Below the pieces are notes generated by a model. The model saw only the letters and a program-made list of their open reading frames with translations, ran no database searches and was not told the DNA's origin. Position numbers and translations under genes: made by a program. From Gemmatimonadota bacterium (GTDB taxonomy: Bacteria; Gemmatimonadota; Gemmatimonadetes; Gemmatimonadales; GWC2-71-9), in the NCBI GenBank assembly GCA_022566515.1, contig JADFIT010000012.1, forward strand, positions 1 through 39,164: a DNA stretch of 39,164 nt, given 5' to 3'. Shown here one piece after another: positions 1 through 39,164 of this stretch. Each line of letters starts with the position of its first letter. Positions within the stretch are counted from its first letter, which is position 1.

Positions 1-37
1 CCGACTTCGTGCACCAAGAGGGAGTACATAGCAGGCA

Positions 38-132
38 AATGAGCTTGACGAAATCATCGGTTGCGATCGAAGTGCATAGTACACTTCACAAAAATGGGCA
101 TCCGGCGCCTCGTCTATGAGCTTGCAGAATAA
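38..132 (+). pseudogene. Remnant of a GxxExxY-family gene (internally deleted)
   Basis: Conceptual translation of 38-61 gives NELDEIIG. After a shift of frame, 63-77 gives AIEVH, which together resemble the N-terminus of GxxExxY proteins (typically NELT..IIGAAIEVH). From 85 to the stop at 130-132 another frame reads FTKMGIRRLVYELAE, resembling the C-terminal end of the same family (typically ..DGIRR..). The central region, including the nuclease-like core, is missing. I read this as a decayed, internally deleted gene with a 2-base loss near 61. The matches are short and the family comparison is from memory, so this is tentative. Confidence 0.45.
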
Positions 133-133
133 T

Positions 134-163
134 CTCTGCGATCTCCGCGTGCTCCGCGGTGAA
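134..163 (+). repeat. CTCTGCG/CTCCGCGGTGA-type interspersed motif
   Basis: The stretch contains CTCTGCG, CTCCGCG and CTCCGCGGTGA in close succession. Motifs of this kind recur in intergenic DNA of many bacterial genomes and in my experience often flank GxxExxY genes, which fits the remnant just upstream. Only one copy is seen in this window, so its repeated nature is inferred. The rest of 164-252 shows no gene, and no Shine-Dalgarno sequence precedes the next start. Confidence 0.35.
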
Positions 164-252
164 TACGTCACCACAATTCGGGCCCGGAGAACTAGAGGGC
201 GCGGGAAAAAAGCGATTACCTTTCGCTATTCTCATACTGAAAACACCATCTG

Positions 253-1530
253 ATGTCATACGTGCGATCCCGAATCCTCATCGCGTCGATCCTTGCAGCG
301 CAGGCCGCCGGAACGGCCACGGCGGCGGCCCAGAGTGCCGGCACGTCTGCGGAGCGCATCCTTGCACACATCACGTTCTTGGCCGATGACGCGAGAGAGG
401 GACGGGGCGTGGGCACGGCCGGACTGGATTCAGCCGCCCAGTACATCGCCAGCCGTTTCATGGAAATCGGCCTGGAACGAGCCACTCCTCACGGGTTCCT
501 GCAACGGTTCACGATTTCACCTACGGCACCGGCAGCCGCTCACAGCGGCATTGGCGGCGCTGCCGTCGCGAACGTCGTGGGGATCCACCCGGGGAGCGGG
601 AATCTCAAGAATCAGGCCGTGGTCGTCGGCGCCCACTACGATCACCTCGGCTACGGTGGATTCGGCAGCCTCGAGCCTGATAGCGTGCCTGTCATTCACA
701 ACGGAGCGGATGACAACGCGTCGGGCACGGCGGTGTTGATCGAGGTGGCGCGACTGTTGCAGTCCCGGTCTGCAGACAACGTGCGGTCGCTGGTGTTCGT
801 CGCGTTCACCGCCGAGGAGTCCGGGTTGATCGGTTCGGACTACTACGTAAAGAACCCCGTCATCCCGAACGACTCGACGTTCGCAATGCTCAACATGGAT
901 ATGGTGGGGTACGTAACGGAGAACCGCCTCACCGCCTTCGGCGCGAAGACGGCGAAGGAGTTCGATGCACTACTCGATTCAATCAATGCCTCCTACGGAT
1001 TCCAGCTCAGTGCGTTGGGAGATGGTTACGGCCGCAGCGACCAGCAGTCGTTCTTCGTGCAGAAGATTCCAGTGCTGCATTTTTTCACCGGGACGCATGA
1101 GAACTATCACCGTCCGACCGACGACACGGAGTACATCAACGCCGATGGGGCGGCCCGCGTGGCCTCCCTGGTCGCCGACCTGACATGGAAGCTGGCGACA
1201 CGGAACGAACCTCTGAGCTTCGTCGATGCCGAGCCACCTACGATGACAGCCTCCGGGGGGTACGGCGCGTATCTAGGATCCATTCCCGACATGTCGGAGT
1301 CCCCCGACGGGGTGCGCCTCACCGGCGTGCGTGCCGGGAGCCCGGCGGCCGCCGCCGGCATCCGAGCCGGCGACATCATCATCAAGATCGGCGAGTTCGA
1401 CGTGTCTGATTTGTATGAAATGACTGACGCGCTTCGGTCTCACAAGCCGGGAGACGCCGTTACGATCCTGGTGCGCCGGGACGGCGAGGTGCTCGAGCTG
1501 CTTGCGACCCTGGGTAAACGCGGTGCGTGA
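253..1530 (+). CDS. Secreted M28-family zinc aminopeptidase with C-terminal PDZ domain
   Basis: A predicted exported metallopeptidase that removes N-terminal residues from peptides in the periplasm or outside the cell. An N-terminal signal peptide (about residues 1-27, ending AAAQ) precedes an M28 domain (about 35-315). All expected dinuclear zinc ligands are visible: H128 in GAHYDH, D153 in GADDNASG, E188/E189 in TAEESG, D216 in NMDMVG and H286 in NYHRPTDD. Residues 340-420 form a PDZ domain (GSPAAAAGIRAGDIIIKIG), which may bind substrate or C-terminal peptides. The length of 425 aa suits an M28-PDZ fusion. No clear Shine-Dalgarno sequence precedes the ATG; it is chosen because the signal peptide begins there. 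The end overlaps the following GAF gene by 8 nt, suggesting co-transcription. Class is confident; substrate is unknown. Confidence 0.92.
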   Translation: MSYVRSRILIASILAAQAAGTATAAAQSAGTSAERILAHITFLADDAREGRGVGTAGLDSAAQYIASRFMEIGLERATPHGFLQRFTISPTAPAAAHSGIGGAAVANVVGIHPGSGNLKNQAVVVGAHYDHLGYGGFGSLEPDSVPVIHNGADDNASGTAVLIEVARLLQSRSADNVRSLVFVAFTAEESGLIGSDYYVKNPVIPNDSTFAMLNMDMVGYVTENRLTAFGAKTAKEFDALLDSINASYGFQLSALGDGYGRSDQQSFFVQKIPVLHFFTGTHENYHRPTDDTEYINADGAARVASLVADLTWKLATRNEPLSFVDAEPPTMTASGGYGAYLGSIPDMSESPDGVRLTGVRAGSPAAAAGIRAGDIIIKIGEFDVSDLYEMTDALRSHKPGDAVTILVRRDGEVLELLATLGKRGA

Positions 1531-1990
1531 ACCAAAGCTCAAAGCGTCATCCGTCGTCAAGAGCCTCCACGGCGCTTTCTGCCGAGACGTGCCACAAAAA
1601 GAGCTTCTCACAATAGCCGTCACCAAGATTCGCGAGGCCGGTGCACCGTACACGTCCGTGTTCATCTACCTGCTAGACGAAACCCGTAACACGCTCGTTC
1701 TCGAGGCGTTTGACGGCCGCGCCACCGACCTCACCAGCATACCGGTGGGAGAGGGCATCTGCGGCAAAGCCGTGGCGGAAAAGGCAGACCTGAACATTCC
1801 GGATGTTTCCGCCGCTTCCGAGTATTTGGCATGCAGCAGCGAAACGAATTCCGAACTCGTCGTGCTGATTCGGCGGCACGACGAGATCCTCGGCGAGATC
1901 GATATCGACAGCGACGTGCCCAACGGCTTCGACGACGTAGAAGTCGCTGCTGTGAAAGAGGTGGCCGACGCGCTGGCAACCCTCCTCTGA
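1523..1990 (+). CDS. GAF-domain protein resembling free-methionine-(R)-sulfoxide reductase
   Basis: A single GAF domain fills this 155-aa protein. The core IPVGEGICGKAVAEK...LACSSETNSE...GEIDIDSD follows the pattern of fRMsr (MsrC/YebR), which reduces free methionine-R-sulfoxide. Two of the family's three redox cysteines can be placed: C80 (GICG) and C104 (LACSSE), the latter matching the catalytic cysteine of the E. coli enzyme. The E. coli residue corresponding to C84 is absent (TS here). A GTG at 1523 is chosen over a TTG at 1502 because it leaves only an 8-nt overlap with the peptidase gene; neither has a good ribosome site. It could instead be a ligand-binding GAF protein. A role in oxidative repair is inferred from the retained cysteines. 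Confidence 0.75.
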   Translation: MREPKLKASSVVKSLHGAFCRDVPQKELLTIAVTKIREAGAPYTSVFIYLLDETRNTLVLEAFDGRATDLTSIPVGEGICGKAVAEKADLNIPDVSAASEYLACSSETNSELVVLIRRHDEILGEIDIDSDVPNGFDDVEVAAVKEVADALATLL

Positions 1991-2052
1991 CTTTACCTTG
2001 CGATGAGCGAATCCTCTCCACACGCCGTCGATGCGTTCCTTCCACTTCAGCC

Positions 2053-2709
2053 ATGATCCGCCTGCACCCGTTCGAACTCGTGTTCTCTGATTACGCCGGT
2101 ACTTTCTTTCCTGAGATTCGAGCGGAAGCACCGGAAGGTGCGATGAACCTGGCAACAATAGCTAAGCTCCAGTCCACACAGCGGCTCCTCCGAGAACTCG
2201 GATCGCCCGACTTGGCCGAGGAGGACGCAGGAGCGGTCGGTGAATACCTCGCTCTCCTCTTCGCCGCATATCGATATTGGGAGGCCGAGGAACCCACGCT
2301 GTCTGTCGACAGGGACAGACTGACCCGGGCCATCCAACACCCGCCCACGCAAGGGCTTGCAGCGCACCACGACGCCTGCTATCTCGAGTTTCCGGAACGC
2401 TGGTTTTGGGCCACGATCGGCGAGGGCCAGCCGCACGAGCCCCTGGAGGGAATGTTCGTGGTGAGTACAGGACCACACACCGGCATCACCGTGGTCGCAA
2501 TTCTCGGACTGCGACCAGGTCGTGAGGGATTCTCTCAGATAACGGTCACGGGCGGTGCGGACGCCGTCGCCGCCGCGTCGGGAACGATGCGCGATCCGCC
2601 CTTTGCTCCGGTCATGGATGGCGGTTTGGCAGCCGGGTTCAAGTCGGTGACCTCAGATGGGGAGCTGCTGCACCTGGCCCGCCTCGCGCTCGAATCGGCT
2701 GCTGAGTAG
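2053..2709 (+). CDS. Conserved-looking protein of unknown function
   Basis: I do not recognise this 218-aa protein. The reading frame is open well upstream, but the ATG at 2053 starts 62 nt after the GAF gene and avoids a long overlap. The sequence is soluble-looking, acidic, without a signal peptide, membrane segment or cysteine-rich motif. An aromatic patch (FPERWFWATIG, about residues 113-123) and a Gly/Val-rich segment (MFVVSTGPHTGITVVAILGL, about 133-152) suggest a beta-rich core in the second half. It sits between the GAF gene and PolX in the same direction, so it may share a transcript with the upstream genes. No function can be assigned. Confidence 0.7.
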   Translation: MIRLHPFELVFSDYAGTFFPEIRAEAPEGAMNLATIAKLQSTQRLLRELGSPDLAEEDAGAVGEYLALLFAAYRYWEAEEPTLSVDRDRLTRAIQHPPTQGLAAHHDACYLEFPERWFWATIGEGQPHEPLEGMFVVSTGPHTGITVVAILGLRPGREGFSQITVTGGADAVAAASGTMRDPPFAPVMDGGLAAGFKSVTSDGELLHLARLALESAAE

Positions 2710-2715
2710 CTTCAC

Positions 2716-2721
2716 TATCAT
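2716..2721 (+). promoter_or_regulatory. Candidate -10 element for a leaderless polX transcript
   Basis: TATCAT lies exactly 6 nt before the ATG of polX, and no Shine-Dalgarno sequence is present. If this is a -10 box, transcription would begin at or next to the start codon. No convincing -35 is seen. The same arrangement occurs before three other genes in this window. Confidence 0.4.
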
Positions 2722-2727
2722 ATACCT

Positions 2728-4455
2728 ATGAGCAGCAAGAACGAAGTCACCAGAGTGCTCGAGCAGATTGCGGCCTATCTCGAACTCAAGGGAGAAAACG
2801 CATTCCGCGTAAGGGCGTATCAAACCGCGGCTCGGGCGGTATCCGGCTTCACCGACGATTTCGCAGAGGCGGCCGCGAGCGGCAAGCTCGCCGAGCTGGG
2901 TGGCATCGGGCCGGCCACTCTCCAAATCGCCGTCGAAGTGCTCGCCACGGGTCGAGCCACCCTGCTCGACGACTTGAGGAAGGAAACCCCTTCGGGTCTC
3001 GTCGACATGATGCAGATTTCGGGGCTCGGCGTCGCCAAGATCCGCCAAATCCACGAGAGCCTCGGCATCAAAACGCTGTCCGAGCTCGAAGAGGCGGCGA
3101 AAGACGGCAGGCTAGCGAGCTTGCCGCGTTTCGGACCCAAGACGGCACAGAAAGTTCTCAAAAGCCTGCAGTTTCTCAAACGGGTCGGCGAGTTTCGTTT
3201 GTTTCATCATGCCAGGGCCGAGGCACAGACGCTGCTGCCGGCGTTGAGAAAACTTCCCGGCGTCTCCCGGGCGGAAATTGTCGGGGGCATCCGCCGACGG
3301 CGTGAGGTCATCGAGAACATGGAGTTTCTCATCGAGCTCGACGGATCGTGGAACGCACTCGTCGATCGGTTGGACTCTCTGGTCGATGTTACGGAATTTG
3401 CCAGCGAGACCGAGGGCATAATCACCATCAAGTTTGGGAGCGGTTCCGTTGCAAGTCTCTGCACGAGCCCGCCCGATGAGATGGGGTTCCACATGGTGCG
3501 TACCACCGGGAGCGCCGAGCACTTGGAGGCGCTGGCCCATAGGGGGCAAGACCTGGGACTCTCATGGACAGAGAGCGGTGTGGTCTTGCACGGCGACAAG
3601 ATCGATTGCCCCACGGAGGAGGACGTGTACGCCGCGTTTGAACTCGAGTGGATTCCTCCGGAGTTGCGGGAGGGCCTGGGTGAGATCGAGGCGGCGGCCC
3701 GAGGAGGCCTGCCCCAGCTCGTTGACGGCGCCGACTTACGCGGCTTCATCCACTGCCACAGTGACTACTCTGACGGAACCAGCACCGTTCGCGATTGGGC
3801 GATTGCTGCGCGCGACGCGGGGTACGAGTACGTGGGAATCACGGATCACAGTGAGGCTGCCACATACGCCGGTGGACTGTTCCGTAACAACGTCAAGGAT
3901 CAACATGAGGAGATCGACCGCACCAACGCAGAATTGCAGGGCATCACCGTTCTCAAGGGCATCGAGGTCGATATTCTCCAAGACGGGAGTCTCGACTACA
4001 CGCCCGAGATACGCTCCTCTTTCGATTTCGTAATCGCGTCGCTGCACAGCAGATTCAGCCAGGATCGCGAAACCATAACGAAACGGATTCTTCGTGCCAT
4101 GGACGATCCTGACATGGCGATCTTGGGGCATCCAACCGGACGCTTGTTACTGTCGCGCGATCCGTATCCCATGGATCTCGACGCGATCTTCAGCAAGGCT
4201 GCGGAATGCGGTATTGCAATCGAAATCAACGCCGATCCTCAACGATTGGACTTGGACTGGCGGTTCGTGCGCAGGGCAGTCGCGCAGGGCGTGAAGATTT
4301 CGATCGGAGCCGATGCGCACAACGTGTCGGGGATGGCCAACATGGACCTCGGTATCGGCATCGCACGCAAAGCATGGCTTGCTCCGAGTGACGTCCTCAA
4401 CGCGCTTCCATTGAAGGGATTCCTTCGATTTGTGGCCCAGCGCAGAAACAATTGA
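2728..4455 (+). CDS. polX: PolX-family protein: PHP exonuclease with degenerate polymerase active site
   Basis: Layout matches bacterial PolX at 575 aa: an N-terminal helix-hairpin-helix region (about 1-150), a family X polymerase core (155-325, ending IPPELREG.GEIEAA) and a C-terminal PHP phosphoesterase domain (335-570). The PHP metal ligands all appear intact: H342 and H344 (HCHSD), D349, D373-H374 (ITDHS), E413 (GIEVD), H440, H468 (GHPTG), and D529/H531 (GADAH). The polymerase catalytic triad is not intact. The usual GDID becomes ENME (N197-M198-E199), and the third aspartate (usually VDLR) is replaced in VASLC (S243). I infer a DNA repair 3'-5' exonuclease or AP-type nuclease without nucleotidyl transfer; non-canonical PolX proteins of this type are known in prokaryotes. 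The stop overlaps the start of nth. Confidence 0.9.
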   Translation: MSSKNEVTRVLEQIAAYLELKGENAFRVRAYQTAARAVSGFTDDFAEAAASGKLAELGGIGPATLQIAVEVLATGRATLLDDLRKETPSGLVDMMQISGLGVAKIRQIHESLGIKTLSELEEAAKDGRLASLPRFGPKTAQKVLKSLQFLKRVGEFRLFHHARAEAQTLLPALRKLPGVSRAEIVGGIRRRREVIENMEFLIELDGSWNALVDRLDSLVDVTEFASETEGIITIKFGSGSVASLCTSPPDEMGFHMVRTTGSAEHLEALAHRGQDLGLSWTESGVVLHGDKIDCPTEEDVYAAFELEWIPPELREGLGEIEAAARGGLPQLVDGADLRGFIHCHSDYSDGTSTVRDWAIAARDAGYEYVGITDHSEAATYAGGLFRNNVKDQHEEIDRTNAELQGITVLKGIEVDILQDGSLDYTPEIRSSFDFVIASLHSRFSQDRETITKRILRAMDDPDMAILGHPTGRLLLSRDPYPMDLDAIFSKAAECGIAIEINADPQRLDLDWRFVRRAVAQGVKISIGADAHNVSGMANMDLGIGIARKAWLAPSDVLNALPLKGFLRFVAQRRNN

Positions 4456-5093
4456 CCACCGACGACAAGAAGACCCGCACTAGAGCAATCATTCGAAAGC
4501 TCAAGAAACGCTTCCCGGACGCGATGTGCTCGCTCAATCATCGCTCTCCACTGCACCTTCTCGTCGCTACAATCTTGAGCGCGCAGTGTACCGACGAGCG
4601 CGTCAACATCGTCACGAAGGACCTCTTCAAGCGTTACCGGACGGCCCGAGATTTTGCCGGTGCACACCCGGACGAGCTGGAGCAGATAATCAGGTCTACG
4701 GGCTTCTATCGAAACAAGACGAAGTCGATTATCGGCATGGCCCAAACCCTCGTCGAGAGCCACAGCAGCAAGGTTCCCCGAACAATGGAGCAACTCACCC
4801 GCCTTCCTGGTGTCGGTAGAAAGACCGCCAACGTCGTGCTGGGTAATGCATTCGGCATCGACGAGGGCATCGTAGTTGATACGCATGTTACGCGCATCTC
4901 CAACCGGCTAAAACTCACCACGAACAAAGATGCTGTGAGGATCGAACAGGATCTGATGTGCCTAGTGCCGAAGAAGGATTGGACTATCTTCCCCCACCTC
5001 ATGATCCACCATGGGCGCGCCATATGTCAGGCGCGCAAGCCAAGATGTGAAGCATGTCCAATCAACACGCTCTGCCCGTCCTCACTGGCTTGA
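4452..5093 (+). CDS. nth: Endonuclease III (DNA glycosylase/AP lyase)
   Basis: Excises oxidised pyrimidines and cleaves the resulting abasic site in base excision repair. The 213-aa length is close to E. coli Nth (211). The helix-hairpin-helix LPGVGRKTA (118-126) carries the catalytic lysine K124, and D143 lies in VVDTHV. The C-terminal [4Fe-4S] ligands C192-x6-C199-x2-C202-x5-C208 have canonical spacing. Translation appears to start at TTG 4452, overlapping the PolX stop (TTGA), which gives coupled synthesis of two repair enzymes. An initial ATG is absent, and the N-terminus MTTDDKKTRT fits the family. Identity is secure; only the start codon is a choice. Confidence 0.95.
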   Translation: MTTDDKKTRTRAIIRKLKKRFPDAMCSLNHRSPLHLLVATILSAQCTDERVNIVTKDLFKRYRTARDFAGAHPDELEQIIRSTGFYRNKTKSIIGMAQTLVESHSSKVPRTMEQLTRLPGVGRKTANVVLGNAFGIDEGIVVDTHVTRISNRLKLTTNKDAVRIEQDLMCLVPKKDWTIFPHLMIHHGRAICQARKPRCEACPINTLCPSSLA

Positions 5094-5129
5094 TGCCTAC
5101 TGCAATTCGGTCTTGGATCAGAGGGAAAC

Positions 5130-5555
5130 GTGAAAATCGATCTCGCCCTCGCATGTGATTACGCACTAATAGACCAGTTCGGCAAGCTCTCCGTCATGGG
5201 GATCTTCGAGCACATCTGGGTACATCACTTTCCGGTCGTACACCAGCGCCTGCACCTCGTGTTGCGCCTGAAAGGGCGACGCACAGAACTCGGCGAGCAT
5301 CGCGTACGCATCCGTCTCGTCGACGAAAACGACAGCGAGATCATCAACGGCAACGGCACGGTGACCTTTGCAGAGCCGCCCGCTGGGGTCACAGAGGTCG
5401 AAGCCGGTACCGTTCTGGTGTTCGACGTGCCGCTGGACCACGCCGGATCCTACCGTTTCGAGATCTTTATTGATGACGAGCAAGTAGCATCCGTCCCACT
5501 CACAGTGGGCGTCGCTCCCAACTCGGCCTCGTCTGAAACTGCGGGATCGCCTTGA
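5130..5555 (+). CDS. DUF6941-like small beta-rich protein
   Basis: A 141-aa protein that I match, from memory, to the DUF6941 family. It shows the typical layout: an N-terminal CDYALIDQFGKLSVMGIFEHIW, split as CDYALIDQFGK then LSVMGIFEHIW, followed by FPVVHQRLHLVLRL, GEHRVRIRLVD and a closing YRFEIFIDDEQVASVPL. The pattern is that of a beta-sandwich resembling part of a receptor-like or Ig-like fold. No signal peptide or membrane segment is present, so it is probably cytoplasmic. GTG 5130 is chosen because a GAGGG sequence lies 5-6 nt before it. Function is unknown. It is followed 16 nt later by the glycosyltransferase gene in the same direction. Confidence 0.75.
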   Translation: MKIDLALACDYALIDQFGKLSVMGIFEHIWVHHFPVVHQRLHLVLRLKGRRTELGEHRVRIRLVDENDSEIINGNGTVTFAEPPAGVTEVEAGTVLVFDVPLDHAGSYRFEIFIDDEQVASVPLTVGVAPNSASSETAGSP

Positions 5556-5571
5556 CGGGGAAGTCGAGCCC

Positions 5572-7305
5572 GTGACCGCGCCAAAGTACAATCGTTGGCT
5601 GATGGCATCGCTCGCAATCGTCGTCATTGGGCTGGCCTTCCGCATCAACGGCTATCCCCTCCTCGAACCCGACGAGGGCCGAAACGCCGAAATTGCCCGA
5701 GAGATGGCTGAGTCAAACGACTACATAATCCCGCGACTCAACGGGCTGCCGTACCTCGACAAACCCATCCTCTACTTTTCCGTGGGCGCCGCCATCATGG
5801 AACTGCTTGGCCCCACGGAGCTGGCCGCCCGTCTGCCCTCACTTCTCTTCACCGTTGCCACGCTCATGTTGGTGTGGTGGTTCGGTCACCGAACCCTCGG
5901 ACCTGCCGGCGGCCTTATCGCGGCGGCGGCAACCGGTGCGATGCCGCTCACCCTCGCCTTCGCCCGAACCGTAATCTTCGACAGCGCCCTCACCTTCTTC
6001 ATCACCCTGTCCATATTCGGCTTCTATCTGGCCTCAGAACCGCCGCCGGGCGCCACGGACGCGGCCGGCCACGAGCACGCCGCGTCGTGGACAGCGGTGG
6101 GATGGATTGGCCTCGCGCTCGGCGTGTTGACCAAGGGACCGATCGGGTTGGCCTTGCCCCTCATGGTGATCGTGCCGTACCTCGCCTGGCGGCGGCGCTG
6201 GTACGCGCTCTGGGATCCGGTAGCCGTGCTGCTTTTCGTCGCACTCCTCCTCCCATGGCTGTTCGCCATGTCGCGCGAGGTGCCGGACTTCCTGGAGTAC
6301 GCCCTGGTGACGGAGACTTTCCAGCGCCTCACCACCGACGAACTCCGCCGCACCGGACCCTTTTGGTATTTCTTGCCGATCATCGTGGCCGGCTCGCTGC
6401 CATGGTCCCTCGTTGCCGCCGTGGGGTGGAAGCGTGGACGTCCCGACCGCGACGCTTCAGGCAAATGGGATCGACGACTAGTTCTGTTGCTCCTGTGGAT
6501 CGTCATCCCGCTCTTGTTCTTCTCACTTTCACAATCGAAGCGCCCGCACTATGTGCTTCCTCTCATGCCGGCCATCGGCCTCCTCGTGGGACTCCTCTGG
6601 AGCGGCAGAGATAAGCGGGCTTGCGGCGCTCGAGGCGGAGGCGTGGCACTCGCCATCTGCGGTATCGTGATTCTCCTCGCTCCGATTATCGTGGGCGCTC
6701 TCCTGGAAGTCGAGGCGGGTGTTGCACAGGCCATTCCCGGCACGGCAAGGATGCTGGGCATCGTCTGCGTGATCGCGGGTGCCACCGCCTTCTTCGTCTC
6801 ACACCGGAGAGACTTGTCTCTCTTTGCTCTGTGCGTTCCGGTTGTCGCTATCCCGTTTGTGAGCATGAACCTCATGAGCGCCATCGGCGAAGATCGGTCC
6901 GGCCGGGAGATGGCACGTGCCATCCAACGCATCATGACGGACCGCACGGAGATCATTGCCATTCAGACCTATCCACTGTCCCTGCCGTTTTATCTGAGAC
7001 GCCAGTTCCTCATTGCTACAGGAGACGGATCTGAACTCACCAGCAACTACCTGATCCGCACCTACTCCCGCTGGACCGGCACGCCCGGCACACCCTTCCG
7101 GCCCGTGGATTGGTGGGTGGACATCTTGGCGAATTGTCGCCTGCCCCACGTGTTCCTCGCGCGTGTCGACGATGTGCGGGCACGCAGCCTCTTGTCCGAC
7201 CGGCTGCCGCTCATCAGCACCACCCGCAAGGTGGCGGCTTACGGCCCCTGCGGCGGCTCCGACTTGGCCGCGCTTCCCCCAGGCCAGACACTCCCGAGTT
7301 ATTAG
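5572..7305 (+). CDS. Family 39/83-type (ArnT-like) membrane glycosyltransferase
   Basis: A 577-aa polytopic membrane protein of the PMT/ArnT type, which transfers a sugar from a polyprenyl-phosphate carrier to a lipid or protein acceptor on the periplasmic face. The first membrane helix (about 10-28) is followed by the periplasmic loop motif EPDEGRNAEIAREM with the acidic pair D34-E35, then YLDKPILYFSVGA, both hallmarks of the family. About ten further hydrophobic segments follow, and a soluble C-terminal part (about 450-577) ends the protein. GTG 5572 begins 16 nt after the previous gene. asnB starts 14 nt downstream, so the two are probably co-transcribed. Acceptor and sugar are unknown; a GT2 that could make the lipid-linked donor is at 32362-33102. 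Confidence 0.88.
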   Translation: MTAPKYNRWLMASLAIVVIGLAFRINGYPLLEPDEGRNAEIAREMAESNDYIIPRLNGLPYLDKPILYFSVGAAIMELLGPTELAARLPSLLFTVATLMLVWWFGHRTLGPAGGLIAAAATGAMPLTLAFARTVIFDSALTFFITLSIFGFYLASEPPPGATDAAGHEHAASWTAVGWIGLALGVLTKGPIGLALPLMVIVPYLAWRRRWYALWDPVAVLLFVALLLPWLFAMSREVPDFLEYALVTETFQRLTTDELRRTGPFWYFLPIIVAGSLPWSLVAAVGWKRGRPDRDASGKWDRRLVLLLLWIVIPLLFFSLSQSKRPHYVLPLMPAIGLLVGLLWSGRDKRACGARGGGVALAICGIVILLAPIIVGALLEVEAGVAQAIPGTARMLGIVCVIAGATAFFVSHRRDLSLFALCVPVVAIPFVSMNLMSAIGEDRSGREMARAIQRIMTDRTEIIAIQTYPLSLPFYLRRQFLIATGDGSELTSNYLIRTYSRWTGTPGTPFRPVDWWVDILANCRLPHVFLARVDDVRARSLLSDRLPLISTTRKVAAYGPCGGSDLAALPPGQTLPSY

Positions 7306-7319
7306 GCAGGGACCGCATC

Positions 7320-9170
7320 GTGTGTGGCATCTACGGGATGGTTTCGCTGACGGAACATCCGCTCCGGCACCCGCAGTTGCTCGATTGCATGGGGGCTACC
7401 CTTCGGCACCGGGGTCCCGACGATTCCGGCGCACTGCGATCCGCACATGCAGCAGTTGGCGCGGAACGGTTGAGAATCATCGATAGTCGATCGCAGGCCA
7501 ACCAACCGTTTCGGAATCCTTCAAACAGTGTGTGGCTCGTGTGCAACGGCGAGATCTACAATGCCGCAGCACTCCGGGAACAATTTGCCAGTTACCCCTT
7601 TCGATCGCGTTGCGATGTGGAAACGCTGGTACCCCTGTTCGACGCCAGAGGCGTCTCCGGTTTCGCTGATGTGGAAGGCATGTTCGCCATCGCGATTTGG
7701 AAGGAGGAAACACGATCCCTCACCCTCGCCCGCGACCGCGCCGGAGAGAAGCCGCTCTTCTATCTGGACATCGGTGGAGAGATCTGGTTCGCTTCTGAGA
7801 TACAGGCACTCTTGCGGCACCCTGACGTCTCTAGGGAATTGAGCAGCGCGGCGCTCTACGAATATCTCGCCTTGGGCTACGTACGAGAGCCTAACACTCT
7901 CTTTCGACAGGTCCACAAAGTACCCGGCGGGTCGAGCCTGACGTTTCACGCCGGACGCGCCGTATCTACGCAACGCATCGCTGTCCCTACCGTTGCGGTG
8001 CCGCCGTCCGCCCCGGCGGCCCGGCGACTACTGCGCGAGTTGCTGGAAGACGCGGTCGCCAAGCAGATGACGGCAGACGTGCCCGTGGGGGTCTTCACCA
8101 GCGGCGGCGTCGACTCGAGCCTCATAGCGGCGCTGGCCAGCCGCATCGCCCCATATCGTGTCCACACGTTTACTGCGTCATTCACCAACCGGAAGTACGA
8201 CGAAGGCGTATACGCGCGTCGGCTGAGTCGCAACGTGGGAACCGAGCACATCGAAATCAAGATTGGCGAAGACGAACTGATGGATGCGCTGCACGCCGTC
8301 GTACCGCGAATGGCCGAACCTCTCGCCGATCCCGCGTTGCTACCCACCTATCTGCTTGCCCGAACGGCGAAGGACTACGTGGGCGTCGTCCTGACCGGAG
8401 AAGGAGCCGACGAACTCTTCGGCGGATATCCCACGTACCTGGGCCATCGGGCTGCTCGAGCCTACGCGTCGCTGCCACACGCAGTCCGGGGAGCTATTGA
8501 AACGCTCACGTCCAAGGTGGCGGCCACCGACAGCCCCGTGCCCCTGTCGCTCATGATGAACCGATTCACCACCTACGCTCACGCTGACTGGCTCGAGCGC
8601 CATATAGGCTGGTTCGGAACCGGTCTTTTGCCATACCTGCCGAGAGAGGCCCAAGAGTCTTTCCGCGAGTCGCTTCCCGAGATCACGGCTCGCGATCCGG
8701 TGAGGGCAGCCATGGAGTTCGACTACATCACCTATCTGCGGGACGGACTGCTGGTCAAGCTCGACCGCGCAGGGATGCTGGTTTCCCTGGAATCACGGGC
8801 GCCGTTCCTCGACTCCAGGGTGGTCGCCTTCGCCCGAGGCCTGCCGCCCGATTTCATCATCCGCGGATTGCGCACCAAGCGGCTCCTCAAGGAGGCTGCG
8901 GCGACGTTGGTGCCAGGTTGGGCCCTGCGCCGGCGAAAGCGCGGGCTGAGCGTTCCGATTGCGGCGTGGATCAACAACGGACTGCGGAGCGAAGTGGACC
9001 GGCTGCTCGACCCGGCGCGGCTCCGGAATCAGGGGGTGTTGCCGGCCCTACCAATCGACGAACTTTTGTCTGACCACCGGGCCGGAAGGGCAAATCACGC
9101 ACGCGCCCTCTGGCCGCTCGTCGTGTTGCAATACTGGCTCGAACATTGGGTTCCCGGAGGGGAGACGTGA
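7320..9170 (+). CDS. asnB: Asparagine synthase (glutamine-hydrolysing)
   Basis: Converts aspartate, glutamine and ATP to asparagine. GTG 7320 is chosen because the following codon encodes the catalytic cysteine of the class II amidotransferase (M-CGIYG), and an AGGCAGG lies just upstream; the frame is open further 5' but that would bury the cysteine. Amidotransferase motifs RHRGPD, NGEIYN and GMFAIAIW are present. The C-terminal synthetase domain shows the pyrophosphate loop SGGVDSS (261-267) and TGEGADELFGGY. The protein is 616 aa, in the usual range for AsnB. It overlaps the next gene by one base (TGATG). Its place between a glycosyltransferase and an HD protein leaves open amidation of a surface polymer precursor instead of free aspartate, but nothing in the sequence requires that. 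Confidence 0.93.
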   Translation: MCGIYGMVSLTEHPLRHPQLLDCMGATLRHRGPDDSGALRSAHAAVGAERLRIIDSRSQANQPFRNPSNSVWLVCNGEIYNAAALREQFASYPFRSRCDVETLVPLFDARGVSGFADVEGMFAIAIWKEETRSLTLARDRAGEKPLFYLDIGGEIWFASEIQALLRHPDVSRELSSAALYEYLALGYVREPNTLFRQVHKVPGGSSLTFHAGRAVSTQRIAVPTVAVPPSAPAARRLLRELLEDAVAKQMTADVPVGVFTSGGVDSSLIAALASRIAPYRVHTFTASFTNRKYDEGVYARRLSRNVGTEHIEIKIGEDELMDALHAVVPRMAEPLADPALLPTYLLARTAKDYVGVVLTGEGADELFGGYPTYLGHRAARAYASLPHAVRGAIETLTSKVAATDSPVPLSLMMNRFTTYAHADWLERHIGWFGTGLLPYLPREAQESFRESLPEITARDPVRAAMEFDYITYLRDGLLVKLDRAGMLVSLESRAPFLDSRVVAFARGLPPDFIIRGLRTKRLLKEAAATLVPGWALRRRKRGLSVPIAAWINNGLRSEVDRLLDPARLRNQGVLPALPIDELLSDHRAGRANHARALWPLVVLQYWLEHWVPGGET

Positions 9171-9742
9171 TGACGCGGGAAGAGGCCTTGTCACTGATGC
9201 ACGAGTACACCGAGTCGGAGAGTCTCCGCCGGCACATGTACTGCATCGAGATAGCCATGAGGGGGTACGCGAAACACTATGGCGAAGATGAGGAAGCATG
9301 GGGATTGACGGGGCTGTTGCACGACCTTGACTACGAGAAATACCCCAACGAAGAGCACTCGGCGACAGAGGGTCACCCCTCGTTCGGCGTCAAGCTCCTT
9401 CGCGAGCGCGGGCTGCCGGATACCATGTGTGAGGCGATCCTGGGCCACGCCACCTATTGCGGCGTGCCGCGCGAATCGCTGATGGCGAAGGCCCTCTTTG
9501 CCGTGGACGAACTCGGCGGCTTCTTGGTAGCCTGCGCCCTGGTGCGGCCCGGCAAGCTCGATGACCTTCAAATCAAGAGCGTGAAGAAGAAGCTCAAGGA
9601 CAAGGCCTTCGCGAAAGGCGTAAACCGGGACGACATCCTCCGGGGCGCCGAGGAGTTGGGAGTCCCGCTGGAGGAGCATATACAGTTCATGATCGATACC
9701 CTGCGACCCCACCAGGAGCAATTCGGCCTGCGTCTGGGGTAG
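9170..9742 (+). CDS. HD-domain hydrolase
   Basis: A 190-aa HD-superfamily metal-dependent phosphohydrolase. H22 (LRRHMYC) and the H51-D52 pair in GLLHDLDYEKYP provide the core metal site, a further histidine is in ILGHATYCG, and the acidic residue expected near the end is D in FAVDELGG. The arrangement resembles small HDIG-type proteins annotated as hydrolases, with unknown substrate (nucleotide or phosphate ester). ATG 9170 is selected because GGAGGGG sits 6-7 nt upstream and the codon overlaps the asnB stop, giving translational coupling; GTG 9167 is an alternative. Two cysteines (YCIE and TMCEA) have no obvious motif. Family assignment is good; function is open. Confidence 0.85.
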   Translation: MTREEALSLMHEYTESESLRRHMYCIEIAMRGYAKHYGEDEEAWGLTGLLHDLDYEKYPNEEHSATEGHPSFGVKLLRERGLPDTMCEAILGHATYCGVPRESLMAKALFAVDELGGFLVACALVRPGKLDDLQIKSVKKKLKDKAFAKGVNRDDILRGAEELGVPLEEHIQFMIDTLRPHQEQFGLRLG

Positions 9743-9818
9743 AAGAACTGTTGCTGGGGTCGCGCCGTTGCCGCTGCCCCCTACCGAGGGTCAACGTGGC
9801 CTCAACACTGAACGTAGA

Positions 9819-10379
9819 ATGAGTGTGAAAGAATCTACATTGGCGATCCGGGCCCAGGCCGGCGATCTGGAGGCCTTTGGAGAGCTGATCGAGCTGTTTT
9901 CAGGCCAGGCGCGTCGGGTGGCCCGAGCGGTTCTGGGAGATCCAGACGACGGAGACGATGCGGCGCAGGACGCGTTCCTGTCGGCGCTCCGGCACCTGAA
10001 GCGGTACGATCCGAGCCGGCCGTTCGGGCCGTGGCTGATGCGGATCGTGGCCAATGCCGCGGCTGACCGACGCCGGAGACGGAAAGTCCGGGCTGCCGAG
10101 GAGCTGTCGGAGTCCACGGCTGGTGGCGGTGTGGGCCCGGACGTCGAGACCGACCGCCGGGCGTTCCTGGAGGCGTTCCGCAACGCCCTTGCCCGGCTTC
10201 CGGAGCGGCAACGGATGGCTGTGACGCTCTTCGACGTGGAGGGTTACTCCCACGCCGAGATAGCCGACATACTCAGCATCCCCCAGGGGACGGTGCGTTC
10301 GGACGTGTTTCACGCACGCCGGCGACTGCGCTTGGCACTGACGTGCTGGCAGCACCACTGGAAGGAGGAGGTCGTATGA
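9819..10379 (+). CDS. ECF-type RNA polymerase sigma factor
   Basis: A 186-aa extracytoplasmic-function sigma factor. Region 2 (about residues 15-90) carries DDAAQDAFLSALRHLKRYDPSR split over the helix that binds core polymerase, followed by PFGPWLMRIVANAAADRRRR, the -10 recognition part. Region 4 (about 125-180) has LPERQRMAVTLFDVEGYSHAEIADIL and PQGTVRSDVFHARRRLR, the -35-binding helix-turn-helix. ATG 9819 is chosen because region 2 starts normally from there, although the frame is open upstream. The stop overlaps the next start by 4 nt (ATGA). It leads an operon of membrane and efflux genes and probably activates it in response to envelope stress. That regulatory role is inferred from position. 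Confidence 0.92.
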   Translation: MSVKESTLAIRAQAGDLEAFGELIELFSGQARRVARAVLGDPDDGDDAAQDAFLSALRHLKRYDPSRPFGPWLMRIVANAAADRRRRRKVRAAEELSESTAGGGVGPDVETDRRAFLEAFRNALARLPERQRMAVTLFDVEGYSHAEIADILSIPQGTVRSDVFHARRRLRLALTCWQHHWKEEVV

Positions 10380-10744
10380 GACATTCACCATTTGATCACA
10401 GGCCTTGGCAGGACCTCGGTAGGGTGTTGCGTGAGGTTCTCGATGCGGGTGACAACCGGGTGTTTGTGGCGCGGGTGATGGCAGAAATCCGTGCGCTGGA
10501 TGTCCGACCGTTTCGCAGTGATTGGTTGGAGGTACTGGGTGCGTGGGCGCGGCCCGGGTTGGCGGCGGCGGCGGCCCTAGTCGCACTCACCATAGGGTTG
10601 ACGATCTCGAGCCGCACGACGGTGGCTGTCGCGGAGACGACGGCCGACGACGCACTCCAGGCATCGACGGAGGCATCCGTATTGACCGTGGCAGCCAACC
10701 CGCCGGATGTGGGGTTCCTGTTGGCGATATTTCCCGAGCGCTAA
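10376..10744 (+). CDS. Single-pass membrane protein, putative anti-sigma factor
   Basis: A 122-aa protein with a soluble N-terminal region (about 1-55), one hydrophobic segment (about 60-80, PGLAAAAALVALTIGLTI) and a short periplasmic tail. It starts at ATG 10376 behind GGAGGAGG and overlaps the ECF sigma stop, the classical layout of a sigma/anti-sigma pair. The cytoplasmic part has no HxxxCxxC zinc motif, so it is not a standard ZAS-type anti-sigma factor, and the sequence itself does not prove sigma binding. A role as membrane partner of the sigma factor is an inference from context and topology. Confidence 0.7.
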   Translation: MRHSPFDHRPWQDLGRVLREVLDAGDNRVFVARVMAEIRALDVRPFRSDWLEVLGAWARPGLAAAAALVALTIGLTISSRTTVAVAETTADDALQASTEASVLTVAANPPDVGFLLAIFPER

Positions 10745-10789
10745 CGGAAAGCCACCGATAGATGTCTTCTAGTCAGTGGGAAGTGCTCC

Positions 10790-11188
10790 ATGAATAGATC
10801 GAAGGTGGCAGCCGGCGGCCTTCTCGTGGCGGTGTTCGTGTCCGGCGCTATCGTGGGCGGAGCCGCGTCAGCCGCCCTACGGGAGCGCGACCAGACACGG
10901 GAGCGGTCGCCTCGCCGTCCCTACGCAGAGATACTCGAGGAGAGACTCGGTTTGTCGCTCGATCAACGCCAGCAGATCGAGCCCATCCTCAAGGAGTTTG
11001 GCAACACCTGGCAGACGCTAGCGGAGGAGTTGCGGGAAGAGGAGAGGCGACGGATCCACGAAATTCGAATTGACGCCAGGGCCAAGATCATCGCCACTCT
11101 CGACAGCAGCCAGGTTGAGGTGTATCGGCAGATGATAGCCCGTGACGACAGCGCTCGGGCGGAACGGGCCAACAGACGACGGCGGTAG
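10790..11188 (+). CDS. Membrane-anchored Spy/CpxP-like periplasmic protein
   Basis: A 132-aa protein with an N-terminal hydrophobic segment (residues 7-29, GGLLVAVFVSGAIVGGAAS) followed by a charged, helical periplasmic domain. The pattern LGLSLDQRQQIEPILKEFG...EELREEERRRIHEIR...ILDSSQ-like ATLDSSQVEVYRQMI is typical of the Spy/CpxP/ZraP group and of heavy-metal-resistance-like periplasmic proteins, which act as chaperones or stress sensors. It lies between the sigma module and the TolC gene and is transcribed with them, 45 nt after the membrane partner. A role in sensing or buffering envelope stress that triggers the efflux operon is inferred. No metal-binding histidines or cysteines are seen. 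Confidence 0.72.
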   Translation: MNRSKVAAGGLLVAVFVSGAIVGGAASAALRERDQTRERSPRRPYAEILEERLGLSLDQRQQIEPILKEFGNTWQTLAEELREEERRRIHEIRIDARAKIIATLDSSQVEVYRQMIARDDSARAERANRRRR

Positions 11189-11207
11189 AACCCCAACATA
11201 AAGCATT

Positions 11208-12503
11208 ATGATAAAGAGCAGAATCATACTGGCGATCGCCTTGGCGGTAGCCATCTCGTTGGGCTCTGTAGCTGAGCCCGCAGTGTCACAGATCCCCACG
11301 ATAACGCTGGAGGAAGCCGTTGCCCTGGCGATGGAGCACAGCCCGACCATCATCCAAGCCGAGGGCGACATACGGATCGCGCAGGCGACCAAGCTACAAT
11401 CGGTCAGTGACTGGCTGCCGACATTGACCGGCACCTCCGGGTGGAGCGCCAACTCCACCAACCGGTTCGACCCGCAGACACAGCGATCGGTTTCGGGGTC
11501 GGCGACTTCGATCAATGGTTCGTTGACTGCACGTTACACCTTGTTCGATGGGTTTCGCCGTAGGGCACAGGGCCGCACTCGGAGCGCCGATCTGGTGAGC
11601 ACCGAGGCGACATATACTTCTCAGGAATTTCAGACCTCCTTACAAACGAAACAGACCTTCTTCAGCGCTCTTGCTGCAGACGAGTTGGTGCGCGTGTCGG
11701 AGACGCGCATTCAGCGAGCCGAGCGGCAGCTACAGGTGTCCAGAGATCGGCTGGCGGCTGGCAGCGCCATCCGGTCAGACACGTTGCAATCGTTTGTAGA
11801 GCTTGCGAATGCACGTCTGCAGTTGATCAATGCCCAGACACAGCTCTCGACGGCATCCGCCAATCTCGCGCAACTCATCGGTTACGACAGCGAGGTTCGC
11901 GCCGTAGCCGATGAGTCGATCGAATTCATCGTCGATATCGACACCTCGGTTATTCGGGCGGAAGCGCTGGAGCGGGGACCCCAGATCGAGCAGGTGATCG
12001 CGGAGGCCAGTGCGGCTGATGCCCAGGTTTCCATATCGTGGTCCGATTATTTCCCGACGGTCACGGCACAGTACAGCCGCTCGATGGCCGGCGCCCAACT
12101 CAACGACCTCCGGAGCAGTTGGTCGGGCAGGATCAGTCTATCGTGGAACATTTTCAACGGATTTGGCCGCGAAACGAGTGTTGTGCAAGCGCATGCCAGG
12201 CAGGAGACGGCACATGCCCGGGTCGCTGACACGCGGCGTCAGATCAACGCGCAGACGACACAGCAGTTTGCGGCACTTCGATCGGCGACCGTGCGCATCC
12301 AGATCGCCGAGGCGAGCCTGGCTGCGGCAACTGAAGATCTTCGGGTGCAGCAACAGCGGTACCGCCTAGGAGCGGCAACCATCGTCGAGGTCATGAACTC
12401 TCAGGTCAACGTCGATCAGGCGGAGGTCGACGGCGTGCAGGCGCGGCTGGACTATTTCCTCGCCAAGGCGCAGATCGAAGCGATTGTGGGGCGCACGATA
12501 TGA
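11208..12503 (+). CDS. TolC-family outer-membrane efflux channel
   Basis: A 431-aa outer-membrane factor with signal peptide (about 1-28, ending AVSQ) and the two internally repeated halves of TolC. The first half begins with [24 protein letters not shown]; the LEEAV..A..HSP pattern is characteristic. Long amphipathic helices such as [12 protein letters not shown] (near 215) and the second-half equivalent [21 protein letters not shown] (split here by its [16 protein letters not shown] core) complete it. It would form the outer exit duct of the tripartite pump encoded by the next three genes. Its stop overlaps the start of the ATPase gene (ATGA). Family is sure; substrate unknown. Confidence 0.92.
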
Positions 12504-13249
12504 CCGGCGCGGCACCGGCACTCGACTTCCGCACTGGTGACACGCCAACACCGGATGTCATCATCCTCACCCACAAGTTGACGCGAGATTACCAACTCGG
12601 CAGTGAGGTGGTACACGCGCTGCGCGGCGTGGACATCCAGATCCGCCGCAACGAGTTTACCGCGATCATGGGCCCGTCGGGGTCCGGCAAATCTACGTTG
12701 ATGAACCTTCTCGGTTGTCTCGATACACCCACCAGCGGCGAATACTGGCTCAACAGTCAAAAGGTGAGCGAGCTGACCGACGACGAACTCGCACACATTC
12801 GGAACAAGGAGATCGGCTTCGTCTTCCAGACGTTCAATCTCCTGCCACGAGCCACGGCGTTACACAACGTAGAACTCCCGCTGATCTACGGCGGTGTGCC
12901 TGCGAAGAAACGGTTGGAGCGAGCCAAGTGGGCATTGGAAAAGGTCGGTTTGGCCGACCGGATGCACCATCGACCTAACGAGCTATCGGGCGGACAGCGG
13001 CAGCGTGTCGCGATCGCCCGGGCGCTCGTCAACGATCCGAGTATCGTCCTGGCAGATGAGCCGACGGGAAACCTCGACAGCGTAACCAGCGAGGAAATCA
13101 TGCTTGTCATGGAGACCTTGCACGATGCCGGTCAAACAATCGTGCTAATCACGCACGAGACCCATGTCGCCCGACATGCAACAAGGCAGATCCATCTCCT
13201 CGACGGATTGGTCGAGCAGGATTTTGCGACACCCAAGGAACCAGCATGA
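12500..13249 (+). CDS. MacB/LolD-type ABC transporter ATP-binding protein
   Basis: A 249-aa nucleotide-binding subunit of a type VII (MacB/LolCDE-like) transporter. Walker [10 protein letters not shown] (58-66), Q110, signature LSGGQ (162-166), Walker B IVLADE (182-187) and H219 are all intact, and the LNHL-type stretch [11 protein letters not shown] follows the D-loop. A 20-residue N-terminal extension precedes the usual start of the domain. ATP binding would drive the mechanotransmission movement of the partner permease, here a separate gene (14772-15983) rather than a fused MacB. It overlaps TolC upstream and the adaptor gene downstream, each by 4 nt. Confidence 0.94.
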
Positions 13250-14772
13250 AACACTTGCGATTCGTCCGCTGGCCCGCACCGCTCATCGCCATTGCTCTTC
13301 TGGCGGGGTGCGAAGAGGAGGTCCAAGCTCCGGTGTACCAGCTCGTTCCGGCTGCCGAGCGCGACATCATCGTGTCGGTGAGCGCCGCAGGGATTGTAGA
13401 GCCGATCAAGACCATCGAGGTAAAGTCAAAGGCGTCCGGAGAAATCATGGACGTGAGAGTGGAGACCGGCGATGTCGTCCGCCGTGGCGACCTCTTGGTC
13501 TCGGTCGACCCCCGGATTCCCCGTAACGCCGTGGTGCAGGCCGAAGCAGAACTGAGTGTCGCTCGGGCGCAACTGGCCAATGCGGAGTCGCAGCTGCGCC
13601 GGGCGGAGGCGCTCTATGCGACCCAATCCATCACCGAGCAGGAATGGGAAAACGCCCGCTTGCAGCGCGCCAACGCCAACGCCCAACTCGTGCGCGCACG
13701 ACGTTCTCACGAAGACGCAAAGATCGCGTTCGAGGATACAGAGGTCAGGGCGCCGGCAGCCGGCGTCATCCTGGAGCGCACCGTGGAGATTGGCTCCGTT
13801 ATCTCCTCGGCCACCCGAGAGGTCGGCGGCGGCACGGTACTCCTGAAGATGGCGAATCTCGACACCGTGCAAATCCGCGCGCTGGTGGATGAAACGGAGA
13901 TCGGCAAGGTCAACCCCGGACTCGATATCACGATCACCGTAGACGCGTATCCCAACCAGCCGTTCAGCGGCAAGGTGCTCAAGATCGAGCCGCAGGCTGT
14001 GGAACAGCAGAACGTGACCATGTTTCCCGTGTTGGTACGCATTCCCAACAAGGGAAATCTGCTGCGGCCCGGCATGAACTCTAAAGTCGAAATCCACGTC
14101 GGCTCGCGGGAGCGAGTCCTGGCGATACCCAACGCTGCATTGCGGACAGAACGCGATATCTCGTCTGCCGCGAGCGTGCTGGGACTCGAGATGGACATGG
14201 TTCAACAGCAGTTGGCAACCGCCCGCGAGGCGCCAGGTGCCGAACGGAGAAGCTCGCTGGGAGGTGCCACCGCGGCCGGCGACGGCGGGTATGGCGACGC
14301 GAGCACAGTCGAATTCGGAGGCCGGACCGTGAGGCTTCCCGACGGACTGACCCGGGAGATGGTGCAGCCGATCCTAGATAAGATGGGCCAGGGCGGTGGA
14401 CCCCAGGCTTTCCAGGGACTGTCGCAACATGACCGCAGTATCCTCACGAGGGTCATGCGCGCGGCCGGTGGCGGTGGTGGTGGGCGGGGTAATTTCGGTG
14501 GCGGCCGACGGGGAGGCGGCCGACGCCCACAATCAGGGAATTTCCAGTTCGGCGGCGAGTTTATCGTGTTCATCATGACCGACTCCGGCCCGGAGGCGAG
14601 GCCGATCCGCACGGGCTTGACCGACCTCGACTACGCCCAAGTGATGTCTGGTCTGAGCCCCGGCGACCAAGTGCTGATCCTCCCCAGTGCGAGCCTCGTT
14701 CAGTCGCAGCGTGAGTTCCAGGAACGCATGAGCCGATACGCGGGCGGTGGCATTCTCGGAGGACGCCGCTAA
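13246..14772 (+). CDS. MacA/HlyD-type periplasmic adaptor lipoprotein with Gly-rich insertion
   Basis: A 508-aa membrane fusion protein linking the inner-membrane pump to TolC. The lipobox LLAGC puts the acylated cysteine at C22. A biotinyl-lipoyl half ([24 protein letters not shown], core 62-83), an alpha-hairpin (about 95-165) and the returning lipoyl half ([17 protein letters not shown]) are followed by beta-barrel strands up to IPNAALR (294-300). Unusually, about 137 residues (301-437), ending in a Gly/Arg tract around 408-430, are inserted before the last membrane-proximal strands ([10 protein letters not shown]...[12 protein letters not shown]). This explains its length against roughly 370 for MacA. 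Start overlaps the ATPase stop; stop overlaps the permease start (TAATG). Confidence 0.92.
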
Positions 14773-15983
14773 TGCTCACCGGAGAGATCGTCCAAGTCGC
14801 CTTCGCAGCCATCATCACGAACAAGCTGCGGTCCTTCCTCACCATGCTCGGCATCGTGATCGGTGTCGCAGCCGTTATCACGATGGTGGCGCTGGGAACA
14901 GGTGCTCAGCGGGCCGTCGAGGAGCAGATCCAGGCACTCGGCACCGACCTGCTCTCCATCTATGCGGGGCAATCGTTCCGCAGGGGCGTGGCCCGGGACA
15001 ATCGTGTAAGCCTCACGACGGACGACGCGGAGGCCCTGAGGCGCGGCGGGTACGCACTCAAGGCGGTCGTGCCCGAGTTGTCGCGAAACCAACAGGTCAA
15101 GTACGGCAACAGGAACATCAACGTCAGTGTTGTGGGATCAACGGCGGACTACCCTGAGGTAAACCACTACGAGATCGAGTCCGGCGAGATGTTCACACAT
15201 GGCGACGACAACTCCCGTCGCCGGGTGGCCGTGCTAGGATACGGCGTGCCCCAGATGCTGGACGTGAACGGCGCTGCGATGATCGGCCAGCAGATTTCCA
15301 TCCGCGGCATTCCGTTCGAGATCGTCGGCATCTTCGCCGAGAAGGGAAGTGAAGGTTTTTCAAATCGGGACGAGCAGATATTGGTCCCCCTCAAGACCGG
15401 GCAGTTCCGCGTGTTCGGTACCGACCGGCTCCGCTCGATCAACGTGCAGGTGGTTGACCCGGATTCGATGACCGTTGCCATGATCGGGATCGAGCGGGTG
15501 CTCCGCCGTGAGCACGGTATCGCGCCCGGTGCCGCCAACGACTTCAATATTCGGAACCGCGCCGAGTTTCTCAGCACCGCACAAGAGACGACGCAGACCT
15601 TCACCTTCCTCCTGGCGGGAATCGCCGCAGTCAGCCTCCTAGTGGGAGGCATTGGCATCATGAACATCATGCTCGTTTCCGTCACCGAGCGCACGCGCGA
15701 GATCGGCGTGCGCAAGGCTCTCGGCGCCACGCGACACAACATAATGCTGCAGTTCCTCGTCGAAGCCGTCACACTGTGCATGCTCGGCGGCGTGGTGGGT
15801 ATCCTGCTGGGCAGCGCTGGTGCGGTAGCGCTCGCGCGACTGCAAGGATGGCCGACGGCTGTGTCACTTCAAGCTGTTGCGATGGCCTTCGTATTCAGCG
15901 CCACCGTAGGTATTTTCTTCGGCCTCTGGCCCGCACGACGAGCTTCGACTCTGGATCCGATAGAGGCGTTGCGGCACGAATAG
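14772..15983 (+). CDS. MacB-like ABC permease (FtsX fold)
   Basis: A 403-aa permease with the MacB layout: N-terminal helix (about 18-45, LTMLGIVIGVAAVITMVALG), a large periplasmic MacB_PCD domain (about 46-270), then three helices beginning with FLLAGIAAVSLLVGGIGIMNIM and the coupling segment SVTERTREIGVRKALGA. The end WPARRASTLDPIEALRHE is the standard family C-terminus. It pairs with the separate ATPase at 12500-13249 and works with the adaptor and TolC as an exporter of antibiotics, peptides or lipids. It is the last gene of the operon; a strong hairpin follows it. Function class is sure; substrate unknown. Confidence 0.94.
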   Translation: MLTGEIVQVAFAAIITNKLRSFLTMLGIVIGVAAVITMVALGTGAQRAVEEQIQALGTDLLSIYAGQSFRRGVARDNRVSLTTDDAEALRRGGYALKAVVPELSRNQQVKYGNRNINVSVVGSTADYPEVNHYEIESGEMFTHGDDNSRRRVAVLGYGVPQMLDVNGAAMIGQQISIRGIPFEIVGIFAEKGSEGFSNRDEQILVPLKTGQFRVFGTDRLRSINVQVVDPDSMTVAMIGIERVLRREHGIAPGAANDFNIRNRAEFLSTAQETTQTFTFLLAGIAAVSLLVGGIGIMNIMLVSVTERTREIGVRKALGATRHNIMLQFLVEAVTLCMLGGVVGILLGSAGAVALARLQGWPTAVSLQAVAMAFVFSATVGIFFGLWPARRASTLDPIEALRHE

Positions 15984-15990
15984 CGACGTC

Positions 15991-16025
15991 AGGGGAGACA
16001 CTCCCCTTTCTCGGTTCCTTTTTCT
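15991..16025 (+). terminator. Intrinsic terminator of the efflux operon
   Basis: AGGGGAG (15991-15997) pairs perfectly with CTCCCCT (16001-16007) across a 3-nt loop, and a T-rich tract including TTTTT follows within 16 nt. It starts 7 nt after the permease stop, so it should end the seven-gene operon before thrB. Confidence 0.7.
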
Positions 16026-16037
16026 CCTCTCCGACGC

Positions 16038-16043
16038 CATAGT
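16038..16043 (+). promoter_or_regulatory. Candidate -10 element for a leaderless thrB transcript
   Basis: CATAGT ends exactly 6 nt before the thrB ATG, just downstream of the preceding terminator, and no Shine-Dalgarno sequence is present. The position would place the first transcribed base at the start codon. The -35 is not recognisable. Confidence 0.35.
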
Positions 16044-16049
16044 CACACC

Positions 16050-16919
16050 ATGACTCACACGGTGCGTGTGCCCGCGTCGACGTCGAACCTTGGCGCCGGG
16101 TTCGACTGCCTGGGCCTGGCCCTCGATATTTGGTTGGAAGCAAGCCTGATTCCCGGCAGTGGAGCGCCGGAGTACTCGGGTACTCTTGCGGACCTTGCGG
16201 CGGAGGTCGACGTCGTTCACGCACACCTGTCGGCCTGCGGTGCGACCAAGGGCTACCACTTGCGCATGCACTCCGACATTCCATTGGGCCGCGGTTTGGG
16301 CTCGTCGGCTGCCGGGCGGGTGGCCGCGCTGGTGCTGGAACGCCTGGTTCGTGGCGAATCGATCGATAACGACGAGCTTTTTCGGCAAGCGACAGGCCTC
16401 GAGGGTCACCCGGATAACTCGGGGCCGGCCGTGTACGGCGGCCTCGTGCTGGCGGCCCACCACCCGACCCACCTCGCCTTACACCGCAACATCGCCGTGG
16501 CGCTCGCCGTGCCCAAGCACACCATAGAGACAGCAACCGCCCGGCGATTGCTACCCGACACCGTGTTGCGAAATGTCGTGATTGAGCAAGCTGCGCGCGC
16601 CGCGGCGTTGGTGACCGGCCTAGCCCGTGACGACGGCGGGCTGATCGGCTACGGCATGCAAGACCAGCTGGCCGTACAGCACCGCAAAGACTCGATCTCG
16701 GGATTCGATGACGCGGTACATGCCGGACGCGACGCCGGCGCCTACGGAGTTACAATATCGGGGTCCGGTTCCACTCTGTTGGCCCTAGCACCGCCCGGCG
16801 CCGCTCGTGACGTGGCGCACGCCATGGCCGAGGCCCTGGACCGCAGCGACAACCCAGCCACACCACTCACACCGGCCGTAAGTCAGCAAGGGGTTACGGT
16901 GACGGAGGGGACGGAATGA
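16050..16919 (+). CDS. thrB: Homoserine kinase
   Basis: Phosphorylates L-homoserine to O-phosphohomoserine, the penultimate step of threonine synthesis. It is a GHMP-family kinase of 289 aa, near the usual size. The N-terminal VRVPASTSNLGAGFDCLGLA (6-25), the phosphate-binding loop PLGRGLGSSAAG (78-89) and the C-terminal GVTISGSGSTLLAL motif are all present. ATG 16050 gives the expected N-terminus. No other threonine gene lies beside it, and it appears to be a single transcription unit after the efflux operon terminator. Its last codons run into an 8-bp tandem array. Confidence 0.93.
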   Translation: MTHTVRVPASTSNLGAGFDCLGLALDIWLEASLIPGSGAPEYSGTLADLAAEVDVVHAHLSACGATKGYHLRMHSDIPLGRGLGSSAAGRVAALVLERLVRGESIDNDELFRQATGLEGHPDNSGPAVYGGLVLAAHHPTHLALHRNIAVALAVPKHTIETATARRLLPDTVLRNVVIEQAARAAALVTGLARDDGGLIGYGMQDQLAVQHRKDSISGFDDAVHAGRDAGAYGVTISGSGSTLLALAPPGAARDVAHAMAEALDRSDNPATPLTPAVSQQGVTVTEGTE

Positions 16920-17016
16920 TGGAATGACGGAATGTTTTCAGCCATTCATGCCCCGTGTGCCGTGCCGCCCCATCGTCAGTTGATCCTTCCGTCCTTCCGT
17001 CTTTCCGTCCTTCCGT
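16910..17016. repeat. Inverted pair of 8-bp tandem arrays
   Basis: Three units of GAYGGAAT occupy 16910-16933, running out of the thrB end. Four units of CYTTCCGT occupy 16985-17016, at the 3' end of the facing small gene. The two arrays are nearly complementary (ACGGAA against TTCCGT), so together they form an inverted pair about 50 nt apart, between two convergent genes. This may act as a bidirectional terminator or be slippage-prone DNA. Confidence 0.65.
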
Positions 17017-17278
17017 CCGGAGCAAGATCGGCGGCTATAATCGCCTGAATGATGCTCTCGAACAGCTTGCCCTGCTCTGTCAGCTCGCCCGTATCGGAAT
17101 CGGTACGCACGTACCACTCGCACATCTCGGTCATGGCCATGGACTCGTCCTGACCGAGGTCAACCAGCACCACATCGCCATCGGCTTCCGCGCTGCGCAG
17201 GCAGGTGAGGAGATTATCCGGAATCTCCGATGTCTCCGTGAGCGCGTTCACCATTGTCTCCGTCATCCGTACTTTCAT
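16976..17278 (-). CDS. Small acidic protein of unknown function
   Basis: A 100-aa protein I do not recognise. It starts at the second of two adjacent ATGs; GGAGG lies 5 nt before this codon, which decides the start (17296 is an upstream alternative). The sequence is acidic in the middle (SAEADGDVVLVDLGQDESMAMTEM, core DVVLVDLGQDES) with a helical second half (GELTEQGKLFESIIQAIIAAD). Its last 14 residues come from the CCTTCCGT array and are probably not part of the conserved fold. The plausible ribosome site and non-random composition support it as a gene. It overlaps the upstream cysteine-rich gene by about 65 nt in another frame, so one of the two ends may be mis-set. Confidence 0.5.
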   Translation of the reverse strand: MKVRMTETMVNALTETSEIPDNLLTCLRSAEADGDVVLVDLGQDESMAMTEMCEWYVRTDSDTGELTEQGKLFESIIQAIIAADLAPDGRTERRKDGRIN

Positions 17279-17513
17279 CATCCCCTCCGGTTTCATCTAT
17301 CACGGCCTGCCTGCCCGAATCGTAGCTGTCACCGGGCTCCCCGGGGCCGGCATATCCCGGGCACTGTATCACCGGGGTCCGCGGATACTTGGGGTAGCTC
17401 GGGTCGTCGATCGACCGCCGACACAACAAAAAACCCGACCCTCGCTTGCTGCTCACTTTCCGGCCGTGGCGGCATGTCTCACACAGGCCGAGGTACGATT
17501 CACGCAAGACCAT
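17214..17513 (-). CDS. Small four-cysteine (zinc-binding-like) protein
   Basis: A protein of about 99 aa whose first half resembles a small conserved family that I know only by its pattern: CETCRHGR...GSGFLLCRRS..DPSYPKYPRTPVIQCPGY. The cysteines C11, C14, C31 and C51 plus H16 suggest a structural zinc site. The tail after residue 55 is acidic and Gly/Asp-rich (DDESTDDGDNGE) and overlaps the next gene, so it is probably unconserved. ATG 17513 is taken; a TTG at 17522 is possible, and neither has a clear ribosome site. It is divergent from the YggX-like gene at 17567. Function unknown. Confidence 0.6.
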   Translation of the reverse strand: MVLRESYLGLCETCRHGRKVSSKRGSGFLLCRRSIDDPSYPKYPRTPVIQCPGYAGPGEPGDSYDSGRQAVIDETGGDDESTDDGDNGERAHGDIGDSG

Positions 17514-17554
17514 TGAGCGCAAAACCTGACGTCGCGCCCGTATCCCCGCAAGGT

Positions 17555-17560
17555 TAGATT
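17555..17560 (+). promoter_or_regulatory. Candidate -10 element for a leaderless transcript of the YggX-like gene
   Basis: TAGATT ends exactly 6 nt before ATG 17567, with no Shine-Dalgarno sequence between them. If used, it would drive the whole molybdenum-hydroxylase cluster from a leaderless message. No -35 can be picked with confidence. Confidence 0.4.
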
Positions 17561-17566
17561 ACTCTC

Positions 17567-17806
17567 ATGAGCCAGTTTACGTGCACGCGCTGCAACCACA
17601 CTGAAGAACGACTACCGGCTCCGCCGCTCCGCAGTGACCTTGGAGCACGCATCTACGACACGATATGCCGGAGTTGTTGGCAAGAGTGGCTGAAAGAACA
17701 GACAGCGATCATCAATCATTATGGGTTGAACCTCCTGGATGCTACGGCCAAGCACCTTCTGGCGGAGAAGACTGAGGAGTTCTTTTTTGGAGAACAGTCC
17801 GAATAG
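17567..17806 (+). CDS. YggX-like (Fe2+-trafficking-type) protein with N-terminal zinc ribbon
   Basis: A 79-aa protein. From residue 25 it follows the YggX pattern: LGARIYDTICRSCWQEWLKEQTAIINHYGLNLL...EEFFFGE, compared with LG.RI...I...W..W...Q...INE..LN.......L...M..FLFG in YggX, a protein linked to iron handling and protection of Fe-S enzymes. Unlike enterobacterial YggX it has two CxxC pairs (C6/C9 in CTRC and C34/C37 in CRSC), which look like a rubredoxin-type or zinc-ribbon metal site. The end overlaps the next gene, the Fe-S subunit of a molybdenum hydroxylase, by 20 nt, so a role in loading or protecting its clusters is a reasonable inference but unproven. Confidence 0.75.
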   Translation: MSQFTCTRCNHTEERLPAPPLRSDLGARIYDTICRSCWQEWLKEQTAIINHYGLNLLDATAKHLLAEKTEEFFFGEQSE

Positions 17807-18326
17807 GCCCGCTGGGAAGGTGCCCATCTCGCTGATCGTAAACGGCGAGCATACCGAAATCGCGTTTGCACCACACAAAACGCTGCTGGAGGTACTCCGG
17901 GAAGACCTCGGCCTAACCGGTACGAAGCACGGCTGCGAACTCGGCGAATGCGGCACGTGCGCCGTCCTGATGGACGGACAGCCGGTGCTGTCGTGTTTGG
18001 TGCTCGGTGTCGCTTGCTCCGGACGGTCGATAAGCACCGTCGAGGGCATGGCTGATGGGCCTACTCTTCATCCGCTGCAGAAGGCGTTCGCCGACCTGGG
18101 TGCCGCCCAGTGCGGCTATTGTACGCCGGGATTGCTGCTAACCGCGGAAGCGCTGCTGCTCGACAATCCCAGTCCCACTCGCCAAGCGATCAAGGAAGCA
18201 CTTGCGGGCAATCTCTGTCGCTGCACCGGATACATAAAGATCTACGAGGCTGTCGAGCTCGCCGCCGCATGGATGCGGGGTGAGTCCGCCGAGCCGGCAC
18301 GTGAGATACTCTATGGCCAGCGGTAA
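17787..18326 (+). CDS. Two-[2Fe-2S] subunit of a molybdenum hydroxylase (HcrC-like)
   Basis: The small electron-transfer subunit, 179 aa. The N-terminal plant-type [2Fe-2S] domain carries C50, C55, C58 and C70 (CELGECGTC...LSC). The C-terminal four-helix domain carries C109, C112, C144 and C146 (CGYC...CRC), the standard pair of clusters in the xanthine oxidase family. TTG 17787 is chosen because GAGGAG lies 7 nt before it, though this overlaps the YggX-like gene by 20 nt. GTG 17820 is the alternative and would begin at VPISLIVNG. The end overlaps the large subunit by 14 nt. It belongs to the same enzyme as the two following genes. Confidence 0.9.
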   Translation: MENSPNRPAGKVPISLIVNGEHTEIAFAPHKTLLEVLREDLGLTGTKHGCELGECGTCAVLMDGQPVLSCLVLGVACSGRSISTVEGMADGPTLHPLQKAFADLGAAQCGYCTPGLLLTAEALLLDNPSPTRQAIKEALAGNLCRCTGYIKIYEAVELAAAWMRGESAEPAREILYGQR

Positions 18327-20763
18327 CGGAGATGCGCTGCGCGTCATCGGCCGGCCGCACCGCAAGGTCGATGCGGTGGACAAGGTCACCGGGCAGACCA
18401 AATTCGCGGACGACCTGTATCTCCCGCAGATGCTGTATTGCAAGATCCTCCGAAGCCCACACCCACACGCCCGGATCACTAGCATCGATACCTCGACGGC
18501 AAAGGAACTCCCCGGCGTCAAGGGCGTGCTGGTTGGGCGCGATATCCCGATTGCATTCGGCATTCTCCCGGTCAGCCAAGACGAGCACGCCCTCGCGCCG
18601 GATAAGGTGAGGTTCATCGGCGATCCAGTTGCCGCCGTTGCCGCGATCTCAGAAGAGATCGCGACAGAGACCCTCGATCGCATCCACGTCGAGTACGAAC
18701 AGCTCGACGCGATCGCCTCGATCGAGCAGGCTTTAGCAAATCCCGAGCCGCGCATTCACGACTACGGCGACAGTGGAAACCTGCACAAGCTCGTCAGCCT
18801 CGAGTTTGGCGATGTGGAAGAGGGATTCGAACAAGCATATCTGGTGCGCGAGGATCTCTTCTTCTACGGTGGGAGTACACACCTACCAATGGAGCAGCAC
18901 GCAGCGTTGGCTAGTTACTCCGCAGATCACAAGTTGACGCTCTGGAGTTCCACGCAAACCCCTCACTATGTGCAACGTGCATTGGCCAAGGTACTGGAGA
19001 TGCCGGCCTCTCGCATCCGGGTCATCGCGTGTCCCAACGGAGGCGGTTTCGGGGGGAAGAGTGATCCCTTCAGCCATGAGATAGTGGTCGCCAAATTCGC
19101 CATGATGACGGGACGGCCCGTCAAGATCACATTGACCCGGGAAGAGGTCTTCTACTGTCATCGGGGTCGCCACCCCACGCTCATGTGGGCCAAGACCGGT
19201 GTCACCAAGGACGGACACATCACGGCGATGCATTTCCGGACCGCGCTCGATGGCGGGGGCTACGGTTCCTACGGTGTTGCCAGCACGTATTACACTGGTG
19301 CACTGCAAACCGTCACCTATCAAGTCGATCGCTACAAGTTCCAGGGAATGCGGGCGTTCACCAACAAGCCACCATGCGGACCCAAGCGCGGGCACGGCAC
19401 ACCACAACCGCGCTTCGCCCTAGAAGTGCAGATGGACAAGCTAGCCGAGCAGTTGGGCATGGACCCCGCAGACATGCGGCTCAGACATCTCGTTCCTGAG
19501 AACTCCCTCACCGCAAATTATTTGCGCGTGGGGTCGATCGGCTTGGGCGCGTGCATAGAGAAGGTGGTGGACGGTTCCCAGTGGAGAGACAGGTTCCGGA
19601 AGCTTCCTGAGGGACGCGGCGTCGGCCTCGCCTGTTCGAGCTATCTCAGCGGCGCGGGCCTGCCCATCTACTGGAACAACATGCCCCACTCGGGGGTGCA
19701 GCTGAAATGCGACCGCGGCGGCGGCATCACCGTGTTCTGCGGCTCCACGGACATCGGCCAAGGATCGGACTCCATTCTGGCGTATATCGTGGCCGAGGTT
19801 CTCGGCGTGGATCCCTTCGAGATACGCATCGTTACCGCGGACACCGACCTCACACCCGTCGATCTCGGCAGTTACGCGAGTCGCGTCACGCTGATGTCCG
19901 GAAACGCCGCGCTGCAGGCTGCGGAGCGCGCGCGTGACATGATCGCACCCGAGGTGGCGCAGAAGCTCGACGTTCCCCGCGACCGGCTCGTGTTCGCCGA
20001 CTCCCGTGTGTTCGACAGTGAAGACCCCGAACGAGGAATGACCTTCGCCGAGGCGGTACAGGCCGCCGAAGGCGCACTCGGCACCATCGGCACGGTGGGG
20101 TCGTATACGCCTCCGAAGAGTCCTGGCCGGTATCGCGGAGCAGGAGTGGGCCCGTCGCCGGCGTACTCCTATAGCGCCGCCGTGGCCGAGGTCGAAGTGG
20201 ACATCGATTCAGGCATCGTTCGGGTTCTCAAAATCTGGATTGGACACGACATCGGCCGGTGCATCAACCCAACCACCGTGATGGGCCAGGTCGAGGGAAG
20301 CATCTACATGGGCCTCGGTGAGGCGCTCATGGAAGACATGGAATACCGGGAAAACTTCCACGTGGTGCACAAGATCCCGAGCATGCTCGAGTACAAGAGC
20401 CCCACGACGCTCGACATGTGCGAGGTGGAGACCTACTTGATCAGCGACCCGGATCCTAACGGTCCGTTTGGCGCGAAAGAGGCAGGACAGGGTCCCCTGT
20501 TGCCGGTGGCACCTGCGGTGGCCAACGCCGTGTACGATGCCGTGGGCGTGCGGATCGACGAAGTGCCGATCATGCCGGAGAAGGTGCGTAAGGCACTCAA
20601 GCAAAAAGCCAGCGGCAAGGAAGCCCGTTACGGACCGACGTCCTTTCCCGACATCCCGTGGCCGGAGCCAATTCACGTACCCACGCCCTGGGAAGGCGGC
20701 GACGGGAAGGCGTTGCAGCACGAAGAAACCACGACAGGCCCACCGCCCGAGAGGCAACATTAG
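18313..20763 (+). CDS. Molybdopterin-binding large subunit, 4-hydroxybenzoyl-CoA reductase-like (HcrA-like)
   Basis: The 816-aa catalytic subunit of a xanthine oxidase-family enzyme, binding the molybdenum cofactor. The cofactor motif GGGFGGK is at 243-249, and the catalytic glutamate is E723 in GPFGAKEAGQG. Several segments follow the HcrA pattern I recall from 4-hydroxybenzoyl-CoA reductase: YTGAL, PPCGPKRGHGT, STDIGQGSDS, DLGSYASRVT and DPNGPFGAKEA. That enzyme reductively removes the phenolic hydroxyl from 4-hydroxybenzoyl-CoA, giving benzoyl-CoA. ATG 18313 is used. The last 50 residues are a Pro/Glu-rich extension not expected in the family. No CoA ligase or benzoyl-CoA pathway gene lies nearby, so the true substrate is open; a related aromatic or other hydroxylase remains possible. 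Confidence 0.88.
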   Translation: MASGNGDALRVIGRPHRKVDAVDKVTGQTKFADDLYLPQMLYCKILRSPHPHARITSIDTSTAKELPGVKGVLVGRDIPIAFGILPVSQDEHALAPDKVRFIGDPVAAVAAISEEIATETLDRIHVEYEQLDAIASIEQALANPEPRIHDYGDSGNLHKLVSLEFGDVEEGFEQAYLVREDLFFYGGSTHLPMEQHAALASYSADHKLTLWSSTQTPHYVQRALAKVLEMPASRIRVIACPNGGGFGGKSDPFSHEIVVAKFAMMTGRPVKITLTREEVFYCHRGRHPTLMWAKTGVTKDGHITAMHFRTALDGGGYGSYGVASTYYTGALQTVTYQVDRYKFQGMRAFTNKPPCGPKRGHGTPQPRFALEVQMDKLAEQLGMDPADMRLRHLVPENSLTANYLRVGSIGLGACIEKVVDGSQWRDRFRKLPEGRGVGLACSSYLSGAGLPIYWNNMPHSGVQLKCDRGGGITVFCGSTDIGQGSDSILAYIVAEVLGVDPFEIRIVTADTDLTPVDLGSYASRVTLMSGNAALQAAERARDMIAPEVAQKLDVPRDRLVFADSRVFDSEDPERGMTFAEAVQAAEGALGTIGTVGSYTPPKSPGRYRGAGVGPSPAYSYSAAVAEVEVDIDSGIVRVLKIWIGHDIGRCINPTTVMGQVEGSIYMGLGEALMEDMEYRENFHVVHKIPSMLEYKSPTTLDMCEVETYLISDPDPNGPFGAKEAGQGPLLPVAPAVANAVYDAVGVRIDEVPIMPEKVRKALKQKASGKEARYGPTSFPDIPWPEPIHVPTPWEGGDGKALQHEETTTGPPPERQH

Positions 20764-21759
20764 ATGCTGCGGCTTCCTACCTTCACCTACCTCCAGCCCA
20801 CGTCCATCGACGAAGCGCTGAAGATGAAGCAGGACGCAGGGCCCGACGGCATGTACGTGGCCGGCGGCACCGACCTGTATCCCAACATGAAGCGTCGGCA
20901 CCAAGAGCCGAAGACGGTCATCTCGCTCAGCGGTCTCGACGACCTGCACCACGTGACAATCAACCCTGCTGAAGGCACGGCAATCGGTGCCGGCACGACG
21001 TTGAGTGAAATCGAAACCCACGGGGCGCTCGCGCAGCGCTACCCTGTCGTCACGCAGGCCACGAAGCTCATCGCGACACCCCTGTTGCGCAACATGGGAA
21101 CCATCGGCGGCAATCTCTGCTTGGACACGCGCTGCAACTACTACAACCAGTCGTACGAGTGGCGAAAGTCGATCGACTTCTGCATGAAGAAGGACGGTGA
21201 GATCTGTTGGGTCGCACCGAGCAGCCCCCGGTGCTGGGCCGTATCGTCTACCGATCTAGCCCCGGTGATGGTGGCTCTCGACGCGCAGTTCACGCTCATC
21301 GGCACCAACGGTGAGCGGCAGGTTCCAGCCGGCCGCTTCTACAACGACGACGGGATCGAGTACCTCACGAAGCGACCGGAGGAGATCCTCGCGGATGTGC
21401 GGCTCCCGGCGGCGAACGGCTGGGACGCCACGTACTGGAAGTTGCGCCGCCGGGGCTCGTTCGATTTCCCCGTCTTGGGGGTGGCCGCCTGGGTGGAGTG
21501 GGATGGCGACACCGTGCGGGATGCGCGTGTCGTCCTCGGCGGCGTCGCGAGTTTCCCGAAACTCATAGCCGCTGCGAGTGAAGCGATCGTCGGCACCGAT
21601 CTCAACGACGACGCCATTGCCTCAGCCGCACAGGCGGCGTTCAAGCCTGCGAAGCCGATGGACAACACCGACTTCGGGCTGGCGTGGCGGAAGGAGATGA
21701 CGCGCAACTACGTGAAGGGCGCCCTGGAGGAACTGCGTAACCGACACCGAAAGGCGTGA
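20764..21759 (+). CDS. FAD subunit with [4Fe-4S] loop, 4-hydroxybenzoyl-CoA reductase-like (HcrB-like)
   Basis: The 331-aa flavin subunit of the same complex. FAD-binding motifs GGTDLYPN (34-41) and GTIGGNLC (112-119) are present. Between them and the C-terminal domain lies an extra cysteine loop: C119, C124, C140, C148 and C157, with the sequence DTRCNYYNQS..W. In ordinary xanthine dehydrogenases this loop is absent. In 4-hydroxybenzoyl-CoA reductase it binds a [4Fe-4S] cluster that feeds low-potential electrons toward the molybdenum site, and the spacing here (C-x15-C-x7-C-x8-C) agrees with what I recall for the Thauera beta subunit. The ATG follows the large-subunit stop without a gap, so translation is coupled. 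It is the best evidence for the reductase type. Confidence 0.88.
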   Translation: MLRLPTFTYLQPTSIDEALKMKQDAGPDGMYVAGGTDLYPNMKRRHQEPKTVISLSGLDDLHHVTINPAEGTAIGAGTTLSEIETHGALAQRYPVVTQATKLIATPLLRNMGTIGGNLCLDTRCNYYNQSYEWRKSIDFCMKKDGEICWVAPSSPRCWAVSSTDLAPVMVALDAQFTLIGTNGERQVPAGRFYNDDGIEYLTKRPEEILADVRLPAANGWDATYWKLRRRGSFDFPVLGVAAWVEWDGDTVRDARVVLGGVASFPKLIAAASEAIVGTDLNDDAIASAAQAAFKPAKPMDNTDFGLAWRKEMTRNYVKGALEELRNRHRKA

Positions 21760-21801
21760 CGGGTTGGGGAAAACCAAGGCCTCCCCCTCCTCAGTTTCGA
21801 T

Positions 21802-22359
21802 TCAGGTCGCCAACGCCTCCAGTTCTTTCAGTGCCTCTTCCAGCACCTCCGCAATCCGCTTTCGTTTTTCCACGTCGCCGTGAAGCTGCCACGAGCTACG
21901 GTACACCTGCGCCACCAGCTTCCCGACGGCCCGGTTGACGTCCGGCATCGAATCGCCGACGAAGCGATCGATCATCTCGTCGATGCGATCGAAGATCTCC
22001 TCCACGCTCGACTTGTTCTCCTCGAGAAACTCACGGCCGGCATCCGTGATGGAGTAGACCTTTTTCCCGTCCCGATCTTCACTCTGAACCAGCCCCTCGT
22101 CCTCGAGCCATTGCAGCGTGGGATAGACCGTGCCCGGAGACGGCGTGTAGCAGCCGCGCGTCTTGTCCTCCAGCGCCTTCATCACTTCATAGCCGTGCAT
22201 CGGCTTGTCTTTGATGAGTCTCAGGATCACGTACTTCATGTCGCCTGATCCGAACCACTGGCGACCACGGCGGTGTCTCCCCCGCCCCCGCCCCCGCCGC
22301 CGGCCCATGCCCCAATCGCAGGGGTCGAATCCGAACCAGAAGTCTCCTCGGTAATTCAT
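21802..22359 (-). CDS. PadR-family transcriptional regulator
   Basis: A 185-aa PadR regulator. The winged helix-turn-helix (about residues 40-115) has MKYVILRLIKDKPMHGYEVM, SPGTVYPTLQWLEDEGLV and KKVYSITDAGREFL, all family hallmarks, followed by a helical C-terminal dimerisation region (to LKELEALAT). The first 40 residues are unusual, with aromatic Gly/Asp at the start and an Arg/Gly tract (GRRRGRGRGRHRRGR) before the domain, perhaps adding non-specific DNA contacts. The ATG has a good ribosome site (AGGAGG, 6 nt away). Four palindromes lie 26-75 bp upstream, so it most likely represses itself. It converges on the HcrB-like gene; whether it controls that cluster is not shown by the sequence. 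Confidence 0.92.
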   Translation of the reverse strand: MNYRGDFWFGFDPCDWGMGRRRGRGRGRHRRGRQWFGSGDMKYVILRLIKDKPMHGYEVMKALEDKTRGCYTPSPGTVYPTLQWLEDEGLVQSEDRDGKKVYSITDAGREFLEENKSSVEEIFDRIDEMIDRFVGDSMPDVNRAVGKLVAQVYRSSWQLHGDVEKRKRIAEVLEEALKELEALAT

Positions 22360-22384
22360 GCTAACCTCCTACTCTCTTGCTAGA

Positions 22385-22434
22385 CGATATATCGGCACGA
22401 TATATCTTCACGATATATCGAGTAAGATATATCG
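22385..22434. promoter_or_regulatory. Four-fold CGATATATCG operator array upstream of padR
   Basis: Four copies of the 10-bp palindrome CGATATATCG begin at 22385, 22398, 22411 and 22425, separated by 3, 3 and 4 bp. Copies 1 and 3 are perfect; copy 2 ends in T and copy 4 begins with A. The array lies 26-75 bp before the padR start, overlapping where a TATA-like -10 would be, as expected for an autorepressor site. Confidence 0.8.
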
Positions 22435-22435
22435 T

Positions 22436-22457
22436 ACGGCTTCCATGTGCAAGCCGT
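22436..22457. repeat. Inverted repeat next to the PadR operator array
   Basis: ACGGCTT (22436-22442) and AAGCCGT (22451-22457) form a 7-bp perfect inverted repeat with an 8-nt spacer, directly beyond the last CGATATATCG copy. It has no T-run on either side, so it is a possible second operator rather than a terminator. No gene lies in 22458-22493. Confidence 0.45.
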
Positions 22458-22493
22458 GGGATCGAAACAGAGGGTCGTCAGTGGGGGAAACGC

Positions 22494-22521
22494 AAAAAAT
22501 GGGGTGACCCGCAGTCACCCC
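22494..22521 (-). terminator. Intrinsic terminator of the sigma/anti-sigma/PDZ operon
   Basis: GGGGTGAC (22501-22508) and GTCACCCC (22514-22521) form an 8-bp stem with a 5-nt loop. On the minus strand it is followed by a run of six T (22494-22499 complement). It lies 27 nt beyond the PDZ gene stop. Confidence 0.8.
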
Positions 22522-22548
22522 CTTTGGGCCGGCAAGAGGTAGGGTGTC

Positions 22549-23673
22549 TTAGCTGATCCGGTGGAGCCGACGAGGCTTGACCAGCTCCAGGTGGGGCACG
22601 TGGCGGAGCTCGGCGTGCTCCAGCTCCAGATGGGGAGTCTCCAACAGCTCGATCTCGTCCAGCTCCAGGTGCGGCACCTCCAACTTCTGCTCTCGCCGCT
22701 CCCTGCGGCTCTCGAACCGGGACCAGTTGTTTTCCCGCTCGGGCACCACATACGAGACCGTCATGCGGTTCCGGTCGCGCATGATCTCGATATTGAGCGT
22801 CTCGCCCTCTTCGTAAGATCGGAGGATCCGCAACGCCCTCGACGGCGAGCGCGGCTCTCGGCCATCGATGCCCAGTATCACGTCGCCGGCCTGGAGATCC
22901 AATTCATCGTTGTCCGGCGGACTGATGACGAGCAGCCCTTCGGAAGTTCCGAAGTACCGGCCCAGGTCCTCATTGAGACGGACCAACTCGATATCGGCCC
23001 ACCTATCGCCCCACAGCGATAACACGGTGAAGCCCAGCCGGTTGCTATCGCCGAAGAAACGCAATTCCGGCCAACTCGGAACATTAATCCGCGGAGGTCT
23101 CACGGAATATGCTTGGAACAACGAGTCGCGGTCGAAATATGTTTGGAGCCAGGAATCGCGCTCGTCCAGCGTCACCACGGTGCTGTGCGTCTCACCGTCG
23201 CGTTGATATTCGATCGTGACCTCGTCACCGGGGTCCTTGTCTCCGATCAGGTCGATCAGCTTCTTGGCCGGTTCCGACTCGTCGGGATCGGCCTCCGGAT
23301 AGCGCCCCGCCAGACGCTCGCCGTCGAAGGAGATAATGATGTCTCCGTCGTGCAATCCCGCTTCCTCCGCGGCACTGCCCTCAGTCACGGACTGGAGGAG
23401 CGCGCCGATGCGGTCGGTTTCCGAATCAGCTTCCAATCGCACCAACACACCGAGCTGCGCCCGGTTGGTTGACCACGTGAGCACGCCTCCGAAAAAGCTG
23501 GTGGAGCCTCGCACGTCGCGAAGTTGTCGTTCGACGTCGCGCAACTGCTGCCGAAGCTCGCTCAGACGGCTCTCCAGCTCGCGGCGCTGTTCTCGCTCCT
23601 GCGCAGCCATCGGCGCGACACCAAGTCCAATTGCCATCGCCGCGATGGTCAGCAAAAATCTCGTCTTCTTCAT
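22549..23673 (-). CDS. Exported double-PDZ protein with C-terminal PHLEL repeats
   Basis: A 374-aa exported protein. ATG 23673 is chosen for its AGGAG site and the signal peptide that follows (MKKTRFLLTIAAMAIGLG..., ending MAAQ). A coiled coil (about 25-55, LESRLSELRQQLRDVERQLRD) precedes a first PDZ domain (about 70-165, GSAAEEAGLHDGDIIISFDG) and a second one (about 200-300, DLQAGDVILGIDGREP). The last 45 residues carry three 13-residue repeats beginning VPHLEL, TPHLEL and VPHLEL. There is no protease domain, so it is probably a scaffold or regulator in the periplasm. It is the third gene of an operon with an ECF sigma factor and a zinc anti-sigma factor, and a terminator follows. A sensor or effector role in that envelope-stress circuit is inferred. 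Confidence 0.85.
   Translation of the reverse strand: MKKTRFLLTIAAMAIGLGVAPMAAQEREQRRELESRLSELRQQLRDVERQLRDVRGSTSFFGGVLTWSTNRAQLGVLVRLEADSETDRIGALLQSVTEGSAAEEAGLHDGDIIISFDGERLAGRYPEADPDESEPAKKLIDLIGDKDPGDEVTIEYQRDGETHSTVVTLDERDSWLQTYFDRDSLFQAYSVRPPRINVPSWPELRFFGDSNRLGFTVLSLWGDRWADIELVRLNEDLGRYFGTSEGLLVISPPDNDELDLQAGDVILGIDGREPRSPSRALRILRSYEEGETLNIEIMRDRNRMTVSYVVPERENNWSRFESRRERREQKLEVPHLELDEIELLETPHLELEHAELRHVPHLELVKPRRLHRIS
22561..22677 (-). repeat. Three 39-bp coding repeats (13-residue PHLEL unit)
   Basis: Residues 333-345, 346-358 and 359-371 of the PDZ protein read VPHLELDEIELLE, TPHLELEHAELRH and VPHLELVKPRRLH. Each unit is 13 residues (39 bp), with PHLEL kept exactly. Period and Leu/Glu alternation suggest stacked short beta strands or a binding array. 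Confidence 0.8.
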
Positions 23674-23705
23674 TGCACTCAACTCCTGTTGCCACAGGCA
23701 ACCAG

Positions 23706-24293
23706 TCAAAATCCAATCAGTATCACGGGTCGGGCGTGAACGTTCACCAAGAGATCCATCAGGCCGACGCGCTCCTGCCACAGCACAATCACTCTCTCTC
23801 TCGACAGCCGCTGCACTCTGGCTTGCTCAAACCGCAGGTCCAACAGCTCCAGTCGATCCTCCACCGCCGCCACGGCAGCCGCCATCCGCCCGGTGAGCAC
23901 ACGGGTCTCCGGTCGCATAGTGCGAAGCGCTCGCTCCAGCAGCTGAGCTTCCGACACGAGTTCGGCGAGCGGATCCGGCTCCTGCGCCGCGGGCGTTACC
24001 AGATCCCCCAACCCGATCGCCAGCGCCACCGAGGCCGCCGCCGCCGCCGTCAACCATCCGCCAAAGCGTCGTCGCGTACGGGCACGCCGTGCCAGCACCT
24101 CATCGCGCACCACTGACCACCGGTCTCGGGGCGGCCTGAGGCTGGGGAGCGCCTTCAACGCCGCAACGCGCTGATGCAAAAGCTCGAGTTCGTTGCAGCA
24201 CTCATCACACTCGTCCAGGTGGCGCAGAGCCCCCTGCGAGCCCTGGCCATCCCGAATGGCCAGAAGCTCATCCATCGTGCAGTGAATCAGCAT
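23706..24293 (-). CDS. Zinc-finger anti-sigma factor, membrane-anchored
   Basis: A 195-aa protein with the ZAS signature H25-x3-C29-x2-C32 (HLDECDEC) in its cytoplasmic N-terminal part, one membrane segment (about 79-99) and a helical periplasmic domain (100-195) with coiled-coil character (RMAAAVAAVEDRLELLDL). It starts inside the sigma gene, overlapping it by 7 nt, after AGGCGG. The family holds an ECF sigma factor inactive until a signal or redox change releases it. The PDZ gene starts 32 nt later. The function is well supported by motif and context; the signal is unknown. Confidence 0.88.
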   Translation of the reverse strand: MLIHCTMDELLAIRDGQGSQGALRHLDECDECCNELELLHQRVAALKALPSLRPPRDRWSVVRDEVLARRARTRRRFGGWLTAAAAASVALAIGLGDLVTPAAQEPDPLAELVSEAQLLERALRTMRPETRVLTGRMAAAVAAVEDRLELLDLRFEQARVQRLSRERVIVLWQERVGLMDLLVNVHARPVILIGF

Positions 24294-24835
24294 ACCGCCT
24301 CCTCACCTAGCCATTTCCGAAGCCGTGCGTGTGCCCGCGACAGCTGAGATTTCGAAAAACTCACACTCTTTCCCATTAACTCAGCTATGTCCTCGTGCGT
24401 GTAACCCTCTACGTCATGCAACCACACCACAGCCCGCGCCGTGCTCGACAGACGTTGCATGACAGTCTCCAAGTCCATGCGAAGGCTCGCGTCACCCTGG
24501 CTCGGGGCCGGAGCCGCGTCCTCGAACAGCTCCTCGGTTTGCCGGTACTTTCCTCTACGGATCTTCATCAGCGCCTTACTGGCCGCTAACCGCTTGATCC
24601 AAGCCGTCAGGCTGCCGTCGCCCGAGCCCCGGAACGCTCCCATGCTCCGGCACACTTCCAGGAAGGTTTCCTGAAGCACGTCTTCGGCGTCCTCGGGTGA
24701 TGAGCAAATCCGCCGAGCCATGCTGTACACCATTCCCTCATAGGCCCGGTAGACATGCTCTAAAGCGTTGATATCACCAGCTTTAGCTCGCTGAATCGCT
24801 ATGTCGTCGATGGCAGCGATCACGGCGTTGGTCAT
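24287..24835 (-). CDS. ECF-type RNA polymerase sigma factor
   Basis: A 182-aa ECF sigma factor. Region 2 (about 20-90) contains MVYSMARRICSSPEDAEDVL and QETFLEVCRSMGAF, then LTAWIKRLAASKALMKIRR. Region 4 (about 125-178) contains LSSTARAVVWLHDVEGYTHEDIAELMG with the recognition helix SVSFSKSQLSRAHARLRKWL. It is the first gene of a three-gene operon with its anti-sigma factor and the PDZ protein, and it likely autoregulates the operon. No Shine-Dalgarno sequence precedes the ATG; a TATAGT lies 6 nt before it. Confidence 0.92.
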   Translation of the reverse strand: MTNAVIAAIDDIAIQRAKAGDINALEHVYRAYEGMVYSMARRICSSPEDAEDVLQETFLEVCRSMGAFRGSGDGSLTAWIKRLAASKALMKIRRGKYRQTEELFEDAAPAPSQGDASLRMDLETVMQRLSSTARAVVWLHDVEGYTHEDIAELMGKSVSFSKSQLSRAHARLRKWLGEEAVC

Positions 24836-24841
24836 GTCAGA

Positions 24842-24847
24842 ACTATA
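24842..24847 (-). promoter_or_regulatory. Candidate -10 element for a leaderless sigma-factor transcript
   Basis: On the minus strand TATAGT ends exactly 6 nt before ATG 24835 with no Shine-Dalgarno sequence. It resembles a housekeeping -10, although no -35 matches well at the expected distance. Confidence 0.4.
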
Positions 24848-24888
24848 GATGCCCGGTAGCGTGCGAGGGTCGCAGTGGGAACAAGAAC

Positions 24889-24915
24889 CGGGAGTGGGGA
24901 GCGAGCAGCGGGGAG
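24889..24915. repeat. G-rich GGGAGT/GGGGAGC low-complexity patch
   Basis: The gap between leuS and the sigma gene contains GGGAGTGGGGAGC followed by GCAGCGGGGAGT, an imperfect 7-bp repetition. The same unit type fills 39083-39164 at the window end. No gene or hairpin is visible in the gap. Confidence 0.5.
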
Positions 24916-24918
24916 TCG

Positions 24919-27396
24919 TTACTTCCCGTCAACTACGATATTGATCAGGCGTCCCGGCACGAAGATCACCTTCTTGATCTCCATGCCGCCGACGTGCTTC
25001 TTCACCCGTTCATCTTTCAGCGCGAGTGCCAGGGCGTCGTCCTGGGAGATGTCTCGCACGGCGTTCACTCGTCCCCGGACCCTTCCCCTGACCTGAACCA
25101 CGAGTTGGATCTGGTCTTCCAAAGCGAGTGCCTCGTCGAACTTGGGCCAATCAGCATCGAAGATGCTTTGAGAATGTCCCATGCTCTCCCAGCATTCTTC
25201 TGCCATGTGTGGGGCAAACGGTGCCAGCATGATCAACAGGGGATTCAAGGCTTGGGCATTTATGGCTGTACGCCGACCATCGCACTCGGCCCTGCTCCTC
25301 ACGGTGTTGAGGTATTCCATGAGGCTCGATATCGCCGTGTTGTAGCGGAGGCCCTCGATGTCGTCTGTGACCTTCTGGATCGTTTGGTGCAGCTTGCGCT
25401 GTACGACCGGGTCCAGGGGGCGGGAGGAGCCGTTCGCCGAGCGGGCTTCGTCAACGGCGCTCCAGACCTTGTCGAGGAACCGGCGGATGCCGGCGATGCC
25501 CTCATCCCGGAAATCCCCACCCTCCTGGTAAGGGCCGAGGAACATGAGATACATCCTGAACGTGTCGGCGCCCCACCGCTCGATGTAGGCGTCGGGAGTG
25601 ACTACGTTGCCGCGCGACTTCGACATCTTGGCACCGTCGCGTATTATGGTGCCGTGTGCGCGGAACCGTCGATAGGGCTCCTCGAACGGAAGCCACCCCA
25701 AGTCGTACAGGGCCATCGTAATGAACCGAGAGTACATCAGGTGGAGCACGGCGTGCTCGTTGCCGCCGATGTATTGCGCTATCGGAAGCCAGCGCTTCGT
25801 TAGTTCCGGATCGAAGGCACAATCCGGATAGTCAGTAGAGGGATACCGCAGGAAATACCACGCCGAGTCGAGAAACGTGTCGGACACGTCCGTTTCCCGT
25901 CTGGCGCTGGTGCCGCATTTCGGGCATGGCACGTGATACCACTCTTCCAAACGCGCCAGGGGCGACACTCCGCTTTCGTCCGGCCGAAAATCCTTCAACT
26001 CCGGTAGTATGACAGGAAGGTCTTTTTCGGGTACGGGAACGGTTCCGCACTTATCACAATAGATGATCGGAATCGGGGGTCCCCAGTACCGCTGCCGCGA
26101 GATGCACCAGTCGTGGAGCCGGTAGTGTGTCTGGGAAGTTGCCTTTCCTTTTTCTTCCAACCACTCCGTGATCGCCCCGACCGCTGTGGCACACGACATG
26201 CCGTCGAACTGGCCACTGTTGACGAGCTTGCCCTCCCACGTTGTGGTCGGCAGCTCCGGCGCTTCGCCGTCAGGACCGGTTTGGGTCGGCTCGATGACCC
26301 TTACTATCGCAAGTTCAAACTTTTTCGCAAAATCAAAATCCCGCTCGTCGTGGCCGGGGACGGCCATGATAGCACCGGTGCCGTACTCCATGAGCACGTA
26401 GTCCGCCACCCAAACGGGAACGTCCTCGCCCGTGGCTGGATTGCGAGCGTACGACCCGGTGAACACTCCTGTCTTCTCCTTGTCCCCCACCTTGCGGCTG
26501 ACGATATCCATCGCCGCCGTTCGGCGGCGGTATTTCTCTACATCGTTCCGCTTCTCGGCTGCCGTAAGAGACTCGACCATCGGGTGTTCGGGGGCGAGCA
26601 CCACCCACGTCGCTCCGAAAACGGTGTCGGGTCGCGTTGTGAAAACTCGAATCGATTCGCCCTTAGAGGTCTGAAACTCCAAATCCGCCCCTTTGGAGCA
26701 CCCTATCCAGTTGGCCTGCATCGAGCGCGTAGAATCGGACCAGTCGAGCGTCTCGAGATTTTCGAGGAGTCGCGCCGCGTACTTGGTGATCGTGAAGAAC
26801 CATTGCTCGAGAAACCGCTGGTGCACCTTGGTCTCCGGATGCCGCTCGCAAAAACCATCGATCACCTGCTCGTTGGCCAGCACGGTCTTGCACTCCGGAC
26901 ACCAGTTCACGGGAGCCGCCTTCTTCACGGCGAGCCCGGCCTTGAACAACTGGAGGAAAATCCATTGGGTCCACTTGTAGTACGCTGGATCGATAGTCGC
27001 GAGTTCGTGTTCCCAATCGACCATCAGCCCCACCCGCTTCAGCTGCTCGCGAAACCGTTTGATATTCCGTGGAATGAGCTTCCCAGGGTGCGTGTTCACC
27101 TTGAGGGCGTAGTTCTCCGAGTGGATGCCGAACGCGTCGAAGCCGAGGGGCTCGAACACGTCGAATCCTTGTAGCCGGCGGGTTCGGCCGTGGATGTCAC
27201 TCCCGACAAACGCGAACACGTTCCCCACATGGAGTCCCTCGGCGGACGGGTAGGGAAACATCATTAGGTTGAAATAGGGATTCGCCGCATGGCTGAGATC
27301 GGTGGCGTTGGTACGCCTCTCAGCCCAACGGGCTCGCCACTTGGCCTCGACGGCTCCCGGATCGTATGCTTCTGTCGTTTGCACCGCTTTATTCAT
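24919..27396 (-). CDS. leuS: Leucyl-tRNA synthetase
   Basis: Charges tRNA-Leu with leucine; a class Ia synthetase of 825 aa, within the usual bacterial range. The first signature is HVGN (56-59) in PYPSAEGLHVGNVFAF, with asparagine where HxGH is usual. KMSKS is intact at 590-594. The CP1 editing domain shows TRPDTVFGATW and the GTGAIMAVPGHDERD motif with its conserved aspartate. Zinc-type cysteines are seen in NWCPECKTVLANEQV. The N-terminal core reads GFDAFGIHSENYALK in place of the common GWDAFGLPAENYAIK. The gene is a single transcription unit, divergent from the chemoreceptor. Identity is certain. Confidence 0.97.
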   Translation of the reverse strand: MNKAVQTTEAYDPGAVEAKWRARWAERRTNATDLSHAANPYFNLMMFPYPSAEGLHVGNVFAFVGSDIHGRTRRLQGFDVFEPLGFDAFGIHSENYALKVNTHPGKLIPRNIKRFREQLKRVGLMVDWEHELATIDPAYYKWTQWIFLQLFKAGLAVKKAAPVNWCPECKTVLANEQVIDGFCERHPETKVHQRFLEQWFFTITKYAARLLENLETLDWSDSTRSMQANWIGCSKGADLEFQTSKGESIRVFTTRPDTVFGATWVVLAPEHPMVESLTAAEKRNDVEKYRRRTAAMDIVSRKVGDKEKTGVFTGSYARNPATGEDVPVWVADYVLMEYGTGAIMAVPGHDERDFDFAKKFELAIVRVIEPTQTGPDGEAPELPTTTWEGKLVNSGQFDGMSCATAVGAITEWLEEKGKATSQTHYRLHDWCISRQRYWGPPIPIIYCDKCGTVPVPEKDLPVILPELKDFRPDESGVSPLARLEEWYHVPCPKCGTSARRETDVSDTFLDSAWYFLRYPSTDYPDCAFDPELTKRWLPIAQYIGGNEHAVLHLMYSRFITMALYDLGWLPFEEPYRRFRAHGTIIRDGAKMSKSRGNVVTPDAYIERWGADTFRMYLMFLGPYQEGGDFRDEGIAGIRRFLDKVWSAVDEARSANGSSRPLDPVVQRKLHQTIQKVTDDIEGLRYNTAISSLMEYLNTVRSRAECDGRRTAINAQALNPLLIMLAPFAPHMAEECWESMGHSQSIFDADWPKFDEALALEDQIQLVVQVRGRVRGRVNAVRDISQDDALALALKDERVKKHVGGMEIKKVIFVPGRLINIVVDGK

Positions 27397-27455
27397 CGTG
27401 GCGGTAATCTATAACAGCTTGCTCACCATGAAAGCCTTCCGTAGCTTAGCCGCTC

Positions 27456-29591
27456 ATGCCTGAATCAGCATCGAAACTTCGTAGAACCGTCCTCTCGATC
27501 GGTGCACCCGTAGCCGTGTTGGTCATCGGCTCGATCACCGTCCTCACTACGCGGAGCACGACCGCCGAGATGGAAAAGAGCATGGCAGACGGTCTCATCG
27601 CCGATGCTATCCGTGCCTCCGATGTCCTCGGTCAATACCTGAACGAACGCCGCTCAGACGTGGAGTTTCTGGCCCAAATACCGCAGATCGTGTCCGCCGC
27701 CCGTAGGGCAGGCGACGAAGTCGACCAGAGGGGACTCGTCCGGTTCTCCCTCCAGGAACTGGAGCGTCGCTTTGAGATCAACCGCACCCTCGGTGCCGGC
27801 ACCGAGTTGGGCGATTATCTCCGTCGGTTTCGGGATCGGACCGACTTCGCCGAAATCTTCTTCACCGAGCGCAACGGATTCAACGTTGAGGCCACGAACC
27901 GAACGTCTGACTTCGTGCAGTCTGATGAGGTGTGGTGGCAGCGCGCCATGGCCGACGGGTCGTTCCAAGGAGACCCCGCAGCGGACGTGTCTGCTGGAGT
28001 TGTGGCTCTGGATTACTCTGTGGCCATCACCGATCCCGAGGACGGCGCACGACTCGGCGTCATCAAGGGCGTAATCGACCTCTCACCATTGGCGAGACTT
28101 CTCAATGGAAGCGGAGATAACGTTGCACTGCGCATAGAGGTCGTCGACTCCCTCGGACGGCTGGTAGTATCCAGCGACAACGAGCGCTTGCTCCAGGCCG
28201 CGGACAACGCCGACGCCATTCCCAGGACCCAACGACCGGAGGTGATGGAGACGAGAGCCGCCGACGGGTTCGGGGAGATCGTGGCCTCCGTTCCGGCCGA
28301 AAACGCTCGATGGTGGGTCCTTGCCCGTGAACTCACCGCTACCGCTCGAGCCCCGGTCGCCGCCGTGCGAAGCTCCGGCTACGTCACCGGCGGTGTGATG
28401 ATCGTCCTGTCACTCATCATCCTCCTCGGCGTCACGAGCTGGCTGGACACTCGTATCACGAAACCACTGCAAGCAGTGGGAGCAGTGGCCCAACGCATCG
28501 CCGAGGGAGACCTCACAATGGACACTATGACCGAGGAAGGTCGCGATGACGAGGTCCGCGATCTAATCAGTTCCGTGAATAAAATGGTTGGGACACTAAC
28601 CACGCTCGTAGGAGCAATTCACTCCTCGGCGGACGAATCTGCCGCGATGGCACAGGAGATCTCTGCGAGTACCCAGCAGATGTCCGCCTCGACACAAGAA
28701 ATGTCGAAAACGTGCCAGCACTTGGCCGCTCAGGCAGCAGATCAGGCGAGCATGATCCAAAATGCGACGTCTAAGGTGCAGCAAATCCTCGATATCGCCT
28801 CACAGCTCGCCCAGGGGACCCGAACGGCCGCCGGCCGCAATGCTGCCCTGCAAACAGTGGCGGAGCACCACCGGTCGTTGCTCATCGAGAGCAGCGATAA
28901 ACTTACGACTTTGACGGCGGACATCGCGAAGGGTTTGGAGGATGCCCAAGCGCTCTCCGAAATGTCACAAGAAATCCAAACCTTTGTCGGCCAGGCAAAG
29001 TCCATCGCGACCCAGACTAATATGCTGGCGCTCAACGCGTCGATTGAAGCGGCTCGGGCTGGTGCGTCGGGCAGTGAGGGGCGTGGTTTTGCGGTAGTTG
29101 CCGACGAGGTGCGCAAGCTTGCCACCCAGGCCGCCCGAGCGGCCACCATGACCTCCGACACCGTTGCCAAGGTTCTGGCCAACGTAGAGCGAACCCGGAC
29201 ACGGTTGGAAGGAATCGCCGCCGGAAGCGTATTCGTTCAGGAAATAGCTCAGTCAGCAGCCAACGGGCTGAAGGAGGTGGCCGAGGCTGCCGATGGCAAC
29301 AAGAAGTGGACGGCCGAAACGTCGGAGGCAGCCGATCAAGCCCAACGGCTGGTGGAGGATATCTCGAAACAGTTGCACGAGATTTCCGGACGCACAGAAT
29401 CGTTTCTGTCAGCCGCCGAGGAGATCGCGGCTTCGGCCGAGCAGCAGACCGCGTCTACCGAAGAGATTGCCAGTTCGGCGGCGCAGCTCGCCGAAGTGGC
29501 TGAACGCCTCATGGGAGACGTGAGTTCGTTTCGTCTCCGTCCGGGATCGGCCCCGGCGGTCTCTGGGGAGGCCGCCGCTGGGGAACTCTAG
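27456..29591 (+). CDS. Methyl-accepting chemotaxis protein with periplasmic Cache-type sensor
   Basis: A 711-aa transmembrane chemoreceptor. TM1 (about 12-31) is followed by a periplasmic sensor (about 35-300) with Cache-like elements (ERNGFNVEATNRTSDFVQSDEVWWQRAM, core SDEVWWQRAM, then ITDPEDGARLGVIKGVIDL). TM2 is at about 309-330, then a HAMP domain (ITKPLQAVGAVAQRIAEGDL) and a cytoplasmic coiled coil. The signalling hairpin reads TNMLALNASIEAARAG, then SEGRGFAVVADEVRKLA. There is no C-terminal CheR-binding pentapeptide. No che, flagellar or pilus gene is in the window, so it is an orphan receptor. Its stop overlaps the converging serA stop, sharing CTAG. The ligand is unknown, probably a small organic molecule. 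Confidence 0.93.
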   Translation: MPESASKLRRTVLSIGAPVAVLVIGSITVLTTRSTTAEMEKSMADGLIADAIRASDVLGQYLNERRSDVEFLAQIPQIVSAARRAGDEVDQRGLVRFSLQELERRFEINRTLGAGTELGDYLRRFRDRTDFAEIFFTERNGFNVEATNRTSDFVQSDEVWWQRAMADGSFQGDPAADVSAGVVALDYSVAITDPEDGARLGVIKGVIDLSPLARLLNGSGDNVALRIEVVDSLGRLVVSSDNERLLQAADNADAIPRTQRPEVMETRAADGFGEIVASVPAENARWWVLARELTATARAPVAAVRSSGYVTGGVMIVLSLIILLGVTSWLDTRITKPLQAVGAVAQRIAEGDLTMDTMTEEGRDDEVRDLISSVNKMVGTLTTLVGAIHSSADESAAMAQEISASTQQMSASTQEMSKTCQHLAAQAADQASMIQNATSKVQQILDIASQLAQGTRTAAGRNAALQTVAEHHRSLLIESSDKLTTLTADIAKGLEDAQALSEMSQEIQTFVGQAKSIATQTNMLALNASIEAARAGASGSEGRGFAVVADEVRKLATQAARAATMTSDTVAKVLANVERTRTRLEGIAAGSVFVQEIAQSAANGLKEVAEAADGNKKWTAETSEAADQAQRLVEDISKQLHEISGRTESFLSAAEEIAASAEQQTASTEEIASSAAQLAEVAERLMGDVSSFRLRPGSAPAVSGEAAAGEL

Positions 29592-31192
29592 CTCCCGCCC
29601 CCGTTATACAAGCTCACCAGCCACACGTCCAGAACGTCCGGCAGCTCCTCTAGTTTCGACAGCAACTCGCGAGAAGGTGGCTGATCCAACGCCAGAGCCG
29701 CCAGGGCTTCGGTGCCGGCCCCGTCCAGCCGCCACTGGTGGCGGAAGTCAATGTGCACATCACCATCACGCAAAACGCTTTCGACACGCTCGATGATTCC
29801 CGGAACATCGATGTTCTTGAGAATCAACACGTCGTTTGCCGGTGGGATGTCCACTCTGTACTCGTCAATTCGGGTGATGCGACTCTCTTGATTGGCGGCC
29901 AGGGCCCCAACAACCGTGGTCTTTCGCCCGGGCGTCTCCACGGTCACGCCAACGGTGGTCTCGTAGTCCCCATCCGGCTTGCCGATGCGCCGGTAGACCG
30001 ATATGTCGCGTTCCTCCGCCAGCAACGCGGCATTGATGAGACTCACCGAGTCCACCCCAACGGATCGCAGCACGCCCTCGAGCGCCGCCAGCATGACGGG
30101 CTTTGGCGCCCCGTCGTCACGGCCGCCGTAGTCCACCTCAACCACTTGAACCGGCCCGCGAGCCAAAGCCGCCGCCACTCCACCAATGCGCCTGGCAAGG
30201 TCCAGCGCCACCCGGGAGCGGGCCAGCACATCGCTGGACACTCCCGGAACGTTTATCGCCCTACCCACGTCACCGGTTCGCAGCGCGTCCCGCACGGACC
30301 GACTGATTTCGACCGATACACGGGCCTGCGCCTCCTGCGTCGAGGCGGCAAGATGCGGCGTGAGAATGATGTTGCCACAATTCCGTAGCGGAGAGTCGCA
30401 GGCCAGCGGCTCGGGGTCGAATACATCCAGGGCGGCGCCTGCCAGCTTCCCGCTCTCGACCGCCTCGCACAACGCATCGGTGTCGATCAAACCGCCCCGC
30501 GCGGTGTTGATCACTACGGCAGTCGGCTTCATGAGCGCCAGACGCCGCTTGTTGAGGAGGTGGCGCGTCTCATCGGTGATCGGGGCATGAAGAGAAATGA
30601 CGTCCGCCCGCTCCAACAAGTCGTCCAACTCTACCAGATGCACATGCAGCTGCTTGGCACGCTCATCCGACAGCACCGGGTCGTACGCAATGACATCCAT
30701 GCCGAAGGCCAGAGCAATTCCGGAGACGTGCGCGCCGATGCGTCCCAGGCCGACCAGGCCGAGCACCTTGCCTCGAAGCTCAGTTCCACCAAAACTCTTC
30801 CTGTCCCACTCCCCTTTGCGCATGCTGGCGGACGCCCACGGCACTCGTCGCACCAAGGCCAGCAGCAAGGCGAATGCATGTTCCGCCGCGCTCACTGTGT
30901 TGGCCCCCGGGGCGTTGATCACCGCAATGCCGCGCCGGGTGGCTGCCTGCACATCGATATTGTCGACACCGATACCGGCACGCCCGATCACGCGCAGGTG
31001 CGGTGCGTGGGCCAACAACTCCTCTGTCACCCGGGTAGACGAGCGAACCAAGAGCGCCTGGGCGCGGGACAGCTCTCGCGGTAGCCGCTCTGCATCTCCC
31101 ACGGTCGAGACAACCTCGAAATCCGGCTCTTTCCTGAGCAGGTCGATCCCCTGCTCGTCGATACTGTCGGCCACCACAACAACAAACGTCAC
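29588..31192 (-). CDS. serA: D-3-phosphoglycerate dehydrogenase (ACT-domain type)
   Basis: Oxidises 3-phosphoglycerate to 3-phosphohydroxypyruvate with NAD, the first step of serine synthesis. At 534 aa it is the long type: catalytic and Rossmann domains (about 1-310), an intervening ASB domain and a C-terminal ACT domain (about 455-534, LKNIDVPGIIERVESVL). GLVGLGRIG is the nucleotide-binding loop, NTARGGLID holds the catalytic arginine and LTPHLAAST the catalytic histidine. Start is GTG 31192, overlapping the aminotransferase stop by 3 nt (GTGA). The ACT domain predicts feedback inhibition by serine. The pairing with the upstream aminotransferase supports serine synthesis. Confidence 0.95.
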   Translation of the reverse strand: MTFVVVVADSIDEQGIDLLRKEPDFEVVSTVGDAERLPRELSRAQALLVRSSTRVTEELLAHAPHLRVIGRAGIGVDNIDVQAATRRGIAVINAPGANTVSAAEHAFALLLALVRRVPWASASMRKGEWDRKSFGGTELRGKVLGLVGLGRIGAHVSGIALAFGMDVIAYDPVLSDERAKQLHVHLVELDDLLERADVISLHAPITDETRHLLNKRRLALMKPTAVVINTARGGLIDTDALCEAVESGKLAGAALDVFDPEPLACDSPLRNCGNIILTPHLAASTQEAQARVSVEISRSVRDALRTGDVGRAINVPGVSSDVLARSRVALDLARRIGGVAAALARGPVQVVEVDYGGRDDGAPKPVMLAALEGVLRSVGVDSVSLINAALLAEERDISVYRRIGKPDGDYETTVGVTVETPGRKTTVVGALAANQESRITRIDEYRVDIPPANDVLILKNIDVPGIIERVESVLRDGDVHIDFRHQWRLDGAGTEALAALALDQPPSRELLSKLEELPDVLDVWLVSLYNGGGS

Positions 31193-32277
31193 GCTACGAT
31201 CTCCTCAAGCTGCACCAACAAGTCTAGCAACTCGTCGACGGTGTGATCTCCCATATGACCGATCCGAATGGTGGACTTCTTGAACTCGCCGTACCCCGAC
31301 GCGATCATCCAGCCGCGGTCGCTCAAGGTGTGTTGAATTTCACGTCCGTTCCTCCCACCAGGGACACGGATGCAAGATACCGTCCAACTGCGCCGGTCTT
31401 TCGCAGGAAAATAGCTCAGGCCCAAGGCGCTGCCACGATCATCCACCCATTTCTCCGTAGCCTGGAGCATTTCCCGGTGACGTTGCCATCGCGCCTCCAC
31501 TCCGCCTTCGGCTTCGATGCGCCGCAACTGTACGTCGAGGGCGTACAAGAAAGAGATGGCCGGCGTGTTGGTGGGCTGATGGTTCTCCGCCGCATCTGCG
31601 TAGGCCACGAGATCCAAGTACCCGCCCCGCTCCGGCAGCGTGGTCGCGCGTTCGAGCATCCGCTCAGAGTGGGCCGCCAGAGCCAACCCAGGGGGCAACG
31701 CCAGAGCCTTTTGTGCACCCGTCAGCACGAAATCGAGCTTCCACTCGTCGGTTTCCACCGGAGAGCCGGCCAATGACGTCACGGCGTCGACAAGAAGCAT
31801 GACGTCGTCATATTCGTGGACGACCTCGGCGAGTTGCTCGAGTGGCGCCAGAGCCCCCGTTGATGTCTCGGAATGAACTAACGTGACGGCGTCAACTTCG
31901 CTACGTGTCAGTGCATCGCGGAGCATGTGGGGCTCGATCGTCTGTCCGGGCGCCACTTCTAGCGTCACCACGTCACGGCCACACGCCTGGGCAATCGCCG
32001 CAAATCGCTTGCCAAACGCGCCACTCACGAGAGAGAGCACGCGGTGTCGCACTCCCGATCGGATCGCCATCTCCATGAACGCCGTAGCCGAGCATGTTCC
32101 GATGATCGGCCGGCCCTTCGTCCGGAAGAGTCCCCGCAGCCGGTCCTCAATGCCGGCGAGGAGATCGGTCATCGCCCGCCCTCGGTGGGCAATCATTGGC
32201 CGGGTCAGCGCGGCCAGAACGTCTGGGTGAACCTCTGTAGGGCCGGGAAGGAAGAAACGGCCGAAGGATGTCGTCAT
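31189..32277 (-). CDS. Class V PLP aminotransferase, probable phosphoserine aminotransferase
   Basis: A 362-aa fold-type I aminotransferase of the alanine-glyoxylate/serine-pyruvate branch. FLPGPTEVHPDVL is the typical N-terminus, and K190 in LTGAQKALALPPG is the PLP lysine. D164 (LLVDAVTS) should contact the PLP pyridine nitrogen, and the C-terminus has RIGHMGD. ATG 32277 begins at this N-terminus, although the frame is open 48 nt upstream. It overlaps serA by 3 nt. In several bacteria and archaea an enzyme of this branch replaces classical SerC, and coupling to serA suggests it aminates 3-phosphohydroxypyruvate. Alanine-glyoxylate or serine-glyoxylate activity remains possible; no SerB gene is nearby. 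Confidence 0.88.
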   Translation of the reverse strand: MTTSFGRFFLPGPTEVHPDVLAALTRPMIAHRGRAMTDLLAGIEDRLRGLFRTKGRPIIGTCSATAFMEMAIRSGVRHRVLSLVSGAFGKRFAAIAQACGRDVVTLEVAPGQTIEPHMLRDALTRSEVDAVTLVHSETSTGALAPLEQLAEVVHEYDDVMLLVDAVTSLAGSPVETDEWKLDFVLTGAQKALALPPGLALAAHSERMLERATTLPERGGYLDLVAYADAAENHQPTNTPAISFLYALDVQLRRIEAEGGVEARWQRHREMLQATEKWVDDRGSALGLSYFPAKDRRSWTVSCIRVPGGRNGREIQHTLSDRGWMIASGYGEFKKSTIRIGHMGDHTVDELLDLLVQLEEIVA

Positions 32278-32281
32278 GAAA

Positions 32282-32298
32282 CCAATTCGGAAAATTGG
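32282..32298. promoter_or_regulatory. Inverted repeat at the aminotransferase ribosome site
   Basis: CCAATT and AATTGG with a 5-nt spacer form a perfect 6-bp inverted repeat ending 4 nt before the ATG at 32277, where a Shine-Dalgarno sequence would be but is missing. It could be an operator or an RNA hairpin controlling the serine operon. Confidence 0.4.
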
Positions 32299-32361
32299 AC
32301 GTGGATCAAACCAAAGCCAAGCCAATAACTTATCTAAGGAACTAGAAAAAGGGGAAAACTC

Positions 32362-33102
32362 CTACTCCCTCTCGTGGTCTTCCAGGATCCGATATACCAG
32401 CCGCCGCCTGAGCAGCCACCTGACGCCAAAGGCGTCCCACAACCCGACCCAAAGCCGCCCCCACATCCCATACTTGGTGCGACCGTGCCAGCGCGGCCGA
32501 TGCCCCACCTCGACCTCGATCACCTCCTCGCCGGCCCGCCGCAAGAGCGTCGGCAAGAAACGGTGCATCCCCTGAAAGCTCGGAATCTGCCGCAGCACTG
32601 CGCGACGCATCACCTTCAAGGAACATCCCGTGTCGCGCACGGCATCACCGGTGATGGCATCACGCACTCGATTGGCGATGCGGCTCTGAATCCGCTTCCA
32701 CCGAGTGTCCACTCGCCCCATCCGGTAGCCCACAGCAGCCGTCGCGGGGCCGGGGCCGCGCACTACGTCCAGTAGCTTGAGACCATCGGCGGGGGCGTTC
32801 TGCCCGTCCGCGTCCATCGTCATCACGTATTGGCCACGTGCCGCTTCGAACCCTGCCGCGAAGGCAGCACTCTGCCCCGCATGCGCTTCCAAGCTCACTA
32901 CGCGAAGTGCTTGGCAATCGTTGCTCAGGCGACTCAGCTCTCGCAGCGAGCCGTCCGTCGACCCGTCGTCCACGGCCACGATCTCGTAGGCCAATCCCCC
33001 AAACACCGACTCGATCTCCGCGATTAACGGCGCGAGGTTCTCGAACTCGTTGAACACGGGAAGTACGATCGAGACGACCGGAGTTTCCCCTTGCACCGTC
33101 AA
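32362..33102 (-). CDS. DPM/ArnC-like family 2 glycosyltransferase
   Basis: A 246-aa GT2 enzyme. SIVLPVFNEFENL, VDDGSTDGS and the metal-binding DADGQN (for DxD) are classical. The downstream DTGCSLKVMRR and HRPRWHGRTKYGMWGR follow the dolichol/undecaprenyl-phosphate sugar synthase pattern, so it probably loads a nucleotide-sugar residue onto polyprenyl phosphate at the inner membrane face. It lacks the two C-terminal membrane helices of larger relatives. TTG 33102 overlaps the TPR gene stop (TTGA) with GGAAG four nt before; GTG 33096 is an alternative. It may supply the lipid-linked donor for the ArnT-like transferase at 5572-7305. Confidence 0.88.
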   Translation of the reverse strand: MTVQGETPVVSIVLPVFNEFENLAPLIAEIESVFGGLAYEIVAVDDGSTDGSLRELSRLSNDCQALRVVSLEAHAGQSAAFAAGFEAARGQYVMTMDADGQNAPADGLKLLDVVRGPGPATAAVGYRMGRVDTRWKRIQSRIANRVRDAITGDAVRDTGCSLKVMRRAVLRQIPSFQGMHRFLPTLLRRAGEEVIEVEVGHRPRWHGRTKYGMWGRLWVGLWDAFGVRWLLRRRLVYRILEDHERE

Positions 33103-33743
33103 TCTGCTTCCGGCCCGGCCTTCATCTCCACCAGCAACTCCGAGAGTTCGCGACGGACGCCGTCGATATGCGGGGAATCGGGAAACGTGTCGATGAAGCG
33201 CCGCAACTCCACCATCGCCTTGCCCCTATCGCCCAGTCGGCTTCGGTACAGGTCAACCAGTCTCAGGGAATAGCCCATCTTCCGACGGTCGTTCGTGGTC
33301 ACCTCACGAGCCTCCTTCAGATACCGGGCCGCGGCCGTAAAATCCTCGAGGCGATCCATGAGGAGTTGGGCCAGGCGGGACCGCGCCTCGGTGTCGGACG
33401 GGTCCGCGGCAATTTCCCGCCGGTACGCGACCGCCGCGTCCTGGTAGCGCCCCCCGGCCACCATGGCCTCGATCGCCGAATACCCCTTGGTCGGCGGCGT
33501 TGACGAGCCCGACTGGGCACCGAAGAATCCCACCAACGTGTTGGCCGACGGCACCACAAGGAACTTGAACACCACGTACAACACACACGTGAGCGCGCCC
33601 AAGACGAGGCCTGCCAGAATCAGGAGGAAGCCAAAGCCCGCTCCCACTACCATCAAGAGCCCGCCGCCGATCACGAGAACGGCGCTCACCAGGGCTGCAT
33701 AGCGAACCACCACGATCTCTGGCTGATTGTCGGTCTCTGTCAT
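33099..33743 (-). CDS. Membrane-anchored TPR protein
   Basis: A 214-aa protein with two closely spaced membrane segments (about 14-36 and 38-62), then a cytoplasmic or periplasmic domain of tetratricopeptide-type helical repeats (about 90-210): YQDAAVAYRREIAADPSDTEAR, with the core AAVAYRREIAADPSDTEA, is a clear unit, and GDRGKAMVELRRFIDTFPDSP another. ATG 33743 is chosen because the membrane segments begin soon after; the frame is open upstream. It is coupled to the GT2 gene by a 4-nt overlap, so it may scaffold the glycosyltransferase or a membrane complex. Specific function unknown. Confidence 0.8.
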   Translation of the reverse strand: MTETDNQPEIVVVRYAALVSAVLVIGGGLLMVVGAGFGFLLILAGLVLGALTCVLYVVFKFLVVPSANTLVGFFGAQSGSSTPPTKGYSAIEAMVAGGRYQDAAVAYRREIAADPSDTEARSRLAQLLMDRLEDFTAAARYLKEAREVTTNDRRKMGYSLRLVDLYRSRLGDRGKAMVELRRFIDTFPDSPHIDGVRRELSELLVEMKAGPEAD

Positions 33744-33879
33744 CGACGCTAACGCAGGGCGAGGGAGAAGATCGGGCTGAACGTAGGCCGGCCCGGGGGC
33801 CCCGTGCAAGTTGACGCTCACAGGGTGTCCGGTTAAATCCCGAGTCCCAGCAATTTAGCCCCGGAAGAGGAGGTATGTC

Positions 33880-34926
33880 GTGTCGGATTCACTCTCTCGC
33901 CGCGAGTTTCTCGGCGCCGCCACCGGTGTGGCCGCCGGAGCGACCTTGGGCGCGCCATTCACCGAGGGCACGGGTTTCCCCGCCGTGCATATCCGCCCCG
34001 CCGCGGGCCCTGTGGCCGTGGCGTCGGCCAATGGTCTGCGGGGTGTGGAGCTGGCCGGCCGGCTGTTGATCGAGGGCATGGATACGCTCGACGCCGCCAT
34101 TGAGGGTGTCAAGACGCAGGAACTCGATGCAGAGGACACCTCGGTGGGATACGGGGGCCTGCCCAACGAAGAGGGCGTGGTCCAGTTGGACGCGTCCTGC
34201 ATGCACGGGCCGACCCGACGGGCCGGGTCGGTAGGTGCCCTCGAGGGGATCAAGACGCCGAGCGTCGTTGCGAAGTACGTACTGCTGTACACCGACCACA
34301 TCATGCTGGTTGGGGAGGGCGCCAAGCGGTTTGCGTTGTCCTACGGGTTCAAAGAGGAAGATCTCCTCACAGACAAGGCCCGAGAGATCTGGCTTCGCTG
34401 GCGTGCCAACCGAGGACCCAACGACGACTGGATCAATGTGCCGGACGACGAAATGATGGTTCGCCGGGAGACCGGCACGATCAACCTGAACGTGGTGAAC
34501 GCCAGCGGAGACATCTCCTCGGTCACGACTACGAGCGGTCTTTCGTGGAAGATCCCGGGACGGGTTGGCGATTCGCCCATCATCGGGGCCGGCCAGTACA
34601 CCGACAACGACATTGGTGCGGCGGGATCCACCGGTCGTGGTGAAGCAAACATCAAGGTGTGCGGAGCGTTCTTGACCGTGGACAACATGCGGCGAGGGAT
34701 GAGCCCCACAGATGCAGCTCTGGAAACGCTCCGGCGGGTGGTGACGACGACCGAGCCACGTCTCCTCGACGAGCGGGGACGACCTAGATTCGGCCTCAAT
34801 TTCTACGCCGTGAACAAGAACGGCGAATTCGGTGCCGGGAGCCTTTGGTCCGGCCGGCGGTACGCGACATTCGACGGAGAAACCGCGTCGCTTAGGGACA
34901 TCCCCTATCTGTACGAGCGAGACTAG
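33880..34926 (+). CDS. Tat-exported asparaginase/glycosylasparaginase-type Ntn hydrolase
   Basis: A 348-aa threonine-nucleophile (Ntn) amidohydrolase of the N4-(beta-N-acetylglucosaminyl)-L-asparaginase / isoaspartyl peptidase group. The N-terminus SRREFLG is a twin-arginine signal, giving export of a folded enzyme. The precursor cleaves itself in front of the nucleophile, which I place at T200 (ETGTINLNV) from the neighbouring conserved GRVGDSPIIGAGQY and STGRGE motifs. GTG 33880 is chosen because AGGAGG lies 6 nt before it and the Tat motif follows; an out-of-frame ATG at 33875 is not used. The next gene begins immediately at its stop. It probably hydrolyses glycosylated asparagine or isoaspartyl dipeptides outside the cytoplasm. 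Confidence 0.88.
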   Translation: MSDSLSRREFLGAATGVAAGATLGAPFTEGTGFPAVHIRPAAGPVAVASANGLRGVELAGRLLIEGMDTLDAAIEGVKTQELDAEDTSVGYGGLPNEEGVVQLDASCMHGPTRRAGSVGALEGIKTPSVVAKYVLLYTDHIMLVGEGAKRFALSYGFKEEDLLTDKAREIWLRWRANRGPNDDWINVPDDEMMVRRETGTINLNVVNASGDISSVTTTSGLSWKIPGRVGDSPIIGAGQYTDNDIGAAGSTGRGEANIKVCGAFLTVDNMRRGMSPTDAALETLRRVVTTTEPRLLDERGRPRFGLNFYAVNKNGEFGAGSLWSGRRYATFDGETASLRDIPYLYERD

Positions 34927-36123
34927 TTGCGGGCAATTCTCCTTACGGCATTAGCACTGCTGATTCCTGTTGGAGCTCGTGTCTCGGCTCAGGTTGACAC
35001 CGCAGGCGGCTTCGATTTCGATGCCGACTATTGGTTCAACGTTTTCTATCCCAAAATTTTTTACACTCCCACAGAGGGCCTCGCCGTCGGGGCCTACTAC
35101 GCCGTGATCCAGCCGGTGCGCGCCGACGACTTCTACAGTCCGGCCCCTTACAGGATTGCCCTCTCTCTCGACGGGCAGATCGCTACATCGGGCAGCCGGT
35201 TTCTCAAGCTCCAGGCCAACGCGCCGGGTCTGGCCAACGGCTGGCGTTTCAGTGCACGATTGACCGCACGGCGGCGGGCAAAGGACAATTACTTCGGACT
35301 CGGCAATTCAACGGTCTTCGAACCGGACAGCGTCACCGACGCCCAGCCGAATTTCTACCGGGCGATCAGGACCCAATACACTCTTCGCGCAGAGGTGCAA
35401 CGGCGCCTCGTCGGTCCACTTCGCGTGCTGGCAGGACTGAAGGCGGAACACTGGAAAATCTCACCACCCGACGGACCCAGCGTCCTCGCAAAGGATCTGG
35501 CGAATCGAGTGGACCCCACGATCGACGTGGGGACAGATGACGTCTCCCTGCGCATAGGCTTGGTCTTCGACACCCGCGACGACCAAGTGGCTCCCAACAG
35601 CGGCGTCGTGATCGGTGTGGGGCTGGGAGTGGCAGACGCGGATGTCGCAGGCGACCTGACGTATACCCGCACCACAGTGAACGTACAGGGGTATTGGTCG
35701 GCATCACCTTTGCTCATATTCGCAGCCCGTGCCGTAGCTCAGGTGACGGATGGGACACCCCGGTTGGGGACGTTCTATCTCATAGAGGGAGGGACGCGTT
35801 TTTACAACACCCTGGGAGGCAGCGCCACGCACCGAGCGTTGGCCGGCAACCGATTCCTGGGTCGTGACCAGCTCTTTGGTAACCTGGAGGCGCGATACAC
35901 GCTGTCTGCCATCCCAACGCTGTACCGCATAAGCCTACTCGGATTCCTCGACGCTGGCCGAGTCTTCGAGACCGAAGATTTCCGCATCACCGCCGACGAC
36001 CTCAAAGTGGGGGCAGGCGGCGGCCTGATCTTCCAAGTTGGGCGGGCCGGCATCGCCGGGATCACGGTGGGATTCGGACCCGACGGCGTGCAGATGGATT
36101 TTCACACGAGGTGGACGTTCTGA
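34927..36123 (+). CDS. Omp85/BamA-family outer-membrane beta-barrel
   Basis: A 398-aa outer-membrane protein with a signal peptide (MRAILLTALALLIPVGARVSAQ, split as MRAILLTALALL then IPVGARVSAQ). It has no POTRA domains, so it is a barrel-only member of the bacterial surface antigen (D15) group. LVFDTRDDQVAPNSG and HRALAGNRFLGRDQLFGNLEARY (core GNRFLGRDQLFGNLEAR) are the recognisable barrel motifs, and the chain ends with WTF, as outer-membrane barrels do. The start must be TTG 34927, directly adjoining the hydrolase stop (TAGTTG), to include the signal peptide. A role as a pore or in secretion linked to the exported hydrolase is an inference. Confidence 0.82.
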   Translation: MRAILLTALALLIPVGARVSAQVDTAGGFDFDADYWFNVFYPKIFYTPTEGLAVGAYYAVIQPVRADDFYSPAPYRIALSLDGQIATSGSRFLKLQANAPGLANGWRFSARLTARRRAKDNYFGLGNSTVFEPDSVTDAQPNFYRAIRTQYTLRAEVQRRLVGPLRVLAGLKAEHWKISPPDGPSVLAKDLANRVDPTIDVGTDDVSLRIGLVFDTRDDQVAPNSGVVIGVGLGVADADVAGDLTYTRTTVNVQGYWSASPLLIFAARAVAQVTDGTPRLGTFYLIEGGTRFYNTLGGSATHRALAGNRFLGRDQLFGNLEARYTLSAIPTLYRISLLGFLDAGRVFETEDFRITADDLKVGAGGGLIFQVGRAGIAGITVGFGPDGVQMDFHTRWTF

Positions 36124-36126
36124 GCC

Positions 36127-36675
36127 CTACTGCCCACCCAGCATCCCCAACACCTCCCTCAAGGTCCCTACTCCCCTGTCCCGCGCATACCAGCGCCTGA
36201 CCTTGGGGTAACGCTCCTGGGCCGGCACCTTATCCTTGTTCTCCATTACCCACTGCTGGATTTCGCTGGGCCGTGGGCCCCAGTGACCCAATTCGTTGAA
36301 CTGCTGGTCCAAGGCGATCACGATGGGGACGGAGCGTGATCCATTCGTGAGATACCGATCCATGACGTCGGGATGCTCGTCGCGACGAATCACCTTCATG
36401 TCCAGGCAGTCCGCTTCGTGACCGAGCCTCGCCAGCACGGGGATCGTGTTGCTGGCATCACCGCACCAGTCCTCCACAATGCCCAGCAACTTCACGCCCG
36501 GACCAAGCCGGCACGCCATTTCGTACGCCCAATCAGGGATATGGGCCATCCTATAGACGCCCTTCCACAGGGATTCGTTTTTCTCGACACTCTCGACGAA
36601 TTCCTCGTAGGGAATCGCGTCGTTCTCCCAAATGGAGCGAAAATCCAAGACCGTCAATTGTCGTTTCTCTGTCAC
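36127..36675 (-). CDS. Thioredoxin-fold protein with a single active-site cysteine
   Basis: A protein of about 182 aa with a C-terminal thioredoxin-like domain. The active-site region reads EDWCGDASNTIPVLARL, in which the second cysteine of the usual CxxC is alanine (C-G-D-A). The cis-proline position is in GSRSVPIVIALD. Family members usually have WCPDC or WCGDA here, so this may be a monothiol or non-redox variant. GTG 36675 is taken as the start since the frame upstream is a repetitive Pro/Arg translation without a ribosome site. It converges with the outer-membrane barrel gene 3 nt away. Substrate unknown. Confidence 0.75.
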   Translation of the reverse strand: MTEKRQLTVLDFRSIWENDAIPYEEFVESVEKNESLWKGVYRMAHIPDWAYEMACRLGPGVKLLGIVEDWCGDASNTIPVLARLGHEADCLDMKVIRRDEHPDVMDRYLTNGSRSVPIVIALDQQFNELGHWGPRPSEIQQWVMENKDKVPAQERYPKVRRWYARDRGVGTLREVLGMLGGQ

Positions 36676-36724
36676 ATGCTGGGGTTGGCACCGGGGCGAA
36701 ACATAGACGACGGGAAGAGCAGGC

Positions 36725-36756
36725 GGTAGGACGGTAGGGCGGTAGGGCGGTAGGGC
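36725..36756. repeat. 8-bp GGTAGGRC tandem array
   Basis: Four 8-bp units, GGTAGGAC then three GGTAGGGC, stand between the divergent thioredoxin-fold and tetR genes, followed by a partly complementary CCGCCC...CCGCC stretch. The remainder of 36676-36829 is G/C-rich with no gene seen. Confidence 0.8.
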
Positions 36757-36829
36757 AGCACCGCCCGACCGCCTGGAAGGGGAGGCAGCGGGCGGGGTAC
36801 CGCCGGGCAAAGTCGGTGGTGGGGTGGGA

Positions 36830-36860
36830 TTGACACCGCGTCATACGGCTGGGTTATACT
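36830..36860 (+). promoter_or_regulatory. Candidate sigma-70 promoter of the tetR gene
   Basis: TTGACA (36830-36835) and TATACT (36855-36860) are spaced 19 bp (18 if TTATAC is used). The ATG follows 9 nt after the -10, so the message would be leaderless or have only two or three bases before the start. The site also overlaps the likely TetR self-binding region. Confidence 0.6.
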
Positions 36861-36869
36861 TGCCGAGTC

Positions 36870-37550
36870 ATGCCCCACACCTCAGATCAACTCGGACTCG
36901 CCGAAACGGCTTCCAGGCCACGACGTCGCGATCCGAAGAACACTCGCGAGCGACTCGTCCGGGCGGCCTTGGAGCTGTTCACGACCCAGGGCTATCACGC
37001 GAGCACGACGCCTCAGGTGGCCCGCAAGGCAGGCGTCGCCGAAGGAACGATCTATCGTCACTTCAGCAGCAAGGAGCAGCTGCTCAACGAGATCTATCGC
37101 GGTGCGGTACGGATGTTCACTCAGATCGTGGCGCAGACACCCGCCCGAGGCTCGTGTCGGGATCGAATGAAGGACGTTGCCGACCGATGGGGCGAGGTTG
37201 CAGCCCAGGACCCACCGTTGGCCAAGCTCGTGTTCGTGGCTCCCCCATTGTCCTTGCTGGACGAGAAGAGCCGCGAGGCTTACGAGCAGATGCGCTTCGA
37301 GCTGGAGAAAGTGGTGGCGTCGGGGAAGGCATCAAACGAGATCCGGCCCGGCCCCGCCTACCTCTGGACGGACGTGTGGTTGCAATTGGTGCGGCTCATG
37401 ATGGAGCGCGTGGCGGCTCATGAGTGGGCTACCGAGCACTCCGCCCCCAGGCAGGTTATCAACTCGGCCTGGGACGCAATCGCAGCGCCGGCAGAGGTCT
37501 CTCAGCCCTCCCCTCAAGCATCACCCGCAGGCTTGCCTCTAGGACGATAG
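36870..37550 (+). CDS. TetR-family transcriptional regulator
   Basis: A 226-aa TetR/AcrR regulator. The N-terminal helix-turn-helix (about 25-72) reads RERLVRAALELFTTQGYHAST, core AALELFTTQGYHAST, then VARKAGVAEGTIYRHFSSKEQLL. The C-terminal ligand domain (75-200) is diverged. A 20-residue N-terminal extension precedes it. It has its own TTGACA/TATACT promoter and almost no leader. The transporter gene lies 153 nt downstream in the same direction, so it may be the target. No inverted operator repeat was recognised. Confidence 0.9.
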   Translation: MPHTSDQLGLAETASRPRRRDPKNTRERLVRAALELFTTQGYHASTTPQVARKAGVAEGTIYRHFSSKEQLLNEIYRGAVRMFTQIVAQTPARGSCRDRMKDVADRWGEVAAQDPPLAKLVFVAPPLSLLDEKSREAYEQMRFELEKVVASGKASNEIRPGPAYLWTDVWLQLVRLMMERVAAHEWATEHSAPRQVINSAWDAIAAPAEVSQPSPQASPAGLPLGR

Positions 37551-37703
37551 CCGCGCGGTGCAGTTGCCACCCGACCCCCGAAATCCGAGCCGCCGCCGTT
37601 CCCAGCAACCAGTCAACCAGGCTTTCCGCGGCGCGGAGACACTAGACAACGTCAATCGATCACACGACCTTCCTGCACCATCTTTCCCAGGAGCACCCTA
37701 CAT

Positions 37704-39082
37704 ATGACGAATCCGCCGGCAACCGGGCGTGGCGTGTGGAGTTCGAAGACGGGATTCATCCTCGCTGCATCCGGTTCAGCTATCGGGCTGGGGAACATTT
37801 GGCGGTTTCCATACATGGTGGGCGAAGGCGGCGGCGCGGCATTCGTCGTCATCTACCTCGGTTTCGTGTTCCTCCTCGGTGCGGCGGTGATGTTGGCGGA
37901 ACTCGCCCTCGGGCGCCGCACCGATCGAAACGCCGTCGGTGCTTTCGAGGCGACCGCACCGGGAACGCTATGGAAGCTCGTCGGCATGCTCGGCGTTATC
38001 ACCGGTGTTGCCATTTTGTCGTTCTACGCCGTCATCGCGGGATGGACGGTAGGCTACCTCTTCAAGACGGTCACCGGCAGTTTTTCCCAAACTATTACGG
38101 CACAGGAATCTCAGGCGATCTTTGAGAGTTTCGCCGCCAGTCCCATCGCGAACGTCGGGTTGCTCTTCGTGTTCCTCGCCGTCACCTCCTTGGTGGTGTG
38201 GCGCGGCGTGTCCGGCGGCATCGAGCTGGTTTCCAAGACGTTGATGCCCGTTCTCCTGGTCTTGTTGATTCTCCTGGCGATCCGGTCGGTGACGCTGTCC
38301 GGGGCCGGCGCCGGACTCGAATTCTACCTGGCGCCGGATTTCTCGCGGATCTCGGCGGCAACCTTCCCGGCGGCGCTGGGGCAGGCATTTTTCTCGCTCA
38401 GCCTCGGGATGGGCGCGATGATTACCTACGGGAGTTACGTCTCGAAGAAAATCAACCTCGTGACTTCCACAGGAATCATTTGCCTCTTCGACACCCTCAT
38501 CGCACTGCTGGCGGGCCTCATCATCTTTCCCGCACTTTTCCACGCAGGGCTGAGTCCCTCGAGTCGGGCCCGGGCCTGGTGTTCCAGGTTCTCCCGACCC
38601 TGTTCGCAGAGTTGCCGGCGGGCCAGCTGTTCGGTGCCGCCTTCTTCCTACTTCTCGCGATCGCCGCCCTGACCTCGACGATCGCCTTGCTCGAGGTGCC
38701 GGTATCGTATGTGATTGACGAGTGGGGATGGTCCCGTGGCAAAGCGGTGGCGGCAACCGCGATCGCGACGTTCCTGATCGGCGTCCCGTCGGCGCTGGCG
38801 TCGGGCGCCGTACCGTTCTTCTCGGATCTGCCGGGCGCCGCACCCGATTTTCTCTCGCTGATGAACATCATCTTCGGGAATTACGCTCTCACGATCGGAT
38901 CGCTGGGCTTAGCGATCTTCGTCGGGTACCGGTGGGGCGTGAAGGCCGCAGCTGCAGAGATAGAGTCGGAGGGGGTGACGTTTGGTCTCAAGCACGCTTG
39001 GGGCTTCCTGCTCCGATTCCTGGCGCCCGTGGGCATCACCGGGATCCTCGTCTACATCATCGCGACGCAGAACTACTTCTAG
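37704..39082 (+). pseudogene. Neurotransmitter:sodium symporter (NSS family), frameshifted
   Basis: A sodium-dependent amino acid/amine transporter of the LeuT/SNF fold, but split by a frameshift. The first frame (ATG 37704, stop 38672) gives the N-terminal part with the family motif GSAIGLGNIWRFPYM (24-38) and further helices up to IIFPALFHAGLSP. Homology then moves at about 38550-38565 to the frame with codons one base earlier (ESGPGLVFQVLPTLF...), running to a stop at 39080-39082 (QNYF end). Joined, it would be about 459 aa, the normal length with about 12 helices. A one-base deletion or two-base insertion at TCCCTCGAGTCGGGCC explains it. It may be a sequencing error, a recent pseudogene or, less likely, a recoding event. 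AGGAG lies 10 nt before the ATG. Confidence 0.8.
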
Positions 39083-39164
39083 GGAGCGGCTAGCGGGGAG
39101 CGGGGAGCAGGAAGCGGGGAGCAGGAGAGCGGTGTGAGCAGCCCACTCCCCACTCCCCACTCCC
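39083..39164. repeat. 7-bp GGGGAGC arrays and facing CCCCACT array
   Basis: Four imperfect GGGGAGC/AGGAAGC units run through 39090-39130, and an array of CCCCACT units ends the window. They have complementary G-rich and C-rich character and could form a long hairpin after the symporter gene. The array continues beyond the window. Confidence 0.7.

What the first reader, a model, noticed from the sequence alone, without database searches (positions are those of the whole stretch)
22385..22434. Four phased CGATATATCG palindromes before padR
The copies start 13, 13 and 14 bp apart, so adjacent sites do not sit on one face of the helix. That spacing is unusual for stacked dimers and suggests cooperative wrapping or multiple PadR dimers around the DNA. 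The regulator also has an N-terminal Arg/Gly tract that could add DNA contacts.
Basis: seen in the sequence. Interest (0 to 1): 0.6.

Follow-up and report, generated by a model that had tools for sequence, protein, structure and literature searches.

The report
PadR self-control operator array
Four near-identical short DNA palindromes sit in front of a regulator gene in a Gemmatimonadota bacterium, and matching ones sit in front of the same gene across the phylum and almost nowhere else, so they are very probably the docking sites through which the regulator controls its own production.

Summary
Four copies of (C/A)GATATATC(G/T) start at 22385, 22398, 22411 and 22425 (steps 13, 13, 14); two are exact CGATATATCG, two differ by one base, and the core GATATATC is exact in all four. 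They lie 25-76 bp upstream of a padR gene on the minus strand. The gene is a single-copy Gemmatimonadota ortholog, found at E<1e-30 in 140 of 249 sampled genomes. All 47 close orthologs examined carry an array of such units before the start codon; 89 of 103 neighbour steps are 12 or 13 bp. In 39 orthologs from other families, 34 have at least one exact GATATATC upstream. The full 12-bp site occurs at 64 places in 102 related genomes; 60 are padR promoters (two by inference), and the other 4 are no more than a reversed-pattern control gives (7). In most close relatives a TTGAC -35 box abuts the first unit and a TATC(G/T)T -10-like hexamer lies in the second. Best reading: PadR binds the array and represses its own promoter by occlusion. 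Cooperative wrapping and DNA contacts by the Arg/Gly tail are possible but unshown. Multi-dimer PadR autorepression is already known (LmrR, cdPadR1); the motif and its 12-13 bp register were not found in the papers held.

The parts
21802..22359 (-). padR gene, 185 aa: disordered Arg/Gly-rich tail (about 1-32), winged helix (about 40-104), three C-terminal helices
   Evidence: PF03551 E=1.1e-21; AF2 model mean pLDDT 82; single-copy ortholog in 140 of 249 Gemmatimonadota genomes
22365..22370 (-). ribosome-binding site AGGAGG, 5 bp before the ATG
   Evidence: sequence
22384..22395 (.). operator unit nearest the gene, ACGATATATCGG
22397..22408 (.). operator unit, ACGATATATCTT
   Evidence: matches the family 12-mer AMGATATATCKT
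22410..22421 (.). operator unit, ACGATATATCGA
22424..22435 (.). operator unit farthest from the gene, AAGATATATCGT
   Evidence: matches the family 12-mer AMGATATATCKT
22424..22429 (-). candidate -10 hexamer TATCTT inside the farthest unit
   Evidence: inferred from relatives: TATCKT lies 18 nt (25) or 17 nt (2) from TTGAC in 27 of 47 close orthologs; same-genus G057 has TTGACC-17-TATCTT; no promoter passed the consensus scan in the window
22447..22452 (-). candidate -35 hexamer TTGCAC, 17 bp from the candidate -10; weak, 3 of 6 match to TTGACA
   Evidence: sequence; weak assignment
22501..22521 (-). intrinsic terminator of the upstream PDZ gene, separating its transcript from padR

Best explanation
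The array is the autoregulatory operator of this PadR protein. Several PadR dimers occupy the GATATATC units, which are set 12-14 bp apart and so are staggered around the helix, and which overlap the padR core promoter, so RNA polymerase is excluded when PadR is abundant or free of its signal. Multiple sites would make the negative feedback steep. Shown: the array, its conservation with padR across the phylum, its near-exclusive location at padR promoters, and its overlap with promoter hexamers in most close relatives. Inferred: that PadR is the binding protein, that binding represses, that more than one dimer binds at once, and that a ligand or stress signal releases it. Not known: the signal, and any target besides padR.
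For: All 47 close orthologs carry an array, 150 units in 5,640 bp against 1 in 23,500 bp of coding DNA; steps 13 bp (72), 12 bp (17), 14 bp (2) of 103. Two-unit pattern in 102 genomes: 34 genomes hit, reversed control zero; all 36 loci fetched from the two-unit searches have padR downstream. Full 12-mer: 60 of 64 places are padR promoters. A sequence profile of the array finds only this array in its own genome. Outside the family 34 of 39 orthologs have GATATATC upstream, shuffles mean 0.09; spacing peak 12 bp. TTGAC abuts unit 1 in 26 of 47 and a TATCKT hexamer lies 17-18 nt from TTGAC in 27 of 47. Own transcription unit: terminator upstream, convergent gene downstream, no constant neighbour. 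Precedents: LmrR autorepression with multiple dimers on its own promoter (PMC4534193; PMC5428041) and cdPadR1 (PMC5050560).
Against: No binding or expression data. Within one unit the half-sites are about 8 bp apart centre to centre, shorter than in the published PadR operators ATGT-N8-ACAT and TACT-N11-12-AGTA, so the dimer register is uncertain. In most close relatives unit 2 keeps only its right half and unit 3 is an imperfect palindrome (CGTWACATCKN), so not every unit need hold a symmetric dimer. The window's own promoter hexamers are weak.
Confidence: 0.85

Rival explanations
1. Cooperative wrapping (a stronger form of the best explanation): the dimers contact one another and form a continuous helical filament around the DNA, with the basic N-terminal tail laid in the AT-rich minor groove, in the manner of BldC on direct repeats.
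For: Conserved 12-13 bp register in close relatives and a 12 bp peak in other families; basic disordered tail in every ortholog checked; BldC gives a precedent for head-to-tail multimers on repeats (PMC5859096).
Against: Spacing tolerates 10-14 bp steps and skipped units of 24-26 bp; the two LmrR dimers on its operator are described as much less cooperative than QacR (PMC5428041); no structural evidence.
Confidence: 0.35
2. The dimers do not sit on single palindromes: each dimer spans half-sites of neighbouring units, and the apparent palindromes arise from overlapping sites.
For: The TATCKT half recurs as a direct repeat at 13 bp even where the left half is lost; half-site separation within a unit is shorter than in known PadR operators (PMC5050560, PMC5428041).
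Against: The core of unit 1, GATATATC, is a perfect palindrome in 31 of 31 aligned promoters, and some orthologs in other families keep only one intact unit.
Confidence: 0.25
3. Another DNA-binding protein, not PadR, reads the array and controls padR.
For: Binding by PadR has not been measured.
Against: The site is essentially absent elsewhere in the genomes and travels with padR through changing gene neighbourhoods, which fits self-binding best.
Confidence: 0.08
4. The repeats act as RNA in the 5' untranslated region rather than as DNA sites.
For: If the upstream promoter is the right one, some units would be transcribed in the window.
Against: In most close relatives unit 1 lies between the -35 and -10 hexamers, before the start of transcription; no Rfam match.
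Confidence: 0.03

Closest known systems
LmrR / lmrR promoter (Lactococcus lactis, PadR-s2)
   Same: PadR-family repressor; multiple dimers occupy its own promoter and give autorepression (PMC4534193, PMC5428041)
   Different: Operator is ATGT/ACAT inverted repeats; LmrR is short (PadR-s2) and also controls the lmrCD transporter; no regular 12-13 bp array of palindromes was seen in the passages read
cdPadR1 (Clostridium difficile)
   Same: Binds two inverted repeats in its own promoter with several shifted complexes; autoregulation proposed (PMC5050560)
   Different: Motif TACT-N11-12-AGTA, with 200 predicted sites in the genome; here the site is nearly private to padR
LstR and LltR (Listeria)
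   Same: PadR repressors that mainly repress their own operons (PMC6624303)
   Different: Their operons carry effector genes; here padR stands alone and its neighbours vary
Rv3488 (Mycobacterium tuberculosis)
   Same: Top structural match to the winged helix: 41% identity over 85 aligned columns, E=7.9e-06
   Different: The match covers only the winged-helix part of this longer protein; its operator was not compared here
BldC (Streptomyces, MerR-like)
   Same: Cooperative multimers on repeated sites; a possible model for wrapping (PMC5859096)
   Different: A different protein family (MerR-like); binds direct repeats, not palindromes; analogy only

Membership tests
PadR family (PF03551) | PadR winged-helix domain above Pfam cut-off | tested here: met
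   77 bits against cut-off 27
PadR family (PF03551) | Winged helix followed by helical C-terminal dimerisation region | tested here: met
   AF2 model: H40-51, H56-66, H75-87, wing strands 91-104, helices 116-134, 138-158, 163-184; structural matches to solved PadR proteins. Dimerisation itself not tested
PadR subfamily 1 | About 180 aa with a multi-helix C-terminal domain | tested here: inconclusive
   185 aa with three C-terminal helices fits the definition in PMC3506622, but about 35 aa of the length is the N-terminal tail and most of the best structural matches are short PadR proteins
Canonical PadR operator (ATGT-N8-ACAT) | ATGT/ACAT inverted repeat | tested here: not met
   Array consensus is AMGATATATCKT; it is a different motif
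Autoregulated PadR repressors | Operator-like array in the regulator's own promoter | tested here: met
   Array 25-76 bp before the padR start, overlapping promoter hexamers in most close relatives
Autoregulated PadR repressors | Regulator binds its promoter and represses it | not testable with these tools
   Needs gel shift, footprint and reporter assays
NCBIfam padR_acidobact (TIGR03433) | Score at or above curated cut-off | tested here: not met
   53.6 bits against cut-off 101.8

The most novel reading that the evidence does not exclude
A phylum-wide Gemmatimonadota PadR whose high-affinity sites are confined to its own promoter, where dimers assemble cooperatively as a helically staggered array at 12-13 bp steps with the basic tail in the minor groove: a private self-wrapping operator not described for PadR proteins.
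Probability: 0.25. Interest if true: 0.6.

Novelty: new variant of a known kind. Interest (0 to 1): 0.38.

Why it matters
It gives a bench-ready operator for a regulator conserved through a poorly studied phylum, and a natural set of orthologous promoters with 12-14 bp steps for testing how PadR dimers pack on DNA. The near absence of the site elsewhere raises a clear question: what does a conserved, single-copy regulator do if its strong sites are only in front of itself?

Tried and rejected
Regulon by exact motif: the other exact CGATATATCG sites in the genome lie inside ORFs; the one other 12-mer (contig C219) lies inside an ORF of 314 aa; a single near-site on C120 lies in a region between divergent genes and was not pursued. 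Non-padR 12-mer sites in relatives (G004, G023, G046) were read and show no array; G056 is a contig edge next to an SPFH-like gene that in its genus mate G036 is divergent from padR, so it was counted as a padR promoter. The SPFH-like gene was considered as a second target and rejected: its promoters carry a different dyad. A conserved operon partner was sought and not found. Known RNA element: none. Literature searches for the motif with PadR returned nothing relevant. The first array alignment was distorted by one out-of-register sequence and was remade.

Full report
Observation. Two are exact CGATATATCG and two differ by one base; GATATATC is exact in all four. Shuffled controls give 0.72 near-matches per window against 7 seen, 4 of them in these 50 bp. 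Genome-wide the exact 10-mer has only two other places, both single and inside ORFs, and paired cores occur only here.

Setting. The array lies 25-76 bp before the ATG of a 185-aa PadR gene on the minus strand, with an AGGAGG ribosome site between. Upstream on the same strand are an ECF sigma factor, a probable anti-sigma factor and a PDZ protein, closed by an intrinsic terminator at 22521-22501. Downstream a plus-strand gene converges. padR therefore appears to be its own transcription unit.

The protein. PF03551 at E=1.1e-21. The AF2 model has a confident winged helix and three C-terminal helices, with residues 1-32 below pLDDT 50. The best solved matches are PadR proteins, Rv3488 first. Every one of 30 close orthologs has 4-9 Arg or Lys in the 18 residues before the fold, but the long RG run is limited to a few lineages.

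Conservation. The gene is found once per genome at E<1e-30 in 140 of 249 Gemmatimonadota genomes; nearly all close named hits are Gemmatimonadota MAGs. In 47 close orthologs every promoter carries an array; a motif model finds 150 units in 5,640 bp upstream and 1 in 23,500 bp of coding sequence of the same genes, and steps are 13 bp (72), 12 bp (17) and 14 bp (2) of 103. That model was trained on these promoters, so tests that do not depend on it matter more. In 39 orthologs from other families, 34 have an exact GATATATC within 230 bp upstream (mono-nucleotide shuffles: mean 0.09) and 20 have two or more, with spacing peaking at 12 bp.

Specificity. A two-unit pattern in 102 genomes of the family hits 34 genomes, with no reversed-control match, and all 36 loci fetched from the two-unit searches have padR just downstream. 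The full 12-mer AMGATATATCKT has 64 places in those genomes; by my count 60 are at padR promoters, of which G046 (padR masked by N) and G056 (contig edge, judged by synteny with G036) are inferred. The 4 others do not exceed the reversed-pattern control of 7. A sequence profile of the array finds only this array in its own genome, and across the family its matches at E<0.01 fall at padR promoters, including G046; weaker matches were not all read.

Promoter. Aligned promoters give TTGAC-AMGATATATCKT-N6-ATATCKT-NN-CGTWACATCKN. TTGAC abuts unit 1 in 26 of 47, and a TATCKT hexamer follows TTGAC at 18 nt in 25 and 17 nt in 2. So unit 1 usually fills the -35/-10 spacer and unit 2 overlaps the -10. 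In the window's genus the arrangement is shifted: G057 has TTGACC-17-TATCTT with the -10 in the farthest unit, and the window has the weaker TTGCAC-17-TATCTT at the same place; no promoter passed the consensus scan, so the window's start site is unassigned.

Mechanism. Self-binding and repression by occlusion is the best-supported reading; binding itself is inferred. Known PadR proteins do this: LmrR puts multiple dimers on its own promoter (PMC4534193) and two dimers on one operator (PMC5428041); cdPadR1 gives several shifts on two inverted repeats of its own promoter (PMC5050560). At 10.5 bp per turn the 12-13 bp register would stagger neighbours by roughly 50-90 degrees. Whether dimers touch, or whether they span units, cannot be read from sequence: the half-site distance within a unit is shorter than in the published operators, and unit 2 often keeps only its right half.

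Function. No conserved partner gene was found: neighbours include sigma/anti-sigma/PDZ, DoxX-like, M14-peptidase-like, sensor-kinase-like and SPFH-like genes in different lineages. The names of the -like genes are my reading of the sequences, not tested by a family search. The signal and any second target remain open.

Verdict. Real, conserved, and mostly explained as a known kind of regulation with a new operator.

Noticed in passing
L044, L047, L049, L051, L052, L062 (upstream of the SPFH-like gene near padR): A different conserved dyad, about TATCAATATGATATCATATTGATA, precedes an SPFH-like gene that often sits beside padR; it may be the site of another regulator.
   Followed up: partly
window 22549-24835, minus strand: ECF sigma factor, probable anti-sigma factor and PDZ-protein genes in a row upstream of padR; the PDZ gene cluster and another upstream gene cluster recur near padR in several relatives.
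   Followed up: partly
window 18280-21759, plus strand: Genes that look like the large and FAD-binding subunits of a xanthine/CO-dehydrogenase-type enzyme, convergent with padR; both clusters recur downstream of padR in many relatives.
   Followed up: no
L195 (G046:C1:1823800-1827900): A padR-type promoter with array is followed by the first padR codons and then a run of N, so the gene is hidden in that genome rather than shown absent.
   Followed up: yes
L089 (Dehalococcoidia MAG), L091 and L092 (Bacillaceae): More distant PadR relatives also show GATATATC- or TATCG-like sequences upstream; not tested statistically.
   Followed up: no
L097 1501-1511 (G000:C120): A single AGATATATCGT site lies between two divergent genes, one of them hydrolase-like; the only non-array candidate site outside an evident gene in this genome at zero mismatches.
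   Followed up: no
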